DNA of 64,000 nt from Iamia majanohamensis (GTDB lineage: Bacteria; Actinomycetota; Acidimicrobiia; Acidimicrobiales; Iamiaceae). Positions within the stretch are counted from its first letter, which is position 1; each line of letters begins with the position of its first letter. Location: assembly GCF_028532485.1 (NCBI RefSeq), contig NZ_CP116942.1, forward strand, positions 3,100,001-3,164,000, written 5' to 3'. Below, in pieces: positions 1 to 64,000 of the stretch. The notes under the pieces are model-generated. The model ran no database searches and was not told where the DNA came from. It saw only the letters and a list, made by a program, of their open reading frames with translations. The position numbers and the translations under genes are program-made.

Positions 1-1
1 C

Positions 2-3000
2 GACACCACCGGCGACGTGCTCGTGTTCCTGAGCGGCGAGCGGGAGATCCGCGACACGGCCGACGCCCTGGCCGACCGGGACCGTCCGGGCCTGGAGGTC
101 CTCCCCCTCTACGCCCGGCTCTCGTCGGCCGAGCAGCACCGGGTCTTCGAGCCCCACCGGGGGCGGCGGGTGGTGCTGGCCACCAACGTGGCCGAGACGT
201 CGCTCACCGTCCCCGGTGTGCGGTCGGTGGTCGACGCGGGCACGGCCCGCGTCTCGCGGTACAGCCACCGGCTCAAGGTCCAGCGCCTGCCCATCGAGAA
301 GATCAGCCGGGCGTCGGCCGACCAGCGGGCCGGGCGCTGCGGCCGGGTCGCGCCGGGCACCTGCATCCGCCTCTACTCCGAGGAGGACCTGGAGGCCCGA
401 CCCGAGTTCACCGACCCCGAGATCCTGCGCACCAACCTGGCGTCGGTCATCCTCCAGATGACCGACCTGGGCCTGGGCGAGGTGGCGGCGTTCCCGTTCC
501 TCGACCCGCCCGACGCCCGGGCCGTGCGCGACGGGGTGGCCCTGCTCGAGGAGCTCGGGGCGGTGGAGCAGGGCCGCTCCGGCCGCCGGCTCACCGAGGT
601 CGGGCGGCGCCTGGTCCGCCTGCCCATCGACCCCCGGCTGGGGCGCATGGTGCTGGAGTCCGAGCGGCGGGGCTGCGTGCGCGAGGTGCTCGTCATCGCC
701 TCCGCCCTGTCGCTGCAGGACCCCCGCGAGCGGCCGGCCGACAGGCGCCAGGAGGCCGACGAGCTCCACGCCCGCTTCCGGGTGCCGGGGTCGGACCTGC
801 TCGCCTTCCTCGCCCTCTGGGACCACCTCGAGGACCGACGCCGGGCCCTCGGCTCCAGCGCCTTCCGGCGCGAGGTCCGCTCCGAGCACCTCAACTTCCT
901 GCGCATCCGGGAGTGGCGGGACCTCCACCGCCAGCTGGCCCGGGCGGCGGCGTCGGTGGGCATCCGTCCCGGCGAGGAGGCCGCCTCGCCCGACCAGGTC
1001 CACCGGGCCCTCCTCGCCGGGCTGCTGTCCCAGGTCGGCATGCGCGACCGCGACACCCGGGACATCCGCGGGGCCCGGGGGGCACGCTTCCAGGTCGCGC
1101 CCGGCTCCGTGCTGGCCCGTCGGCCCCCGGCCTGGCTGATGGCCGCCGAGCTGGTGGAGACCAACCGCCTGTGGGCCCGGGGTGTGGCCGCCATCGAGCC
1201 CGGGTGGGTCGAGGACCTGGCCGGCCACCTGGTCAAGCGCTCCCACGGCGACCCCCGCTGGGACGCCCGCTCGGGCCGGGCCGTCACCACCGAGCGGGTG
1301 ACCCTGTACGGCCTGCCCCTCGTCACCGACCGCACCGTCGGCTACGACCGGGTCGACCGCGACGAGGCGCGCGACCTCTTCGTCGACCACGCCCTGGTGC
1401 GACGGGAGTGGGAGACCCACCACGGCTTCCTGGACGAGAACGAGGCCACCCTCGACGCGGCCCGGGCCCTGGGCGACCGGCTGCGGCGCGACGACCTCTT
1501 CGACCACGACCAGGCCCTGTTCCGCTTCTACGACGCCCGGGTGGGCGACGAGGTCGTGTCGGGCCGCCACTTCGACCGGTGGTGGAAGGAGGTCCGCCGG
1601 GACGACCCGGGACGGCTCACCCTCACCGTCGACGACATCCTCCACGAGGACGACGTCGACCTGTCCGCCTACCCCGACACCTGGCACCAGGGCGACCTCG
1701 CCCTCGCCGTCACCTACCGCTACGCCCCCGGGGAGGTCGACGACGGCGCCACCGTCCACATCCCCCTCGCCCTGCTGAACCGGGTCGAGCCGTGGGACCT
1801 CGACTGGGGGATCCCGGCCTACCGGCGCGAGCTCGTCCACGCCCTCGTGGCCTCCTTGCCCAAGGCCCGCCGCCGGGAGCTGGGCCCGCTGGCCGCGGCC
1901 GCCTCGGCCGCGGCCGATGCCCTCACCTTCGAGGAGCGGCCCCTGGTCGAGGTCCTGGCCGAGCGGCTGTCGGCCCACGCCGGCGCACCCGTCCGGGCCG
2001 ACGACCTCGACGTCACCAGGGTCCCCGACCACCTGCGGCTCACCTTCTCGGTCGAGGACGGCGACGAGGTGGTGGCCCACGGCACCGACCTCCTCGCCCT
2101 GAAGGAGCTGGTCGGCGCCCGGGCCCGGCGGGCCCTGGCCGAGGCGGTGGCCGACGCCGCCCCCGGCCTGGAGCGCACCGGGCTGACCCGCTGGGACCTG
2201 GGCGACCTCCCCCGGGTGGTGCGCTCCGAGGTCGACGGCCAGGTGGTCGAGGGCTACCCGGCCCTGCTCGACGACGAGGACTCGGTGTCGGTGCGGGTGT
2301 TCTCGCGGCCCGAGGTCGCCGACCGGGTGATGGCCGGCGGCCTCCGCCGCCTGGTGCTGCTGACGGTGCCGGTCGGGGTGCGGGGGCTGGGCCGGGAGGT
2401 GGGCGGCGGCGTCGCCCTGGCCCTGGCCGCCCTGCCCGAGCTCGGCCTGGGCGCCCTGCTCCGCGACGTCATCGCCGCCGCGGCCAGCACCGTCGTCGCC
2501 CGCCACGGGGGCCCGACCTGGACCGAGGAGGGCGTCACCGCCCTGCTCGCCGCAGCGCGCGCCGAGCTGCGGGCCACCGCCTCCGACGCCCTGGCCGACG
2601 CCGGCCGGGTGGTGGTGGCCGCGGCCGAGGTCGCCTCCGCCCTCGACCGGCTGGGTGCCCCCTCCCTGGCGCCGTCGGTCGACGACGCCCGGGCCCACCT
2701 GGGCCGCCTGGTCCGCCCCGGCTTCGTGGCCACCGCCGGCACCGCCCGCCTGCCCGACGTGGTCCGCTACGTGCGGGGCATCGGCGTCCGCCTGGAGAAG
2801 GTGCCCGAGGAGCCGGGGCGGGACCGGGCCCGCATGGCCGAGGTCCTCCCGGTGGAGCGGGACTACCGCCAGCTGCTGGGGGCGCTGACGCCCAGCCAGG
2901 TCACCCGCCGGGTGGTCGAGGCGGGGTGGGGCCTCGAGGAGCTGCGCCTGGCCACCTTCGCCCAGACCGTCGGCGCCCGGGGCAAGGTCAGCCCCACCCG

Positions 3001-3046
3001 CATGGCCCGCGAGATCGACGCCCTCTGGTCCGGCGACCTCGACTGA
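2..3046 (+). CDS. hrpA: ATP-dependent RNA helicase HrpA, C-terminal part (5' truncated by window edge)
   Basis: The frame is open at the left edge, so the start lies upstream. The visible 1,014 codons begin in the second RecA-like domain of a DEAH helicase: GEREIRD (motif IV region), TNVAETSLTVPGV (motif V) and QRAGRCGR (motif VI). The HA2/ratchet, OB-fold and the long C-terminal region typical of HrpA (DUF3418) follow and fill most of the remainder. HrpA unwinds RNA and, in other bacteria, rescues stalled ribosomes or processes mRNA. The N-terminal ATPase half with the P-loop and DEAH box is outside the window. Identification is strong because only HrpA carries this long C-terminal extension. 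Confidence 0.93.
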   Translation, partial: DTTGDVLVFLSGEREIRDTADALADRDRPGLEVLPLYARLSSAEQHRVFEPHRGRRVVLATNVAETSLTVPGVRSVVDAGTARVSRYSHRLKVQRLPIEKISRASADQRAGRCGRVAPGTCIRLYSEEDLEARPEFTDPEILRTNLASVILQMTDLGLGEVAAFPFLDPPDARAVRDGVALLEELGAVEQGRSGRRLTEVGRRLVRLPIDPRLGRMVLESERRGCVREVLVIASALSLQDPRERPADRRQEADELHARFRVPGSDLLAFLALWDHLEDRRRALGSSAFRREVRSEHLNFLRIREWRDLHRQLARAAASVGIRPGEEAASPDQVHRALLAGLLSQVGMRDRDTRDIRGARGARFQVAPGSVLARRPPAWLMAAELVETNRLWARGVAAIEPGWVEDLAGHLVKRSHGDPRWDARSGRAVTTERVTLYGLPLVTDRTVGYDRVDRDEARDLFVDHALVRREWETHHGFLDENEATLDAARALGDRLRRDDLFDHDQALFRFYDARVGDEVVSGRHFDRWWKEVRRDDPGRLTLTVDDILHEDDVDLSAYPDTWHQGDLALAVTYRYAPGEVDDGATVHIPLALLNRVEPWDLDWGIPAYRRELVHALVASLPKARRRELGPLAAAASAAADALTFEERPLVEVLAERLSAHAGAPVRADDLDVTRVPDHLRLTFSVEDGDEVVAHGTDLLALKELVGARARRALAEAVADAAPGLERTGLTRWDLGDLPRVVRSEVDGQVVEGYPALLDDEDSVSVRVFSRPEVADRVMAGGLRRLVLLTVPVGVRGLGREVGGGVALALAALPELGLGALLRDVIAAAASTVVARHGGPTWTEEGVTALLAAARAELRATASDALADAGRVVVAAAEVASALDRLGAPSLAPSVDDARAHLGRLVRPGFVATAGTARLPDVVRYVRGIGVRLEKVPEEPGRDRARMAEVLPVERDYRQLLGALTPSQVTRRVVEAGWGLEELRLATFAQTVGARGKVSPTRMAREIDALWSGDLD

Positions 3047-3097
3047 GGCTCCCGGGAGCATCGCCTCGCGCTGCCGGCGCGCGGCCGACGACCGACC

Positions 3098-3136
3098 CCG
3101 ACGGGCCGCCACCCGTTCGGGTGGCAGGGCCGTCGG
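3098..3136 (+). terminator. Hairpin after hrpA
   Basis: A long GC-rich inverted repeat lies about 50 bp after the hrpA stop. The outer arms CCGACGGGCC and GGCCGTCGG flank an inner stem GCCACCC/GGGTGGC around a GTTC tetraloop. No U-tract follows, which is common for actinobacterial terminators. It separates hrpA from the next gene. Confidence 0.6.
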
Positions 3137-3228
3137 ACCAACCTGCGCCTCCCCAGGCCTCCGAAGCCCTTGGTGATCCGGGAGCCGACTGGCACCCGGA
3201 CCCCCACCACGTCTGGAGAGACGCACCC

Positions 3229-4011
3229 ATGAAGCGACGACTGCCCCTCCTGGCCGCCCTCGGCCTCGCCGGGTCCCTGGCCCTGCCCATGACCGCGGGG
3301 GCCCAGGAGTCCCCCGAGGTCTTCCAGGCCGACCTCCAGGAGCTCAACGGGTCCGGCGCCACCGGCACCGCGACGCTGACCCTCGACGGCGACCAGCTCA
3401 CCGTCGAGATCCAGTCCCAGGGCCTGGCCCCGGGCCTGCCCCACGCCCAGCACATCCACGGCGACCTGCCCGAGATGGAGCTGGTGAGCGAGTGCCCCAC
3501 CGTGGCCGACGACGGCGACGGTGACGGCCTCGTCAGCGTGGTGGAGGGCCAGCCCCGCTACGGGATGATCAAGTCCTCGATCACGACCGAGGGCGACACC
3601 GGCCCGGACAGCGGCCTCGCCGTGGAGCGGTTCCCGACCGCCGGCGACGACGGCTCGGTCAGCTACAGCCGCACGTACACCGTCGGCCCCGACGTCTCCG
3701 ACGACCTCGGCGAGTACGCCGTCGTCCAGCACGGCGTCGACCTCGACGGCAGCGGCATGTACGACGGCGATGCGCCCAGCTCGCTCGACCCCGAGCTCCC
3801 GCTCGAGGCCACCATCCCCGCGAACTGCGGCACCCTGGCCGCCATGCCCGGCGGTGGCGTGGACACCGGTGCCGGCGGCACCGCCGCCTCCGAGGGCACC
3901 TCGGGCTCCGACGTCCTGCCCCTCGGCCTGATGGCCGGCGGTGGGGCTGCGGCCCTCGCCGGTGCCCTCTGGCTGGGCCGGCGCCGTCCCGCCGAGGTCA
4001 CCGAGCAGTGA
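3229..4011 (+). CDS. Secreted CHRD-like protein with C-terminal membrane anchor, probable class F sortase substrate
   Basis: 260 residues from ATG at 3229, chosen because a signal peptide starts there (MKRR, hydrophobic core, cleavage near AGA-QE at 25). The frame stays open far upstream but that part is hrpA shadow. Residues 30-150 resemble the CHRD fold (GTATLTLDGDQLTV, LPHAQHIHG, an acidic DGDGDG stretch). The tail reads P-GGG-VDTGAGG (207-217), a hydrophobic helix (about 229-249), then GRRRP. That is the order of a cell-wall sorting signal without classical LPXTG. The sortase gene overlaps its stop codon. Function of the domain is unknown; surface attachment is inferred. Confidence 0.8.
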   Translation: MKRRLPLLAALGLAGSLALPMTAGAQESPEVFQADLQELNGSGATGTATLTLDGDQLTVEIQSQGLAPGLPHAQHIHGDLPEMELVSECPTVADDGDGDGLVSVVEGQPRYGMIKSSITTEGDTGPDSGLAVERFPTAGDDGSVSYSRTYTVGPDVSDDLGEYAVVQHGVDLDGSGMYDGDAPSSLDPELPLEATIPANCGTLAAMPGGGVDTGAGGTAASEGTSGSDVLPLGLMAGGGAAALAGALWLGRRRPAEVTEQ

Positions 4012-4700
4012 CCCGCACGCAGGCCGCCCGCACCACGGTGGCCGCCCTGGCCCTCGTGGTCGGCGCGGCCTGCGGGGGGAGCGAGGCCACCCGCTCCGCT
4101 CCCCCGCCCACGGCCGACGCCCCGTCGACGGCAGCCCCGTCGACGGGGCCGCCGGCCCCCCCGACGACCGCGGCGCCCGCCCAGGACGGTCCCCGAGTCA
4201 TCCGCCCCGAACCGGGCACACCCACGGGCCCGGCCTCGACCGTCGCCCCCTCACCGGAGGGGTCCTCACCGGACCGCGTCGCCATCCCGCGCATCGGGGT
4301 CGACGCACCGGTCGTCGACCTCGGACTGGAGCCCGACGGGGCCCTCGAGGTGCCCACGGACTGGGACGCCACCGGCTGGTACACCGGCGGCCCGGTCCCC
4401 GGGGCCCGCGGCCCGGCGGTGATCGCCGGCCACGTCGACTCCACCAGCGGCCCTGCGGTCTTCTTCGACCTGCGCGACCTCTCACCCGGCGACGAGATCG
4501 TGGTGACCGGCGACGACGGCTCGCAGCAGACCTTCGTCGTGGACCGGACCGAGCGCCACCCCAAGGACGCCTTCCCCACCCGGGCCGTCTACGGCCTGAC
4601 CTCCGACCCCCAGCTGCGGCTCATCACCTGCGACGGCGCCTTCGACGACGGCACCGGCCACTACGTCGACAACCTCGTCGTCTTCGCCTCCCTCCGCTGA
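4008..4700 (+). CDS. Class F sortase
   Basis: 230 residues. The GTG start overlaps the preceding TGA (GTGA), implying translational coupling to the putative substrate gene. The N-terminus has a hydrophobic export segment ending AAC-GG (possible weak lipobox), then a Pro/Thr/Ala-rich spacer to about residue 88. The sortase barrel follows, with His142 in AGHVDS and Cys208 in LRLITCDG. The C-terminal strand reads HYVDNLVVFASLR. Sortases cleave a C-terminal signal and transfer the protein to a surface nucleophile outside the membrane. A second class F sortase sits at 13885-14436. Confidence 0.88.
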   Translation: MTRTQAARTTVAALALVVGAACGGSEATRSAPPPTADAPSTAAPSTGPPAPPTTAAPAQDGPRVIRPEPGTPTGPASTVAPSPEGSSPDRVAIPRIGVDAPVVDLGLEPDGALEVPTDWDATGWYTGGPVPGARGPAVIAGHVDSTSGPAVFFDLRDLSPGDEIVVTGDDGSQQTFVVDRTERHPKDAFPTRAVYGLTSDPQLRLITCDGAFDDGTGHYVDNLVVFASLR

Positions 4701-4709
4701 GCGGACCCG

Positions 4710-5615
4710 CTACCGCCCCAGTCGGGCCAGCTCGTGGGGGCCCTGGGCCGGGTAGCCACCAGCGGCCTGGACGGCCTGCGACCAGCCGCGCAGGATCGTG
4801 ACCAGCTCGTCGAGATCCGCGCCGAGGGCGGCGACGATCGGCGCGCAGGCGGTGTCGGTCGCCACCTCCACGGACTCCCGGGCCTCACGGCCGGCGGCGG
4901 TGAGCGCACCGTCGGCCACGAGGCCGCGCGCCACGAGCCGCTCCTCGGCGGCGTCGAGCGCCTCGTCGCTCCAGGCCCGGGACCGGACGTAGGTGCGGAG
5001 CGGCAGGCCCCAGTAGAGCTCGGTGAGCAGGCCGATCTCCGTGGCGTCGAACCCGGCACCGGTCCAGGCGTTCACGTGACTGTCGCCGCGGAACTCCCGG
5101 AGCCGGTCGGCCAGCCGCCAGGCGTCGGCCAGCGGCTCCCCCGGCAGGCCGCAGGCGACGAGGCCGGCGAAGAGGGGCCGGCCCTCGGGGCGCAGCCCGT
5201 CGGTGGCCCGGTGCAGCAGCTCGTGGGCGCGTCCCACGCCGTCGGGCTCGGCGCCGAGGACCCGGTGCAGCTGGGCCACAGCGCCGTCGGTGCGGGCGGC
5301 CTCGATGGTCGCGGCGTCGGTGAGCGTCCACCCCCGGGCCACTGCGGGGACGACGGCGGCGGGGTCGAAGACGCCGAAGGCGGCGGCCACCACCTCGCCC
5401 GGCACCTGGCCCATCACCGAGCCGCGACTGCAGAAGTAGGCGGGGCCGTCCGGGAGGGCCGCCGGGCCCATCATCCCCGGGCTGGCGCGGAAGCCGAGCG
5501 CCTCGTAGCGCTCGTGGCACTCGGGCGAGAAGTACACCTGCCCGGTGAAGGGCTCGAGCGCTGCGGCCAGCGCCCGGGCGGGCGGCGTGCTCCTGTCCCC
5601 GGCAGGGGGCGTCAC
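4710..5615 (-). CDS. SCO6745-family protein
   Basis: 301 residues from GTG at 5615. The frame is open further upstream but the family normally begins close to the motif LEPFTGQVYFSPE, so this start or one slightly downstream is likely. Recognisable family features are an early VYFSPE segment, REFRGDSHV in the centre and a C-terminal alpha-helical part with GWSDEALDAAEERLVARGLV that resembles a winged-helix/MarR-type fold. The molecular role of SCO6745-like proteins is not established. It is convergent with the upstream sortase gene, with only 9 bp between the two stops. Confidence 0.75.
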   Translation of the reverse strand: MTPPAGDRSTPPARALAAALEPFTGQVYFSPECHERYEALGFRASPGMMGPAALPDGPAYFCSRGSVMGQVPGEVVAAAFGVFDPAAVVPAVARGWTLTDAATIEAARTDGAVAQLHRVLGAEPDGVGRAHELLHRATDGLRPEGRPLFAGLVACGLPGEPLADAWRLADRLREFRGDSHVNAWTGAGFDATEIGLLTELYWGLPLRTYVRSRAWSDEALDAAEERLVARGLVADGALTAAGREARESVEVATDTACAPIVAALGADLDELVTILRGWSQAVQAAGGYPAQGPHELARLGR

Positions 5616-5815
5616 ACCCGACCCCGCGCGCCCACGCCGCGCACCCGCACGCCCTCGAGGCTCGCCCGCCTCGGGGGCGTCACCGCTGTTGGGCCGACCA
5701 TGGCAGGGCAGGGTACCCACCGCCCGTCCGCCTGGCCGGGGACCGGCACCCCCGGTGACCGGGCCTGGTGGTGGGCCCGCCGGCCGCCGGGGGGGCACCG
5801 ACGGGCCGATCGCGC

Positions 5816-6367
5816 TCAGGTCGCGCCTGCGGCCATCCCGTCGAGGTGGGTGTCGAGCTGGCGGTGGGCGACGGCGCGCTCGGCGGCCGGGTCGAGGCCG
5901 ATCGCCAGCGGGCGGCAGAAGCGGATGCCGACGAGGGCGATGTCCTGGGTGGTGGTGCCCTCGGCCACGGCACCGTCGGCGCGGGCCGCTCCGACCAGCC
6001 GCGCCAGCACCTCGTCGGCCGCGGCGCGCCGGTCGGGCCAGTCGGTGTCGTCGAGCAGGGGGTGCACGATGCCCACCGCCCCGAGGCCGATGTCGACGGC
6101 TGCGTGCAGGTAGCGGCGCAGCGCCTCGCCCCCGCCACCCGGCCCGTCGAGCGCCCGCTCCCCCGCCTCGACGGTGCGGTCGAGCACGTCGAGGGCCACC
6201 GCCCGGAGCAGCGCCTGGCGGTCGGGGAAGTGCCGGTAGAGGGTGGCGATGCCGACCCCGGCGCGCCGGGCGACCGCGTCGCGGGCGGGCTCGCCCCCCG
6301 TCTCCAGGACCAGGTCGATGGCGGCGTCGAGGAGGCACCGCCGGTTCCGGCGGGCATCGGCACGCAT
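5816..6367 (-). CDS. TetR-family transcriptional regulator
   Basis: 183 residues from ATG at 6367. The N-terminal helix-turn-helix is clear: AGVGIATLYRHFPDRQALLRAV at about residues 31-52. The C-terminal ligand domain is divergent, as usual in the family. It is transcribed away from arr and shares a 102-bp control region with it. An inverted repeat in that region (6409-6425) is the obvious operator candidate. I infer that it represses itself and arr. The ligand is unknown. Confidence 0.87.
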   Translation of the reverse strand: MRADARRNRRCLLDAAIDLVLETGGEPARDAVARRAGVGIATLYRHFPDRQALLRAVALDVLDRTVEAGERALDGPGGGGEALRRYLHAAVDIGLGAVGIVHPLLDDTDWPDRRAAADEVLARLVGAARADGAVAEGTTTQDIALVGIRFCRPLAIGLDPAAERAVAHRQLDTHLDGMAAGAT

Positions 6368-6408
6368 CGGTCCTGCGCTGTCCCCCGACCTGTCCTCGTC
6401 CACGGAAG

Positions 6409-6425
6409 CGGAGTATATTCCTCCG
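6409..6425. promoter_or_regulatory. Inverted repeat between tetR and arr (candidate operator)
   Basis: Perfect 5-bp arms CGGAG and CTCCG surround an AT-rich centre TATATTC. The AT-rich core stands out in this GC-rich sequence. The site lies 42 bp upstream of the TetR start and 45 bp before the arr start, so one bound dimer could control both genes. Confidence 0.5.
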
Positions 6426-6469
6426 ATTGTGCGGGCGACGGAGGTCGTCGACCCGGGACGGGAGGACCG

Positions 6470-6970
6470 ATGACCGAGAACCAGGTGGGCCAGGGCGCGG
6501 CAGGGGGCGGGCCTGCGCCCGACGCCGGGCACGTCCCGGTCACCTTCGAGCACTGCGACCACGTCGAGGGCCCCTTCTTCCACGGGACGCGGACGGCCTT
6601 CGTGGCTGGCGACCTCCTGGTGGCCGGGCAGGGCTCGAACTTCCACGAGGGCCGCACCTCCAACCACGTCTACTTCGCCGCCCTGCTCGAGCCGGCGGTC
6701 TGGGGCGCGGAGCTGGCCACCGCCCTCCGGGGCGACGGGGGACGGGGCCACGTCTACGAGGTCGAGCCCACCGGGCCCTTCGAGGACGATCCCAACGTCA
6801 CCGACAAGAAGCTCCCGGGGAACATCACCCGCTCCTACCGCACCCGACACCCGGTGCGGGTCGTGCGGGAGGTCGAGGACTGGGAGGGCCACGCCCCCGA
6901 GGTGCTCCAGGGGATGCTCGACAGCATCGCCCGCCTGCGCGCCGAGGGCCGCGACGTCATCGAGGACTGA
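6470..6970 (+). CDS. arr: NAD(+)-rifampin ADP-ribosyltransferase
   Basis: 166 residues from ATG at 6470, preceded by GGGAGGA. Arr inactivates rifamycins by ADP-ribosylating the ansa-chain hydroxyl, using NAD+. Diagnostic segments are FFHGTRTAFVAGDLL, GRTSNHVYFAALLE, GAELATAL and VYEVEPTGPFEDDPN, followed by TDKKLPGN and TRSYRTRHPVRVV. The length is slightly above the roughly 140 residues of typical Arr because of a 25-residue polar N-terminal extension. Only the divergent TetR regulator is linked to it. Chromosomal arr genes are common in actinobacteria, so this may be intrinsic resistance. Confidence 0.92.
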   Translation: MTENQVGQGAAGGGPAPDAGHVPVTFEHCDHVEGPFFHGTRTAFVAGDLLVAGQGSNFHEGRTSNHVYFAALLEPAVWGAELATALRGDGGRGHVYEVEPTGPFEDDPNVTDKKLPGNITRSYRTRHPVRVVREVEDWEGHAPEVLQGMLDSIARLRAEGRDVIED

Positions 6971-7063
6971 CCCCTCGCGGCGCCCGCCGTCGTCGGGCCC
7001 TGGTCGCGGGCGCGCTCCCTGCGCTGTCTCGCGCAGGCGACCTCGGTCCCCCGACGGGCGGCG

Positions 7064-7669
7064 TCACCGACCGAGCTGGACCCACGGGCGCGCGGCGCGG
7101 TCGGCGTCCTCGAAGGCGGTGATCCGATCGTCCATCCGCAGGGCCACGTCGAGGTCGTCGAGGCCCTCGAGCAGCGCGGTGCGTCGCAGGGCGGGGACGC
7201 GGAAGGCGATGGTCCGCTCGCCCGTGGCGACGGTGCAGTCCTCGAGGTCCACGGTGACAGGCATCCCCTGCTCCGCGACCCGGAGGAGGTGGCCGACCTC
7301 GGCGGGCGGGAGCACGACCGGGAGCACGGCGTTCTTGAAGCAGTTGGCGAAGAAGATGTCGCCGAAGCTCTCGGCGATGACGACGCGGTAGCCCATGCCC
7401 CTGATGGCCCACACCGCGGTCTCCCGGGAGCTGCCGCAGCCGAAGTTGGCCCCGGTGACGAGGATCTCGTCGTCGGCGTGTCGAGGGTCGTCGAAGGGGT
7501 TCGGGATCGGGGAGCCGTCGGGGCCGGTCCGCAGCGTCTCGAAGGCGTGCTCGACGATCGTCCCGTCCATGACGCGATGCATGGGGGTGATGACGTCGGT
7601 GTCGATGCTGTCGAGGGGCAGCGGCGTGGCCGTGCCGGTGACCCGGACGAGGGGTTCGAGGGTGGCCAT
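7064..7669 (-). CDS. leuD: 3-isopropylmalate dehydratase small subunit (LeuD-like)
   Basis: 201 residues. It supplies the swivelling domain of a LeuCD-type hydro-lyase. Motifs are SIDTDVITP near residue 21, then TGANFGCGSSRETAVWAI (the GCGSSRE substrate loop) and SFGDIFFANCFKN. The start lies 7 bp after the leuC stop, so the two subunits are co-translated. It is the last gene of the dehydrogenase-leuC-leuD operon. Homoaconitase-type and citramalate-type small subunits share these motifs, so leucine biosynthesis is likely but not proved. Confidence 0.85.
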   Translation of the reverse strand: MATLEPLVRVTGTATPLPLDSIDTDVITPMHRVMDGTIVEHAFETLRTGPDGSPIPNPFDDPRHADDEILVTGANFGCGSSRETAVWAIRGMGYRVVIAESFGDIFFANCFKNAVLPVVLPPAEVGHLLRVAEQGMPVTVDLEDCTVATGERTIAFRVPALRRTALLEGLDDLDVALRMDDRITAFEDADRAARPWVQLGR

Positions 7670-7676
7670 GGCGGGC

Positions 7677-9083
7677 TCAGCCGACCTCTCGGGCGTCGGT
7701 GATCCGGCCGGCGAGGGCGGTGGCCGCTGCGGTGGCCGGGCTGGCCAGGTGGGTCCGTGCGCCGGGCCCCTGGCGGCCGACGAAGTTGCGGTTGGAGGTG
7801 GACAGGCAGCGCTCGCCCGGCGGGACGTCCTCCCCGTTCATCGACATGCACATCGAGCAGCCCGACTCCCTCCACGCGAACCCGGCCCGGGTGAAGACCT
7901 CGTCGAGGCCGCGCCGCTCCGCCTCGCGCTTCACCGCCTGGGAGCCGGGGACGACCCAGGCCCGCACGCCCGGTGCGACCCGGCCGTCGCCGACCACGGC
8001 CGCGGCCGCCTCGAGGTCCTCGATGCGGCTGTTGGTGCACGACCCGATGAAGACGTGCTGCACGGGCAGCCCGGTGAGCGCCTGGCCCGGGCGGAGGTCC
8101 ATGTAGGACTGGGCGTCGGTCCACGCCTTGGCCGTGGCCGGGTCGGGCGCGTCGGCCGGGTCCGGCACCGACCCGTCGACGCCGATCGAGTGGGCCGGGC
8201 TGGTCCCCCAGCTGACCTGGGGCCCGACCGTCGAGGCGTCGATCTCCAGCCGGCGGTCGAAGGCCGCCCCGGGGTCGGTGCGGAGCGCCCTCCAGTGGGC
8301 CACGGCGCGGTCCCAGTCCTCGCCGCTCGGGGCGTGGGGCCGCCCGGCGAGGTAGGCGAAGGTCACGTCGTCGGGCGCCACGAAGCCCATGCGGGCCCCG
8401 AACTCGACGGTGAGGTTGCAGAGCGTGAGCCGTGCCTCCACCGACAGCCGCTCCACGGTGGAGCCGGCGAACTCGATGGCGTGGCCCGAGCCGCCGTCGG
8501 CGCCGTGGGTGGCGATGAGGTGGAGGATGATGTCCTTGGCGCTCACGTGCGGTCCCAGGTCGCCGTCGATGCGCACCTCCATGGTCGCCGGGCGCTGCAC
8601 GGTGAGCGTCTGGGTGGCGAGGACCTGGGTGACCTCGGTGTTGCCGATGCCCCACGCCAGGGCGCCGACGCCGCCCTGGGTGCAGGTGTGGCTGTCGCCG
8701 CAGACGATGGACGTGCCCGGCAGCGACAGGCCCAGCTCCGGCCCGACGACGTGGACGATGCCCTGCCGGTCGTCGTCGAGGTCGAAGAGGGTGATCCCCA
8801 GGGACGAGGTGGAGGTGCGGAACAGCGGCATGAGCTGGGCGCTGGCGTCGGCGGAGGCGTCGGTGCGACCCGGCGCGGTCGAGACACCGTGGTCGGGGAG
8901 GGCGAAGGTGAGGTCGGGGCGCCGGCAGGCGAGGTCGCGGTCCTCGAGGGTCTTCATCGAGAAGGGACCGCTCAGGTCGTGGGTGAAGTGACGGTCGATG
9001 TAGACGAGGTCGACGTCGTCGGACAGCGAGGTGACGACGTGCTCCTGCCAGACCTTGGCGAACATGGTGCGGGGTGCGGTCAT
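7677..9083 (-). CDS. leuC: 3-isopropylmalate dehydratase large subunit (LeuC-like)
   Basis: 468 residues from ATG at 9083, which overlaps the stop of the upstream dehydrogenase. [4Fe-4S] ligands are visible: Cys349 in GSCTNSR and Cys409/Cys412 in SGCSMCMSMN. Other aconitase-family motifs are LVYIDRH (26-32), CGDSHTCTQGGVGA (128-141) and VSWGTSP. The segment after YIDRH (DLSGPFSMKTLEDRD) differs from the EVTSPQAF form of ordinary LeuC. That suggests a diverged paralogue or an altered substrate. With LeuD it would isomerise a 2-hydroxy-dicarboxylate through an unsaturated intermediate. Confidence 0.86.
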   Translation of the reverse strand: MTAPRTMFAKVWQEHVVTSLSDDVDLVYIDRHFTHDLSGPFSMKTLEDRDLACRRPDLTFALPDHGVSTAPGRTDASADASAQLMPLFRTSTSSLGITLFDLDDDRQGIVHVVGPELGLSLPGTSIVCGDSHTCTQGGVGALAWGIGNTEVTQVLATQTLTVQRPATMEVRIDGDLGPHVSAKDIILHLIATHGADGGSGHAIEFAGSTVERLSVEARLTLCNLTVEFGARMGFVAPDDVTFAYLAGRPHAPSGEDWDRAVAHWRALRTDPGAAFDRRLEIDASTVGPQVSWGTSPAHSIGVDGSVPDPADAPDPATAKAWTDAQSYMDLRPGQALTGLPVQHVFIGSCTNSRIEDLEAAAAVVGDGRVAPGVRAWVVPGSQAVKREAERRGLDEVFTRAGFAWRESGCSMCMSMNGEDVPPGERCLSTSNRNFVGRQGPGARTHLASPATAAATALAGRITDAREVG

Positions 9084-10159
9084 GCGACGTGGGCGGCGAC
9101 GGCCGCGGCGAGGTCTGCGGTGGTGGACGTGCCGCCCTGGTCGGGGGTGAGGTGGCGGCCCTCGGCGTAGACCGCGCTGATCGCGGCATCGAGGGCCCGG
9201 GCGGCGTCGTCGAAGCCGAGGTGCTCGAGCAGCATCACGGCCGAGAGCATGGTGGCCGTGGGGTTGACGATCCCCTGGCCGGCGATGTCGTCCGCCGTCC
9301 CGTGGGCCGACTCGAAGTAGGCCGCGTCGTCGCCGTAGCAACCCGACGGCGCCAGGCCGAGGCCACCGGCCAGGGCGGCGGCGGCGTCGGAGAGGACGTC
9401 GCCGTAGAGGTTCGGCAGCACGACGACGTCGAGCTCGTGGGGCCGGGCGACGAGGCGATGGGCGAAGTCGTCGACGATGAAGGTCTCGTGCTCGACGTCG
9501 GGGTAGTCGGCTGCGACCTGCTCGCCGATGCGGGCGAAGAGGCCGTCGGTCTGGGGCAGCATGTTCGTCTTGGCCGCGACGACGACCCTCCCCGGGCAGC
9601 CTCTGGCCTTGCGTCGGCGGGCGAGCTCGAAGCCGTGGCGGACCACGCGCTCCGAGCCGGCCTCGGTGATCGCCTTGATGGCGTAGCGGCCGGGCCCCAT
9701 CTCGTGTGCCCTCCGCCCGTCGGTGGGGCTGGTGAGGTCGAGGGGGGCGAGGTCGGCGAGGTCGCCCTCCAGGAACAGGTACAGGTCCTCCAGGTTCTCC
9801 CTGACGATCACCAGGTCGATGCCGTCGGGGTGGCTCAGCGGTGAGGAGAACCCGGGCCGGAAGCGGGTCGGCCGGACGTTGGCGTAGGTCTGGCGACCCC
9901 AGCGGAGGTGGAACAGGGCACCGACCGACGCCCCCGAGGTGGCCCCGAAGAGCGTGGCGTCGGCGGCGTCGATCTCGGCCCGGGCGGCGTCGGGGAAGGC
10001 GGACCCGTGGCTCTCGACCGCACCCGCCCCGACCGGGGGGTGGACCCAGGTGAGGGGCAGGCCGAGGCCGTCGACGACGGCGAGCGTGGCGTCGACCGCC
10101 TCCGGCGCGGCCCCCTCGCCGGGGACCACGGCGACCGTCGCGCCCGCCGGACCCGTCAT
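9080..10159 (-). CDS. Isocitrate/isopropylmalate-family decarboxylating dehydrogenase (LeuB-like)
   Basis: 359 residues from ATG at 10159. Beta-decarboxylating dehydrogenase signatures are YANVRPTRFRPG (92-103), VIVRENLEDLY (118-128), the catalytic Lys197 in KTNM, the metal-binding region VLPNLYGDVLSD (247-258) and SAHGTADDIAGQGIVNPTATMLSA (284-307). The KTNMLPQTDG and HGTADDIAG segments are unlike textbook LeuB (KANVL, HGSAPDIAG) and lean toward isocitrate- or tartrate-type members. First gene of the operon with leuC and leuD, so it should oxidise and decarboxylate the product of that hydro-lyase. Exact substrate open. Confidence 0.8.
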   Translation of the reverse strand: MTGPAGATVAVVPGEGAAPEAVDATLAVVDGLGLPLTWVHPPVGAGAVESHGSAFPDAARAEIDAADATLFGATSGASVGALFHLRWGRQTYANVRPTRFRPGFSSPLSHPDGIDLVIVRENLEDLYLFLEGDLADLAPLDLTSPTDGRRAHEMGPGRYAIKAITEAGSERVVRHGFELARRRKARGCPGRVVVAAKTNMLPQTDGLFARIGEQVAADYPDVEHETFIVDDFAHRLVARPHELDVVVLPNLYGDVLSDAAAALAGGLGLAPSGCYGDDAAYFESAHGTADDIAGQGIVNPTATMLSAVMLLEHLGFDDAARALDAAISAVYAEGRHLTPDQGGTSTTADLAAAVAAHVA

Positions 10160-10209
10160 CTGCGCCACCTCGAGACCATGACGGGCGCACGGTACCCCCC
10201 GGCCCGTGC

Positions 10210-10235
10210 GAAAGAAACGATCGACTGGTACTTTC
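10210..10235. promoter_or_regulatory. Imperfect inverted repeat in the dehydrogenase/P450 divergent control region
   Basis: Arms GAAAGAAAC and GGTACTTTC (7 of 9 positions complementary) flank GATCGACT. The site ends 5 bp before the P450 start and is the only AT-rich patch in the 81-bp divergent region. The TetR gene at the end of the P450 operon is the natural candidate binder. That assignment is an inference from position. Confidence 0.4.
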
Positions 10236-10240
10236 CTCGG

Positions 10241-11440
10241 ATGGCCACCGACCCCGTCACCGACTGGGCGACCGACTTCGACCACACCGACGACCGCTGG
10301 GCCGCCGACCCGTTCCCGATCTGGGACGACCTGCGGAGCGCGTGTCCGGTCGCTCGCACCGAGCGCTACGGCGGCGCCTGGCTGCCCACCACGCATGCCG
10401 ACGTCACCGCCATCGCCAACGACTCCGAGCACTTCACCTCGCGCAGCGTCATCGTGAGCGGGCACCGCCCGCCGGTCGAGCTGGCCCCGGCGGGGATCGC
10501 GCCGCCGATCTCCGCCGACCCGCCGTTCCACGCCGCGTCGAGGCGGATGCTGCTCCCGGTCTTCTCGCCCCAGCGCATCGCCGAGCTGGAGCCGTCGACG
10601 CGCGCCTACTGCAACGAGCTGCTCGACGGGGTGCGCGGACGCGACGTCGTGGATGCGGCGGTCGACTACGCCCAGCACATCCCCGTGCGCGTGATCGCCC
10701 GGATGCTCGGACTGCCCGACGAGGACGGAGACCGGTTCCGTGGCTTCGTCGAGGGCGTGATCGAGGCCGTGGCCGACCCGCGCGAGGAGCGGATCGAGAC
10801 GTTCCTCGGGCTCCTCCACTACCTGTCCCCCTACATCGAGGCGCGCCAGGCCGACCCGCAGGACGACGTCATCAGCCTGCTCCTCGCCTCGGACATCGAC
10901 GGGGAGCCGCTCGACCCGCTCATGGTCGTCCGCACGATCGGCCTCCTCCTGATCGCCGGCATCGACACGACGTGGAGCGCCATCGGCGCGTCGATCTGGC
11001 ACCTGGCCGCCACCCCCGCCGACCGTCGGCGGCTGGTCGACGAGCCCGCGCTGATCCCCACCGCGATCGAGGAGCTCCTCCGGGCCTACGCCCCCGTCAC
11101 GATGGCGCGGCTCGTGAAGCAGGACGTCACCTTGGCGGGGTGCCCGATGGAGGCCGAGGACTGGGTCCTGCTGCCCTTCCCCGCGGCCAACCGCGACCCT
11201 GCGTTCTTCGACCGGGCCGACGAGGTGCTCCTCGACCGCTCGCCGAACCGCCACGCCGCGTTCGGCCTCGGCATGCACCGGTGCGCCGGCTCCCACCTGG
11301 CCCGCATGGAGCTGCGCGTCGCCCTCGAGGAGTGGCTGCGGGCCTTCCCCGACTTCTCCCTCGCCGACGGCGACGCCGTCCGCTGGTCCGGGGGCCAGGT
11401 GCGGGGGCCCCGCACCCCCCCCGTGCGGGTCGCCCCGTGA
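10241..11440 (+). CDS. Cytochrome P450
   Basis: 399 residues from ATG at 10241. Soluble bacterial P450: I-helix AGIDTTW (239-245, with the oxygen-activating Asp-Thr pair), the ExxR motif in EELLRAY (Glu278, Arg281) and the heme loop AFGLGMHRCAGSHLAR with proximal Cys348. There is no transmembrane segment. The next gene is a matching small ferredoxin, which should feed it electrons. The operon diverges from a LeuB/C/D-like operon. Substrate cannot be read from the sequence. Confidence 0.93.
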   Translation: MATDPVTDWATDFDHTDDRWAADPFPIWDDLRSACPVARTERYGGAWLPTTHADVTAIANDSEHFTSRSVIVSGHRPPVELAPAGIAPPISADPPFHAASRRMLLPVFSPQRIAELEPSTRAYCNELLDGVRGRDVVDAAVDYAQHIPVRVIARMLGLPDEDGDRFRGFVEGVIEAVADPREERIETFLGLLHYLSPYIEARQADPQDDVISLLLASDIDGEPLDPLMVVRTIGLLLIAGIDTTWSAIGASIWHLAATPADRRRLVDEPALIPTAIEELLRAYAPVTMARLVKQDVTLAGCPMEAEDWVLLPFPAANRDPAFFDRADEVLLDRSPNRHAAFGLGMHRCAGSHLARMELRVALEEWLRAFPDFSLADGDAVRWSGGQVRGPRTPPVRVAP

Positions 11441-11628
11441 GGGTGCACCTCGATCGGACGGCCTGCCAGGGCCACGGCCGCTGCTACTCGCTGGCGCCCG
11501 ACGTGTTCACCTGCGACGACGACGGCCAGGCCGTCCTTCTCGTCGACGGCCCTCTCTCGAGCGACCAGGAGGTGCCCGCTCGCCTGGCGGCCGACAGCTG
11601 CCCCGAGTTCGCCATCACCGTCGAGTAG
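11437..11628 (+). CDS. Small [3Fe-4S]-type ferredoxin, P450 partner
   Basis: 63 residues. The GTG start overlaps the P450 stop (GTGA). Cluster ligands appear as C10-QGHGR-C16 and C55-P, the pattern of actinobacterial single-cluster ferredoxins that serve P450s. The usual second Cys of a 4Fe cluster is replaced by His13, which favours a 3Fe-4S cluster. Tight coupling with the P450 indicates a dedicated electron donor. No ferredoxin reductase gene is nearby. Confidence 0.9.
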   Translation: MRVHLDRTACQGHGRCYSLAPDVFTCDDDGQAVLLVDGPLSSDQEVPARLAADSCPEFAITVE

Positions 11629-11637
11629 GACGTTCCG

Positions 11638-12252
11638 ATGGGACGCATCGCAGGGGTCTCCCCGGAGGAGACCCGCTCCCGGATCCTGGCGAGCGCAGCC
11701 GCGCTGTTCGCCCGGGACGGCTACGACGGGGCCAGCATCGCCGACATCGCCGGCGATGCGGGGTTGACGACCGGGGCGATCTACGCCCACCACGCGTCGA
11801 AGGCCGAGCTGTTCGTGGCCGCGCTCAACCGGTACGGGTCCCCGCAGCTCGAGCGCCTCCTGGCCTTCGACGACGCCGGCGACGACACCCTCGCGCTGAT
11901 CTCCGAGCGCGGCCGGGCACTGGCCCGTCGCCGCCACCTCGACGGCAGCCTCCTCGTCGAGGCGATCGTCGCCGCCCAGCGCCACCCGGAGGTCGGCGTG
12001 CTCCTCACCGAGCGGTTCGCCGGCCGGGAGGAGACGCTCGCCGCCCTGCTCGACATGGGCAAGCGCACCCGGGTCGTCGACGCCGCGGTCCCGTCCGAGG
12101 CGGTCGCCCGCTTCCTCGTGATGCTCTCCCTCGGCTCGCTCCTCGTCGCCGCCCTCGACCTCCCGGCGGTGGACGACGACGACTGGGCCACCGTCATCGA
12201 CGACCTCGTCGGTCGGCTCGGCTCGGGACCGACCGCACCACCGCCGTCGTAG
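11638..12252 (+). CDS. TetR-family transcriptional regulator of the P450 operon
   Basis: 204 residues, starting 9 bp after the ferredoxin stop. The N-terminal HTH is canonical: SRILASAAALFARDGYDGAS followed by DAGLTTGAIYAHHASKAELF (residues about 13-60). The C-terminal half is helical with no family-specific motif. Co-transcription with the P450 and ferredoxin suggests local control, perhaps through the repeat at 10210-10235. Confidence 0.9.
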   Translation: MGRIAGVSPEETRSRILASAAALFARDGYDGASIADIAGDAGLTTGAIYAHHASKAELFVAALNRYGSPQLERLLAFDDAGDDTLALISERGRALARRRHLDGSLLVEAIVAAQRHPEVGVLLTERFAGREETLAALLDMGKRTRVVDAAVPSEAVARFLVMLSLGSLLVAALDLPAVDDDDWATVIDDLVGRLGSGPTAPPPS

Positions 12253-12500
12253 CCCGGGCCTCCGCGCCCCGACCTACGGGAAGCCGGTCGGACGTGCGGC
12301 GTCGACCACCCGCCGAGGGGCTCAGCGGCTCGGGAGCAACTGCGGCGCGACATCGAGCCCGCGACCACACTGCTTGCGGCCATCGAGGCCGGGGTCGATC
12401 TGTCGCCAGCACCGACCGATGAGAGCTCCCGGCGGCGCCACCCTGCCGCCGACCCCGACGACGTCGCCTAGGGTCCTCTCAGTCGCAGGGCAGGGGTCCC

Positions 12501-13061
12501 ATGAAGCAGGACATCCGCACGAGCGCGCACCGCGAAAACGGCGGGGACTCAGGTGAGCGGGTAGCCCCAGCATCGTCCTGGGCTGGCAACCTCACACCAT
12601 GGCTCGCCGCCACCGTGGTGGTGCTGGCCACTGTGATCGCCGTTCTCTTCTTCGTCGTGGCCCAAGAACGAGGCGAGGCCGCAGACCTGCGGGACGAACT
12701 GGACCTAGCGGAGGCGGAGTTAGCGGCACGTGACGAGCAAGCGGCCGCCGTGCAGGCTGAGGAGGACGCACTGCCAGACCTCGAGGAGCTGGCGGACGAG
12801 ACCGAGGCGCCCGGCACCGTCGAAGTGTCGGGTGACAGCGACAGCCTGACGGTCGATGTCTTCTTCCCGGGCGAGTCGTCGCTGGACTGGCTCGAGGAGT
12901 ACATGGACGAGCTGGGCCTGAACGGAGGCACGATTCGCCAGCGGATGGGGCAGACACGCGCCCTCGATGGCACCCAAGAGGCAAGCGGCGATGACGTCTC
13001 GGTGACTTGGACCTACCACCCCGACGACGGCCTAAGCGCAGTGTTCAGCGTCGACGGCTGA
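12501..13061 (+). CDS. Hypothetical single-pass membrane protein with coiled coil
   Basis: 186 residues from ATG at 12501. A polar N-terminus of about 32 residues precedes one strong transmembrane helix (about 33-54, LAATVVVLATVIAVLFFVV). An acidic helical stretch follows (about 57-95, repeated AADLRDELDLAEAELAARDEQ heptad-like pattern). A small C-terminal domain ends in VSVTWTYHPDDGLSAVFSVDG. Topology suggests that domain is outside the cell. I recognise no family. The next gene is only 30 bp away and probably co-transcribed. Confidence 0.7.
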   Translation: MKQDIRTSAHRENGGDSGERVAPASSWAGNLTPWLAATVVVLATVIAVLFFVVAQERGEAADLRDELDLAEAELAARDEQAAAVQAEEDALPDLEELADETEAPGTVEVSGDSDSLTVDVFFPGESSLDWLEEYMDELGLNGGTIRQRMGQTRALDGTQEASGDDVSVTWTYHPDDGLSAVFSVDG

Positions 13062-13091
13062 CCGCACAGTCCGGCCTCTGGGGAGGACCAC

Positions 13092-13439
13092 ATGCGAACC
13101 GACGACCCGAAGCTCACCGGCAACGTCACCGACCACCTGGACCCTGGCGAGAGCATCGTCCACGTCGTGGCGGGCCGCTACGTCACCCATGTCCGTCGAC
13201 CGCGGGCCTACCTGGTGGCCACTGAACGCCGACTGATCTTCGTCGGCATCAAGTTCGCCGGTCAGCACGTGATGTCGTTCTACTACGGCCAGGTCGACGC
13301 CTTCGGTCACTCCAAGGGCGTGCTGGGCGCCTCGCTGGCGGTGTCCGCTGGCAACGCCTCGTGCAAGGTCGACCGCATCAAGGACCCCGACCTGGCCGGA
13401 CTTGAGCAGTTCGTCCGAGGACAGATGCGCACGGCCTAG
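13092..13439 (+). CDS. Small PH-like domain protein
   Basis: 115 residues from ATG at 13092, preceded by GGGGAGG. The fold pattern is a bacterial pleckstrin-homology domain of the YokE type: LDPGESIVHVV, then YLVATERRLIFVG, MSFYYGQVDAFGHSKG and a C-terminal helix DPDLAGLEQFVRGQM. Such domains are small binding modules with few assigned functions. No signal peptide or membrane segment. Confidence 0.7.
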   Translation: MRTDDPKLTGNVTDHLDPGESIVHVVAGRYVTHVRRPRAYLVATERRLIFVGIKFAGQHVMSFYYGQVDAFGHSKGVLGASLAVSAGNASCKVDRIKDPDLAGLEQFVRGQMRTA

Positions 13440-13884
13440 ACCCGCTGTCGCACCCTCTCCGTCGGGCGCGCTAGGTGACGCAGTGGAAACCATGGCGGGC
13501 GCTGAGGGCACGCAAGCACGCACGACTCCGGTTGGGCCGGGGTGCACCCCTCCGGCGGCGGCCGGGTTGAAGTGCGAGCCGACGGCAGACGATCTAGCTC
13601 GACCACGACGGCAGACGATCTGGCTCGACCACGACCTGGACGTCAGGGGTGCAACGCGGGGCTGGTGCACGAGCTGATCCACCTCGCGCCGGGGGGTCCG
13701 GCGGGGTGCCCGGACCTGCTTCGGATGAGGGAGGAGACCCAGGTGCGGGCGGAGCCTGCCGGGTGGTGCCGCCGCCGGGGACCTGCAGGCATGGGTCGCG
13801 GCCCGGTCTGAGGTGGGCCCGGTCGCCGACGCCGAGGTCGCAACGAACTCGAGGTACCGCCCGCGAGGCGACGTGGCAGGTGGC
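13440..13884. other. Intergenic region with a 26-bp tandem duplication
   Basis: No convincing gene in 445 bp between two convergent transcription units. It contains a 26-bp unit (13581-13606) repeated immediately (13607-13632) with a single A/G difference. Unit start GACGGCAGACGATCT, unit end CTCGACCAC. Confidence 0.6.
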
Positions 13885-14436
13885 CTAGATGTCCCCCCGG
13901 AGCGAGGCCCACACGACGACGTTGTCCTCGTAATGGCGCGACGACTGGTCGAACCTGCCACCGCAGGTGATGAGCCGCAGCGATGCCTCTGGCGTGGGGG
14001 TGTACACCTCGGCCGGGACCGCCTCCTTGGAGTAGGTCTCCACGCGGTCGACCACGAACACCGCCAAGCCGTGCTCGCCGCCGATCACCACCTCGTCGCC
14101 GGCTTCGAGCTCACCGAGCTCGTAGAACACCCCCGGACCGGTCCGGGAGTCATAGTGGCCCGCCACCACCGCCGCACCGGGCTCGCCGGGTTCGGGGCCG
14201 CCCACGTGCCACCCTGCGACGTCGGCCGTCTCGGGGGCCTGCAGCCGGCCAGCGTCGTCGAGCTCGAGGGGCACGAAGTCCGTGTCGACGCCGATCTTCT
14301 CGATGACGAGCCGGGCGGGGTCGCCCACCGGTCTCGCGACAGCTGCGGCCACCGGGGCCGCGGGCGCCAGCGGGTCGGGCTCCTCCTGCTGAGCCTCCTG
14401 AACCGCAACGGCACCCGCCACCACGCCGGCAACCAC
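13885..14436 (-). CDS. Class F sortase (second copy)
   Basis: 183 residues from GTG at 14436. The sortase barrel has His94 in VAGHYDSRTG and Cys158 in LRLITCGGRF, ending RHYEDNVVVWASLRG. The true start is probably further upstream. In frame before the GTG come the residues SRRRAGAALTAL, which would complete a positively charged signal anchor. A GGAG (14500-14503) overlaps the upstream stop codon and sits 6 nt before an ATC codon (14493); CTG codons follow. The upstream gene encodes an exported protein with a sorting-like tail, so the pair mirrors the one at 3229-4700. Confidence 0.85.
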   Translation of the reverse strand: MVAGVVAGAVAVQEAQQEEPDPLAPAAPVAAAVARPVGDPARLVIEKIGVDTDFVPLELDDAGRLQAPETADVAGWHVGGPEPGEPGAAVVAGHYDSRTGPGVFYELGELEAGDEVVIGGEHGLAVFVVDRVETYSKEAVPAEVYTPTPEASLRLITCGGRFDQSSRHYEDNVVVWASLRGDI

Positions 14437-14502
14437 CAGCGCGGTCAGAGCCGCCCCGGCACGCCGCCGACTTCGGGCCAGGTTGTACGAGATGCGTGGC
14501 TC

Positions 14503-14937
14503 CTACCGGTGGAGCGCACGCCGACGGCGCAACGCCAGTGCCGAGACACCGGCTGCCATGGCGCCACCGACGAGCAGCCACGGCGGCTGGGTCGACGTGC
14601 TGCTCTGGTCGGCCATGCCGCCGAACCCGGTATCCACGCTGCCGTCAGGAATCTGGCCATCTCCAGGGGGCGCTGTGACGTCCGGTGCCGGCAGCCCAGG
14701 GGCCACGGGCTGATCCGGGTAGATCTCCTCCTCGCATGCCACGCCCGGCTGGCCGGCCGACGTCGGGCCGGGAGGGCCGTCGAGGCCGTGAGGGTCCCTG
14801 GTGTCCCTGTCGTACTCGGCCTGCGCTTCCGCCTGCGAGCTGAAGCTGTCGCAGTTGAACAGGTCCTGCGCTGACGCGACGGGTGCCGCCACGAAGAACG
14901 CTCCGAGCGCCACCAGCGCCAAGAGAACTCGTCTCAT
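14503..14937 (-). CDS. Secreted Excalibur-type calcium-binding protein with C-terminal anchor, probable sortase substrate
   Basis: 144 residues from ATG at 14937, where the signal peptide begins (cleavage near ASA-QD at 23). Residues 27-69 match the Excalibur pattern: FNCDSFSSQAEAQAEY, DPHGLDG and GVACEE, with the paired cysteines. The tail has PDGSVDTGFGG (97-107), a hydrophobic helix (about 120-137) and RRRR, again without LPXTG. The same VDTG-x-GG motif occurs in the protein at 3229-4011. The sortase gene follows directly, its likely ribosome site overlapping this stop. Confidence 0.83.
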   Translation of the reverse strand: MRRVLLALVALGAFFVAAPVASAQDLFNCDSFSSQAEAQAEYDRDTRDPHGLDGPPGPTSAGQPGVACEEEIYPDQPVAPGLPAPDVTAPPGDGQIPDGSVDTGFGGMADQSSTSTQPPWLLVGGAMAAGVSALALRRRRALHR

Positions 14938-15051
14938 CACGATCCCCTCTCCCCGCCGGCCCCTCGCCGACGACGCCCGGACGTTACACCGGCCGGCAGC
15001 GACTGCCCGGATCGGGCCCGGCGGCAGTGGGGTACAGCCCACCGGAGGAAC

Positions 15052-15085
15052 AGGTCAGGCCCCTTCCGGGGAGGGGGCCTGACCT
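15052..15085 (-). terminator. Hairpin downstream of the tRNA-Gly 3' copy
   Basis: Twelve-base arms AGGTCAGGCCCC and GGGGCCTGACCT form a strong stem 10 bp beyond the tRNA-derived repeat. Read on the minus strand it lies just after the original tRNA 3' end. It was probably the tRNA-Gly terminator before the element inserted. Confidence 0.6.
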
Positions 15086-15094
15086 GGGTTTCTG

Positions 15095-15144
15095 TTGGAG
15101 CGGACGACCGGATTCGAACCGGCGACCCTCACCTTGGCAAGGTG
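15095..15144 (-). repeat. Element junction: 50-bp copy of the tRNA-Gly(GCC) 3' half
   Basis: Identical over 50 bp to 33332-33381. It covers the anticodon loop, variable and T-arms, acceptor 3' strand and CCA of tRNA-Gly, but lacks the 5' half, so it is not a functional tRNA. The sequence diverges immediately outside on both sides. It marks the attachment-site duplication left by integrase-mediated insertion. Confidence 0.92.
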
Positions 15145-15215
15145 CCTGGGACCGGGGCGGGTGTGGCCCGCAGACCCTTGTGGTACAACGAATCCAGTCG
15201 GTGCTCTCGCTCGCT

Positions 15216-15235
15216 GGGCACAATCGTGGGCACAA
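15216..15235 (+). promoter_or_regulatory. Candidate integrase arm-binding site (left)
   Basis: GGGCACAATCGTGGGCACAA: two GGGCACAA units with a 12-bp period. An almost identical pair in the same orientation lies at 33187-33206 near the other element end. Paired arm-type sites on both sides of the core are expected for lambda-type integrases. Confidence 0.55.
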
Positions 15236-15299
15236 AGCTGCCAACAGCGGCCTCCCGTAGCGATCCGTGTGATCGCGTCCCACGAGGTGGTCGCCTGTC

Positions 15300-16550
15300 A
15301 TGTCCACGAGGTACCGCAAGAAGCCGCTCGCCCAGTTCGAGCAAGGCACTCGCATCTACGCACCGAGCGGTGGTGAGACCCGCTACCGCATCGTCGCCAC
15401 CGACCCCGGGACCGGCCGACGGTTCTCGACGAAGGCCACCGGTGAGGCCGCCGCTCGAGCGAAGGCCCACGAGATCGAGCGGCGCCTCGCCGGCGCGACC
15501 CCCGTCCATGCAATCACCGACGAGCGCTCCCGGACAGTGCGGGTCCTGGCCGATCGGTACGTGTCGGATCACCTGCCGAACCTCTCGCTGAGGTACCGCG
15601 AGCGCCAGGAGTACCTCCTCGAGTCATGGATCCTGCCGGTGGTCGGCGACCGACCGCTGACGGCGTGGACGCCGGCCGAGTCGATGGCAGTGCTGGCCTC
15701 GGTCCGCAACGCCGGTCGATCAGCGGCGCTGGTCCAGGACGTCGGCGCCACGATGCGGGCGCTGGTCACCCACGCCCGACGCCTCCGCTGGCTCGGACCC
15801 CAGAGCGACGACCCGATGTGGATGGTCAGCTACTCGAAGCGAGCGAGCGTACAAGGAGCCGGGGCCGTCTACGTCCCGCGCACCGCCCTCCCGACCGACG
15901 ACCAGTGCGACGCACTGTTCCTAGCAATGGTTGCGAACGGCGAGCCGACGTGGGCGCTGGCCATGCGCCTGAAGCACCGCACCGGCGTGCGGTGGGGCGA
16001 GCTGACGGCGCTACAAGCCGACGATGTCTCCTTCGACCGGCGGACGGTGCGGGTGGCCCGAGCGGTCGAGCAGGGCCGGCGGTCCGCGCCGACCATCAAG
16101 GGAACCAAGAACCACATGACCCGCACGACGATCTTCCCCAGGAGCCTCTCGGGCGACCTACGGGCTCACGTCGACGCTGTCACCGCCGAGAACGGGCCGA
16201 CCGGCCTGCTCTTCCCCGGTCGACGTGGCGGGCTGATGCGCCGGTCCACGTTCCAGCAGATCTGGATCAAGGCCGCCGACGCGGCCGGCTGGCCGATGAC
16301 GGCGCCCCTCACTCGATCGGCCGGCTACGGCGATGGAGCGAGGGGGTGGCGATGGACGGGCTCCGCGAAGTGGTCGCCGCACGACCTTCGCCACGTCGCC
16401 GCGTGCTGGATGCTCTTCGACCTCCGCCTCGACGTCGCCGTCGTCGCCGCCAAGCTCGGCCACCACGACCCCGCCTTCACCATGTCCGTCTACGTCGCCC
16501 CGAGAGGCGACGCCGACGAGGCAGCCATGGCCGCTACCGAAGACTGGTAG
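15300..16550 (+). CDS. int: Tyrosine recombinase / site-specific integrase
   Basis: 416 residues from ATG at 15300. N-terminal arm-binding and SAM-like core domain (about 1-190) precede the catalytic domain. Active-site residues are visible: Arg231 in HRTGVRWGEL, Lys270 in the KGTKN strand region, His361-x-x-Arg364 in HDLRH, His388 in LGHHD and nucleophile Tyr398 in MSVYVAP. The gene begins 156 bp inside the tRNA-derived junction and reads into the element, the usual position. It should catalyse insertion into, and with a helper excision from, the tRNA-Gly(GCC) gene. Confidence 0.95.
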   Translation: MSTRYRKKPLAQFEQGTRIYAPSGGETRYRIVATDPGTGRRFSTKATGEAAARAKAHEIERRLAGATPVHAITDERSRTVRVLADRYVSDHLPNLSLRYRERQEYLLESWILPVVGDRPLTAWTPAESMAVLASVRNAGRSAALVQDVGATMRALVTHARRLRWLGPQSDDPMWMVSYSKRASVQGAGAVYVPRTALPTDDQCDALFLAMVANGEPTWALAMRLKHRTGVRWGELTALQADDVSFDRRTVRVARAVEQGRRSAPTIKGTKNHMTRTTIFPRSLSGDLRAHVDAVTAENGPTGLLFPGRRGGLMRRSTFQQIWIKAADAAGWPMTAPLTRSAGYGDGARGWRWTGSAKWSPHDLRHVAACWMLFDLRLDVAVVAAKLGHHDPAFTMSVYVAPRGDADEAAMAATEDW

Positions 16551-16607
16551 CGACTGCGACGGCCGACGGGAACAGGGTGGCGAAGTGGGGCGAGTTCACT
16601 ACTTCGA

Positions 16608-16895
16608 TTATGATCCAACCACGGGATCATCTGCCGATGCGAGCGTTCTGGCGTTGCGTTGCCGGACCGCCGATCGCCCCAGCATGAGCAGGCCGAAGCC
16701 GGCTGCGAGGACCGAAGTGGTCCAGGAGCGGCTGACGACGAAGATGACCAACCCGACCACGATGTAGAGGACGCCGGCGATCCAATCCCACCGGCCGGGC
16801 GGGCCGGACCCGAGCCGGTGCGGCATCGGCCCAGGGCCGAACATGACCCTGAAGAACTCCCGCCACGTGAGCCTGCGCCTTCCGTCCTCCGCCAC
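16608..16895 (-). CDS. Small membrane protein, hypothetical
   Basis: 95 residues if the GTG at 16895 is used; the frame stays open to an ATG at 17141. Two adjacent hydrophobic helices, WIAGVLYIVVGLVIFVV and TSVLAAGFGLLMLG, follow an N-terminus with LTWREFFRVMFGPGPMPHRLG. No recognised family. The membrane pattern is too regular for a chance frame, but start and expression are uncertain. Confidence 0.5.
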   Translation of the reverse strand: MAEDGRRRLTWREFFRVMFGPGPMPHRLGSGPPGRWDWIAGVLYIVVGLVIFVVSRSWTTSVLAAGFGLLMLGRSAVRQRNARTLASADDPVVGS

Positions 16896-17304
16896 GGCGC
16901 CGGTGTACCCCAGCCGGGGCCATCGGTACCACCGAGCGTCGTCAGGGTCCCGGAGGCCGCACCCGGAACGCACCACCTGTCGTGGCTCGACTCGATGGCG
17001 GCGGCTCTCAGCAAGTGACCCGTCCATCTCCGCACGCGGACAAGTGCTGTGCAAAAACACCCGAATGGGTGAACTAAGGGTGGCGGTGTCGGATTCCGAT
17101 CGTAGGGACTTCATGCTGCTGCGATCGTTCTCCCTGCTCACGACCTGATTCGGAACAGTGGGAAGCGAAGCCTCCGTCGACCCGTGAACCCGTTCTCCAT
17201 CCCCAGTTCGGCGATGGCGCAGTTGGGAGCGGCCAGCTGCACTGGCTGCGTCATCAAGCCATCAGTACCTTGCTCGGCGCCGGTGCGGGCCGGTCGAGCG
17301 GAGG
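16896..17304. other. Intergenic, nothing recognised
   Basis: About 410 bp between the small membrane protein and the lipoprotein gene. It is less GC-biased than the flanks and contains short AT-rich patches that could hold promoters. No repeat or gene stands out. Confidence 0.4.
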
Positions 17305-18684
17305 ATGTCGGCGTTGGCGGACCGAGGACGGCGGAGACCCACCTGTGCGCGGCGCGCCACGATCGTCGCAGCGGGCCTCACGCTGGCGACCGGCGTGCTC
17401 GCAGGGTGCATGCCGACACGGACACCGCTGTGGACCGCGAGCGGGTCCGGAGACACCTTCGAGTCCGGCTTCGTCACACGCGACGTCGGCGACGACATCG
17501 CGGTCGAGAGCACCGACCTCGCCCTGCACACCGAGGCCCTGCCGACCAACACCGGGACCAACTCCCGCATGCTGATCTGGCCGACCGGCACCCGTGCGGT
17601 CACCGATGCCGAGTCGTGCGCGACCTGGACCCGTCGCGACGGGCTGTACGTCCAACAGGGCGCCGCGCTCCGGGTCACGCGCTCCGGCAACCGCGTCCGC
17701 GCCGTGACGGTGACCCAGAACATCGTCTACGGCGCCGGGTGGGTGTTCAACGTCCACACCTGGGACACCGCCCAGGCCAAGCCCAGCACCCAGATCGGTC
17801 AGATCAACCTCCGATCGACCTTCTTCGCCGACCCCACCCGCCCGCCGCCGTGGGGGTTCTGCGCCCGAGTCATCGGTGACCGGGTCGCGATGAAGATCTG
17901 GGACGCGGATGACCAACAGGAACCGGCCTGGGGCGACCCCCGCCACGGCGGGGCGATCAACCTCCCCACCGGCTGGCAGATGCCTGGACAGGCCGGGTGG
18001 TACATCGGCCACCTCGCAGCCGGCGACAGCGCCGACTTCGCCGCCGCCTCCACCGCCACCTACGACCCCACCCCCGAACCGGAACCGGTTGCAGGGTGGG
18101 TCAACGACCCCGCAGGGCCCGGGCGACGTACCGCTGTCATGGCTGACTCCCTCGTCAGTCGCCACCAAGACGCATGGCGCACCGGACCGCTCGCCTCCGA
18201 CGGCCCCCTCGCCCTCTGGGCCACCAGCGGCGCACCCTTCGACGCCCCCGGAACCTGGGTCCCCACCCTGGTGCCGTTCCCTGAGGTTGCGGTGCTGGCC
18301 CAAGGGGCGAACAGCGCCTGGCCGCTGTTCGGCAGCGACGGGTGGACCGACGCCGACCGCGCAGCCCTCGACCGAGCCGCCCACCGAGCGCTCGCCGGCA
18401 CCCGCGTCAAGGGCGGCTTCCCCGGGGTGAGCTGCGTCGTGCTGGTCACCATCGGCTACCCCGACGGAGTCCACCCCTCGGTCAAGGAGAACGACGACAA
18501 CGCCAACGCCGACATCCGGGCCAAGGCCACCACCTCACCCGAGTACCGCCTGGCCGACTGGCAAGCCGCCAGCGCCGGACAACCCTGGTACGAACCCGAC
18601 GGCCTCCACCTCACCGCAGAAGGCTCCACCGCCTACCAACAGATCATCACCGACGCCGTGCGATCCTGCTCACCACCCGCCTGA
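17305..18684 (+). CDS. Lipoprotein with SGNH-hydrolase-like C-terminus
   Basis: 459 residues. The N-terminus has a signal segment ATIVAAGLTLATGVLAGC with a good lipobox (LAGC, lipidated Cys near 35). The middle region (about 40-210) resembles a beta-rich carbohydrate-binding or concanavalin-like fold (QINLRSTFFAD, AMKIWDADDQQEPAW). The C-terminal part from about 260 has AVMADSLVSRH in the position of the nucleophile Ser block and ends with EPDGLHLTAEGSTAYQQIITDAV, the Asp-x-x-His block of SGNH esterases. It probably acts on a surface glycan or ester; the substrate is unknown. Element cargo. Confidence 0.65.
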   Translation: MSALADRGRRRPTCARRATIVAAGLTLATGVLAGCMPTRTPLWTASGSGDTFESGFVTRDVGDDIAVESTDLALHTEALPTNTGTNSRMLIWPTGTRAVTDAESCATWTRRDGLYVQQGAALRVTRSGNRVRAVTVTQNIVYGAGWVFNVHTWDTAQAKPSTQIGQINLRSTFFADPTRPPPWGFCARVIGDRVAMKIWDADDQQEPAWGDPRHGGAINLPTGWQMPGQAGWYIGHLAAGDSADFAAASTATYDPTPEPEPVAGWVNDPAGPGRRTAVMADSLVSRHQDAWRTGPLASDGPLALWATSGAPFDAPGTWVPTLVPFPEVAVLAQGANSAWPLFGSDGWTDADRAALDRAAHRALAGTRVKGGFPGVSCVVLVTIGYPDGVHPSVKENDDNANADIRAKATTSPEYRLADWQAASAGQPWYEPDGLHLTAEGSTAYQQIITDAVRSCSPPA

Positions 18685-19033
18685 CCCTGTCCTGTCCGGA
18701 TGGCGAAGCGTTCACGGCCCCGGAGGCGGTATCGCAGAGAACTCGGGGAATGCGAGCCCGGCTCGGTCTCCGGGGGGCGTGAGCGTCTTGTCGCACGCTG
18801 CGACGGTGTTGATGGATGGAGTGAGGATGAGTGCGCTCCGTCCACGACGTAGGTGCCGGTACCGCCGTCGCGGGTCGCCTCGGAGGCTGTAGGCGTCGCG
18901 CCCGTTGCATGTCACCTAGGACGCCCGAGTCCGCAGGGACGGAGCGTGATGTGCCTGGTTGACCCGTTGTCATGCTGTCGACGGCCCATCGCGAGATGGC
19001 CAGCCGATCGCGGTGGTCTGTTGATCGGTGGGT
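18685..19033. other. Intergenic between convergent genes, nothing recognised
   Basis: About 350 bp between the lipoprotein stop and the stop of the minus-strand gene. No open frame with coding character, no clear hairpin with a U-tract. Confidence 0.4.
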
Positions 19034-20329
19034 TCAGCCGCCGGGGGTGCTGGTGCTGGGGCCGGTGGTTGGTGGGGGCGGTGGGTCGTCCCGGTCGGGG
19101 TCGGCGAGGCGGTCTGGCAGGCCGAGGTTGGCGAGTCGGTCGGTCCATTCCACGCCGGCGGGGAAGGCGGTGACGGCGGCGGTCCAGGTCGCGCCGTCGA
19201 CCGGGCGGAGTCCTGCCATCAGGTCACGGAGGTCGTCCTCGTCAGCCGGCTCGGTGGCGGGTTCCGGGCCGTTGGCGGTAACGAAGATGTCGACCCCCGG
19301 CGCGAGGGCCAGTAGCGCATCCGGTCCCTGGGGGCCGGGGACGCTCCACACCTCGCCGTCGGTGCGGAGGCCGTCGACCAGTTGGGAGCCGTCCTCGGGC
19401 TCGATCCCCCGGGAGATCCCGCCGTCGGCGTCGCCCACCCCTGTGGGACGGCCACGCGTTCCGGTGGCGGCGAGGAGGTAGGCGGCCCGCACGCCTTCAG
19501 AGCTCTCCACTGTGACCACGACGAGGGGCTCGAGCGTGGGGCCTGGGTCCGGCTCGCCGCCCGCCAGCGGGCCGGGATCGACCGGGGTTGCCTCCGGGCG
19601 GGTCTGGTCCGACCAGCGCTCGAGTCCGCTGCCAGCATCGAGGGCGATCTGCCGTCCGTTGCTGTTGCGCCACCGGTCGGCCAGGTCGAGAAGAGCCTCG
19701 AGCGGGACCCCCGTGCTGGACAGGACCAGGACCTCTCCTTCGCCGGGCATCAGCAGCCTCGACGTGGCCTCGGCACCGGCGTCTTCGGCCGACTGGGCGA
19801 CCGTCCAGACGGGGTGGTCACCTGGGTTCCGGTCGAGCTGGGTCGCGCCTGCTTCCTCCCACCGGTCGGTGGCGCCGGTGAGCGAGGTGACCGGGACGAC
19901 GTTGACGAAGAGGCGGGTCGTGTTGTCGTCGTCCAGGGCGGTGGGAGGGACGAAGAGGACCTCTCGGGTCCAACCGGAGGAAAGGGCACCCGAGACCTCC
20001 ACGCCGACGATCGACCAGCCCGGGCCGGGCAGGTGATAGCCGGAGGCGCCTGCACCGCTGGCCACGGGCTGGCCGTCGTCGTCGGAGACGTCACCCGACG
20101 CCCGCACCACGGCGAGGGCACCGACGACACCGATGGCCACGACGATGAGGATGGCGGCGGCGGTGAGGATGCGGGCCCGGTCGGGCCGCCGACGCACCTC
20201 GACGATGGCAGCGTCGGACCCGGTGCGCAGCGCGTCGAGGTCGGGGCGGACGGGGTGGCGTTCGGCCTCGGCGATGAGGGTCGCCCGCAGGCGATCCTCG
20301 ACGTTGGTGTCGGGGGCTCGTCGGCTCAC
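19034..20329 (-). CDS. Single-pass membrane protein, probable regulator of the adjacent sigma factor
   Basis: 431 residues from GTG at 20329, which overlaps the TGA of the sigma factor gene (GTGA). A cytoplasmic N-terminus of about 50 residues (VEDRLRATLIAEAERHPVRPD) precedes one transmembrane helix (about 54-76). The rest is a large extracytoplasmic domain ending in a Pro/Thr-rich tail. This layout and the coupling fit an anti-sigma factor, although no zinc-binding HxxxCxxC motif is present. No enzyme motif seen. The same two-gene layout recurs at 58183-60040. Confidence 0.65.
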   Translation of the reverse strand: MSRRAPDTNVEDRLRATLIAEAERHPVRPDLDALRTGSDAAIVEVRRRPDRARILTAAAILIVVAIGVVGALAVVRASGDVSDDDGQPVASGAGASGYHLPGPGWSIVGVEVSGALSSGWTREVLFVPPTALDDDNTTRLFVNVVPVTSLTGATDRWEEAGATQLDRNPGDHPVWTVAQSAEDAGAEATSRLLMPGEGEVLVLSSTGVPLEALLDLADRWRNSNGRQIALDAGSGLERWSDQTRPEATPVDPGPLAGGEPDPGPTLEPLVVVTVESSEGVRAAYLLAATGTRGRPTGVGDADGGISRGIEPEDGSQLVDGLRTDGEVWSVPGPQGPDALLALAPGVDIFVTANGPEPATEPADEDDLRDLMAGLRPVDGATWTAAVTAFPAGVEWTDRLANLGLPDRLADPDRDDPPPPPTTGPSTSTPGG

Positions 20330-20826
20330 GGCTCCAGCTCCTTCTTCAGCGAGGCGAGGCCCCGGCGGATGAGCGATCGGGCGGTCGAGGGACGGGTGTC
20401 GAGCAGGCGGGCGACCTCGTCGGTGCTGAGATCGGCGTAGTAGCGCAGGATGAGGGCGTCGCGACGTCGAGGCGGCAGGCGGCGCAGGGCCAGCCAGACC
20501 TCGTCGAGCTCGGGCGGCAGCGGAGGCGGATCGACCGGGTCGGGACCGGAGTCGGCGGCTCGGTGGCGCTCGGCCACTGCTCGGCGGCGCCCGGCGCTGC
20601 GACACAGGTTCACCACGATCGTCCGCAGGTAGGCGCCGGGCTCTTCGATGTCGTTCAGGCGGGGCCGGAGGCGGAGGAACGCGTCCTGCACGAGCTCCTC
20701 GGCCAGGCCCCAGTCACCGACGAGCAGGTGCGCCAGCTTGACCATGGGGGCGTGCTCGGCCCGGTACAGGTCCTCGATCTGGTCCCATTCCTCGGCTGCC
20801 GTCGGATCGTCCTCGCGGTCGGGCAT
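20326..20826 (-). CDS. ECF-type RNA polymerase sigma factor (SigE-like), internal start within the longer frame
   Basis: 166 residues from ATG at 20826 (MPDREDDPT). This is the normal length for a stand-alone SigE-type factor with regions 2 and 4 and a short linker. The stop overlaps the start of the membrane partner gene. If this ATG is used, the sigma factor is made alone even though the upstream glycosyltransferase reads into it. No ribosome site better than a weak one was found, so fused and separate products are both possible. Confidence 0.7.
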   Translation of the reverse strand: MPDREDDPTAAEEWDQIEDLYRAEHAPMVKLAHLLVGDWGLAEELVQDAFLRLRPRLNDIEEPGAYLRTIVVNLCRSAGRRRAVAERHRAADSGPDPVDPPPLPPELDEVWLALRRLPPRRRDALILRYYADLSTDEVARLLDTRPSTARSLIRRGLASLKKELEP

Positions 20827-22470
20827 GGTCGCCGTCGGTCCCTCGTCCACACTCCAACGACGCGTGAGCGCCGTGGAATGTTGCAGGCCGACCGGGTGCC
20901 GGTCCCCTGCCGCAGGTGGCCCTTCGTCCTCCGGGCCGTCGGCGTCGACGGTGCCAGAGCTCGAGGGGATCGTCGCACCTGGTGGCCTGTCGAGCGCAGT
21001 GGCGTCGCCGCGTGCCCGACCGGGACGCCACGTGGTCATCCTTCGTCCCACCAGGAACAGTGGGAGCGCGAGGAGGAGCGGGTCGATCGTGGCTCGGAAG
21101 CGGTCGTTCTCACCGAGCTCCACCATCGCAGCCCCCACGACGAGAAGCCCCACGGCCGATGCGGCGACGATCCAGGTGACCTCGTGCGGCGGCCATGTCT
21201 CCGCCCGGTCTCGCCAGCCTGCGGAGGCGAGACGCACCAGCCCGAGGCCACCGCGACCGACGACGACGAGGAACCCGGCGATCAGCGTGATCGACACTTC
21301 GATGGGCAGCTGCTCCCATCCGAGCAGCGGCAGGTTCCAGGTGTCCATCGGGACCGCTGTCCCGACGGGAAGCAGCACGACGGAGCCGACACCGTCCATC
21401 GAGGTCCGCGTTGGTGCGCGAGACCCGGTGAAGCCGACGGATGGGTCGTCGGTGCCGAGGGGGGTCACGGCGAACGCGATCGCGAGCGCCGCCCCACGGC
21501 TCCGCAGGTAGTCGACCGGGTGCTCTCGGGCGAGCCTGGTCGCGTTGTGACGGCTCTCCTCGTACAGGGGCAGGTAGCAGGAGTGATTGAAGTTGGCCAC
21601 CTCTCGGGGGGCGTCGCCCTTGGTGGATCGCGAGATCGCCCGGTGGCGTTCGTCAGGACGGCACGGCTCCCGGTCGGGATAGGCCTCGATCGATCTCCAC
21701 GGCGCCTGGGTAGCCAGTGGCGTGACGGTGCCGTCAGCCACATCAGCGGCCACGGCATCTTCGTCGAGCGGTGCGACGACACCACGCTGGGCGTTGAACC
21801 CGGCCCAGCTGGACAGGGTCGCCTGGTCGAACAGCACCTGGTTCTTGCCCATCCACCCGCCCACGACGACCAGCGGAACGGCCACAGCGATGGCCACGGC
21901 TCTGGCGGGCACGGGCCGGGCGATCGCCACCAGAGCAAGGACGGCGAGGAGCCACAGAGGGTGGAACACGCTGCGGACCATCACCAACGTCGTCAACACC
22001 GTCGAGAGCCCGACGAGGGTTCCGGGTCGTGGCGAGTCGACGTGGCGCTGGACCAGCCACAGAGCCAGCACGACGAGTGTCGCCAACGGCACCTCGTAGC
22101 TGCCCTGGACGACCGTCCGCAGAGCCGACGGTGTCGTCAACGCCACGCCGGCAGCGGTGCCGGCGAGCACAGGGTGCGCGCCCCAACGCGAACCCAGAGA
22201 GACGAGCAGCAGGCCCGTCACGATCAGGCAGGCGAAGTACAAGACGAAGAGGGTCCCGATCGGCGGGGTCGGCGACCACCGCAGCACCGAGCCGACGAAC
22301 AGGTTGTACAGCGGTGGCTGCGTGTGGAGGTACCAGGTGCTTCCCAGCGGATCAGCCCGGAGCACACCCAGATCCACCAGCTGCCAGCTGACCGCGAGAG
22401 CCCTACGGTCAAGCGTGGCGCCGTTGCGCAACATGCTCGCGAACATGCCGGCGACCGTGGCAACCACCAC
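20326..22470 (-). CDS. GT-C-type membrane glycosyltransferase continuous with an ECF-type sigma factor
   Basis: One uninterrupted frame of 714 codons from GTG at 22470 (open to an ATG at 22662). Residues about 1-500 form a multi-pass membrane protein. It has STWYLHTQPPLYNLF near 45-59, typical of mannosyltransferase-like GT-C enzymes, and many hydrophobic helices. A Pro/Gly-rich linker follows. From about 549 comes a complete sigma factor with region 2 (LAEELVQDAFLRL, PGAYLRTIVVNLCRSA) and region 4 (LPPRRRDALILRYYADLSTDEVARLL). I checked the linker codons from 21060 to 20826 and found no stop. The glycosyltransferase has no stop of its own, so its product must carry the sigma domain unless a frameshift occurs. 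The start is uncertain. Confidence 0.65.
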   Translation of the reverse strand: MVVATVAGMFASMLRNGATLDRRALAVSWQLVDLGVLRADPLGSTWYLHTQPPLYNLFVGSVLRWSPTPPIGTLFVLYFACLIVTGLLLVSLGSRWGAHPVLAGTAAGVALTTPSALRTVVQGSYEVPLATLVVLALWLVQRHVDSPRPGTLVGLSTVLTTLVMVRSVFHPLWLLAVLALVAIARPVPARAVAIAVAVPLVVVGGWMGKNQVLFDQATLSSWAGFNAQRGVVAPLDEDAVAADVADGTVTPLATQAPWRSIEAYPDREPCRPDERHRAISRSTKGDAPREVANFNHSCYLPLYEESRHNATRLAREHPVDYLRSRGAALAIAFAVTPLGTDDPSVGFTGSRAPTRTSMDGVGSVVLLPVGTAVPMDTWNLPLLGWEQLPIEVSITLIAGFLVVVGRGGLGLVRLASAGWRDRAETWPPHEVTWIVAASAVGLLVVGAAMVELGENDRFRATIDPLLLALPLFLVGRRMTTWRPGRARGDATALDRPPGATIPSSSGTVDADGPEDEGPPAAGDRHPVGLQHSTALTRRWSVDEGPTATMPDREDDPTAAEEWDQIEDLYRAEHAPMVKLAHLLVGDWGLAEELVQDAFLRLRPRLNDIEEPGAYLRTIVVNLCRSAGRRRAVAERHRAADSGPDPVDPPPLPPELDEVWLALRRLPPRRRDALILRYYADLSTDEVARLLDTRPSTARSLIRRGLASLKKELEP

Positions 22471-22945
22471 GGCGACACCCCCCGCCCGTGCACTTGCCGA
22501 CCATCGACAGTCCTCCTCCCCCTTCCGCCTTCCCCCACCCCCAGCACCCGGCAACCCGCGGGCCTGGCACCTTCCCCGCGCCCGCCGCAACACGCCACCG
22601 ACAGAGCAGACGTTCCCGTCAGCGGAAGCGCCAAGGCCACCGAGAGCTGTCTCCGCCTCCACACCTCAACGACGCGTGGCAACCGCCCGATGTTGCACGC
22701 AGTCGATGACGGCACCGCTGCTCGGGGCCGGAGCAGACAAGGGAGCGTCGGAGGGGGGCGGCCCGACGTCAAAGCCCTATGGCTTGACCTGCCCACCGAG
22801 CCTCATGCCACCCACGACGTACTCATCAGCGCTGCCGGGAGTGCTCAGGACCGAGGCCGCTCACCGAGCCCGATTTCGGAGAGGTCGTTCACGACCCGGC
22901 GATCGGGGACGTCCGGTCCAAGCGGGCCCATGGGAGAGTGGCCTG
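22471..22945. other. Upstream region of the glycosyltransferase frame, no clear gene
   Basis: About 475 bp between divergent genes. The glycosyltransferase frame stays open to 22662 but the extra residues look non-coding (Gly/Arg-rich). A strong GGAGGAGG-like site near 22507-22520 precedes an ATG that is out of frame with the glycosyltransferase, so a start error or old frameshift is conceivable. Confidence 0.4.
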
Positions 22946-23275
22946 ATGTCCACCGAACCGAACAGCGGCGTTGTGGTCGAGGGGTACCGGTTGCTGGTCG
23001 TCGACGAGCCGGGAAGGTCATCCGGCATCCGAGCGGTCGGGTCCGCAGTTCTCGCCACGGTGAGCGCCTTGTTCGGCGGCACCGAGGACCTCGAAGGTCG
23101 GTCCTACTGCCTGCGAGTCAGCGTCGACGCAACGGGTGCTGTAGTTGCCGAGCGTCGGTTCCGGAGGCGTCGAACAGCCGAAGCGGCCAGGGAGAGCGCC
23201 ATCGCCCGCCACGCTGCGTGCCAGTCGGAGGATCAGCAACCCGATTGGCAGACGCTGCTCAACGTGTCCTCCTGA
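22946..23275 (+). CDS. Hypothetical protein
   Basis: 109 residues from ATG at 22946, with GGAGAG 8 nt upstream. Composition is that of a soluble mixed alpha/beta protein: VVVEGYRLLVVDEP, then LRVSVDATGAVVAERRFRRRRTAEAARESAIARH and LLNVSS at the end. No signal peptide, no membrane helix, no recognised family. Confidence 0.6.
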   Translation: MSTEPNSGVVVEGYRLLVVDEPGRSSGIRAVGSAVLATVSALFGGTEDLEGRSYCLRVSVDATGAVVAERRFRRRRTAEAARESAIARHAACQSEDQQPDWQTLLNVSS

Positions 23276-23351
23276 GTGCCGGAGGGCCGTACCGCCGAGC
23301 GCACACCCAACTGGCCACCGGCGGTCAGGGGGCCGGGTTCTGCTGTCGGGA

Positions 23352-23726
23352 TCAATCAGTGCCTACGGCACAGTCCGCGCCAGGCTTGGGCGACGCGTAC
23401 GCCTGATCGCCTTCGTAGCCGAGATCCACGTAGATCGGCTCGTGCTCGAGAAGTCCGGTGGTCACGAGCTCTGCGGGGTCGGACGGGAAGCGGCCTTCGG
23501 TCGCGTAGAACTCCTCGGCAGCCGCGCGGGCCTCGATCGCCTCAGCCGCGCAGGCGTCGGGCTCACCCATGTCGCTGACCCAGCCGAGGAAGAGTGCACC
23601 GAGGCCCACCATGATGACGACGACGATCAACGACAGGCCCAGCAGGGCCAGCACCATGCCCGTGCGGCCATGCCGATGGTTGTTCTCCGCTGGACAGGTA
23701 TCGATCGTCGATCGAGTGGTTGCCAC
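23352..23726 (-). CDS. Membrane-anchored protein with pseudopilin-like domain
   Basis: 124 residues from ATG at 23726. A polar N-terminus of about 22 residues precedes a strong hydrophobic helix (VLALLGLSLIVVVIMVGLGA). The soluble part has AIEARAAAEEFYATEGRFPSDPAELVTTGLL, the pattern of type II secretion/type IV pilus pseudopilins just after the N-terminal helix. There is no prepilin cleavage site (G-FTLIE) and no pilus assembly gene nearby. It is probably a stand-alone anchored domain. Confidence 0.6.
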   Translation of the reverse strand: MATTRSTIDTCPAENNHRHGRTGMVLALLGLSLIVVVIMVGLGALFLGWVSDMGEPDACAAEAIEARAAAEEFYATEGRFPSDPAELVTTGLLEHEPIYVDLGYEGDQAYASPKPGADCAVGTD

Positions 23727-24026
23727 GCTGCGTATCGTGCCAGTTCGCCGGGCCCCGGGGGATCAGCCGGTCTCGACTCGAACGACGGTCCGTCGGTCGG
23801 CGACCAGTTGGCGCTGTCGAGTGGAGATGAGCAGCGAGGAAGGTGCTCGGCGCAGCGATCGCCCACGCGATGCCATCCGCAAGCGTGGCGCTGCTGTAAA
23901 CGCGCCAGAAGGTGGTCCGCGAACCTCTCGTCGACGACGTGGAGACCCTCAGTGTCTAGGGCTGAACGTGTGTTGCTCGGATAGTGGCCTCAGCTTGAGG
24001 AGAGCTGATCCACCACGCGGCCTCCG
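23727..24026. other. Intergenic upstream of padR, nothing recognised
   Basis: 300 bp between divergent genes without a coding frame of quality. The padR-proximal end carries the inverted repeat described separately. Confidence 0.4.
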
Positions 24027-24047
24027 ATGCATCGGTGAACGATGTAT
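24027..24047. promoter_or_regulatory. Inverted repeat upstream of padR (candidate PadR operator)
   Basis: Arms ATGCATCG and CGATGTAT (7 of 8 complementary) with a GTGAA spacer. It ends 11 bp before the padR ATG. ATGTAT/ATGCAT-type half sites are typical of PadR autoregulation. An in-frame GTG at 24035 falls inside this site, which argues for the ATG at 24059 as start. Confidence 0.5.
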
Positions 24048-24058
24048 GCTCCCCCGGG

Positions 24059-24382
24059 ATGCGTCAACCGACGTTCCAGATCCTGGTGGCCCTGGCCCAC
24101 GAGGAGCGCCATGGCTACGGGATCATCAGACGGGTGGCGACCCTTACCGAGGGCCAGGTGCGGTTGGGCCCGGGGACGCTCTACGGCGCGCTCGACCGTT
24201 TGGTGGGTGAGGGCGCCGTGGTCGCCACCCGGACCGAAGTGGTCAGCGGGCGAGAGCGCCGGTACTACCGGCTGACCGACAGCGGTCGGGAGACGCTCCT
24301 TGCCGAGGTCGAGCGGCGGTCGGCGATGCTCGACGCAGCGCGTGAGGCGTTGGATCTCCCCCCGGGGACGGCGACGACGTGA
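24059..24382 (+). CDS. PadR-family transcriptional regulator
   Basis: 107 residues from ATG at 24059. Winged-helix signature: FQILVALAHEERHGYGIIRRV, then LGPGTLYGALDRLVGEGAVVA and GRERRYYRLTDSGRETLLAE. It overlaps the next gene by GTGA, so the two form an operon. Autoregulation through the repeat just upstream is likely. Paired PadR/membrane-protein genes often govern envelope or export functions. Confidence 0.88.
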   Translation: MRQPTFQILVALAHEERHGYGIIRRVATLTEGQVRLGPGTLYGALDRLVGEGAVVATRTEVVSGRERRYYRLTDSGRETLLAEVERRSAMLDAAREALDLPPGTATT

Positions 24383-25236
24383 CCGGGCGACCCGACGACC
24401 AAGCCCGGGTTGAGGCGCAGGTGCGACGCTGCTTGGGCGCCTTTCCGTGGCGCGACCGCCTCGAGCGCGCCGACGAGATCGTGGGGACCGTCCTCGACGG
24501 GCTGCCCGACGATGCGACCAGGCTGCCGCTGTCCGTGGCTATCGATCTGGTGCGGGGTGGGTTGCGGACCCGGCGGCAGCGGCGACCTCCGTTCCTCGTC
24601 CGGTGGTCGTACCGGAGGGGGCAACGGGTCGATCCTCGATGGGTGCCGTGGGTCTTCGACGACCTCGAGAACCCCCACCACGTCCGCAACCAGCGGGTGC
24701 GCCGAGCCGCGTGGGTGGCATCGGTGACGGTGCTCCTGGTGTGTCACCTGCAATGGTGGCTCGCAGGGCTGGGCTTGGTGGCCAGCGCCGTGGTCGCCAC
24801 CTCGTGCAGCGTCCCGTGGCAGCGCGAGCAGGCTCGTCGGCGCCACGGGCTCATGGTGGGGGGACGAGACCCCGACTTGGTGTGGGTCCGGCGGGCGGGA
24901 GCGAGGTCACAGGATGTGGTGTCGGCGGTGGCATCCGGAGTCGTGGCCCTCGCAGTGCTCCTCGCAGGGGTCGCCCTCGTCGCGCAGGGCGCCGATCCCG
25001 TCGGTGTCGTGGTCGGGTTCGGCTGGGTCGTTGGGATCAGCGCCCTGTCCTGCGCGGCAGCCTGGTCCCGGTGCCGCACTGGCGAGCGCGACCGGCGGCC
25101 GGGGTGCCCTTCCACCGCCTGCGCGACTGGGATGGACGTCGTCGGGAGCCGGTGGGCGGGCGCCTTCGAGGAGGCTCCGCGACCTGCAGGCGTGCCCCTT
25201 GCGCCGCCAGCCGACCCGACGCGGGCGACACGGTAG
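24379..25236 (+). CDS. Multi-pass membrane protein co-transcribed with padR
   Basis: 285 residues from GTG at 24379, overlapping the padR stop. The first 110 residues are soluble (ADEIVGTVLDGLPDDATRLPLSVAIDLVRGGLRTR, a helical segment seen in DUF1700-like PadR partners). About four hydrophobic helices follow in two pairs: WVASVTVLLVCHLQWWLAG and VASAVVATSC, then VVSAVASGVVALAVLLAGVALV and GVVVGFGWVVGISALSC. Function unknown. Confidence 0.68.
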   Translation: MTGRPDDQARVEAQVRRCLGAFPWRDRLERADEIVGTVLDGLPDDATRLPLSVAIDLVRGGLRTRRQRRPPFLVRWSYRRGQRVDPRWVPWVFDDLENPHHVRNQRVRRAAWVASVTVLLVCHLQWWLAGLGLVASAVVATSCSVPWQREQARRRHGLMVGGRDPDLVWVRRAGARSQDVVSAVASGVVALAVLLAGVALVAQGADPVGVVVGFGWVVGISALSCAAAWSRCRTGERDRRPGCPSTACATGMDVVGSRWAGAFEEAPRPAGVPLAPPADPTRATR

Positions 25237-25265
25237 GAGACCCCTGTCGAGCTCAGTCGACAGCC

Positions 25266-25535
25266 TCATCGACCGATCGAGCGGCTTTGGCCGTGGGTCT
25301 CGAGTCGGTCGAGACGGGCCTGGATCTCTCGCACCTGGGCGTCGACGGCCTCGTCGCCAGGCTTGTTGGGCTCGTGGATCGGACCGGGCACCTCGGCACG
25401 CATCGGCGAGGGCGCCGTGTCGGGTCCGTGGGGATCGAGGGCGGGTGGCCTGAGTCCGGCGTCGTGGTGGAGGCGGGTGTGGGTGGCGAGGGCGGAGTCG
25501 TGGTCGGGGGTGCGCCTGATCATGGCGGCGAGGGT
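25266..25535 (-). pseudogene. Severed C-terminal tail of the MobF relaxase gene
   Basis: Ninety codons including the stop. They continue, in frame, the relaxase gene that now ends inside the IS3 right end. Joining codon Thr at 26888-26890 to the Thr codon at 25533-25535 gives DPADT-LAAMIRRTPDH and an uninterrupted reading frame ending EIQARLDRLETHGQSRSIGR. Without the insertion the relaxase would be 910 residues. An ATG at 25523 could start an 85-residue peptide, but this is coincidental. Confidence 0.85.
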
Positions 25536-25586
25536 TGAAGCGCCCCGGGTCTTGTGGAGGCATCGATCCCACGGAAAGGTGGAGTC

Positions 25587-25913
25587 ATGCCAGCACCGAG
25601 GAAGTACCCGGATGAGCTGAGGGAACGGGCGATCAGGCTCGTGCTCGAGGCCCGGGAGCAGGACGAGAAGCTGTCGTTGAACGCAGCGGTGCAGCGGATC
25701 GGGCCCCGGGTGGGGGTCAACCCCGACACGCTGAGGACCTGGGCCAAGCAGGCCGAGATCGACGACGGCCGTCGGCCAGGGACGACCACGTCGGAGGCGG
25801 CCCGGGTGCGTGAGCTCGAGGCCGAGGTCCGCGAGCTCAAGCGAGCCAATGAGATCCTCTTGGCGGCGTCCTCGTTCTTCGCGCGGGAGCTCGACCCGCG
25901 ACTGCCCTGGTAG
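25587..25913 (+). CDS. IS3-family transposase OrfA (HTH subunit)
   Basis: 108 residues from ATG at 25587. Helix-turn-helix of the IS3/IS911 kind (MPAPRKYPDELRERAIRLVLEA, NPDTLRTWAKQAEID), then a leucine-zipper helix (AARVRELEAEVRELKRANEILLAASSFFA) used for multimerisation. Its TAG overlaps the first base of orfB. IS3 elements normally make the active OrfAB fusion by programmed -1 frameshifting near this junction. Confidence 0.93.
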   Translation: MPAPRKYPDELRERAIRLVLEAREQDEKLSLNAAVQRIGPRVGVNPDTLRTWAKQAEIDDGRRPGTTTSEAARVRELEAEVRELKRANEILLAASSFFARELDPRLPW

Positions 25914-26872
25914 TGGCCTTCATCGACGAACACCGGGACCGCTTCGGGGTCGAGCCGATCTGCCGCGTGCTCTGCGAGCACGGCGTGGGGATCGCCCCGA
26001 GCACCTACTACGCGACCAAGACCCGGCCCCGCTCGGCCCGATCCATCCGTGATGAGGCGGTCTTGGCCCACATCCGGCGGATCCACGGCGACCCGAAGAT
26101 CGGCCGGGGCCTGTATGGGGCGCGCAAGGTCTTCCACCAGCTCCAGCGAGAGACCGCCCGAGGTGAGCACCCCGACCTCGGTCCGGTGCCCCGGTGCCAG
26201 ATCGAACGGCTGATGGCCGCCGATGGGCTGCGAGGCGCGCGCCGGGGCAAGGCGTTCGTGACCACCCGGCCCGATCCAGGCGCGGCTCGCCCGCCGGACC
26301 TGGTCCGACGGAACTTCACCGCCGCGCGCCCGAACCAGCTGTGGGTCGTCGACTTCACCTACATCGCCACCTGGGCAGGCACCGTGTTCACCGCGTTCGT
26401 GACCGACGTGTTCTCGCGGCGGATCGTCGGCTGGCGCACCGCCGCAGCGATGCCCACCGAGCTGCCCCTCGACGCGTTGGAGATGGCCCTGTGGACCAGG
26501 GCCCAGGCCGACCAGCTCGTCGACGGCCTCGTCCACCACAGCGACGCCGGATCCCAGTACACCTCCATCCGCTACGCCGACCGCATCGCAGCCGCCGGGG
26601 CAGTGGCCTCCATCGGCACCGTCGGCGACAGCTACGACAACGCCATGGCCGAGTCCACCATCGGGCTCTACAAGACCGAGTGCGTGCACCACGAAGGCCC
26701 CTGGCGAGGCGTCGAGGACCTCGAGCTCGCCACCCTCAACTGGGTCCACTGGTTCAACGAGATCCGCCTCCACAGCGCCATCGGCCACATCCCCCCGACC
26801 GAACACGAAGCCGACTACTACCGTCACCACCCCCGACCCCACCCGGAGTCGGGACAACCAGCCCTCCACTGA
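25913..26872 (+). CDS. IS3-family transposase OrfB (DDE integrase core)
   Basis: 319 residues from GTG at 25913. RNase-H-like rve domain with the DDE triad: Asp in LWVVDFTYIATW, Asp in HHSDAGSQYTSI and Glu in SYDNAMAESTIGLYKTE. The N-terminal HTH_21 region includes YATKTRPRSARSIRDEAVLAHIRRIH. Length is close to the family average and no disruption is seen, so the element may be active. Confidence 0.95.
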   Translation: MAFIDEHRDRFGVEPICRVLCEHGVGIAPSTYYATKTRPRSARSIRDEAVLAHIRRIHGDPKIGRGLYGARKVFHQLQRETARGEHPDLGPVPRCQIERLMAADGLRGARRGKAFVTTRPDPGAARPPDLVRRNFTAARPNQLWVVDFTYIATWAGTVFTAFVTDVFSRRIVGWRTAAAMPTELPLDALEMALWTRAQADQLVDGLVHHSDAGSQYTSIRYADRIAAAGAVASIGTVGDSYDNAMAESTIGLYKTECVHHEGPWRGVEDLELATLNWVHWFNEIRLHSAIGHIPPTEHEADYYRHHPRPHPESGQPALH

Positions 26873-26884
26873 ACCCGGGGCGCT

Positions 26885-29353
26885 TCAGGTGTCGGCGGGG
26901 TCGAGGGTGCCGGTGGGGTCGGGGATCCAGGCCTGGTTGGTGGTGCGGCCGCGGGTGAGGGCGACGTAGGCGTGGTTGCGGGTGGTGCCGGGTTCAAGGA
27001 CGGCAAGGCCGACGTCGACGGTGTCGCCTTGGTTGCCGTAGCCGGTGACGGCCCAGCCGAGCTCGACATGCCGCTGGACGTAGTCGGCGGGGAGGGTCAG
27101 GGTGCCTCGGTCGGGATGGGCGACGGTGACGCCACCGGTGGGTCCGAGGGTGGTGACGGTCCAGGTGTGGCGGTTGCGCACCCTCTGGCCCTGGTCGGTG
27201 CGCAGGTGGGGGTGGTTGCGGCGGGTAGCGATCTGGTCGCCGACGGCGACGTGTGTCCCGTCGGCCAAGCCCACCCGCGAGTGGCGGCCGGTGGGGTCGA
27301 GTCGCCGTTGGATCTCGGAGTTGATGGCCCGGGCCATGTCCGCGCTGTTGGTGGTGATCGCCACCGTCCGGCCCCTGTCGACGTGACGCTGGTGGACGTG
27401 GGCCACCTCTCGGGCGATGAGGGCCGGGTGGGCGGTCCGGAGGCGGCCGTGTGCCTCGTAGGCGTCGACGGCCCGGGGGTCTCCGGCGCGGAGGGCGAGG
27501 CTGGCGTCTGCTTCCCAGGAGTTGTCGAACCTCCTCGGGGTGGTCAGCTCGTGGTGGTCGAGGGTGGCGCACCAGTGGGCGAACACCCCACCGCGACCGA
27601 CGGCGGGGAGCTGGGCCGGGTCGCCCACGGCGATGACCCGCCACCGGTGCCGGTGGGAGAGGGTGGCGAGGTGGTGGAGGTCGTCGGTGGCCGTCATCCC
27701 GGCCTCGTCGAGGATCACTGTCGTCCCGGGCGGCCACCGGCTGGGCCGGCCGGCTGAGTGGCGGGTGAGGAACCCGGCGACGGTGTCGGTGGCACAGCCG
27801 GCCTCTCCGGCGAGGACATCGGCCGCCTTGCCGGACGGGGCTAGGGCGATGACCGGGCGCCCCTGGGCTCGGAGGCGGTCCACGGCCTGGGCGATGGTGC
27901 GGGTCTTGCCGGTCCCGGCCGGGCCGACCAGCACCACCAGCCCGGCGGTGCCGGTCATGGCCTCTACCGCCTGCTCCTGCGGATCCGTTGCGGCGCTGGG
28001 TGTGGGGTGGGTGTGGGTCTCGGCCCAGCGCTGCAGGTCCAGCTCCTGACTGAGGACCTCGTCGGTGGTGAGACGCCGGTCCGTGACGTGCTCGGCGACC
28101 GGTCTCCCATCCCGCCGGCGTGCCATCTGCTCTCCGCGCTCGGGGGCGAGGTGCCGGCAGCGGGTTTCGGCCCGGGCGGCGAGACGGTCGATCCTTGCCA
28201 CGACCTGTCCGGCGGGTGTCCCGTTGCCGATGGGGAGGAGGGTGGCGAGGTGGCGGGCCAGATCAGCCCGCAGCCACGTCGAGGACTCCTCGGCCACCCG
28301 TCGCAGGGCTTCGCCGATCAGGTCCTCGTCGGAGGGCCCCGGCTCCAGGTGCGGCGGGATGCCGGGCAGGGCATTTGTGGTGAGCCGGGTTGGGTCGAAG
28401 CCGACTGTTGCCGCCTGGTGCGTCCAGGTGTTGTGCAGTGCTGTTCCGTCCACGCCGTGGGTCTTGGCCGGGCGGGAGGACACCGCAGCGGCGCGTTCGA
28501 GGCCGGCGATGGTGCGCGGGTCGGGGTCGGTGCCGTCGTGCTCGTCGGACCAGCGGCGGATCAGCTCGTCGAGCTTGATCTGGACCTGCCGGGACCGTTG
28601 CGACAGGACGTCCCGGACCGGTTCGGGGATGCAGGTCATGTCGCCGGGGCCGTCGGGGGTCTGTTCCCAGGTGACACCGAGGCGGTGGGTGAGCTCGGCT
28701 CGGAGGGCGGCGTCGTAGATCCAGCCGATGGTGCGCTGCTGGCCCTTCAGGAACCGGGCATCCAGTGAGAGCCACCTCCCCGTGGGGTCTTGGACCTTTG
28801 CGGCGATCACGGCATGGGTGTGCAGCTGCGGGTCCACCGTCCTCGACGTGTGCTGACGGAACACCGCCGCAGTGACCCCCAGGGTGTCGACCTGGTCGAC
28901 ACCGTCCCGGCCCCGGCGGGTCACCGCCCCATGGGCCTCGAACCACCCCAGCGCCGCGGTCACCGCCGTGTCGTGGGCGGCGAGGACCTCAGCCCGGACG
29001 AACCGATCCGGTGACAGGGCCCACAGCGCCGAGACCGACTTCGGCGCCGAGAACGTCGCATCGAACCCCCGCGCCGACGAGTCCCCGAACCGGCGACCCA
29101 ACGGTCGCCCTGTGACCGGGTGGCGTCCATCGAGCAGGGCCCGGAGGTCCTCCCCGGTCACCTCGCCCGAGATGCCGGCGGCGGCCTGGCCGTGACCCCA
29201 CCACCGACCCGGCGGCTCCTCGGGATCGAGGTAGTAGTCCACCGGACCACGGCCCGGACCAGACGGACGAGACCGATCCTCCGCCAGACCGGCGTAGTAC
29301 GCCAACAACCCACCCAGCCGTCCCGCCGACGCCTTCAACGTCGTACACCGCAT
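26885..29353 (-). CDS. MobF (TrwC/TraI-type) conjugative relaxase-helicase, 3' end truncated by IS3
   Basis: 822 residues from ATG at 29353. The relaxase domain (1-290) has the catalytic Tyr pair YY (19-20) and the metal-binding histidines in FRQHTSRTVDPQLHTHAVIAA (His168, His178, His180). The helicase domain has the Walker A GPAGTGKT (477-484), DEAGM (549-553) and GDPAQLPAVG (577-586), with a final UvrD-like part (VTGYGNQGDTVDVGLAV, HAYVALTRGR). The stop codon is supplied by the IS3 end, so the last 88 residues are lost. Both catalytic domains are complete. The protein would nick oriT and lead the strand during transfer. No coupling protein or T4SS gene is present. Confidence 0.92.
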   Translation of the reverse strand: MRCTTLKASAGRLGGLLAYYAGLAEDRSRPSGPGRGPVDYYLDPEEPPGRWWGHGQAAAGISGEVTGEDLRALLDGRHPVTGRPLGRRFGDSSARGFDATFSAPKSVSALWALSPDRFVRAEVLAAHDTAVTAALGWFEAHGAVTRRGRDGVDQVDTLGVTAAVFRQHTSRTVDPQLHTHAVIAAKVQDPTGRWLSLDARFLKGQQRTIGWIYDAALRAELTHRLGVTWEQTPDGPGDMTCIPEPVRDVLSQRSRQVQIKLDELIRRWSDEHDGTDPDPRTIAGLERAAAVSSRPAKTHGVDGTALHNTWTHQAATVGFDPTRLTTNALPGIPPHLEPGPSDEDLIGEALRRVAEESSTWLRADLARHLATLLPIGNGTPAGQVVARIDRLAARAETRCRHLAPERGEQMARRRDGRPVAEHVTDRRLTTDEVLSQELDLQRWAETHTHPTPSAATDPQEQAVEAMTGTAGLVVLVGPAGTGKTRTIAQAVDRLRAQGRPVIALAPSGKAADVLAGEAGCATDTVAGFLTRHSAGRPSRWPPGTTVILDEAGMTATDDLHHLATLSHRHRWRVIAVGDPAQLPAVGRGGVFAHWCATLDHHELTTPRRFDNSWEADASLALRAGDPRAVDAYEAHGRLRTAHPALIAREVAHVHQRHVDRGRTVAITTNSADMARAINSEIQRRLDPTGRHSRVGLADGTHVAVGDQIATRRNHPHLRTDQGQRVRNRHTWTVTTLGPTGGVTVAHPDRGTLTLPADYVQRHVELGWAVTGYGNQGDTVDVGLAVLEPGTTRNHAYVALTRGRTTNQAWIPDPTGTLDPADT

Positions 29354-29573
29354 CACCGGACCGGTCCCGCCCACGGTCCCGGCCGCTCCAATGCACTCGT
29401 CTGTGCTCCCATGACCTACTAGGCCGATGAGGAGGGCGAAAGTCTCCGGTCTGGCTGGAGATTCTCGACGGGCCGAGTCGTCGCGTCGGTCGGGGCGGGG
29501 GTCGAGCGAGGAGGCGCCTCGACGCGTCGTGACGCGCGGTTGAACCCGGTCGGGCGTATGGAAGCCTTCGACG

Positions 29574-30641
29574 ATGCCGAGGAGTCGACGGGAGATGGAG
29601 AAGACGGCGTCGACGAGGACCCCACACCTGACGGTCTGGGCGGTGGTCGCCGCCGTGGTGGTGCTCGCTGCGCTGGTGGCCACTGTGGTGGTCGCACAGG
29701 GATCCTCGGACCAGGATCAGGAGGTGGCGACTGATGCTGGCGAGGCTCCTCTGCCCGAGACACGCACGTGGCCACTGCCCTCGCCCTCAGCGCAGAGAGG
29801 ATGGGCGGCGGTCCGAGAGGACGCTGCGCTCGTCGTCACAGCTGCGGGTCCCGACTTCAGCGACGCGGGGATCGGGGTGGTGACGGCTGCCGGCGACGTC
29901 GACGAGATCGCCGTGCCGGTCGACGCAGACGGGGTGCTGCTGCCCCTGGCCACCTCCGAGGGCTTCGCCCTGTTCTGGCAGGAGTGCGAGCCGATCCCCG
30001 ACGTCGTCGAGGGATGCGCGACGACCACCGGCAGCGTGGCGTTCTACGACCCGTCCGGCGCGCTCAGGTCGGTCCGCTCGACCCAGCCCGTCCCCGGCGA
30101 GTCCCTCGAGGCCGTCGCCGGACCGGGCGACTCGGTGATCCTCGTCAGCACGGAGGCCTGGCTCGTCACCCTCGATGCGGTCGAGCAGCTCCCCGCCGGC
30201 CCCACCGGCTCCATCTGCGGGATCCCCGAGGCGGGCGTGTTCTCGACCCAGCTCGTCGGAGAGGACCCAGACGCCCCCGAGGACACGGTGGACGCCTTCG
30301 CCATCGTCGGGCTCGACGACGACGACACATGGCGACAGCAGGCCGAGGTCCCCGACGGCGATGGCGGCGCACCGTACCCGTTCTGCACCACCGGCGGCAT
30401 CGTCGTCGAGGACCAGCTCTTCGACGGCGAACGACTGGTCCCGCTCGTGGACGACGACGGGCCCCGGATCACCAACCGCACGGTGGTCGGCGTCACCCGT
30501 AGCGGCCGAGTCCTCGAGGCCACCTCCCAAGGGGACGGCGCCACCCTGGGCGAGACAAGCAGTTGGCTCGCCCTCAGCCGAGACCGCACCACCGCGCTGC
30601 GCGCTACGCCCAAGGGATGGGAGCTCGTGGACGTGGAGTGA
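29574..30641 (+). CDS. Membrane-anchored extracytoplasmic protein, hypothetical
   Basis: 355 residues from ATG at 29574 (an in-frame ATG at 29595 is equally possible). One N-terminal transmembrane anchor (LTVWAVVAAVVVLAALVATVVV, about 20-41) precedes a large beta-rich exported domain. Cysteines in FWQECEPIPDVVEGCATTTG and SICGIPE may form disulfides. Repeating strands such as DSVILVSTEAWLVTLDAVEQ suggest a beta-propeller-like fold. No family recognised. It diverges from the relaxase gene, whose promoter must share the 220-bp gap. Confidence 0.65.
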   Translation: MPRSRREMEKTASTRTPHLTVWAVVAAVVVLAALVATVVVAQGSSDQDQEVATDAGEAPLPETRTWPLPSPSAQRGWAAVREDAALVVTAAGPDFSDAGIGVVTAAGDVDEIAVPVDADGVLLPLATSEGFALFWQECEPIPDVVEGCATTTGSVAFYDPSGALRSVRSTQPVPGESLEAVAGPGDSVILVSTEAWLVTLDAVEQLPAGPTGSICGIPEAGVFSTQLVGEDPDAPEDTVDAFAIVGLDDDDTWRQQAEVPDGDGGAPYPFCTTGGIVVEDQLFDGERLVPLVDDDGPRITNRTVVGVTRSGRVLEATSQGDGATLGETSSWLALSRDRTTALRATPKGWELVDVE

Positions 30642-30759
30642 TCAGGTCGGCCAGCCACGCCCAGCGGGCGGGGGGACCATCCACATCGATCGAACCGACC
30701 ACGCACCAGTCCTACTCACCCGAGTACTTCTTGGTACGCAGGTGGTGGCGGTTGTCCGT

Positions 30760-33051
30760 TCAGGCGGCCGGTTCGGCTGAGTCCCAGAGCTGTCGCATGG
30801 CTGCGAGATCATCGGGTTCGAAGTTGACAGCACCGAGGATCGTGAACGTCGTGGTGTTCCACGGCCTGTAGCCGTCGTAGCGCGGCGTTAGGAGGACGCC
30901 GACGGTCTTCGGCTCGTCGGAAGCACCGGCCGCTCTGGCCGCCGCGGTCAGGTCGTGATGCCGGAGGGCCACCTTCTGGCGGAACGCCTCACTGTGGAGG
31001 TCTGTCAGCTGGTTGCATGCACCGAACCCCAGTTGGAGCAGTCCTTCATCTTGGATCACCCACCGGAACCTCCACAGAGTGGTGCCCTGGGCGGCATGAA
31101 TGACGTCATCCAGGTGAGAGAGCATGAGCCGTCCGAGGTCGGCCCGTTCACCAACGCTGAAGCGATCGATCAGTGCGAGAATCTTCAACCGTTCAGGCTC
31201 CGGCCGCTCCGTCGGCGACGTCGCGATGTCCTCGAGGAGGCTTCGGAAGACGGTGTGCCCGGTGGTATCGGCCGCGTTCGCCGGCGCCTTGGGGAGCAAC
31301 GGAAACGGAACGTGACTGGCACCTGGATCGAAGGCCCACTTGGGCGGCGGGCGGGGCGGCGAGCTCTCGTCAGCCTGTGCTAGCTCGTAGTAGCGGACGG
31401 CCTCGCGCCCGAGACTCTCTGGTTCTTGATCCGACACCCGGAACACATAGTCGACAACGGCCGACACCGAACGGAGGTGCTCGAAGAGGAACTCCCAGTC
31501 CTGTCGCGAAACGACGACCACCGGCAAGTCGCCATCTCGTCGACGCGGTGTGGCATCGACCGACGGTGGGTCAGGGTGATCGATGATGACTACCCGGACC
31601 CAATCGACCTCTGAGCCGGCGCATGGCAGGACTCGTCCTCGGCCGTTGATCAGCTCGAAGGTGTCGGAGCGCAGAGACCGAACGGTGCCAGCTGCTTGCC
31701 GGGCTCCGTCGGCCGCCTTCTTGATCACCCACCGGGCTTCCTTGCGCTCGTCGCCCGGTGTGCCCTCGCGAGCCTTCACCTGAACAGCGAGGCCTCGGCG
31801 TCCGACGATGACGGTCCCGTCGCCCAACTCGCGGGTTGCGCCACCCTTGGCCACTTGTTGGGGCGCCATGACGAAGTCTGGAAGACCCCACCTTGCAGCA
31901 GCTCTCAGGGACGCGTCCTCCGCTGCGGTTCCGTGCCTGGCAGCGGGATCGAGCTGCGTGGCGGGAGCGATCGGCCGGCCGTAGAACCCATCTCCGACGC
32001 GGACCAGCATCGAGCGGCCCCCATCCGGGTCGATTCTCAACGCCAGGTCGACCTCGGCGGCATCCAGAGCCGCTGCGATCTCCTCACCATCGGCCTCCAG
32101 ATCCGGCCGAAACTTGTCCCAATCGCTCGCTGGCATCGGACGCACGAAGGAAGCGTGAGATCGACGCTGACCACTGGGAGGGATGCCGGCCGACACCTGC
32201 GCCATCAGGCCGAGGAAAGTCTGCCCGAGAGCGAGCAGGCTCGCCGACCGGTTCTGGAAGTTGTCATCCGGATCAGCAGGCCATGGCTCAGCCGTGGCAA
32301 CAAGGTCGAACGCGATGTTCGGGTTCCCCTCGATCTCGTCTGCATCCAACCCCGGCGCGTCGAAGGCTCCAACGGCGCGCCGGCCCTCGAGCAGGCCGTC
32401 CCCGAGATAGACACAGGTCAACGCTTCCTCTGCCTGCGCGACCCGGGCTTCGGGGCGTCCGCCGTGGGCCCACGCGGCCACATCGAGAGTGCCATGGTCG
32501 CGGGCCTCACCGAGGCCAATGAGGAGGCCCACGATGCGCGCCACCTCACGGTCGGACTCGTCGAAGGGTTGCACCTGCTGGATCAGACTCACCTGCTCCG
32601 GCCGCAGAACGCCGAAGCGCCCATCCGCCACCACTTCCAGGAATGCTTGGCGCTCCGTGAAGAACGGCATGCCTAGGTCTCGTGACCCATCCACATCGAG
32701 GACGCCCGCTACAAGGTCTGCACCCGCTCTCACCGTGGTGTCGAACGCTGCCTCCACCTCCTCAACGAACCCAGTCATCGCAGTACGGGCTCGATCGCGG
32801 TTGTCTCGCCTCCAGTCGATCGAGACCCAAACCTGTCCAGATGACCGCTCGAGGGTGACGAAGGCGCCGAATCCAGCGTCGTCGCACAGGGCGTCCCAGC
32901 ATCTGATCAGCGTGCGACGGTGATCCCGCGCTGCGTCGAGGTGGTCCCATGCTTGAGACCAGAGCGAGCCCAACGAGCGTACGAGTCGCTCATCGTTGAG
33001 CCCGTCATCGTCGTTCGTCGGCTCGCCTTCGTCTTCACGACCGCCAGCCAT
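30760..33051 (-). CDS. Large hypothetical protein with a PD-(D/E)XK-nuclease-like segment
   Basis: 763 residues from ATG at 33051. No signal peptide or membrane helix. Residues 400-460 read GGATRELGDGTVIV, then GRRGLAVQVKAREG, then KKAADGARQAAGTVRSL. An acidic residue (Glu408/Asp411) followed by a strand ending Q-V-K426 is the layout of PD-(D/E)XK nucleases with a QxK variant. The following helix with Lys and Gln also fits NERD/Mrr-like domains. The N-terminal 390 and C-terminal 230 residues match nothing I know. The position, last gene before the tRNA junction, is typical of cargo such as defence genes. Nuclease activity is inference only. Confidence 0.6.
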   Translation of the reverse strand: MAGGREDEGEPTNDDDGLNDERLVRSLGSLWSQAWDHLDAARDHRRTLIRCWDALCDDAGFGAFVTLERSSGQVWVSIDWRRDNRDRARTAMTGFVEEVEAAFDTTVRAGADLVAGVLDVDGSRDLGMPFFTERQAFLEVVADGRFGVLRPEQVSLIQQVQPFDESDREVARIVGLLIGLGEARDHGTLDVAAWAHGGRPEARVAQAEEALTCVYLGDGLLEGRRAVGAFDAPGLDADEIEGNPNIAFDLVATAEPWPADPDDNFQNRSASLLALGQTFLGLMAQVSAGIPPSGQRRSHASFVRPMPASDWDKFRPDLEADGEEIAAALDAAEVDLALRIDPDGGRSMLVRVGDGFYGRPIAPATQLDPAARHGTAAEDASLRAAARWGLPDFVMAPQQVAKGGATRELGDGTVIVGRRGLAVQVKAREGTPGDERKEARWVIKKAADGARQAAGTVRSLRSDTFELINGRGRVLPCAGSEVDWVRVVIIDHPDPPSVDATPRRRDGDLPVVVVSRQDWEFLFEHLRSVSAVVDYVFRVSDQEPESLGREAVRYYELAQADESSPPRPPPKWAFDPGASHVPFPLLPKAPANAADTTGHTVFRSLLEDIATSPTERPEPERLKILALIDRFSVGERADLGRLMLSHLDDVIHAAQGTTLWRFRWVIQDEGLLQLGFGACNQLTDLHSEAFRQKVALRHHDLTAAARAAGASDEPKTVGVLLTPRYDGYRPWNTTTFTILGAVNFEPDDLAAMRQLWDSAEPAA

Positions 33052-33186
33052 AGAAGCAAACCGTACGTGAGGGGTACGACACCCGCCGGCGTTCCGAGCG
33101 GCGAAAGAGGGCGATGCCCGCTGCGCCCGGCCGTGCGGTACGCCGACTACGTACGCCAGCGGGTCAGGATCGTGCGATCCGGGGTT

Positions 33187-33206
33187 GGGCACAATTCTGG
33201 GCACAA
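33187..33206 (+). promoter_or_regulatory. Candidate integrase arm-binding site (right)
   Basis: GGGCACAATTCTGGGCACAA, 18 of 20 bases identical to 15216-15235, with the same 12-bp period and orientation. It lies 126 bp inside the right junction. The rest of the gap 33052-33332 holds no gene. Confidence 0.55.
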
Positions 33207-33305
33207 TCCGCAGCGGCAAAGGACGGAACGCCCTGGTGCGGGACGTCTCCCATTGCGACGGCGGACCGGCCGTCGACCGGCGTCCGTCCTGGTCAGGGAA
33301 CGAAG

Positions 33306-33333
33306 AAGCCCCTGGCCAGAGGGCCAGGGGCTT
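33306..33333 (-). terminator. Hairpin downstream of tRNA-Gly, supplied by the element
   Basis: Perfect 12-base arms AAGCCCCTGGCC and GGCCAGGGGCTT with a 4-nt loop directly after the tRNA CCA (minus strand). It replaces the original hairpin, which was displaced to 15052-15085. Confidence 0.65.
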
Positions 33334-33381
33334 GGAGCGGACGACCGGATTCGAACCGGCGACCCTCACCTTGGCAAGGTG
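33332..33381 (-). repeat. Element junction at tRNA-Gly (50-bp direct repeat with 15095-15144)
   Basis: The 3' half of the complete tRNA-Gly gene plus one base, identical to the copy at 15095-15144. Since the tRNA 5' half (33382-33408) belongs to the chromosome, the 3' half here came with the element and restored the gene. Confidence 0.92.
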
Positions 33382-33408
33382 ATGCTCTACCAGCTGAGCT
33401 ACGTCCGC
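33333..33408 (-). tRNA. tRNA-Gly (anticodon GCC)
   Basis: 76 nt including encoded CCA. Acceptor stem GCGGACG/CGTCCGC, D-arm with AGCTCAGCTGGTAGAGC, anticodon stem TCACC/GGTGA with loop TTGCCAA (GCC reads GGC codons), and T-arm GCCGGTTCGAATCCGGTC. It is complete and should be functional. It is the integration target of the element. Confidence 0.97.
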
Positions 33409-33477
33409 GTGAGCGGGTGACACTAGCAGCGGGGCCCGACGGGGGCACACCGGATGGGCCACCCCGGGGGGTAGGGC

Positions 33478-34092
33478 TCAGGCCTCGGGCTCGGGCTCCA
33501 GAGCGGCCTCGAGCAGGGCCCGGCCCTCGTCGCTCAGCGGGAGCTCGGCTGCGTGGGCCAGGCCCTGGTCGCTCATCTTGGCCGCGGTGCGACGGAGCAC
33601 GCCGACGGTCTTGTCGCCCATCAGCTCGGCCGCCTCGTCGAGCTGCACGGTGAGGAAGGCCAGGCACACCGCGTCCTCGTGGACCTGCACGTCGGGGTCC
33701 CGGCCCAGGCCCTCCTTGCGCACCAGGCGCCGGGCCTCCTCGACGGTGGCGGCGTCCCAGCCCTGCTCCTGGAGCAGCAGCACGACGTCGTTGGCGTGGC
33801 GGGTCTTGGCCGCCGTGCGCCAGCGCAGGTAGCCGCTGCGGCCCTCGGGGAAGGAGTCGCGGGGCAGCTCCCACCGGCGCAGGTGGTGGGCCCGGGCGGC
33901 CAGGCGCTGGGCCGGCGTGGCGTCGGGGTCGAGGCGGTCGACCCACTCCGAGGCGATGCGCCCGAGGGTCTGCTGGAGGGGGCGCTCCTCCCCCGCCACC
34001 ACCACCCGGTCCGGGTCGTCGTCGTTGGCCGCGTCGATGGCGGCGAGGGTCCGGGCCTCCCGCTCGGCGACCGACAGGGGGACCTCAGCCAT
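33478..34092 (-). CDS. DUF4202 family protein
   Basis: 204 residues from ATG at 34092. Family pattern: FLTVQ-type helices, AARAHHLRRWELPRDSFPEGRSGYLRWRT and HEDAVCLAFL. The conserved His and Asp residues (AARAHHLRRW, HEDAVCL) suggest an HD-like helical metal-binding fold, but no activity has been assigned to my knowledge. It ends a minus-strand gene run that starts at metX and overlaps the preceding small gene by 8 bp. Confidence 0.82.
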   Translation of the reverse strand: MAEVPLSVAEREARTLAAIDAANDDDPDRVVVAGEERPLQQTLGRIASEWVDRLDPDATPAQRLAARAHHLRRWELPRDSFPEGRSGYLRWRTAAKTRHANDVVLLLQEQGWDAATVEEARRLVRKEGLGRDPDVQVHEDAVCLAFLTVQLDEAAELMGDKTVGVLRRTAAKMSDQGLAHAAELPLSDEGRALLEAALEPEPEA

Positions 34093-34309
34093 CCTTGGGC
34101 CGCAGGTCCACCCGCAGGGTGAGGATGCCGTCCTCCAGGCTGCCCTCGGCGTCGCCGACGATGGCGAAGTCGCGGAAGTCGGTCTGGGCCTGCTCCACCA
34201 GGCGGGACCGCTCCGGGCCCGCCACCGGTGGGAGGTTCCGCTGCTTCACCGCCTGGGCCCGCTCGCGGAAGCGGGTGATCATGGCGTCCACGTCCAGCTC
34301 CTCGGCCAT
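34085..34309 (-). CDS. Small conserved hypothetical protein
   Basis: 74 residues from ATG at 34309. Helical N-terminus (VDAMITRFRERAQAVKQRNLPPVAG) followed by a short beta part (FRDFAIVGDAEGSLEDGILTLRVDLRP). It overlaps the DUF4202 gene by 8 bp and sits 10 bp after the membrane-protein gene, so it is part of the same operon. No assigned function. Confidence 0.7.
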   Translation of the reverse strand: MAEELDVDAMITRFRERAQAVKQRNLPPVAGPERSRLVEQAQTDFRDFAIVGDAEGSLEDGILTLRVDLRPKDG

Positions 34310-34319
34310 GGGCCGCACG

Positions 34320-35693
34320 CTACCGCCCGTCGCCCGCCTCCGACGACGGCTCGGCCGCACCCGGATCCGGCTCGTCGGCCTCGTCGGCCTGGCCCTCGGC
34401 CCGGTCCGGGACCGGCCCGGCGACCGCATCGACCGGCTTGGGCGTGATCGGCACCCGCACCGGCGCCTGCCCGGGTCGGACCAGGATCCGCTCGGCGTCG
34501 GGGGTCCCCAGCTTCTTGGCCGGGGCCTTGACCCGGCGGGGGCGGCGAGGGGCCGAGGCGGGGCGCACCTCGGCCGGGGAGGGCGCACCCGGGTCGGTGA
34601 TGAGCTTCACGCCCTCGGAGCCGTCGCGGTCGTCCTGGCGGGACAGCACCGCCGGCGGGAGGTCCGGCACCGACGCCGCGTCGCCCTCGGCGTCCGAGCG
34701 GCCGGGGCGGGCGGCGGCCGGCTCCTCGGCGGGCTCCGCCGGGGGGCGCGCCCCCTCGGGCGGACGGGGCGGCGGCACCGCGGCCGGTGGCGGGGCCTGG
34801 CTGCGGCGGGTGCGCACCGGGGCGTCGGGCGGACGGGGCGGGGCGGTGGGCCCGGCGGCCGGCACGGCCCCGGGCGCAGGGGCGCCGGCCCGGGCTCGGG
34901 CCTCGGCCGCGTCGGCAGCACCGGCCCGCACGGCGAGCACCCCGGCTGCCGCAGGTGCGACGGCCGGGCCCGCCGGCGGGGCGATCGGCGGGGTCGGGCC
35001 CGAGGCGTCGGTCGGCTCGTCCTCCAGACCGGGCAGGCTGAGCGCCGGGGCATCTTGGCGGGGTCGCCGGCGGCGACGGCGCGACCCTCCCTCGCCGTCG
35101 GCGTCGGGGGCGTCGACCGCGGTGGTCGCGGTCGCGCCGGTCACCTCATCCTGCTCGTCCGGCTCGTCCTCTCGGCCCACCTCGGCGGCGACCGCGGCCG
35201 CAGCCACCTCCGGGTCCTCGGGGGGCAGGCCCGCCTCCTCGCGGGCCCGGGCCCGGGCGGCCAGGAGGCGCTGCTCCCGCCGGGCGGCGGCGCGCTCGGG
35301 GTTGGTGGCCCGGACGTAGACCACGAGGAGCACCAGCAGCCCCACGGCCACGGCGGCGAGGGCGTAGACGACGACCCAGACGGCCTGGAGGTCCTCGTCG
35401 GCCTGGTCCTGGGCCGCCTCGGTCTCGTCGACGACGACCTCACCGCCGGTGATGGTCGACTCGGTCGGACCCTCGGCGCCCGGGTCCGGGGTGGTGGACG
35501 CCGTCGGCGCCGGGACGGTCGTGTCGGTCTGGGCCGCCAGGTCCCCCGGTGCGGCCGCCACGGCCGCCGGCAGGGCCAGGGCGACCACCGCAGCCAGCGT
35601 GGCCGCCAGGGCGGCCAGGGACGGCGGGAGGGGACGACGCACGACGGCCGATGCTACCGGCGGGCCCGGCCCGGATCGGGTACGGGCGGGCAT
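34320..35693 (-). CDS. Signal-peptide membrane protein with long Pro/Ala-rich cytoplasmic tail
   Basis: 457 residues from ATG at 35693, whose first base overlaps the TGA of the glycosylase gene. Signal peptide (about 20-45), a Thr/Pro-rich exported stretch, one transmembrane helix (VVYALAAVAVGLLVLLVVYV) and then a basic coiled segment (RAAARREQRLLAARARAREEAG). A long low-complexity tail rich in Pro, Ala, Arg and Glu completes it. The overall layout is real but no family is recognised. Confidence 0.65.
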   Translation of the reverse strand: MPARTRSGPGPPVASAVVRRPLPPSLAALAATLAAVVALALPAAVAAAPGDLAAQTDTTVPAPTASTTPDPGAEGPTESTITGGEVVVDETEAAQDQADEDLQAVWVVVYALAAVAVGLLVLLVVYVRATNPERAAARREQRLLAARARAREEAGLPPEDPEVAAAAVAAEVGREDEPDEQDEVTGATATTAVDAPDADGEGGSRRRRRRPRQDAPALSLPGLEDEPTDASGPTPPIAPPAGPAVAPAAAGVLAVRAGAADAAEARARAGAPAPGAVPAAGPTAPPRPPDAPVRTRRSQAPPPAAVPPPRPPEGARPPAEPAEEPAAARPGRSDAEGDAASVPDLPPAVLSRQDDRDGSEGVKLITDPGAPSPAEVRPASAPRRPRRVKAPAKKLGTPDAERILVRPGQAPVRVPITPKPVDAVAGPVPDRAEGQADEADEPDPGAAEPSSEAGDGR

Positions 35694-36469
35694 CACCGCT
35701 GGTGGTGGGGGCAGGAGTAGGTGGTGCGCCCGCCGACGGTGCGGCGGTCGAGCACCCGGTGGCACCGGGGGCAGCGACCGTCCCGGCTCCGCTGGGCCTG
35801 GAGGTCGCCGGTGTGGGAGCCGCCCCGCTCGGTCAGCAGGGCGATGGTGGCCCGCAGGTGGTGGTGGAGGCGGCGGACCTCCCGGGCGTCGAGCGACCCG
35901 GCCGGGCGGGCGGGGTCGAGCCGGGCCCGCCACAGCGTCTCGTCGCAGATCAGGTTGCCCACGCCGGCCAGGCGGGCCTGGTCCATGAGGCGCGCCTTGA
36001 GCGGCGCCTGCGACCCGGCGAGCAGGTCGCGGAGGGCGGCCGCGCCCACGGTGGCGGCGTCGGGGCCGAGGCGGTCCTCGTCGGGGTCGAGCTCGACGCC
36101 GCCGAGGCGACGGGGGTCGACCAGAGTCAGGTCGCCGCCGCCCCCGAAGGTGAGCCCGAAGCGGTGCCAGGCCGGGTCGTCGCGGCCCGAGGAGTACTCC
36201 AGGCGCTCGATGGGCCCGGTGCCGTCGACCAGCAGGCGGCCGGTCATGCCGAAGCGGAGCCCGAGCACGGGCCCGTCGGTGTCGACCAGCAGGAGCTTGC
36301 CCCGTCGGCGGGTCCCGGTGATCCGTCGCCCGGGCAGCACCGCCTCCAGCGTGGCCGGATCGACCCCCTTGCAGAACCAGGGGTCGGGGGCGTGGGCGGC
36401 CTCGATGGTGCGGCCCACGGCCCGGTCGGCCACGACCCGGTAGGACTCGACCTCGATCAGCTCGGGCAC
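35693..36469 (-). CDS. Fpg/Nei-family DNA glycosylase
   Basis: 258 residues. The N-terminal catalytic Pro2-Glu3 (MPELIEVE), conserved Lys58 (RRRGKLLL), the central helix-two-turn-helix (LARLAGVGNLICDETLWRARLDP) and a C-terminal zinc finger are present. The finger is C233-x2-C236-x16-C253-x2-H256, with the intercalating Arg248 in GGRTTYSC. It excises oxidised bases and cuts the strand by beta/delta-elimination. PELIEVE instead of PELPEVE and a Cys3-His finger set it apart from housekeeping MutM, so it is likely a Nei-like paralogue. Confidence 0.88.
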   Translation of the reverse strand: MPELIEVESYRVVADRAVGRTIEAAHAPDPWFCKGVDPATLEAVLPGRRITGTRRRGKLLLVDTDGPVLGLRFGMTGRLLVDGTGPIERLEYSSGRDDPAWHRFGLTFGGGGDLTLVDPRRLGGVELDPDEDRLGPDAATVGAAALRDLLAGSQAPLKARLMDQARLAGVGNLICDETLWRARLDPARPAGSLDAREVRRLHHHLRATIALLTERGGSHTGDLQAQRSRDGRCPRCHRVLDRRTVGGRTTYSCPHHQR

Positions 36470-36497
36470 GGTGCTCCCGCGTGCACGACGGGGACGG

Positions 36498-37697
36498 TCA
36501 GGACCCGGTGGCCGCGCCCAGGGCCCGGTCCAGGTCGGCCCGCAGGTCCTCGGGGTGCTCGAGGCCCACCGACACCCGGATGGTGCCGGGGCCGATCCCC
36601 ACCGCAGCGAGCTCCTCGGGCAGCAGGTTGACGTGGGTGGTCGACGCCGGGTGGGTGACCAGGGTCTCGGGGCCGCCGAGCGACGACGCCAGCTGGGCCA
36701 GCTCCACCGCCTCGACGAAGCGCCGGCCGGCGTCGATGCCGCCGGGCAGGTCGAAGCACACGAGGCCGCCGAGCTCGCGCATCTGGCGCCGGGCCAGCTC
36801 GTGCTGGGGGTGGGACTCCAGGCCCGGGTGGCGCACCTCGGTCACCCGGCCGTCCTCCTCCAGCCACCGGGCCAGCTCGAGGGCCGTGGCCGACTGGCGG
36901 GCGAAGCGCACCGGCAGGGTGCGCAGGCCCCGCAGGCCGTTGGCTGCGTCGTAGGGCGACGCCGTGGCGCCCTGGAGCACGGCGAAGCCGGTGAGCCAGG
37001 TGATGAGCTCGGCCGAGGCCGCGACCACGCCGAGGGTGGCGTCGTTGTGGCCGGCCATGGCCTTGGTGGCGGAGTGGACGACGATGTCGACGCCGTGGTC
37101 GAGGGGGCGCTGGCCGAGCGGGGTGGCGAAGGTGGAGTCGACCACCGTCATGGGCCCTGCGATGGCGCCCACGGCGTCGAGGTCGACGAGGTCGAGCCGG
37201 GGGTTGGCCGGGGTCTCGGCCCAGACGAGCATCGTCTTGCCGGGCCGGACGGCGGCGGCGAAGGCCCCGGGGTCGGTACCGTCGACGAAGGTGACGTCGA
37301 TGCCGAAGCGGGGGCAGACGGCCTGGAGCACCAGCTGGGTGCCGGCGTAGAGGTGGCGGGCGGCGACCACGTGGTCCCCCTGGGAGCACAGGCCGAGGAT
37401 CACCGCGGTGACCGCCCCCATGCCGGAGCCGAAGGCACGGGCGGCCTCGGCCCCCTCGAGGTCGGCCACCGCCTGCTCGAAGTCGGTGACCGTGGGGTTG
37501 CCGTAGCGGGAGTAGAAGCGGTCGTTGCCGATGGAGGTGGCCGCGGCCTGGGCCTCGTCGACCGAGGCCGAGACGAAGGTGGAGCTGGCCCACACCACCG
37601 GGGCGAGGGCGGGGTGGGAGGCGCCGCGCCCGCCCCGCACGGCGCGCGTGTCGGGGTGCAGGGCGCGTCCCGCCCCCCCTGCCTGCTCCTCGGTCAC
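36498..37697 (-). CDS. Trans-sulfuration PLP enzyme (cystathionine gamma-synthase / O-acylhomoserine sulfhydrylase type)
   Basis: 399 residues. Cys/Met metabolism PLP-dependent fold: YSRYGNPTVTDFEQAVADLEGAEAARAFGSGMGAV, AETPANPRLDLVDL, the Schiff-base lysine in HSATKAMAGHNDATLG, and GGPETLVTHPASTTHVNL near the end. It is 25 bp downstream of metX, so the acyl-homoserine made by MetX is its probable substrate, with sulfide or cysteine as partner. The metB/metZ/metY distinction cannot be made by eye. Confidence 0.88.
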   Translation of the reverse strand: MTEEQAGGAGRALHPDTRAVRGGRGASHPALAPVVWASSTFVSASVDEAQAAATSIGNDRFYSRYGNPTVTDFEQAVADLEGAEAARAFGSGMGAVTAVILGLCSQGDHVVAARHLYAGTQLVLQAVCPRFGIDVTFVDGTDPGAFAAAVRPGKTMLVWAETPANPRLDLVDLDAVGAIAGPMTVVDSTFATPLGQRPLDHGVDIVVHSATKAMAGHNDATLGVVAASAELITWLTGFAVLQGATASPYDAANGLRGLRTLPVRFARQSATALELARWLEEDGRVTEVRHPGLESHPQHELARRQMRELGGLVCFDLPGGIDAGRRFVEAVELAQLASSLGGPETLVTHPASTTHVNLLPEELAAVGIGPGTIRVSVGLEHPEDLRADLDRALGAATGS

Positions 37698-37722
37698 GGT
37701 CGACAGCCTCCCACGGCGGCGA

Positions 37723-38955
37723 TCACGGGCTGTCCCCCTCCTCGAGGGCCCCGGCCAGCAGTCGTCCCACCTGCTCCAGCTCGAGCAGGAAGGCGTCGTG
37801 GCCGTGGGGGCTGTCGATCTCGGCGTAGCGGGCGGCGCCGCCCTGGGACCGCAGCACCCGGACCAGCTCCTGGGACTGGTACTTGGGGTACAGGGTGTCG
37901 CTGGAGACGCCGACGGCCAGCACCGGGGCCTGGATGCGGCCCAGCGCGGCGGTGAGCCCGCCCCGACCCCGGCTGATGTCGTGGAGGTCCATGGCCTTGG
38001 TGAGCAGCAGGTAGGAGTTGGCGTCGAAGCGGCGGATCAGCTTGTCGCCGTGGTGCTCCAGGTAGCGCTCGACCTGGAAGCGGTCCCACATCCCGAACTG
38101 GCCCGAGAGGGGCTCCACCTCGTCGCGCCCGAAGCGGGCGGTGAACACCCGGTCGGTGCGGAAGGTGATCTGGGAGATCATGCGGGCCACGGCGAGGCCC
38201 CGGTGCGGTCCCTCGCCGGGCGCGGCGTCGTAGTAGTCGCCGCCGTGCCACGCCGGGTCGAGGGCGATGGCCCGCCGGCCCGTGCTCCAGTAGGCGATCT
38301 GCTGGGCGGTGGCCGCCGCGCAGGTGGCGATGGGCACCAGCAGCCGCACCCGCTCGGGGAACATGATCCCCCACTCCAGGACCTGCATGCCGCCCATGGA
38401 GCCGCCGACCACGGCGGCCCAGGACCCGATGCCGAGGGCGTCGGCCAGGCGGGCCTGGGTGCGGACCATGTCGCGCACGGTGACCACGGGGAAGCCGGCG
38501 CCGTAGACGCCGAGGCGGTCGGGCCGGGGCGACGCCGGGCCGGTGGTCCCCTGGCACCCGCCCAGGACGTTGGCGCAGACCACGAAGAAGCGGTCGGTGT
38601 CGAGCACCCGACCCGGCCCGATGAGGCCGTCCCACCACCCCGGGGTGGGCTGGCCCGGCCCCGCCCGGCCGGCGGCGTGGGCGTCGCCGGTGAGGGCGTG
38701 GCAGAGGAGGATGGCGTTGGACCCGTCGGGGGCGAGGGTGCCCCACGTCTCGAAGGCCACGGTGACGTCGCTCAGCTGCCCGCCGCCCTCCAGCACGAAG
38801 GTGCGGTCGACGAAGGTCCGGAGGAACTGGCGCTCACCGGGCGGGTCGCTCGGCCGCCAGGCCCCCGAGGCCGGCAGCGTGCTGGCGTGGGCGCGGGTCC
38901 ACGAGGGCTGCTCGAGCGCGGAGTCGGCCTCGACCAGGTCGCCGATGTCGGCCAT
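37723..38955 (-). CDS. metX: Homoserine O-acetyltransferase
   Basis: 410 residues from ATG at 38955, with AGGAG upstream. Alpha/beta-hydrolase acyltransferase: NAILLCHALTGDAHAAG (oxyanion region), NVLGGCQGTTGP, nucleophile Ser in VVGGSMGGMQVLEW, and Asp/His late in the sequence (VGVSSDTLYP, DSPHGHDAFL). It acetylates homoserine in the first committed step of methionine synthesis. A SAM-riboswitch-like leader about 100 nt upstream should shut it down when S-adenosylmethionine is plentiful. Confidence 0.93.
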   Translation of the reverse strand: MADIGDLVEADSALEQPSWTRAHASTLPASGAWRPSDPPGERQFLRTFVDRTFVLEGGGQLSDVTVAFETWGTLAPDGSNAILLCHALTGDAHAAGRAGPGQPTPGWWDGLIGPGRVLDTDRFFVVCANVLGGCQGTTGPASPRPDRLGVYGAGFPVVTVRDMVRTQARLADALGIGSWAAVVGGSMGGMQVLEWGIMFPERVRLLVPIATCAAATAQQIAYWSTGRRAIALDPAWHGGDYYDAAPGEGPHRGLAVARMISQITFRTDRVFTARFGRDEVEPLSGQFGMWDRFQVERYLEHHGDKLIRRFDANSYLLLTKAMDLHDISRGRGGLTAALGRIQAPVLAVGVSSDTLYPKYQSQELVRVLRSQGGAARYAEIDSPHGHDAFLLELEQVGRLLAGALEEGDSP

Positions 38956-39056
38956 GCGCTGCTCGCTCCTCCCGTGCTCGGGGGGCGGACCCTGTGCCTC
39001 GCGCCGGGCGGACCCGGACACTTCGTTGCCGACCCGGGGGCCGACCACATCCCCGC

Positions 39057-39145
39057 CCCGGGGGGCGGGAGGCACCTTGGGTGTCCGTCCCAGGTTGCCG
39101 GACCCGGTGACCCGGGCCGCTCGTGATGACGGGGGCAGCGTAGGC
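39057..39145 (-). promoter_or_regulatory. SAM riboswitch (SAM-IV / S-box-like) upstream of metX
   Basis: Read on the minus strand, the leader has GTCATCACGAGCGGC at its 5' side. A stem follows, GGCCCGG-GTCA-CCGGGTC (P2). Then comes CCGGCAACC, and a second stem CCTGGG/CCCAAGG closing into AAGGTGCC (P3 and core). The GCAACC and AAGGTGCC boxes are the core of the SAM-I/SAM-IV clan, and SAM-IV occurs in actinobacteria before sulfur genes. The downstream gene is metX. Exact class is my judgement from motifs. Confidence 0.75.
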
Positions 39146-39232
39146 CGATCGGCGCGTCGCTGCCCAACCCCTCGGCGGTGGGGCCGGCCACGACCCCGAC
39201 CACCGGGGGTCGCGCCGGTAGCCTCACCCGCC

Positions 39233-39862
39233 GTGGACGACCAGGTGGACGACGAGGTCGGCGACCCCGACGACGGCCGACCCGCCCCCGCCGGTCGCCG
39301 CCGCTCGGCCCCGGCGCCGGCCGGGGCGGGCCCCGGCCGCCGGGCCCCCCAGGCCAGCCGGGGCGACTACACCGGCTGCGCCCTGTGGGCCGGCGGCTTC
39401 CTGGTCCTCGTCATCATCAGCTTCGCCGTGGGCGTCATCCTGCGGCCCGACTCCGACAGCACCGACGGCAGCGAGGCGGTGACCCTCGCCGGCGAGGTGG
39501 CCGACGACGACGCCTACGAGGTCGTGGGCCGCACCGACGAGGTCGGCGACCCGTGCGTGACCCTGCGCCGCGACGGCGACGAGGTCGCCGGCCAGTGCGG
39601 GTTCGCCGTCGACGACGACGAGACCGCCCGCTACACGGTCACCTCGGCGACCCTGGAGGACGGGACCACCTTCGTGTTCGGCCCGGTGCCCGACCAGGGC
39701 GTGCAGGTCCGCCTCGCCCTGGCCGACGGGTCCGAGCCGGTGGTCGACGTGCGCCGCAGCGAGACCGCCGGGCTCACCTGGTTCGCCTACGAGAGCGACC
39801 AGGAGGTCGACGGGCCGGCCCAGGTCCTCGACGGCAACGGCGACCCCATCCAGGTCGGCTAG
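39233..39862 (+). CDS. Single-pass membrane protein with exported beta-rich domain
   Basis: 209 residues from GTG at 39233. Cytoplasmic acidic/Pro-rich N-terminus, one transmembrane helix (LWAGGFLVLVIISFAVGVIL, about 51-70) and an extracytoplasmic domain of about 130 residues with two cysteines (DPCVTL, GQCGFAV) that may form a disulfide. No family recognised. It is divergent from metX and convergent with the methyltransferase gene. Confidence 0.68.
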   Translation: MDDQVDDEVGDPDDGRPAPAGRRRSAPAPAGAGPGRRAPQASRGDYTGCALWAGGFLVLVIISFAVGVILRPDSDSTDGSEAVTLAGEVADDDAYEVVGRTDEVGDPCVTLRRDGDEVAGQCGFAVDDDETARYTVTSATLEDGTTFVFGPVPDQGVQVRLALADGSEPVVDVRRSETAGLTWFAYESDQEVDGPAQVLDGNGDPIQVG

Positions 39863-39908
39863 GCGGCGCGGCCACCCGAGGCGGTCGTCCCGGTCCGGCC
39901 CCGGCCGC

Positions 39909-41765
39909 TCAGCGCCGTCCGCGCCCCGCCCGGGCGCCGGGCAGTCGGCCCCGCCACCAGGCCACCACCGGGTGGTCGGGGGCGAGGCCGTAGGCACCGG
40001 CCAGCCCCGGTCCCACCTCGACCGGCGCGGCGCCGGCGCGCAGGGCGAGGGCGGCCGCCTCCCAGGCTGCGACGTCGCTCGGCAGGGGCGCGGCCAGCAC
40101 CTGCCGGGCCGAGAGGCGCACGGCGTCGCGGTTGCGGGCCGTGCCTGCGGCCTGCTCCATCGCCCAGGCCGAGGTGGGCGGGGCCAGCAGCACGGCGACG
40201 ACCCGCCAGAGGGCGAGGGCGCCGTCCCCCTCGGCGTCGGGGCGCGGCTCGACCGAGACCAACGGCACCCCGGGCACGAACCGACCGTCTGGGTCGACGG
40301 CGGCCTCCACCACCCGCGTCTGGGGGGCGACCACCACCTTGGGCCGCAGGCGGGCCCGCACCCAGGCCGCCACGTCGGGGGACGCGGCCTCCACCGCGTC
40401 GAGGTCGACGACCGGTCGCTCCCAGGTCCGCCCGGCGATGCGGGCGGGCCGCTCGCCCCAGGCCAGGACGAGCGGGTCGACCAGGCCGGTGGTGAGGACC
40501 GGTGCGCACCCGGGGCCGACCTCGCCCGTCGGGGGCGCGTCGCGGAGGGCGGGGGCCACGGCGTAGAAGTGCTGGCGGAAGCCCGCCGTGGCCGTCGCCA
40601 GGTCGCCCAGGGTCCCGGTCCCCCGCTTCGGGGACACCAGGGGCACGCCCCGGCTGCGGGCCAGGAGCGGCGCCCACGACGTCCCCTCGGGACGGGGGTC
40701 GGGGGGCCGGGTCCGGACCGCCACCCCCTCGGCCCGAGCCACGGTGCCGGCGGTCGGCGGACAGCCCGGGGCCCGGACCTGGAGGACGGGCGCGCAGACG
40801 TCGACCACGGCGGCGAAGGCCGGCTCGCCGGCGACCCACAGCCCGACGAGGTCGGCCCCCTCCCCCACCGCCCGGCGCACGCCCTCGGCGTCGCGTGCCC
40901 CCAGCACCGACTCGGGCTGCACCAGCACCACCCGTCCCCCTGAGCGGGGCCAGGCACAGGCGATGCGCAGGAACAGGGCGGCGTCGTCGACGTACCCGCC
41001 GGCCGCGTCGCCCCATCGCTCCCGGAGCCGGGCGGCGACGTCGCGGTCGCGGGCCGTGGCCCGCCCCAGCTGGCCCCGGAACGGCGGGTTGCCCACCACG
41101 AGGTCGACCTGGCCGGGTCGGGGGCCGTCGGGCCCGAAGGGCGCGGGGTCGGTCCCGTCGGCCACCGCCAGCGTGGGTCCCGGCCCCGTCCCGTCCCACC
41201 CCTCGCCCCGGGCCCATGCGACGAGGGCCGCCTCGGCCGCGGCCACCGCGCCGGCGTCGAGGTCGACACCCGCGAGGCCGGCCAGGACGGCCCCGGGCGG
41301 GGCCCCGCCGGCGTGCTGGTGGCGGGCCGCGGCCAGCAGGAGGGCGCCCGCCCCGACGGTGGGGTCGAGCACCCGCAGGGGCCCGGGGTCGGCCCACCCC
41401 TCGAGGGCCCAGGCCACCAGGCGGGAGGCCAGGCCCGGCGGGGTGTAGTGCGCGCCCGCGGCACGGCGGTCCGACGGCGCCAGCAGGGCCTCGAACACGG
41501 CGCCGGGCAGGTCGGGGCCCTGCAGGTCGGCCGGCGCCGGGGCCACGGCCGGGTCCGGCGTGGAGCCGAGGGCGCGCAGGCCGGTCGGGTCCCACCCCGC
41601 CCGGTCCGCCACCTGGGCCACGACGGCGGCGAGCACCGCGGCGCGGGTCGCTGCGGGGTCGGCGGAGGCCGCCACCCGGGAGCGCAGCGGATCCACCCAC
41701 TCCCGCCACCCGGGGTGGGCCGCGGGGTCGGTCGGCCCGTCGAGGGGGCGTGGTGTCACGGCCAC
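39909..41765 (-). CDS. N6-adenine-specific DNA methyltransferase, orphan
   Basis: 618 residues from GTG at 41765. Class I methyltransferase core of the type I/IIG (HsdM/Eco57I-like) kind: AHYTPPGLASRLV (105-117), SAM-binding motif I LDPTVGAGALL (133-143), motif IV LVVGNPPFRGQLG (222-234, the NPPF box of amino-methyltransferases). A C-terminal half of about 300 residues probably does target recognition. No endonuclease motif or restriction gene is nearby. It could act in epigenetic marking or phage protection. Target sequence unknown. Confidence 0.82.
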   Translation of the reverse strand: MAVTPRPLDGPTDPAAHPGWREWVDPLRSRVAASADPAATRAAVLAAVVAQVADRAGWDPTGLRALGSTPDPAVAPAPADLQGPDLPGAVFEALLAPSDRRAAGAHYTPPGLASRLVAWALEGWADPGPLRVLDPTVGAGALLLAAARHQHAGGAPPGAVLAGLAGVDLDAGAVAAAEAALVAWARGEGWDGTGPGPTLAVADGTDPAPFGPDGPRPGQVDLVVGNPPFRGQLGRATARDRDVAARLRERWGDAAGGYVDDAALFLRIACAWPRSGGRVVLVQPESVLGARDAEGVRRAVGEGADLVGLWVAGEPAFAAVVDVCAPVLQVRAPGCPPTAGTVARAEGVAVRTRPPDPRPEGTSWAPLLARSRGVPLVSPKRGTGTLGDLATATAGFRQHFYAVAPALRDAPPTGEVGPGCAPVLTTGLVDPLVLAWGERPARIAGRTWERPVVDLDAVEAASPDVAAWVRARLRPKVVVAPQTRVVEAAVDPDGRFVPGVPLVSVEPRPDAEGDGALALWRVVAVLLAPPTSAWAMEQAAGTARNRDAVRLSARQVLAAPLPSDVAAWEAAALALRAGAAPVEVGPGLAGAYGLAPDHPVVAWWRGRLPGARAGRGRR

Positions 41766-41795
41766 GACCGAGGGCCGGTCAGGCCGGAGGGCCGC

Positions 41796-42965
41796 TCAGG
41801 CCGCGCTGTCGGCCGTGGGGTCCCAGCCGGCCAGGTCCTCCAGCCGGGGGTCGTTGGAGAAGACCTCGACGATGGGCATGTCGAGCCCGAGGCGCTTCTG
41901 GAGGCGGCGCACGTCGAGCTCCTCGTTCCAGAGGGCCAGGGTGACCACGAGGCCCTCCTCGCCGGCGCGGGCGGTGCGGCCCGACCGGTGGATGTAGGCC
42001 TTGTGGTCCTCGGGCGGGTCGCCGTGGATGACCACGTCGACGTCGTCGACGTGGATGCCCCGGGCGGCCACGTCGGTGGCCACCAGGACCGGGACGGAGC
42101 CCTCGGTGAAGCCCGCCAGCGCCTTCTCGCGGAGCCGCTGGGGCAGGTCGCCGTGGATGGCGCCGGCCTTCACGCCCTCGTCGCGCAGGTCCTGCACCAG
42201 CCGGTCGGCGTAGCGCTTGGTCCGGGTGAACACGATGGTGCGGTTCGAGGCCCGGCCGATGGCGGCGATGACCTTCGACTTGTCCATCTGGTGGACCGTC
42301 AGGAAGCGGTGGGTCATCTCCTCCACCGTCACCTGGGGCGAGGCGACCTCGTGGCGCACCGGGTCGGTCTGGTACCGGGTGACGAGGGTCTTCACCGCAC
42401 CGTCGAGGGTGGCCGAGAACAGCAGCGTCTGGTGCCGGCCCTTGATGTGGCGCAGCAGCCACTCGACCTGGGGCAGGAAGCCCATGTCGGCCATGCGGTC
42501 GGCCTCGTCGACGACGACGATCTCGACGTCGTCGAGCCAGGCCTCGCCCCGCTCGATGAGGTCGATCATGCGGCCGGGGGTGGCCACGACGACGTCGGAC
42601 CCCTTCTCCAGCTGCTTGATCTGGCCGGCCATGTTGGCCCCGCCGTAGACCGCCGAGACGGACACGTCGACGGCCCGGCCGAGGGGGATCAGCTCCTCGG
42701 AGACCTGGGTGGCCAGCTCGCGAGTGGGGACGAGGATGAGGGCGCGTGGTCGTCGGGGATCGGCGGCGGGGACCCGTTGGAGGGTCGGGAGGCCGAAGGC
42801 CAGGGTCTTGCCCGACCCGGTCTTGGCCTTCCCGCAGACGTCGCGCCCGGCGAGGGCGTCGTTGATGCACAGCTCTTGGATCGGGAAGGCCTGGTCGATG
42901 CCCTCGGCGGAGAGCGCCTTGACCAGGGCTGCGTCGACCCCGAGCTGTTCGAAGCTCGTTGTCAT
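41796..42965 (-). CDS. DEAD-box RNA helicase
   Basis: 389 residues from ATG at 42965. All core motifs are seen: Q motif (FPIQELC), AKTGSGKT (Walker A), PTRELATQV, GG, TPGRMIDL, VVVDEADRM (DEAD), SATLDGAVK, IVFTRTKRYAD, VATDVAARGIHVDDVDVV and HRSGRTARAG. It lacks the long basic tails of DeaD or RhlE types, so it is a minimal helicase. Likely roles are ribosome assembly or RNA turnover. The stop lies 30 bp from the methyltransferase start. Confidence 0.94.
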   Translation of the reverse strand: MTTSFEQLGVDAALVKALSAEGIDQAFPIQELCINDALAGRDVCGKAKTGSGKTLAFGLPTLQRVPAADPRRPRALILVPTRELATQVSEELIPLGRAVDVSVSAVYGGANMAGQIKQLEKGSDVVVATPGRMIDLIERGEAWLDDVEIVVVDEADRMADMGFLPQVEWLLRHIKGRHQTLLFSATLDGAVKTLVTRYQTDPVRHEVASPQVTVEEMTHRFLTVHQMDKSKVIAAIGRASNRTIVFTRTKRYADRLVQDLRDEGVKAGAIHGDLPQRLREKALAGFTEGSVPVLVATDVAARGIHVDDVDVVIHGDPPEDHKAYIHRSGRTARAGEEGLVVTLALWNEELDVRRLQKRLGLDMPIVEVFSNDPRLEDLAGWDPTADSAA

Positions 42966-42977
42966 GTGGCCCCAAGC

Positions 42978-43772
42978 CTACGGGTGCGGGCCGCCCGTCC
43001 CCCAAACCACCCGGGGCCGCCCGATGCGGACCTGCACGCCGGGCGACCACAGGACGAGGGGCTCGCCCTCCGGCGGCGGCAGCCCGGCGGCGGCCGTGAG
43101 CGACTCGTCGCACGACAGGAGCTCGGCCCGGCGGAGCATCCACGGGCCGTGGTCGACCGCGGCCCAGAGGGGCAGGCGCCCGAACTGGTTGCCCAGGCCC
43201 CAGCGGGCGGTGACGAAGTGCTCGAGCTCGCCCACCTCGTCCGGCGGGACCACCTCCCCCAGCCGGACCCGGAGGTCGACCGAGGCGCCCGCGGTCGACC
43301 GGGGCCAGCGTCGCCGGGACGTGTGGTGGACGACGTCCCCGGTGCGCTCGGTGCGCATCCGGGCCCAGCAGTAGGGCAGGCCGTAGGTGGCCCGGGCCAC
43401 CAGGGCGGGCAGCAGGCGGGTCACGTCGAGGCTGGCGAACCACACCCCCCGGCGCCCGTCGGGGGCCACCAGGTAGGTGCGGACGTTGGTCTCGAGGAAG
43501 GTGGAGAGCCGGCCGAGCGGCGGCAGCCCGGGCGGGCGGACCCGGTGCATCAGGAACGGGATGATCCCGACCCACGCGGCGCCGTCGAAGGTGTCGACCC
43601 GGAACCCGGGGGGCAGCAGCCGCTGGACGACCTCGGGGTCGTAGCGCCAGTGGACCGAGGTGAGGTCCAGCCACCCCTGGTGCATCACCGGGCGGGCGAC
43701 GGGCGCGGTGGCGCGCGGGCGGACCGGCTCGGGGAGGGCGGCGCCGCCCGGGACCGTCACCTCGGGGGTCAC
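42978..43772 (-). CDS. DUF2071 (YqjF-like) family protein
   Basis: 264 residues from ATG at 43772. Family hallmarks: MHQGWLDLTSVHWRYDPEVVQRLLPPGFRVDTFDGAAWVG, FLMHRVRPPG, FLETNVRTYL and GVWFASLDVTRLLPALVARATYGLPY. The biochemical role of the family is unknown. It starts 5 bp from the stop of the glutathione peroxidase gene, so the two are probably co-transcribed. Confidence 0.85.
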   Translation of the reverse strand: MTPEVTVPGGAALPEPVRPRATAPVARPVMHQGWLDLTSVHWRYDPEVVQRLLPPGFRVDTFDGAAWVGIIPFLMHRVRPPGLPPLGRLSTFLETNVRTYLVAPDGRRGVWFASLDVTRLLPALVARATYGLPYCWARMRTERTGDVVHHTSRRRWPRSTAGASVDLRVRLGEVVPPDEVGELEHFVTARWGLGNQFGRLPLWAAVDHGPWMLRRAELLSCDESLTAAAGLPPPEGEPLVLWSPGVQVRIGRPRVVWGTGGPHP

Positions 43773-43776
43773 CGGC

Positions 43777-44265
43777 TCAGGAGGGCAGGGCGTCCTCGAT
43801 GGCGGCGGTGACCTTCGGGTCCTCGGGCTCGACCTGGGGGGCGAAGCGGGCCTTGACCTCGCCGTCGGGGCCGACGAGGAACTTCTCGAAGTTCCAGCGG
43901 ATGTCGCCCTGGTGGCCCTCGTCGTCGGCCACCTGGGTGAGCTCGGCGTAGAGGGGGTGGCGGTCGTCGCCGTTGACGTCGATCTTCTCGAACATCGGGA
44001 ACGACACGCCGTAGGTGGTGGAGCAGAAGGTCTGGATCTCCTCGGCCGTGCCCGGCTCCTGGCCCATGAACTGGTTGCAGGGGAAGCCGGCGACGGTGAA
44101 GCCGCGCGCCGCGTAGGTCTGCTGGAGGCGCTCCAGGCCCTCGTACTGGGGCGTGAGGCCGCACTTGGAGGCCACGTTGACGATGAGGGTGGCCTTGCCC
44201 TCCAGGTCGTGGAGGTCGGCCTCGGAGCCGTCGAGGGTGTGGACGTCGTGGTCGTAGAGGGCCAT
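43777..44265 (-). CDS. Glutathione peroxidase-family thiol peroxidase
   Basis: 162 residues from ATG at 44265. Peroxidatic Cys in NVASKCGLTPQYEGL, then FPCNQFMGQEPGT (second conserved Cys/Gln block) and IRWNFEKFLVGPDGEV (Trp/Asn of the catalytic tetrad). Cys rather than Sec at the active site. Bacterial members mostly use thioredoxin rather than glutathione, which suits an actinobacterium lacking glutathione. It reduces peroxides. Confidence 0.92.
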   Translation of the reverse strand: MALYDHDVHTLDGSEADLHDLEGKATLIVNVASKCGLTPQYEGLERLQQTYAARGFTVAGFPCNQFMGQEPGTAEEIQTFCSTTYGVSFPMFEKIDVNGDDRHPLYAELTQVADDEGHQGDIRWNFEKFLVGPDGEVKARFAPQVEPEDPKVTAAIEDALPS

Positions 44266-44390
44266 GGGGCCTCCCGGGGTCGTGGGGCGGGACCCTCGTC
44301 CTACCAGCCCCGTCACCCCTTCGGACCCCCTCCCCTCGAAATCGCTGCGCTGGTGGGCGGATGGCGCCCACCAGCGCTGCGGTCCCGGGG

Positions 44391-44744
44391 TCAGCGGCGG
44401 GGGCGGACGCGCCCGGCGCGCACCTCGACGCCCTCGGCGGCCAGGCGGCGGGCCTGCTCCTCCTCGTGGCCCGGGACGAGGCGTCCGGCGGCGTTGACCA
44501 CCCGCCACCACGGGAAGGCCCCGCCGGAGGTGGAGAGCACCCGGCCCACGGCCCGCGACCGGCCCGGCCAGCCCGCCTCGTCGGCGACCTCGCCGTAGGT
44601 CACCACGTCGCCGGCGACGAGCGACCGCAGCACCGCGGCCACCGCCCGCTCCAGGTCGGGGGCGGCCCCGTCCATGCGGTGGCGGGCCACCAGGGCGGCG
44701 GTGTGGGCGGGGTCGTCGGGCGCAGCCGCCTCGTCGTCGGTCAT
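44391..44744 (-). CDS. Alkyltransferase-like (ATL) MGMT-family protein
   Basis: 117 residues from ATG at 44744 (GTG one codon earlier). The C-terminal DNA-binding domain of MGMT is present: VAAVLRSLVAGDVVTYGEVADEAGWPGRSRAVGRVLS. The alkyl-acceptor box PCHRV is replaced by PWWRVV, so it cannot take up alkyl groups. ATL proteins bind O6-alkylguanine and pass it to nucleotide excision repair. No N-terminal MGMT domain. Confidence 0.86.
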   Translation of the reverse strand: MTDDEAAAPDDPAHTAALVARHRMDGAAPDLERAVAAVLRSLVAGDVVTYGEVADEAGWPGRSRAVGRVLSTSGGAFPWWRVVNAAGRLVPGHEEEQARRLAAEGVEVRAGRVRPRR

Positions 44745-44833
44745 CACCCCACCATCACACCCGCGGCCGCGGACCGGGGCCGACCCGGGCCCGCGGCGGC
44801 GATGGCGACGGGAGCGGTCGGTAGGGTCGGGCC

Positions 44834-45646
44834 GTGGACGCGCCGACCGACCTCGATGTCCACCTGGCCCGGATCTCGGACCAGGGCTACACGGTCCTCG
44901 AGGGCGTGCTCGACGACGACCTCCTCGCCGCCGTCGACGACGCCCTGGCCCGGCTGGAGCACGAGCTGGAGGCCGAGCCGGCGGCCAACGCCTTCGAGGG
45001 CCACGCCACGGTCCGCATCTACAACCTCCTGGCCCGGGACCGGGTCTTCGAGCAGGTGCCGGTGCACCCGGCGGTCCTGCCGGTGGTCGAGGGCGTGATC
45101 GGACGGTCCCCCCTGGTGTCGTCGCTCTCGTCCATCGCCATCGACGGCGGGGAGGCGGCCCAACCGCTCCACGTCGACGACGCCGTGATCCCCCTCCCCC
45201 GCCCCCACCCGCCGGTCATCTGCAACTCGATGTGGGCCCTGACCGACTTCACCGAGGCCAACGGGGCCACCCGGCTCGTCCCCGGCTCCCACCACCGCGA
45301 CCACGCTCCGGAGTTCGGCCGCGACCACCCCAGCGTCCCCGCCGAGATGGCCCGGGGCTCGGTGCTGGTCTGGCCCGGGTCGCTGTGGCACGGCGGCGGG
45401 GCCAACACCACCGAGGTCCGTCGCACCGGGCTGGCCATGAACTACTGCGCGGGCTGGGTGCGCCAGCAGGAGAACCAGCAGCTGGGCATCCCCCTGGAGG
45501 TGGCCCGCCGCTTCTCGCCGGAGCTGCAGGAGCTGTGCGGCTTCGGCGTCTACCGGGGCCTCATCGGCCACATCGACAAGCACGCCCCCGCCCAGCTGCT
45601 GCTGGGCGGCCGGGGCGAGCAGAGCCTCTTCGACGCGGTGCCGTGA
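44834..45646 (+). CDS. Phytanoyl-CoA dioxygenase (PhyH)-family Fe(II)/2-oxoglutarate oxygenase
   Basis: 270 residues from GTG at 44834. Double-stranded beta-helix with iron ligands His and Asp in PLHVDDAVIPL and the distal His in LWHGGGANTT, plus NSMWALTDFTEANGATRLVPGSHH, the standard PhyH core. It should hydroxylate a small molecule or acyl chain; the substrate is unknown. Its stop overlaps the start of the next gene (GTGA). Confidence 0.87.
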   Translation: MDAPTDLDVHLARISDQGYTVLEGVLDDDLLAAVDDALARLEHELEAEPAANAFEGHATVRIYNLLARDRVFEQVPVHPAVLPVVEGVIGRSPLVSSLSSIAIDGGEAAQPLHVDDAVIPLPRPHPPVICNSMWALTDFTEANGATRLVPGSHHRDHAPEFGRDHPSVPAEMARGSVLVWPGSLWHGGGANTTEVRRTGLAMNYCAGWVRQQENQQLGIPLEVARRFSPELQELCGFGVYRGLIGHIDKHAPAQLLLGGRGEQSLFDAVP

Positions 45647-46467
45647 GCGCGCAGCCCGGGCCCGGCCCCCTCGAGGCGGTGGAGGAGTGGCCCTGCAGCC
45701 ACGTGTCCGCCGCCGTGGTCGACCGCGGCCAGGGCATCCGCTGGGCCATCGGCGACCTCGACCATCGCTACGCCCTGGCCTCGGTCACCAAGCCCCTCGT
45801 GGCCACCGCTGCCCTCCTCGCCGTGGAGGAGGGCAGCCTGGCCCTCGACCGCCCCGCCGGGCCCGAGGGCGCCACCGTCGCCCACCTGCTGGCCCACGCC
45901 TCGGGCCTCGGCCTCGACGGCCGGGAGCTGGCCTCGCCCGAGCACCGCCGCATCTACAGCAACACCGGCTACGAGGTCCTGGGCGAGGTCATGGAGGCCG
46001 ACACCGGGATCCCCGTCGCCACCTACCTGGCCGAGGGCGTCCTCGGTCCGCTCGGCATGGCCTCGACCAGCCTCGACGGGTCCCCGGCCTGGGCCGCCAC
46101 CAGCACCGCGGCCGACCTGGCCCGGTGGGCCGGGGAGCTCCTCGCCCCCCGCCTGCTGGCCGCCTCGACCGTGGAGCGGGCCCGCACCGTGGCCTTCCCC
46201 GGCCTCGAGGGCCTGGTGCCCGGCTACGGCAAGCAGTCCCCCAACGACTGGGGCCTCGGCTTCGAGATCAAGGGCACCAAGGACCCGCACTGGACCGCGC
46301 CCGACGGCAGCCCCGCCACCTTCGGCCACTTCGGGCGCAGCGGCACCTTCGTGTGGATCGACCCCGACGCGGCCCGGGCCCTGGTCGTGCTCACCGACGA
46401 GGAGTTCGAGGCCTGGGCCAAGCCCCGCTGGCCCGCCCTCTCGAGCGCCGTCCTCGCCGCCCCCTGA
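45643..46467 (+). CDS. Serine hydrolase, class C beta-lactamase/esterase fold
   Basis: 274 residues from GTG at 45643. Penicillin-binding-protein fold motifs: ASVTKPLVATAAL (S-x-x-K), IYSNTGYEVLGEVME (Y-x-N) and FGHFGRSG (H-x-G). No signal peptide, so it is probably a cytoplasmic esterase or peptidase rather than a true beta-lactamase. Translationally coupled to the PhyH dioxygenase, suggesting a shared substrate or pathway. Confidence 0.87.
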   Translation: MSAQPGPGPLEAVEEWPCSHVSAAVVDRGQGIRWAIGDLDHRYALASVTKPLVATAALLAVEEGSLALDRPAGPEGATVAHLLAHASGLGLDGRELASPEHRRIYSNTGYEVLGEVMEADTGIPVATYLAEGVLGPLGMASTSLDGSPAWAATSTAADLARWAGELLAPRLLAASTVERARTVAFPGLEGLVPGYGKQSPNDWGLGFEIKGTKDPHWTAPDGSPATFGHFGRSGTFVWIDPDAARALVVLTDEEFEAWAKPRWPALSSAVLAAP

Positions 46468-46657
46468 CCCCGGTCGGCCACCCGGGAGGTGGCGCTCGGG
46501 TGGTCCCCGGCACGACCCGCGCCCGCCGTCAGGCGACGTCGGGGGGAGCTGGGGAGGAAGGGCTCATGGCCGGGACCGACCGGCCGATGGGGGCGGATGC
46601 GAGCGGACACGCGTCGCTCGACGCGCAGCGGACCGGGCTCCCCCGAGGGGGAGCGGC

Positions 46658-47695
46658 GTGCTGCCTGAGCTGCGCGCCCGGCGGGCGTTGGCCAGCGTGG
46701 GTCTGCGGCCGGACGTCCACCTCGACCCCGTCGCGAGCGTGAACAACGAGGTGTGGATGACCTCCGACCTCGTGGTCCGGGTCAGCTGCCGGCCCGAGCA
46801 GCGCCTCCGCCGGGAGTCCCAGCTGGCCCAGGTCCTGCCCGCGGGCGTGGGCTACCCGCCCATGGTCGGGTGGGGCGCGGAGATGGGCAGCGAGTGGCTC
46901 GTGCTCCACCGGGTGCCGGGGGTGCCCCTCAGCCGGGCCTGGCCCACCATGAGCCGGGACCAGCGCCGGGCCGCGATCGGCGACCTCGCCGCCCGCCTGC
47001 GCCTCATCCACGCCACCACCACCCCCGCGCTGGCGCCGCTGCGGCACCTGCCCCAGCAGCTCGACCCGGCCCCGTCGGGAACCATGGCGGTGGCCCGGCT
47101 GGTCGTGGCCCTGGGCCGGGCCGGGAACCTGGCCCACGTCGACAGCCGGGTGACCGACGCCCTGGCCCAGATGGTGCGGGACCTGGCCCCCTGCCTGGAG
47201 CCGTTCACGGCCCGGACGCTCATCCACGGCGACCTCAGCTTCGAGAACGTCCTCTGGGACGCCCGCGAGGGGCAGGTCACCGCCATCCTCGACTTCGAGT
47301 GGGCGCGGGGCGCGCCGGCCGACCTCGACCTCGACGTCCTGCTGCGGTACTGCGCCTACCCGGACCTCCACGTGCCGACCAGCTACTCCGAGAGCACCCA
47401 CGCCCGGGACTACGTCGAGGTGCCGTTCTGGCTGGCCGAGGACTACCCGGAGCTGTTCTCCCGCCCCGGCCAGCTCGACCGCTGCCGGGTCTACGCCGCG
47501 GCGTGGGACGTCGACGAGCTGCTCGACTACCCGCCGAGCGGGCCGCCGTCGAGCCTCGACGAGCGCCACCCCTACCGTCGCCTCATCGCCCTCCTCGACG
47601 GCGACTCCCACCTCGACCGCATGGACCGCACCGAGCGCACCCCCGAGCCCCGCCCCCCGTCGCTCGCCGACGCCCCCTCCGTCCCCACCAGCTGA
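46658..47695 (+). CDS. Aminoglycoside phosphotransferase (APH)-family kinase-like protein
   Basis: 345 residues from GTG at 46658. Protein-kinase-like fold: catalytic loop TLIHGDLSFENVLWD (HGD-x4-N) and metal-binding ILDFEWA (DFE for DFG). The N-lobe has VNNEVWMTSDLVVRVS but a weak P-loop. Substrates of such genes range from aminoglycosides to choline and sugars, so an antibiotic role should not be assumed. No neighbour suggests a substrate. Confidence 0.82.
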   Translation: MLPELRARRALASVGLRPDVHLDPVASVNNEVWMTSDLVVRVSCRPEQRLRRESQLAQVLPAGVGYPPMVGWGAEMGSEWLVLHRVPGVPLSRAWPTMSRDQRRAAIGDLAARLRLIHATTTPALAPLRHLPQQLDPAPSGTMAVARLVVALGRAGNLAHVDSRVTDALAQMVRDLAPCLEPFTARTLIHGDLSFENVLWDAREGQVTAILDFEWARGAPADLDLDVLLRYCAYPDLHVPTSYSESTHARDYVEVPFWLAEDYPELFSRPGQLDRCRVYAAAWDVDELLDYPPSGPPSSLDERHPYRRLIALLDGDSHLDRMDRTERTPEPRPPSLADAPSVPTS

Positions 47696-48118
47696 CCCCC
47701 GCCCCCAGGACGTGCCCGAACCGGGCCGGGATCCGGTCCCCAGGACCACCAGATCCCGCGCCACTTCGCAGGAGGACGCCCGGCCGAGGGCGTGACCGAC
47801 CGCGGACGAGGCCGCAGCCACCCTCCGGCACCGCCACCGCAGTCGCACCGAGGACCCGCAGCCCGGCGGAGCCGCTGGAGGCCTGGCCGGGGCGTGGCCG
47901 ACCGGGGACGAGGCCGCAGCCACCGCCCGGCACCGCGAGTGAAGACCCGGCGGAGGAGGTGCAGCCCGGCGGAGCCGCTGGGGGGTGCGGGGGGCCTCCC
48001 CCCGCAGAGGAGGGTGGCTGCGAGGCACGAGCCGCCACCCTCCGGGATCCCTCGGTGCGAGCGCAGCGAGCCCGACCAGCTCGAGGGAACGGAGCGCAGC
48101 GAGTGACCTCGAAGACCC
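47696..48118. repeat. Intergenic palindrome and repeat cluster
   Basis: No gene in 423 bp between convergent genes. It holds a copy of the GAACCGGGCCGGGATC palindrome (47715-47768). Two 89-bp similar units follow, 102 bp apart (47791-47879 and 47893-47981; shared blocks GGACGAGGCCGCAGCCACC and GCAGCCCGGCGGAGCCGCTG). Two further hairpins come next: one of TGCGGGGGG/TCCCCCCGCA around 47987-48006, one of GAGGGTGGC/GCCACCCTC around 48010-48043. Transcription from both sides probably ends here. Confidence 0.6.
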
Positions 48119-49315
48119 CTACTCGTCCGCCAGGCGGCCCCACTGCTCGGTGGGGGCGGGCTGGCGGCCGGAGGGGAAGTCGGCCAGGGCCCCGGTGGGG
48201 GCGGCGTCCCAGCGGGCGAAGGTGAGCGGCGTCTGCAGCCAGAGGGTGAGGAGCTGGGCCACGGCCTCGATGGAGCGGACGTGGGTGCGCTCCCAGCCGT
48301 GGCTGCCGTCGAGGCCGAAGGCCACCAGGGCGGCCCGGGTGCCGGCCCCGGCCTCCAGGGCGGCGGCCACGTCGGAGCGGTACCAGCGGAAAAGGTCCCG
48401 GGCGTAGGGGAGGTCGTGGTCGCGGCACAGCCGGCACAGCCGACGGGTGAGGTGGTAGTCGAAGGGCCCGGTCATGTCGCCCATGGGGATGGTGACGCCG
48501 TCCTCGATGCTCTGCTGGCCGGGGGCGCAGACGGCGTTGTCGACCGACACCATCTCGGCCACGTCGGCGTCGAGGCCGTGGCTCGCGCCCTGGCCGATCT
48601 CCTCGGCGATGGTCACGAGCAGGCTGGCCCTGTGGGGCAGCACCACGTCGCCCTCCACGATGGCCCGCACGGCGGCGAGGGCAGCGGCCACGCCGGCCTT
48701 GCCGTCGAGGTGGCGGCTGACGAGGAACCCGGCGTCGGTGAGCTCGGGGGTGGCGTCGAGGGCCACGAAGTCGCCGACCTGGATGCCGAGGCGGGCCAGG
48801 TCGTCCTCGTCGTTCGCCAGCTCGTCGACGCGGACCTCCACGTGCTCCCACCCGATCCCCTGGGTGTCGATCTCGTCGCCGAAGGCGTGGCCGCTGGCCT
48901 TGAGGGGCATGACGGTGCCGCTGTAGGTGCGGTCGGGGTCCTCGGCGAAGACCTTGACCCGCGCCCCCTCGGCGAAGCGGGCGCTGAAGGTGCCCACGGG
49001 GGCGAGCTCCAGGCGGCCGTTGGGCTTGAGGGCCCGGACCATGCACCCGATGGTGTCGGCGTGCACGACCAGCGCCCGGTCGACCGACTCGGACCGGCCC
49101 GGCAGCTCGGCCAGCAGCGACCCGCGCCGGGTGAGGCGGAAGGGCAGGCCCAGGTCGGTGAGCACGTCACCGACGTACTGCATCACCGCGTCGGTGCGGC
49201 CCGACGGGCTGGGGATGCGCAGCATCTGGAACAGGACCTCGAGGGACCACTCCATGTCGATGGGCAAGGTCCCCCCGGTGCCGGGGTCCATCTCGTCCTC
49301 GTGGGCGTCGATCAT
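48119..49315 (-). CDS. M42-family peptidase of the NAGGN osmoprotectant system
   Basis: 398 residues from ATG at 49315; its first base overlaps the ngg stop. Metallopeptidase with VVHADTIGCMVRAL (first metal His/Asp), FLVSRHLDGKAGVAAALAAV (bridging Asp), LLVTIAEEIGQGAS (catalytic Glu pair) and a late GSHGWERTHVRS His. This subfamily is consistently linked to NAGGN synthesis genes. It may trim or recycle the dipeptide osmolyte. Last gene of the operon. Confidence 0.88.
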   Translation of the reverse strand: MIDAHEDEMDPGTGGTLPIDMEWSLEVLFQMLRIPSPSGRTDAVMQYVGDVLTDLGLPFRLTRRGSLLAELPGRSESVDRALVVHADTIGCMVRALKPNGRLELAPVGTFSARFAEGARVKVFAEDPDRTYSGTVMPLKASGHAFGDEIDTQGIGWEHVEVRVDELANDEDDLARLGIQVGDFVALDATPELTDAGFLVSRHLDGKAGVAAALAAVRAIVEGDVVLPHRASLLVTIAEEIGQGASHGLDADVAEMVSVDNAVCAPGQQSIEDGVTIPMGDMTGPFDYHLTRRLCRLCRDHDLPYARDLFRWYRSDVAAALEAGAGTRAALVAFGLDGSHGWERTHVRSIEAVAQLLTLWLQTPLTFARWDAAPTGALADFPSGRQPAPTEQWGRLADE

Positions 49316-51225
49316 CAGTGGTCGGTGGCTCCTTCGGGGGTCCAGACGCGGGGGAGTCCCCGGTTGCCGGGGAAGAGGAAGTCGACGAACGCGGCCGCGG
49401 TGGGCTGGGGCTCGTGGTTGGCCAGCCCCGGGCGCTCGTTCGCCTCGATGAACACGTACTCGGGGGCCCGGACGTCGGGCACGAGCAGGTCGATGCCGGT
49501 CACGGGGATGTCGATGGCGCGGGCCGCGGTGGTGGCCACGGTCCGCAGGTCGGGGTGCACCTCGGCGGTCACGTCGTGGATGGTGCCACCGGTGTGGAGG
49601 TTGGCCGTGCGCCGCACCCGGAGCCGGACGCCCTCGGCCAGCACGTCGTCGAGGCCGTGGCCGGCCTCCTCGATGGTGGCGATGGTGACGTCGTCGATGG
49701 GGATGCTCGACTCGCCCCCGGTGGCGGCCTGGCGCCGACGGCTCTGGGCCTCCATCAGGTCGCGGATGGTGGCCTCGCCGGTGCCGACCACCTCGGCCGG
49801 GCGGCGCACCGCGGCGGCGACCACCTCGCCGTCGATGACCACGAGGCGGAGGTCGTCGCCCGGCGCCCGCTCCTCGATGAGGACGTCGGGGCAGTGCTCG
49901 CGGGCGCGGGCGCAGGCCCGGGCCAGCTCGTCGGGCCCGGAGATGCCGACGGTGATGCCGAGGCCCTGCTCCCCCCGGACCGGCTTCACCACGGCGTCGC
50001 CCACCTCCTCGAGGAAGGCGGCGTCGTCGTCGTCGAAGGTGGCCAGCCGGCCCTGCGGGACGGTGATGCCCGCCTCGGCCACGATGCGACGGGTGAGGCG
50101 CTTGTCGTCGCAGCGGCTCATGGCCACCGCGGTGGTGTACTCCGAGAGGGCCTCCCGGGTGACGACGGTGCGCCCGCCGTGGGTGAGGCGCAGCTCGCCG
50201 GCCTCGGCGTCGAGGACCTCGACGCGGATCCCCCGTCGGATGGCCTCGTCGGCGATGATCCGCGCGTAGGGGTTGAGGTCCTCGATGGTCTCGGTGGGCA
50301 GCGAGGTGAAGAGGGGCTCGTTGATGGCGTTCTTGCGCTTGACCCCGTAGACGGGGACGCGGGCGAAGCCGAGCTTCTCGTAGAGGGCGATGGCGGCGTC
50401 GTTGTCGTGGACGACCGAGAGGTCCATGTAGCTGCGGCCCCGCTCCCGGAAGACCTGGGCCAGGGCCCCGACGAGGGTGCGGCCCACGCCCGGGACCGAG
50501 CAGTCCGGGTCCACGGCCAGGCACCAGAGGCTGGAGCCGCGCTCGGGGTCGTGGAACAGGCGCTCGTGGTCGATGCCGGTGACGGTCCCCAGGATCTCCC
50601 CCGTGTCGGCCCGCACGGCGACGAGGTAGAGGACGTGGTCGGTCTCGGCGTGGTTGCGCCAGAGGACGTCGGGCGGAGCGGGCACCATGCCGCAGCGCAC
50701 GTAGATGCGGTCCATGGCCTCGGCGTCGTCGGTGCCCTGGATGGGGCGGACCACGACGCCGGGGGCGACGGGGGGCTCGGCGTCGGTGGGGGTGAACCGC
50801 AGCCGGTAGGTGTAGCTGGGGTCGATGAAGAACTCGTGGGGGTGGCGGGCCACGAACACGTGGGGGTCGCGCAGGTAGAGGCAGATGTCGCGCCGGCCGT
50901 GGACCTCTTGGCGCAGCACGCTCGCCATCGTCCGCTGGTCGGCGAAGGTCTGCCCGAAGACCAGCTGGCCCCACCCGCAGTCGAGGACCACGTCCTGGTC
51001 CATCGTCTCCTGCAGGTGGGTGGGGGGCGTGTCCCACGGGGTGGTGGTGATGGCCTCGGCGTGGTCCCAGCCGTCGTCGGCGGGGCGGCGGGCCCGGCCC
51101 GGCAGCTCGTCGTCGGGGGGCCCGGCGCCGTGGCTCGTCCAGCCGCCGACGGCGTGGTCGACGCCGCCCTCGGGGTCGGGCGTGTGGCCGCTGGCCTTGG
51201 GGCGGTCCTCGTCGGGGGGGCTCAC
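49315..51225 (-). CDS. ngg: N-acetylglutaminylglutamine synthetase
   Basis: 636 residues from GTG at 51225. Two domains: an N-terminal GNAT acetyltransferase (about 115-310, with DPDCSVPGVGRTLVGALAQVFRERGR acetyl-CoA loop and NDAAIALYEKLGFARVPVYG), then an ATP-grasp ligase (about 330-625; VVKPVRGEQGLGITVGI, LIEERAPGDDLRLVVIDG, FIEANERPGLANH). It acetylates glutamine and joins a second glutamine. Upstream asnO and downstream peptidase complete the NAGGN cluster. NAGGN is a dipeptide osmolyte made under salt stress. Confidence 0.93.
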   Translation of the reverse strand: MSPPDEDRPKASGHTPDPEGGVDHAVGGWTSHGAGPPDDELPGRARRPADDGWDHAEAITTTPWDTPPTHLQETMDQDVVLDCGWGQLVFGQTFADQRTMASVLRQEVHGRRDICLYLRDPHVFVARHPHEFFIDPSYTYRLRFTPTDAEPPVAPGVVVRPIQGTDDAEAMDRIYVRCGMVPAPPDVLWRNHAETDHVLYLVAVRADTGEILGTVTGIDHERLFHDPERGSSLWCLAVDPDCSVPGVGRTLVGALAQVFRERGRSYMDLSVVHDNDAAIALYEKLGFARVPVYGVKRKNAINEPLFTSLPTETIEDLNPYARIIADEAIRRGIRVEVLDAEAGELRLTHGGRTVVTREALSEYTTAVAMSRCDDKRLTRRIVAEAGITVPQGRLATFDDDDAAFLEEVGDAVVKPVRGEQGLGITVGISGPDELARACARAREHCPDVLIEERAPGDDLRLVVIDGEVVAAAVRRPAEVVGTGEATIRDLMEAQSRRRQAATGGESSIPIDDVTIATIEEAGHGLDDVLAEGVRLRVRRTANLHTGGTIHDVTAEVHPDLRTVATTAARAIDIPVTGIDLLVPDVRAPEYVFIEANERPGLANHEPQPTAAAFVDFLFPGNRGLPRVWTPEGATDH

Positions 51226-51262
51226 GGCGCCGCGCCCTCGCCGGCCGCCACGGACACGGCGG

Positions 51263-53068
51263 TCACGCCGCCGGCCCGGTCACGCCGTGGCGCTGGAGCC
51301 ACAGCTCGAGCAGGCCGACCTGCCACAGCTCGTTGCCTCGGAGCGGGGTGAGCCGCCCGTTGGGGTCGGCCAGGAGGGCGTCGACCGCCTCGGTGCGGAA
51401 GAGGCCCCGCTCCCGGGCCTCGGGCGAGGTCACCGCGTCGCGCACCATCTCCAGGTAGGGCCCCTCGAGGTGGGTGAGGGCGGGCACCGGGAAGTAGCCC
51501 TTGGGCCGGTCGATGACCTCCGAGGGGATCACCCGGCGGGCGGCCTGCTTGAGGACGCCCTTGCCCTCGTGGGCGATCTTGAGCTCGGGGGGGCAGGTGG
51601 CGGCCAGCTCGACCAGCTCGTGGTCGAGGAACGGCACCCGGCCCTCCAGGCCCCACGCCATGGTCATGTTGTCGACCCGCTTCACCGGGTCGTCGGTGAG
51701 CATGACGGTGGTGTCGAGGCGCAGGGCCCGGTCGATGCCGGTGGCGGCGCCGGGCAGGGCGAAGTGGTCGGCCACGAAGCGGCTGCTGGGGTCGCCGGGC
51801 GCCACCCGCCCCTCGGCGGCGAGGAGGGCCAGGGCCTCGGCGTCGCGGTCGAAGAACGCGGCCCGGTAGGCCTCGAGGGAGCCCTCGACCGACGCCGCCC
51901 CCGGGGCACCCATGGGCGGGTACCAGTGGTAGCCGGCGAAGACCTCGTCGGCCCCCTGGCCCGACTGCACCACCTTCACGTGGCGGGCCACCTCCTGGCT
52001 GAGGAGGTAGAAGGCCACGCAGTCGTGGCTGACCATGGGCTCGCTCATGGCGTCGATGGCCTCGGTGAGCGCGGGGAGCATGCGGTCGGCGCCGATGCGC
52101 ATCTGGTGGTGGTCGGTCTCGAAGCGCTCGGCCACCACGTCGGAGTACTTGAACTCGTCGCCCTCCACGCCGCCGACCGACTCGAAGCCGATGGAGAAGG
52201 TCATGAGCCCGGTCTGGCCGGCCTCGGCCAGCAGCCCGACGATGAGGCTGGAGTCGACCCCGCCGGAGAGCAGGCAGCCCACGGGGACGTCGGCCACCAG
52301 GCGGCGCTGCACGGCGAGGCGCAGCGAGTCGAGCACCGCATCCTCCCAGTCGCGCTCGGACCAGTCGGCCCGGTCGTCGCGACGGGTGAGGTCCGGCGCC
52401 CAGTACGTGGTCTCGATGCGGCGGCCGTCGGGCTCGAAGGCGACCAGCGTCGCCGGGGGCACCTTCCGGACACCCTGGAGGATGGTGAGCGGGGCCGGCA
52501 CCACCGAGTGGAAGCTCAGGTAGTGGTGGAGGGCGACCGGGTCGACGCGGGTGTCGACCCCGCCCCCGGCCAGGACGGCCGGCAGCGACGACGCGAAGCG
52601 GATGCGGTGGCCGTCCTCGGAGACGTAGAGGGGCTTGATGCCGAGGCGGTCGCGGGCCAGCAGCACCCGACCGGAGTCCCGCTCGACCACGGCGAAGGCG
52701 AACATCCCCTGGAGGTGGTCGACCACCCGGTCGCCCCAGTGGTGGTACCCCTTCAGGATCACCTCGGTGTCGCTGTGGGAGAAGAAGCGGTAGCCCTCGG
52801 CCGCGAGCTCCTCGCGCAGGGCCTCGTAGTTGTAGATGCAGCCGTTGAAGCAGACGGCCAGGCCCAGGTCGGGGTCGGCCATGGGCTGGGCCCCCGCCTC
52901 GGACAGGTCGATGATCCGCAGGCGCCGGTGGCCGAGGGCGACGCGGCCCTGGGACCACACGCCGGCCGCGTCGGGACCCCGGCGGGCCATGGCGTCGGCC
53001 ATGGCCGCGACCGCGGCCACGTCGGGCCGGGCGCCGTCGAGCCGGATCTCACCTGCGATGCCGCACAT
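51263..53068 (-). CDS. asnO: N-acetylglutaminylglutamine amidotransferase (asparagine synthetase-like)
   Basis: 601 residues from ATG at 53068. The nucleophile Cys2 (MCGIAGEI) opens the glutaminase domain, with ARRGPDAAGVW, CFNGCIYNYEALREEL and LARDRLGIKPLY. The synthetase domain has the PP-loop LLSGGVDSSLIVGLLAE, SGQGADEVFAGY and VDNMTMAWGLEGRVPFLDHELVELA. It amidates N-acetylglutaminylglutamine to NAGGN. First gene of the three-gene operon; the divergent promoter gap (53069-53245) is shared with the cyclopropane synthase gene. Confidence 0.93.
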   Translation of the reverse strand: MCGIAGEIRLDGARPDVAAVAAMADAMARRGPDAAGVWSQGRVALGHRRLRIIDLSEAGAQPMADPDLGLAVCFNGCIYNYEALREELAAEGYRFFSHSDTEVILKGYHHWGDRVVDHLQGMFAFAVVERDSGRVLLARDRLGIKPLYVSEDGHRIRFASSLPAVLAGGGVDTRVDPVALHHYLSFHSVVPAPLTILQGVRKVPPATLVAFEPDGRRIETTYWAPDLTRRDDRADWSERDWEDAVLDSLRLAVQRRLVADVPVGCLLSGGVDSSLIVGLLAEAGQTGLMTFSIGFESVGGVEGDEFKYSDVVAERFETDHHQMRIGADRMLPALTEAIDAMSEPMVSHDCVAFYLLSQEVARHVKVVQSGQGADEVFAGYHWYPPMGAPGAASVEGSLEAYRAAFFDRDAEALALLAAEGRVAPGDPSSRFVADHFALPGAATGIDRALRLDTTVMLTDDPVKRVDNMTMAWGLEGRVPFLDHELVELAATCPPELKIAHEGKGVLKQAARRVIPSEVIDRPKGYFPVPALTHLEGPYLEMVRDAVTSPEARERGLFRTEAVDALLADPNGRLTPLRGNELWQVGLLELWLQRHGVTGPAA

Positions 53069-53245
53069 GCGGGACGACCCTACCGGGGCGTCCGGAGCCG
53101 GCCGATCGGACGTGTGGCACACCGGGCGCCACCCCGCGACGTGCCCACCCTGCGGGCGATCCCGACGCGATGTGTCCCCTCCGCGCCCGTTCCGGCCTCC
53201 GAGGCGCTAGACCGGTCGCACCGCCGCACCCGAGGAGGTTGTGCC

Positions 53246-54568
53246 ATGGAGGACGTGGCCTCGACCCTGGCCCCCCTGGTCCGTCGCCTGCTGGGCGGGA
53301 CCCTTCCCGTCCGGCTGGAGGCGTGGGACGGCAGCGCCGTCGACCCCGACCCCGGAGCCGACGGCGATCGCCCCCCGGTCACCGTGCTCGTCCGCTCCCC
53401 CGACGCGCTGCGCCGCATCCTCTACGCGCCGGGCGAGCTGGGCCTGGCCCGCGCCCACATCGCCGGCGACATCGACATCGAGGGCGACGTGTTCGCGCTC
53501 CTCGACGTGCGCCGCCACCTGGGCGAGGCGGCCGAGCACGTGGTGGTGGGGCCGTCGGCCCGCGACCTGGCCCCCATGGTCGGCACGCTGCGGCGGCTGG
53601 GGGCCCTCGGCCGCCCCCTGCCCCCGCCCGAGGAGGAGGCCCGGTCCCGGGGCCGGCTCCACAGCCGGCGGCGGGACTCCTCCGCCGTCCGCCACCACTA
53701 CGACGTGGGCAACGACTTCTACCGCCTGGTGCTCGGCCCGTCGCTCACCTACTCCTGCGCCTACTGGGCCGACGGGGTCGACGACCTGGCCTCGGCCCAG
53801 GCGGCCAAGCACGAGCTGGTCTGCCGCAAGCTCGGCCTCGAGCCGGGCATGCGGGTGCTCGACATCGGCTGCGGCTGGGGCTCCTTCGTCCTCCACGCCG
53901 CCCGCCACCACGGGGCCCGGGCCCTCGGCGTCACCCTGTCGCCCGAGCAGGCGGCCATGGCCCGCCAGCGCGTGGCCGAGGCGGGCCTCGAGGACCGGGT
54001 CGAGATCCGGGTCCAGGACTACCGCGACCTCGACGACGAGCCCTTCCCCGCGGTGGCCAGCGTCGGCATGTTCGAGCACGTCGGCGCCGACCAGGCCCGC
54101 ACCTACGCCCGCACCGTCGCCCGTCTGGTGGCCCCCGGCGGGCGCCTCCTGAACCACGCCATCTCCCGCCCGAACCCCGACGACCGGGCCGGCGTCGACC
54201 CCCGCAGCTTCATCGGCCGCTACGTGTTCCCCGACGCCGCCCTCCACGAGGTGGGCCAGGTCGTGTCGACGCTCCAGTCGGCCGGCCTCGAGGTCCGCGA
54301 CGTCGAGTCCCTGCGGGAGCACTACGCCCGGACGCTCCGGGCGTGGGTCGACAACCTGCAGGACGGCTGGGAGCAGGCCCAGCGCCTCGCCGGCCCGGGC
54401 CGGGCCCGCACCTGGCGCCTCTACATGGCCGGCTCCGCGGTGGGCTTCGAGGAGGGCCGCATCTCGATCCACCAGGTGCTGGCCGTGCGCCCCCACGCCG
54501 ACGGGCGCAGCGACTTTCCCGCCACCCGCACCTGGCTGGCCTCGGACCACCCCGTCACCGGGAGCTGA
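53246..54568 (+). CDS. Cyclopropane-fatty-acyl-phospholipid synthase family methyltransferase
   Basis: 440 residues from ATG at 53246, with a strong GAGGAGG. The N-terminal lipid-binding part (LARAHIAGDIDIEGDVFALL) and the motif RRDSSAVRHHYDVGNDFYRLVLG precede the SAM domain (VLDIGCGWGSFVLHAA), then GVTLSPEQA and VASVGMFEHVG. The catalytic acidic and Cys residues (SLTYSCAYW) are present. It methylates unsaturated acyl chains in membrane lipids. Divergence from the NAGGN operon hints at a joint osmotic or envelope stress response. Confidence 0.9.
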   Translation: MEDVASTLAPLVRRLLGGTLPVRLEAWDGSAVDPDPGADGDRPPVTVLVRSPDALRRILYAPGELGLARAHIAGDIDIEGDVFALLDVRRHLGEAAEHVVVGPSARDLAPMVGTLRRLGALGRPLPPPEEEARSRGRLHSRRRDSSAVRHHYDVGNDFYRLVLGPSLTYSCAYWADGVDDLASAQAAKHELVCRKLGLEPGMRVLDIGCGWGSFVLHAARHHGARALGVTLSPEQAAMARQRVAEAGLEDRVEIRVQDYRDLDDEPFPAVASVGMFEHVGADQARTYARTVARLVAPGGRLLNHAISRPNPDDRAGVDPRSFIGRYVFPDAALHEVGQVVSTLQSAGLEVRDVESLREHYARTLRAWVDNLQDGWEQAQRLAGPGRARTWRLYMAGSAVGFEEGRISIHQVLAVRPHADGRSDFPATRTWLASDHPVTGS

Positions 54569-54611
54569 CCGTCCGGCGCCAGCGGGTGGCCTCGGGGTGA
54601 CGTCACGATGA

Positions 54612-55588
54612 CGTCACGAGGTGCCAGGAGGCTCAGCGGATTGGTCGGGTGTGGTGGTTGCGGTGGTCGATGAGCTTGGCGGTGATGAGCAGGGTGGTGG
54701 CGAGGCAGAGGGCGGCGTGACGGTGCTCGGTGCGTCGGTCGGTGTTGCGGCGGAGCTGTCCGAAGTTCGACAGCCAGGAGTTGGTCCGCTCGACGACCCA
54801 GCGGTGTCCGAAGCCGACCAGTGGGGTCCGGCCTTGGCCGGGGTGGTTGCGGGGGATCACGTCGACTGCGGTGATGTCGTAGCCGGCGAGGCGGTCGGGC
54901 AGTGAGGCGTAGCCGAAGCCTCGGTCGAGGTGCAGGGTGCCGATCTTGAGGTGGTTCGGATCGGCGGCGATGGCGTCCAGGGTGGGGCCGAGCATCTTGT
55001 AGTCGTTGCGGTTCGCGCCGTCGATGGTCCAGGCCAGCGGGATGCCTGCGGCGTCGACGCCGGTGCACCACTTCCAGCCGAGGCGGCCCTTCTGACCTGG
55101 GCCGACACCGGTGCCGGGGCCGCCGCAGGGAGCGAGGTGGTTGCTGCCGTCGATGACGACGTGGCCGGTGTCGAGACCGATGATCGTGTCGTAGGCGGCC
55201 CGGGCTTGTGCGGCGAGCCGGTCAAAGACTCCGGCGTGCACCCATTCGTCGCGGCGAGCTCGAAGGGTGGTGTCAGAGACCTGGTGGTCCAGCAGGAACT
55301 CGATGGTCTCCCAGGCGGCCCCGGTGACGATCCGTTGCAGCAGACCACGGAAGATGAGCCGGTCAGGGACCCTTGGTCGTCCACCTCCGATGCGGTGCGT
55401 GGGAGGCGCCGGCAGCAGGGCTTCGAGGGTGACGAAGACCGCATCGCTGACTTCGGGATCGAGCGCGCGCATCATGGGAGGGACCTCCCCTGGTCGGTTG
55501 TGTTGGGCGCACTCGCCATCAAACGCGAGCCACCGCTCCGACCCGGGGATGGTCACCAATCCGCGCGGCCTCCAGGCACCTCGTGACG
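54612..55588 (-). mobile_element. IS5-type insertion sequence
   Basis: 977 bp. Ends share the inverted repeat CGTCACGAGGTGCC, then imperfect similarity continuing through GGAGGC to GCGGATTGGT. It contains a single complete transposase gene on the minus strand. No obvious target duplication is visible. The right end lies 16 bp from the acyl-CoA dehydrogenase stop, so that gene is undamaged. Confidence 0.82.
54633..55475 (-). CDS. IS5-family transposase
   Basis: 280 residues from the first of two adjacent ATGs at 55475, after GGGGAGG. N-terminal DUF4096-type domain (IFRGLLQRIVTGAAWETIEFLLDHQVSDTTLRARRDEW) and DDE core: Asp in VVIDGSNHLAP, Asp in LHLDRGFGYASL and Glu in RWVVERTNSWLSNFGQL. Frame intact and length typical. 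No relation to the IS3 element in the window. Confidence 0.93.
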   Translation of the reverse strand: MMRALDPEVSDAVFVTLEALLPAPPTHRIGGGRPRVPDRLIFRGLLQRIVTGAAWETIEFLLDHQVSDTTLRARRDEWVHAGVFDRLAAQARAAYDTIIGLDTGHVVIDGSNHLAPCGGPGTGVGPGQKGRLGWKWCTGVDAAGIPLAWTIDGANRNDYKMLGPTLDAIAADPNHLKIGTLHLDRGFGYASLPDRLAGYDITAVDVIPRNHPGQGRTPLVGFGHRWVVERTNSWLSNFGQLRRNTDRRTEHRHAALCLATTLLITAKLIDHRNHHTRPIR

Positions 55589-55604
55589 CTCTGCGAGGGC
55601 AGCC

Positions 55605-57392
55605 CTAGAAGGACGCGCCCATGAGGTCGTCCTTGCCCGAGGTGGCCGGGCCGACGAGGCCGTGGACCTCGGGCAGGACGTTGCGGGCGAAGAAGCGGGC
55701 GGTGATCAGCTTCTCCTCCAGGAAGGAGCTGTCCCCGTCGCCGGCGTCGAGCCGGCGGGAGGCGAGCAGGGCCTGCTTGCCCATCAGCCAGCCCGCCGCG
55801 GTGAGGGCGAAGAGGCGCTGGAACGGGGTCGCGGCCGACAGGGCCACGACCGGGTCCTCCATGCCGTTCTCCATCAGCCACCGGCCGGTCGACTCGGTGG
55901 CGTCGACCGCCTTGGCCAGCTCCTCGGCGATGGGGGCCAGGCCGTCGCCGGCGCCCTCCAGCTCGGTGACCGTGGCCCGCATGCGGGCGACCTGGTCGGT
56001 GAACACGCCGCCGGCGCGCATGGGCATCTTGCGGCCCACCAGGTCCATGGCCTGGATGCCGTTGGTGCCCTCGTAGATCTGGGTGATCTTGGCGTCGCGG
56101 TAGTGCTGGGCCGCGCCGGTCTCCTCGATGTAGCCCATGCCGCCGTGGACCTGGATGCCGATCGAGGTCACCCGCTCGGCCTCGTCGGTGCACCAGCTCT
56201 TGGCGAGGGGGATCAGCAGGTCGACGAGCTCCTGGGCCTCGGTGCGGTCGGCCTCCTCGGAGGCGTGCTTGGCGATGTCGATGTGCTCGGCGACGGTGTA
56301 GGCGAGGGCCCGCATGGCCTCGGTGACCGACCGCATGGTGAGCAGGTTCCGGCGCACGTCGGGGTGGTCGACGATGAGGGACTTCTCGCCCCGGGCCGCG
56401 CCGGGGGCGTAGCCCTGGTGCCGCTCCTTGGCGTAGTCGAGCGCCTGCTGGTAGCTGCGCTCGGCCAGGCCCAGGCCCTCGACGCCCACGCCGAGGCGGG
56501 CGTTGTTCATCATCGTGAACATGTACCGCATCCCGGCGTTCTCCTCGCCGATGAGGTAGCCGACGGCCCCGTCGCTCTCGTCGCCGTAGGCGAGGACGCA
56601 GGTGGGGCTGGCCTTGATGCCCATCTTGTGCTCGAGGGAGACGACCTTGACGTCGTTGCGCTCGCCCAGGGACCCGTCCTCCTCGACGAGGTACTTGGGC
56701 ACGATGAAGCAGGAGATGCCCTTGGTGCCGGTCGGGGCGTCGGGGGTGCGGGCCAGCACCAGGTGGACGATGTTCTCGGTGAGGTCGTGCTCGCCGAAGG
56801 TGATGTAGATCTTCTGGCCGGTGATGCGGTAGCTGCCGTCGTCCTGGCGGACGGCGCGGGTCCGAAGGGCGCCCACGTCGGAGCCGGCGTCGGGCTCGGT
56901 GAGGTTCATGGACCCGGCCCACTCCCCGGAGACCATGCGCTTCAGGTAGACCTCGCGCTGCTCCTCGCTGCCGTGGAACAGGATGGCGTCGATGGCGCCC
57001 TGGGTGAGCAGCGGCGCCATGGCCAGGGCCATGTTGGCGCTGTTCAGCATCTCCTGCATGGCGATGCCGACGACCCACGGGAAGCCGCCGCCGCCGTACT
57101 CCGGCTCGAAGGGCACCGCCCCCCAGCCGGCGTCCGCGTAGGCCTGGTAGGCCTCCTTGAAGCCCTCGGGGGTGACCACCCCGTCGCCCTCCATGTGGGA
57201 CCCGACGGTGTCGCCGGTGACGTTGGTCGGCGCCCACACCTCGGCCATGAGGCGGCCGAACTCCTCGAGCACCGCCTGCACGCTGTCGGCGTCGATCTCG
57301 CCGTAGGGCTCCAGCTTGGTGAGGCCGTCGAGGTCGACGAGGCCGTCGATCGTGAAGCGGATGTCGTCGAGGGGTGCGGCGTAGTCCGACAT
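55605..57392 (-). CDS. Acyl-CoA dehydrogenase (DmdC-like, with C-terminal extension)
   Basis: 595 residues from ATG at 57392. FAD-dependent acyl-CoA dehydrogenase: MNLTEPDAGSDVGALRTRA (FAD/substrate region), ITGQKIYITFGEHDL, QVHGGMGYIEETGAAQHYRDAKITQIYEGTNGIQAMDLVGRK with catalytic Glu in IYEGTNG, and the roughly 120-residue extra helical domain typical of DmdC/FadE5-like enzymes. Family members oxidise methylmercaptopropionyl-CoA or medium and long acyl-CoAs. No other degradation genes are adjacent. Confidence 0.9.
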   Translation of the reverse strand: MSDYAAPLDDIRFTIDGLVDLDGLTKLEPYGEIDADSVQAVLEEFGRLMAEVWAPTNVTGDTVGSHMEGDGVVTPEGFKEAYQAYADAGWGAVPFEPEYGGGGFPWVVGIAMQEMLNSANMALAMAPLLTQGAIDAILFHGSEEQREVYLKRMVSGEWAGSMNLTEPDAGSDVGALRTRAVRQDDGSYRITGQKIYITFGEHDLTENIVHLVLARTPDAPTGTKGISCFIVPKYLVEEDGSLGERNDVKVVSLEHKMGIKASPTCVLAYGDESDGAVGYLIGEENAGMRYMFTMMNNARLGVGVEGLGLAERSYQQALDYAKERHQGYAPGAARGEKSLIVDHPDVRRNLLTMRSVTEAMRALAYTVAEHIDIAKHASEEADRTEAQELVDLLIPLAKSWCTDEAERVTSIGIQVHGGMGYIEETGAAQHYRDAKITQIYEGTNGIQAMDLVGRKMPMRAGGVFTDQVARMRATVTELEGAGDGLAPIAEELAKAVDATESTGRWLMENGMEDPVVALSAATPFQRLFALTAAGWLMGKQALLASRRLDAGDGDSSFLEEKLITARFFARNVLPEVHGLVGPATSGKDDLMGASF

Positions 57393-57613
57393 GGGCCCGA
57401 GCGTAGGTCCCGCCTCCCTCGACGGGCGACCCGTCGCACGCACCGTGCGAGCACCCGGCCGACCGGGCGCCGACGGCGCTTCGGGCCACCGGCCCCTCGG
57501 CCGTCGCCGCCCCACCCCGCGTCGGCGGCCCCTCGGGCCTCGCATCCTCACGATCCGGTGACGTCGAGCGCCACCGGGTGCGGTCGCCCCTGCGGCCCGG
57601 CACGCTGGTGGCC

Positions 57614-58054
57614 ATGAGCGACCCCTCCACCCCCACCGACCGCGGAGCCTCGATCCCCTCCGACGAGGAGCTGCGGGCCCGCCTCACCCCCCTGCAGTAC
57701 GAGGTCACCCAGCAGGAGGGCACCGAGCGAGCCTTCAGCGGCGAGTACTGGGACACCAAGGACCCGGGCACCTACACCTGCATCGTGTGCGAGACGCCGC
57801 TGTTCCGCTCCGAGGTGAAGTACGACTCGGGCACCGGCTGGCCCTCGTTCTGGGAGGCCATCGACCCCGACAAGGTGACCCTGGTCGAGGACCGCAAGCT
57901 CTTCATGCGTCGCACCGAGGTGCGCTGCGCCACCTGCGGGGCCCACCTGGGCCACGTCTTCCCCGACGGCCCGAAGCCCACCGGCGAGCGCTACTGCATG
58001 AACTCGGCCTCCCTCTGCCTCGTCCCCGACGCCGAGTCCTCGACCGACACCTGA
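57614..58054 (+). CDS. msrB: Peptide-methionine (R)-S-oxide reductase
   Basis: 146 residues from ATG at 57614 (12 codons inside a longer open frame). Complete Msr[49 protein letters not shown] and catalytic Cys in RYCMNSASL. The two CxxC pairs bind structural zinc. Repairs methionine-R-sulfoxide in oxidised proteins using thioredoxin. Confidence 0.94.
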
Positions 58055-58064
58055 CCGCTCCGAT

Positions 58065-58110
58065 CTGGGGCAGATCGCCGGGCCCCTGACGCCCGCGATC
58101 GACCCCGGAA
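58065..58110. repeat. 46-bp palindromic intergenic repeat, copy 1
   Basis: Starts CTGGGGCAGATCGCCGGGCC and ends GCGATCGACCCCGGAA. The two sides can form an imperfect stem. Further copies lie at 60187-60232 and 60249-60294. It sits between msrB and the sigma factor gene. Confidence 0.65.
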
Positions 58111-58182
58111 GCGAGGATCTGGGCATCGCCTGTTCACACTTCGCGGTCCTGCGCACCCTTGAGGGGTGTGCAGGAGGCGACG

Positions 58183-58674
58183 GTGAGCACCGATCCCGAC
58201 CTCGACCGGCTGCGCCCGGTCTACGAGGACATCCACGCCCGCCTCTGGCGCGCCGTGCTGGCGTGGAGCGGCTCCGCCCACGTCGCCGACGAGGCGGTGG
58301 CCGAGGCCTTCGCCCAGGCCGCGCGACGGGGAGACGCCGTCCGTGACCCGGCGGCGTGGGTGTGGCGGGCGGCCTTCCGCATCGCCGGGGGCGAGCTGGC
58401 GCGCCTGCGCGAGACCGAGCACCTGGCCGACGTCGACCCGCCGTCGCGAGCCGCCTTCCTCCCGGCCGACACCGTCGACCTCCTCCGCGCCCTGCGTCGC
58501 CTGAGCGACCAGCAGCGGCGGGCCGTGGTGCTCGTCGACGGGGCCGGCATGACGGCCCCCCAGGCCGCCGCCGTGCTCGCCACCTCCCCCGCCACCGTGC
58601 GGGTGCAGCTCTCCCGTGCCCGGCGCCGACTGCGCAGCCTGCTCTCCGACCAGGAGCCCGACGATGCCCACTGA
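58183..58674 (+). CDS. ECF-type RNA polymerase sigma factor
   Basis: 163 residues from GTG at 58183, which has AGGAGG 5 nt upstream. Region 2 (VADEAVAEAFAQAARRGDAVRDPAAWVWRAAFRIA) and region 4 (LRRLSDQQRRAVVLVDGAGMTAPQAAAVLATSPATVRVQLSRARRRLRSLL) are present. The -10 recognition part is diverged. It overlaps the following membrane-protein gene by 11 bp, so that protein is probably its anti-sigma factor. Target genes unknown. Confidence 0.85.
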   Translation: MSTDPDLDRLRPVYEDIHARLWRAVLAWSGSAHVADEAVAEAFAQAARRGDAVRDPAAWVWRAAFRIAGGELARLRETEHLADVDPPSRAAFLPADTVDLLRALRRLSDQQRRAVVLVDGAGMTAPQAAAVLATSPATVRVQLSRARRRLRSLLSDQEPDDAH

Positions 58675-60040
58675 TCCGTCCTCCCCCTTCGACCCGCTCG
58701 ACCGGCTCGACCCGCCCGACCAGTGGAACGACATCGCCGCCCGGGCTGCCGACCCCGAGCGGGTGGCCGTGGCCGGCCCCGACCGGCCACCGGCCGGCGG
58801 TCGGCGACGCGCCGCCGCCGTGCTGGCCGTCGCCGCCGCCGTGGTCCTGCTGGTCGGCGGCATCGCCCTGGCCCGCTCCGGGGATGGCGGCGGCGAGGTG
58901 TCCACCGCTGCCTCGCCGCCGGGCGGCCCGGACGTCATCCCCGGAGCCTGCCCCTTCTCCACGGAGCCGGGGCCCGGGGTGCCGACGCTCGAGCCTGCGC
59001 CCCGACCGGTCGATGCGCCGTCTGCGGCGCTCGACCCGCCCACGGTCGGCGTCGGCCGGGTCGGCGACCTGCGCGTCGCCGTGGCCGTCAGCTCGTTCCC
59101 GCCAGGAGAGGTCGAGGTCCGGGAGCGGTGGTCGACGACCGGCGAAGGGGTGGCCATCGGCTGGTTGGCCGGGGAGGATCCGATCCAGGTCCTCCGGACC
59201 GGGGACCTCGGCCTCGGGCCGGACCTGCTCGCCGTCTCGGGAGGTGGGCACCTCGGCGACCCCGTCGATCGGTGTCGCGACGTCCTCGTGCAGGTCGTCC
59301 AGCCCAACCCTGGAGCGGACACCCGGGGCGACGTCCCACCGGCCACCACTGCGCCCCGCGACGAGGGGACATCCACGGGCGGGTCGACGGCCGGATCCGA
59401 GTCGGCGACGACCGCTTCGGCGCGAGGTGAGAGCGACGACGACCCTGCTGCCGTCGCCGAGGCGGAGGCCCGAGCCCTCATCGAGGAGGTGCTGGAGGCG
59501 ATCCGCTTCCCGGAGTCGGACGCCACCACCACGACAGCAGCGGAGGACGAGCCCGAGGGGACCATCGACGGGGAGTGCCCCTTCTACCTCGACCCGGCGG
59601 CGGACCTGCCCGCGCTCGGCTCGGGCCGAGCCATCGACGTCCCCGCCGCACTCGTGGCGCCCACGGTCGGCTTCGCGCGGCTCGGCGACGATGCGATCGA
59701 GGTCGCGGTCAGCACCCTCCCTGCCAGCGAGGCCCAGCGTCAGGACCGATGGAGCACGACGGAGGCCGGGGTGGACATCGGCTGGTTGCAGCCCGGCAGT
59801 GCCATCCTCCCGACCGACCCGGTCCCGGCTGGTGACACCCAGGTCGGGGGACCGATCCCCATCGCCGTCGGTGGCGGGCACGTGGGCGGTCCCGATGAGC
59901 GCTGCCGCGACGTCGTCGTGCAGGTCTTCCTCGACGTCAACCGACCACCCGGGCCCTCCGACGACGCGGCGGACGACGCCGCCCTGGCGCGGGGGGAGGC
60001 CCTCATCGAGAGGGTCCTCCGGGCGATCCGTCTCGAGTGA
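58664..60040 (+). CDS. Membrane protein with two tandem copies of an exported domain, probable anti-sigma partner
   Basis: 458 residues from ATG at 58664. Cytoplasmic N-terminus (about 1-47), one transmembrane helix (AAAVLAVAAAVVLLVGGIALA) and two similar exported domains of about 120 residues each, joined by a Thr/Ser/Ala-rich linker. Matching blocks include CPF, PTVG(V/F)-x-R-x-GD, RWSTTE/G and (V/A)-x-IGWL. Near the domain ends are GGGH(L/V)G and (D/E)RCRDV(L/V)VQV. The domain family is unknown to me. Coupling to a sigma factor gene suggests signal sensing outside the cell. Confidence 0.7.
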   Translation: MPTDPSSPFDPLDRLDPPDQWNDIAARAADPERVAVAGPDRPPAGGRRRAAAVLAVAAAVVLLVGGIALARSGDGGGEVSTAASPPGGPDVIPGACPFSTEPGPGVPTLEPAPRPVDAPSAALDPPTVGVGRVGDLRVAVAVSSFPPGEVEVRERWSTTGEGVAIGWLAGEDPIQVLRTGDLGLGPDLLAVSGGGHLGDPVDRCRDVLVQVVQPNPGADTRGDVPPATTAPRDEGTSTGGSTAGSESATTASARGESDDDPAAVAEAEARALIEEVLEAIRFPESDATTTTAAEDEPEGTIDGECPFYLDPAADLPALGSGRAIDVPAALVAPTVGFARLGDDAIEVAVSTLPASEAQRQDRWSTTEAGVDIGWLQPGSAILPTDPVPAGDTQVGGPIPIAVGGGHVGGPDERCRDVVVQVFLDVNRPPGPSDDAADDAALARGEALIERVLRAIRLE

Positions 60041-60158
60041 CGGCCGGATCTGGGCCGTTGCCGACCCCACCCCACTCCCGTTCGGGGAGGCGCCCCCCGT
60101 GACCATCCGCTACCGGTTCCCGGACGGCACGACCGTCGACAGGACCAGCAACGCCTGA
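60041..60158 (+). other. Possible coding remnant
   Basis: A frame different from the preceding gene ends with PVTIRYRFPDGTTVDRTSNA and a stop at 60158. The strand-like sequence looks protein-like, but there is no start or recognisable family. It may be a leftover of an older gene end. Confidence 0.25.
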
Positions 60159-60186
60159 TCCGACCCCGCAATGCGCCCGGGTCGCT

Positions 60187-60294
60187 CTGGGGCAGATCGC
60201 CGGGCCACTGAGCCCAGCGATCGACCCCGGAACGAGTGGGGCAGTCTTCCGGGGCAGATCGCCGTCGCCCGCGCACCGGGGATCGACCCCGGAA
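60187..60294. repeat. 46-bp palindromic intergenic repeat, copies 2 and 3
   Basis: Two copies of the repeat also seen at 58065, at 60187-60232 and 60249-60294. Both keep GGGGCAGATCGCCG and GATCGACCCCGGAA at identical spacing, with variable middles. They fill the gap between two convergent genes and may end transcription. Confidence 0.65.
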
Positions 60295-60313
60295 GGGGCG
60301 GGGCCGGCTCCTC

Positions 60314-61195
60314 TCAGCGGGCGGCGACGACCTCGGCGGTGGCCTCGAGGCAGGCCAGGTCGACGGTGCCGGGGACGAGGATGAGCTCGTCGCACCCTGC
60401 GCCCTCGGCGTCGTCGAGCACCTGGCGGAGGGCGTCGGGCGAGGTCACCCAGACGTCGGCGGCGAGGGCGGCCGCCATCTCCTCGCCGAAGATGGCGAGG
60501 TAGCGGTGGGCGAAGGCCCGCAGCGTGGCCTCGGGGTCGTCGCCGCCCATCACGTAGAAGCAGCCGTTCACCTTGCGGGGCGCCGGACGGCCGGCCTCGG
60601 CCCAGGCCTCGTCGGCCATGCGGTTGGTGGTGGCCATCTCCCGGGCCCGGCCCCCGATGCTGAAGCCGGTGACCCCGTCGGCCCACCGCGCCGCCCGGGC
60701 CATGCCCTTGGGGCCGAGCGACCCCGACCACAGGGGCGGTCCGCCCTCCTGGGTCGGCGCCGGCTCGACCGGGTCGGCGCCGTCGAACGGCGGCTCGCCC
60801 GCCCACAGACGCCGCAGCTCGGCCACGCCTTCGTCGAGGCGGGCGTGGCGGTGGTCCTGGGGCGACCCCGCGGCCCGGTAGTCGTGGCCCCGGCCACCGA
60901 CGCCGAGGCCGAGGGTGAACCGTCCGCCGGAGAGCTGGTCGAGCGTCGCCGCCTGCTTGGCCACCACCGGCGCCGGGTGGAGCGGCAGCACCAGCACGTT
61001 GGCGATCACCCGCACCCGCTCGGTGACGGCCGCGGCGGCGGCGAGCGTGGCGATCAGCTCCGGGTTGGTGAAGGTGATCCGCTCCCCCGCCGACACGCTG
61101 GAGAACGGCCCGGCGTCGATCCCCCGGGCCCAGTCGACCGTGGTCCGGGGCCCGTACCCGGGGGCCATGGTGGGCAGGGCGACTCCGACGTCCAC
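60314..61195 (-). CDS. LLM-class (F420-dependent-type) oxidoreductase
   Basis: 293 residues from GTG at 61195. Luciferase-like TIM barrel: VGVALPTMAPGYG at the start, NPELIATLAAAAAVTERVRVIANVLVLPLHPAPVVAKQAATLDQLSGGRFTLGLGVG (the family signature), and late LILVPGTVD. Actinobacterial members mostly use coenzyme F420 rather than FMN. Substrate unknown; single gene. Confidence 0.88.
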   Translation of the reverse strand: MDVGVALPTMAPGYGPRTTVDWARGIDAGPFSSVSAGERITFTNPELIATLAAAAAVTERVRVIANVLVLPLHPAPVVAKQAATLDQLSGGRFTLGLGVGGRGHDYRAAGSPQDHRHARLDEGVAELRRLWAGEPPFDGADPVEPAPTQEGGPPLWSGSLGPKGMARAARWADGVTGFSIGGRAREMATTNRMADEAWAEAGRPAPRKVNGCFYVMGGDDPEATLRAFAHRYLAIFGEEMAAALAADVWVTSPDALRQVLDDAEGAGCDELILVPGTVDLACLEATAEVVAAR

Positions 61196-61272
61196 GGCGC
61201 CGGACCGTACCCCCTGCCACCTCCGTGAGAGGGGGCGACCGGCCACCGGCGGGGGGCGCTCCGACCCCCACC

Positions 61273-61390
61273 CCCGAACCGGGCCGGGATCCGGTCGCCT
61301 TGGCGACCACGATCCGTCCCACTACGAACTTCGACCCGAACCGGGCCGGGATCTGGTCGTCAGAGGAACCAGATCCCGGCCCAGTACGAG
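61273..61390. repeat. Palindromic repeat, two copies downstream of ung
   Basis: Copies at 61273-61327 and 61335-61390, both opening CCCGAACCGGGCCGGGATC. The second forms a perfect 15-bp stem (GGGCCGGGATCTGGT at 61343-61357 with its complement at 61368-61382) and a 10-nt loop. A third copy lies at 47715-47768. The position after ung suggests a terminator role. Confidence 0.65.
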
Positions 61391-61414
61391 CCTGGAGACC
61401 GAGCCTGGGCTCGC

Positions 61415-62101
61415 TCAGGCGTCGCGCTCGGCGAGGGGCGGGATGCGCCAGTCGACCGGCTCGCGCCCGGCGGCCTCGAGGGCCGCGTTGGCCCGGCTGA
61501 AGGGCCTGCTGCCGAAGAACCCGCGGTGGGCCGACAGGGGCGACGGGTGGGGCGACTCGATGACGGTGTGGCGGCTGGTGTCGATGAGCGCCTTCTTCTT
61601 GCGGGCCGACGACCCCCAGAGCAGGAACACCACCGGCTCGGGCTTGGCGTCGACGGCCTGGATGACGGCGTCGGTGAAGGTCTCCCACCCGTGCTTCTGG
61701 TGCGACGCGGCCTGGCGGGCCCGCACCGTGAGGGTGGCGTTGAGCAGCAGGACCCCCTGGCGGGCCCAGGCGTCGAGGCAGCCGTGGTCGGGGCGGGGCA
61801 GGCCCAGGTCGCTCTCCATCTCGGCGTGGATGTTGGCCAGCGACGGCGGCACCTCGACCCCGGGCCGCACCGAGAAGCACAGCCCGTGGGCCTGGCCCGG
61901 CCCGTGGTAGGGGTCCTGGCCCAGGATCATCACCTTCACCTCCTCGTAGGGGGTGAGGTGGAGGGCGGCGAAGACCTCCTCGGCCGGCGGGTAGACGGCG
62001 TGCTGGCGACGCTCGTCGTCGACGAAGGCCCGCAGCTCGGCGAAGTAGGGCTTGGCCAGCTCGGCCCTCAGCACCGGGTTCCAGTCCGTGGTGGTCGCCA
62101 T
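61415..62101 (-). CDS. ung: Uracil-DNA glycosylase (family 1)
   Basis: 228 residues from ATG at 62101. Water-activating GQDPYHGPGQAHGLCFSV, substrate-binding GVLLLNATLTVR, and the Leu-intercalation loop SPHPSPLSAHRGFFGSRPFS with the catalytic His. Length fits family 1 exactly. It removes uracil arising from cytosine deamination, a frequent lesion source in such a GC-rich genome. Confidence 0.95.
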   Translation of the reverse strand: MATTTDWNPVLRAELAKPYFAELRAFVDDERRQHAVYPPAEEVFAALHLTPYEEVKVMILGQDPYHGPGQAHGLCFSVRPGVEVPPSLANIHAEMESDLGLPRPDHGCLDAWARQGVLLLNATLTVRARQAASHQKHGWETFTDAVIQAVDAKPEPVVFLLWGSSARKKKALIDTSRHTVIESPHPSPLSAHRGFFGSRPFSRANAALEAAGREPVDWRIPPLAERDA

Positions 62102-62139
62102 CGCCGCTCGAACCTACCCACCCCGTCCGCCCCCACCGC

Positions 62140-62394
62140 CCTGGTCCGCCTACGCGCCCTCGGGGGCCCGATCCCGGACCGGTCCCGGTGCCCCTCCCGT
62201 CCTGGTCTGCCGCTGCGCCCTCGAGGGCCCGCTTCCAGACCAGAAGCGAGCGGTGCCCGGGCGCGCCGGCGATCCTGGTCTGAGGATGTGCCCTCAGGGG
62301 CCGGTTCCCCGACCAGAAGCGTGTGGCCGGGCGGCCTCGTGATCCTGGTCTGCAGAGGCGCCCCGGGGGGCCGATCGCGGACCAGGAGGGGATC
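62140..62394. repeat. Four tandem palindromic units between ung and the MBL gene
   Basis: Units begin with CCTGGTCTG or a close variant at 62140, 62201, 62274 and 62344 (spacings 61, 73 and 70 bp). Each closes with a complementary CCGGACC/CAGACCAG-type arm, and the centre resembles CCCTCGAGGGCC. They fill the 362-bp divergent promoter region between the two genes. No gene is present here. Confidence 0.65.
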
Positions 62395-62463
62395 TCGGGT
62401 CCTGATGGTCCAGGGCGTCCGCGTCGGCGAGCCGTGTCGAGCCCGGGTCGGCACACTGGGGGC

Positions 62464-63078
62464 ATGGCTGCCGACACCCAGATCTGGTCCGACACCGGCA
62501 TCGAGGTCCACCAGGTGGTGGTGGGACCCATGGACAACAACGTCTACGTGGTCCGCTGCACCGAGACCGGTGAGGCCGTGCTGCTCGACGCGGCCAACGA
62601 GCACGACCGCCTGCTGGAGCTGTGCCGGGGGCTCGGTGTGCGTCGGGTGCTGGAGACCCACGGCCACTGGGACCACATCCAGGCCGTGCCCGCCCTCCGC
62701 GACGCGGGCTACGACGTGGCCGTCACCGGTGCCGACGCGGACATGCTCCCGAGCTACGACTCCACCATCGACGACGAGGACGTGATCGAGGTCGGGAACC
62801 TCCGCCTCCACGCCATCACCACGCCGGGCCACACCCCCGGGTCGGTGTGCTTCACCGTCGAGGGCACCGACCTCCTGTTCTCCGGCGACACCCTCTTCCC
62901 GGGCGGGCCCGGCAACACGAAGCTGCCCGGGGCCGACTTCGCCACCATCATCCGCTCGGTCGAGGACCGGCTCTTCACCCTGCCGGCCGACACGCTCGTC
63001 CTCCCCGGCCACGGCGACAGCACGACCATCGGTGCCGAGCGCCCGCACCTCCAGGAGTGGGTGGACCGAGGCTGGTGA
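62464..63078 (+). CDS. MBL-fold metallo-hydrolase (glyoxalase II-like)
   Basis: 204 residues from ATG at 62464. Metallo-beta-lactamase metal ligands: THGHWDHIQ (HxHxDH variant with Trp), GHTPGSVCF, LLFSGDTLFPGGPG and LPGHGDST. Opening GPMDNNVYVV is typical of hydroxyacylglutathione hydrolase-like enzymes. Because actinobacteria lack glutathione it more likely acts on another thiol ester (mycothiol-type) or a lactone. Confidence 0.87.
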   Translation: MAADTQIWSDTGIEVHQVVVGPMDNNVYVVRCTETGEAVLLDAANEHDRLLELCRGLGVRRVLETHGHWDHIQAVPALRDAGYDVAVTGADADMLPSYDSTIDDEDVIEVGNLRLHAITTPGHTPGSVCFTVEGTDLLFSGDTLFPGGPGNTKLPGADFATIIRSVEDRLFTLPADTLVLPGHGDSTTIGAERPHLQEWVDRGW

Positions 63079-63470
63079 CCTCACTCGACGAGGACCGGTC
63101 CACCCACTCCAGAGGGACAGCGTCGGCGCAGCCGACACCCCCAGGGCGCGCGGGCGGGGTCGGAGGACGTCGGGTCGACCGCGGCTGGTGACGCCGGCAC
63201 GCCAGCGACCCGTCCGCCCCCTCGGGGTGACGGCGTCGGCGTCGCAGGCCCCGGCCGGTACGGGCGAGGTCGGAGCGCGGGTGGACGCAGCGGGCGACGT
63301 CGCCCTGTCGCCGGGTCGACGACGGCCCGTTCTCGGTACCGATCACGCCCAGGACCGGCCACATCCGTACCGAGAAGCGCCACCGGCCCGGACCCGGCGG
63401 CCCGGTCGGGGCGCGCCGGGCGCGGACCCACAGGCCGAGGGCCGCGGGTGCCGTGGGCCAGGATGGCCCG
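63079..63470. other. Intergenic region with inverted repeat and a duplicated gene end
   Basis: No gene in 392 bp. GACCGCGGCTGGTGACG (63175-63191) resembles the last codons of the preceding MBL gene, GACCGAGGCTGGTGACC (63064-63080). This is likely a small duplication. Further on, TTCTCGGTAC (63330-63339) and GTACCGAGAA (63367-63376) form a perfect 10-bp inverted repeat that extends imperfectly to 14. Confidence 0.5.
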
Positions 63471-63866
63471 ATGGGTGACCCGCTCCCCTCGCCGCAGAGG
63501 CCGCTCGACCACACGCCGGTCCACACGGCCGAGCTCCCGGACACGCCGCTACGGGACCGGGCCATCCCGGCCACGGCCTGGGCCGAGGCCCCGGCGAGCC
63601 TCCTCGCCCTGGGCGACGACCTGCCCGACACCCCGGTGGCGCGCTACGTGCGCCGCATCGGGCCCTGGCTGCTCTGGCGGGCCGGCCCACCCCGCAAGGC
63701 CGAGGCCCGGGCCTGGGCGGCCCGGGCCGACGAGGTCGACACCCCGGCGCACCAGGCCTTCACCTTCCTGTTCGCCCCCGACGGCACCGGCGACGGCGTG
63801 GGCCCCTCGGGCGCCCGCCACACCCGGTTCCGGACCTGGAAGGAAGACCTCCGCGACACCCACTGA
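63471..63866 (+). CDS. Conserved hypothetical actinobacterial protein
   Basis: 131 residues from ATG at 63471 (an in-frame GTG lies at 63453). Segments PATAWAEAPASLLALGDDLPDTPVARYVRRIGPWLLWRAGPPRKAEARAWAA and HTRFRTWKEDLRD are well ordered and free of low complexity beyond the first 20 residues. No signal peptide. I recognise no function. Confidence 0.65.
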   Translation: MGDPLPSPQRPLDHTPVHTAELPDTPLRDRAIPATAWAEAPASLLALGDDLPDTPVARYVRRIGPWLLWRAGPPRKAEARAWAARADEVDTPAHQAFTFLFAPDGTGDGVGPSGARHTRFRTWKEDLRDTH

Positions 63867-63882
63867 CCGGCGGCACCCCACC

Positions 63883-64000
63883 GGAACCGCCACCCCGAGA
63901 GGCACGCTACGCCCACCAGGGTGGCAGCGTGCGGAGAGGGCGGCGGCGGGACGAGCAGATCCCACGGGACCGCCACCCTGAGAGGCACCTGACGCCCACC
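63883..64000. repeat. 35-bp repeat, two copies at the window end
   Basis: Copies at 63883-63917 and 63966-64000 share ACCGCCACC, GAGAGGCAC and ACGCCCACC at equal spacing. Between them lies GGGTGGCAG, complementary to CCGCCACCC, so each copy may fold into a hairpin. The second copy runs to the window edge, so more copies may follow. Confidence 0.55.

Follow-up and report, generated by a model that had tools for sequence, protein, structure and literature searches.

The minus strand of the window, the whole 64,000-nucleotide stretch of DNA that was analysed, carries two real genes, one for a GT-C-like membrane protein (GT) and one for an ECF sigma factor, in a single frame without a stop, an arrangement seen in this genome only. 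The account that we consider quite probable is an autoregulated operon of ECF sigma factor and membrane partner, situated behind a GT gene that in this genome no longer has its stop, with the sigma factor made mainly in free form. The fused frame is probably an accident of one genome. The features are:

20326..22662, minus strand: GT, linker and sigma factor as a single open frame (778 aa plus stop), from ORF reading
22668..22697, minus strand: promoter-like element (TGCAAC-N17-CGTCGTT) preceding the GT frame, with hexamers and spacing equal to those of the sigma-gene element
22489..22662, minus strand: leader or 5' untranslated stretch ahead of the GT homology (coding score z 1.10, no better than other frames)
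21028..22488, minus strand: GT-C-like polytopic membrane protein (aa 59-545), from homologues and strong coding signal
20851..21027, minus strand: linker (aa 546-604) with little or no coding signal, holding the promoter-like element of the sigma gene, from coding scores
20856..20885, minus strand: promoter-like element of the sigma gene, TGCAAC-N17-CGTCGTT, with its core conserved 5' of the closest sigma homologues
20326..20850, minus strand: ECF sigma factor, start at GTG 20850 (probable, leaderless) or ATG 20826, stop at 20328-20326, from Pfam and coding signal
19034..20329, minus strand: membrane partner of 431 aa, its GTG overlapping the sigma stop, a putative anti-sigma factor, from the start/stop overlap and membrane anatomy

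By ORF reading, the frame runs from GTG 22662 to TGA 20326 over 778 codons, and the 4.58 Mb assembly, a single contig, has the identical frame (G000:C1:3120329-3122662). The GT-C-like part occupies about aa 59-545 and the ECF sigma factor, which is complete, aa 613-778, with some 60 linker residues between them. The start of the frame, GTG 22662, lies about 190 bases beyond position 22470, from which an earlier note on this DNA had read it, and GC by codon position in the leader stretch (22489..22662) was 0.74/0.71/0.69. That note had stated that no stop separates the GT-C-like protein from the sigma factor and that a check of the linker codons had found none; both statements were confirmed, the frame 22662..20326 being open in window and assembly alike and the linker being stop-free in the minus-strand frame. 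The components it had named, a GT-C-like membrane protein, a complete ECF sigma factor and a coupled membrane partner, were all recovered by homology, Pfam and the start/stop overlap.

The best homologues of the GT part were 51-53% identical to it, its 67-codon chunks gave coding scores of z 4.2-6.1, and its GC by codon position was 0.71/0.52/0.85. It resembles the GT-C membrane glycosyltransferases (ArnT/PMT/GT87-like) in being a polytopic membrane protein, in a weak match to Pfam GT87 (17.6 bits against a gathering score of 25), in the below-cut-off PMT_2 matches of three of the nine homologues scanned, and in the weak Foldseek matches of its predicted model to ArnT (5f15; E 0.065, probability 0.97) and PglB (6gxc; E 0.12). 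It differs from them in that it reaches no family cut-off, and the TM-scores of the model with ArnT were only 0.22/0.29. In the AlphaFold2 model the first 330 residues mostly had a pLDDT above 87, and the last third (model residues 338-490) fell below 65.

The sigma factor belongs to the ECF class (group 4) by its Pfam matches to Sigma70_r2 (36.0 bits, cut-off 24) and Sigma70_r4_2 (54.4 bits, cut-off 25.7), and TIGR02937 matched it at 56.1 bits, above the cut-off of 42.9. It had previously been described as SigE-type; the NCBIfam SigE family (TIGR02983) was indeed the best-scoring named subfamily, but at 118.2 bits it did not reach its cut-off of 141.55. The GTG of the membrane partner (20329) falls inside the sigma stop, an overlap (offset -4) shared by 18 of the 28 sigma rows, the window's own among them; the remaining rows had another offset or none listed. 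The partner is 29% identical to the partner of a paralogous sigma gene in the same genome.

The locus resembles the canonical ECF module, in which an autoregulated ECF sigma factor is co-transcribed with a membrane anti-sigma factor, in having regions 2 and 4, an ECF-type promoter-like element of its own upstream, and a gene whose start overlaps the sigma stop and whose product has a cytoplasmic-looking N-terminus, a single hydrophobic helix and a long outer portion. It differs from that module in that the sigma frame is open upstream into the GT gene, and in the partner, which had no NCBIfam match and no Pfam match above the cut-off; because of the latter, we infer from sequence features, and do not assign, its role as an anti-sigma factor that would bind and inhibit the sigma factor.

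The promoter-like elements read TGCAACATTCCACGGCGCTCACGCGTCGTTG in the linker and TGCAACATCGGGCGGTTGCCACGCGTCGTTG before the GT frame, both with a spacer of 17 bases, and their hexamers are what we take to be ECF-type -35 and -10 elements. In the 4.58 Mb genome, the pattern TGCAAC-N16-18-CGTCGT occurred at three sites, two of which were the sigma and GT elements, against two sites for the reversed-pattern control. The pattern GCAAC-N17-CGTCGKTG occurred at four (control 0), namely the sigma element, the GT element, a site before the paralogous sigma gene (2706413), which is a one-base variant with CGTCGGT for CGTCGTT, and one coding-looking site. With GCAACAT-N15-CGTC, eight sites were found (control 1), three of them being the sigma, GT and paralogue elements. 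The further sites at 1831778 and 2917751 appear to be chance matches, each falling within another coding frame or at its start. Among the papers listed in a literature search, none was a clear match to the promoter motif.

Conservation of the element was examined in the 250 nt upstream of sigma homologues, a set defined by tblastn at E≤1e-10 from which weaker matches such as L005 and L006 were excluded. The core GCAAC-N16-18-CGTC was present at 8 of 25 non-window places and at one of four further places (L084, and not L085, L086 or L088), where 0.0155 sites per gene would be expected from the rate over all examined sequence on both strands; the loci overlap, so that some sites were counted more than once. 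The spacer was 17 bases in seven of the eight sites of the first set, and 18 in L057 and L084. When divided by identity to the window's sigma factor, the core preceded seven of the eight non-window homologues at 50% or above (the exception being L058, at 52%) and 2 of 21 below, a line drawn after the table had been seen and with two homologues lacking the core, L085 and L088, just under it at 49.7%. An ECF-type promoter-like element is thus conserved before the closest sigma homologues, and it would be a promoter read by this sigma factor. With respect to the GT gene, the element was absent from the 500 nt before the extrapolated GT start in all 14 GT homologue neighbourhoods, of which L052 offered only about 200 nt; as far as these comparisons go, control of the GT gene by the sigma factor would therefore be a peculiarity of this genome. 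In L048, a site with a 16-base spacer was observed about 550 nt upstream of the GT.

The position of the elements also bears on where translation of the sigma factor begins. GTG 20850 is in frame and lies 9 bases past the CGTC of the sigma element, GTG 22662 lies 9 bases past the CGTC of the GT element, and in the paralogue the distance from its own CGTC to an in-frame GTG is 10 bases. Because this spacing recurs and the N-terminus of the paralogue (L002) is similar (VDDDGPGTATEP compared with VDEGPTATMP), a leaderless start at GTG 20850 is likely, with ATG 20826 as the alternative.

Coding signal was largely lost over the linker. GC by codon position was 0.78/0.70/0.73 in the linker (aa 546-612) compared with 0.81/0.48/0.89 in the sigma factor, and coding scores, from a first codon table trained on 33 ORFs that included some shadow frames, reached z 1.96 over the whole of aa 546-612, with 1.34 for the part at aa 546-575 and 0.81 for that at aa 576-604. 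The signal returned at aa 605-631 (z 4.53), that is, from GTG 20850, just ahead of the sigma factor. Among the three minus-strand frames over aa 546-612 the sigma frame was slightly the best. The frame advantage of aa 546-604 was 0.007, and values as low were found in 0.5% of 914 windows of 59 codons from 26 ORFs; these were 25 hand-picked from 34, with presumed shadow frames, the fused frame and the gene at 17305-18681 dropped, plus the membrane partner, and the same 26 trained the table. The loss of signal alone is not decisive, because 4 of 71 disorder-prone coding windows scored as low as the linker. Nor is the open linker surprising, since at 74% GC a base-shuffled linker of 67 codons was stop-free in 35% of 20,000 trials and the other two minus-strand frames are themselves largely open over it (one first stops at 20716, the other at 21038 and then at 20657). 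AlphaFold2 gave the linker a pLDDT of about 30 and the sigma blocks mostly more than 87, but the last third of the GT part was low as well, so low pLDDT does not single out the linker and was not used as evidence. The linker looks like ordinary intergenic DNA with the sigma factor's own promoter.

On the reading that we prefer, most of the sigma factor would be free soluble protein, expressed from a promoter within the linker and translated from GTG 20850 or ATG 20826. It would activate its own promoter and that of the GT gene, and the partner would presumably hold it at the membrane. In this genome the GT stop would have been lost and, the GC-rich intergenic DNA being free of stops by chance, the two frames would have become joined. 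If the sequence is right, any GT transcript must yield the fusion, because no stop precedes that of the sigma factor; transcripts from the GT promoter may thus yield the GT-sigma fusion too, a by-product for which nothing shows selection.

Relatives were searched for the same join, as the earlier note had proposed. Across 61 genomes (at most 17 candidates scored per genome), GT and sigma factor without a stop were found only in the window itself among the matches listed, and in 397 genomes of the order, with the two best candidates scored per genome at E≤1e-34, there was no joined case; the latter search gave 12 GT matches in 11 other genomes and eight sigma-only matches, one being the genome's own paralogue. 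Forty-five further GT loci from named genomes, mostly Acidimicrobiales and other Actinomycetota but also Hydrogenedentota, Myxococcus and a few others, had no sigma homologue at E≤1e-3 in the examined flanks (0/45), and 24 partly overlapping GT stretches had none at the same threshold. Conversely, no GT homologue was found in any examined stretch around a sigma homologue, and a transmembrane extension common to the sigma homologues was seen neither among the matches listed nor in the 45 loci. Relatives with separate GT and sigma genes were what the earlier note had said would refute its reading, and this is the arrangement observed in the examined stretches, where no GT homologue had a sigma gene next to it. 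Among the 29 GT matches extending into the C-terminal part, 27 stopped within 10-69 residues and two (L106 and L111) continued for 305 residues into another domain; none ran into a sigma factor, and none of the 29 alignments passed through a stop.

The genome sets are not independent, as L090-L095 appear to be the contigs of G003, G012, G016, G020, G019 and G022, and L106, L108 and L112 overlap with G347, G265 and G279, respectively. Twenty-four genomes of the family were searched with GT and linker only, which bears on GT ends and not on the fusion, and no relative turned up in a first contig scan that used just these two parts of the window's frame. Two candidates were rejected: G022:C311 (39-694), where direct reading showed the GT to end at a TGA with no sigma homologue in the examined stretches, and L056, where 703 open codons upstream of a sigma homologue were only a shadow frame of the neighbouring partner gene. 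No Pfam family was found at E≤0.01 for the nearby gene at 17305-18684 or for the L080 stretch. Among the papers listed in literature searches, none had a title or abstract opening that reported a GT-ECF sigma fusion.

A sequence or assembly error was judged unlikely; on this account the GT stop would have disappeared through an incorrect base, a missing segment or, just before 21038, a length error of one base. It would fit the presence of a stop in every GT homologue whose end was on its examined contig, and a TGA does lie in a neighbouring frame at 21038-21036. However, all three frames are free of stops between 21035 and 20717, so that a one-base length error would help only within the few codons before 21038, and homology holds the GT part in its frame to about aa 540, across those same codons. 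A stop at 21038 would moreover leave the GT with a tail that falls a few residues short of even the shortest tails listed for homologues (L049 and L052). A base error or a lost segment is a possible source of the missing stop.

The earlier note had taken the fusion at face value, as a membrane-tethered sigma factor that works as such and is perhaps freed by proteolysis. Tethering in itself is already known, as passages of a review describe membrane-fused ECFs, namely IutY (ECF243), ECF48, ECF52 and ECF53, extended C-terminally, and some ECF36, in which the membrane part is N-terminal and carries DUF2275, the extensions being described there as anti-sigma-like (PMC8999054). Such proteins share with the window a sigma factor and transmembrane helices in one frame, N-terminal in some ECF36 as here; the frame is moreover open in a single-contig genome, and a basic tail past the last hydrophobic stretch suggests that the sigma factor would lie on the cytoplasmic side. 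The window differs from the membrane-fused ECFs of those passages in that the joined part is GT-C-like, occurs in one genome, is connected by a linker of weak coding signal and is accompanied by a separate partner, and their common extension and anti-sigma-like domain have no counterpart in it. No such domain, whether of zinc-finger type or DUF2275, was found in the GT extension by Pfam at E≤1 or among the best 25 of 66 NCBIfam matches. That the fusion is a functional protein is very unlikely given that no stop-less join was found elsewhere among the matches listed or in the 45 further GT loci, that the linker has nearly no coding signal and instead contains the element common to the closest sigma homologues, and that a separate coupled membrane partner already exists. 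There is also a slim chance of two pools, a free one from the internal promoter and a GT-tethered one from a sigma-driven GT promoter, with the enzyme carrying its own regulator as a buffer or feedback device; if true, the tethered pool would make this an uncommon example of an enzyme fused to a sigma factor.

Overall, the locus appears largely ordinary. It illustrates that the intergenic DNA of a GC-rich genome can, when it lacks stops, pass for a designed fusion; here the promoter-like element in the linker reveals it. For the organism itself, the elements suggest a regulon hypothesis in which the ECF sigma factor, and perhaps its paralogue too, would drive its own operon and the GT-like gene via TGCAAC-N17-CGTCGTT.

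The GT-C-like membrane protein has homologues at loci L106 and L111 which continue for 305 residues past the usual end of this protein into a further domain, and the homologue at L080 (genome G347), apparently the same contig as L106, carries the same extension. By its GDSNLG and DGVHY motifs the extra domain looks hydrolase-like; no family was found when the L080 stretch was searched against Pfam (E<=0.01). Convergent with the sigma factor/partner operon of the window is a secreted-looking gene on the plus strand (17305-18684), the product of which ends in an SGNH-hydrolase-like motif and had no Pfam match at the same threshold. In the same-genus genome G003, the glycosyltransferase-like gene stop (L007, oriented 3090-3093; L046) overlaps a possible TTG start (TTGA), and the frame that would begin there looks acyltransferase-like by eye.

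Two such ECF sigma factor genes, closely spaced, were observed on each of the contigs of L055 (G021 contig 428) and L056 (G014 contig 59). The second sigma gene of L056 may be broken, because the match ends at residue 140 of 166. Within the window's own genome, a second ECF sigma factor gene (G000:C1:2706413-2706913; L002, L053) has 63% identity to that of the window, a coupled partner gene with 29% identity to the window's partner, and an almost identical promoter-like element. The two sigma factors may engage in cross-talk.
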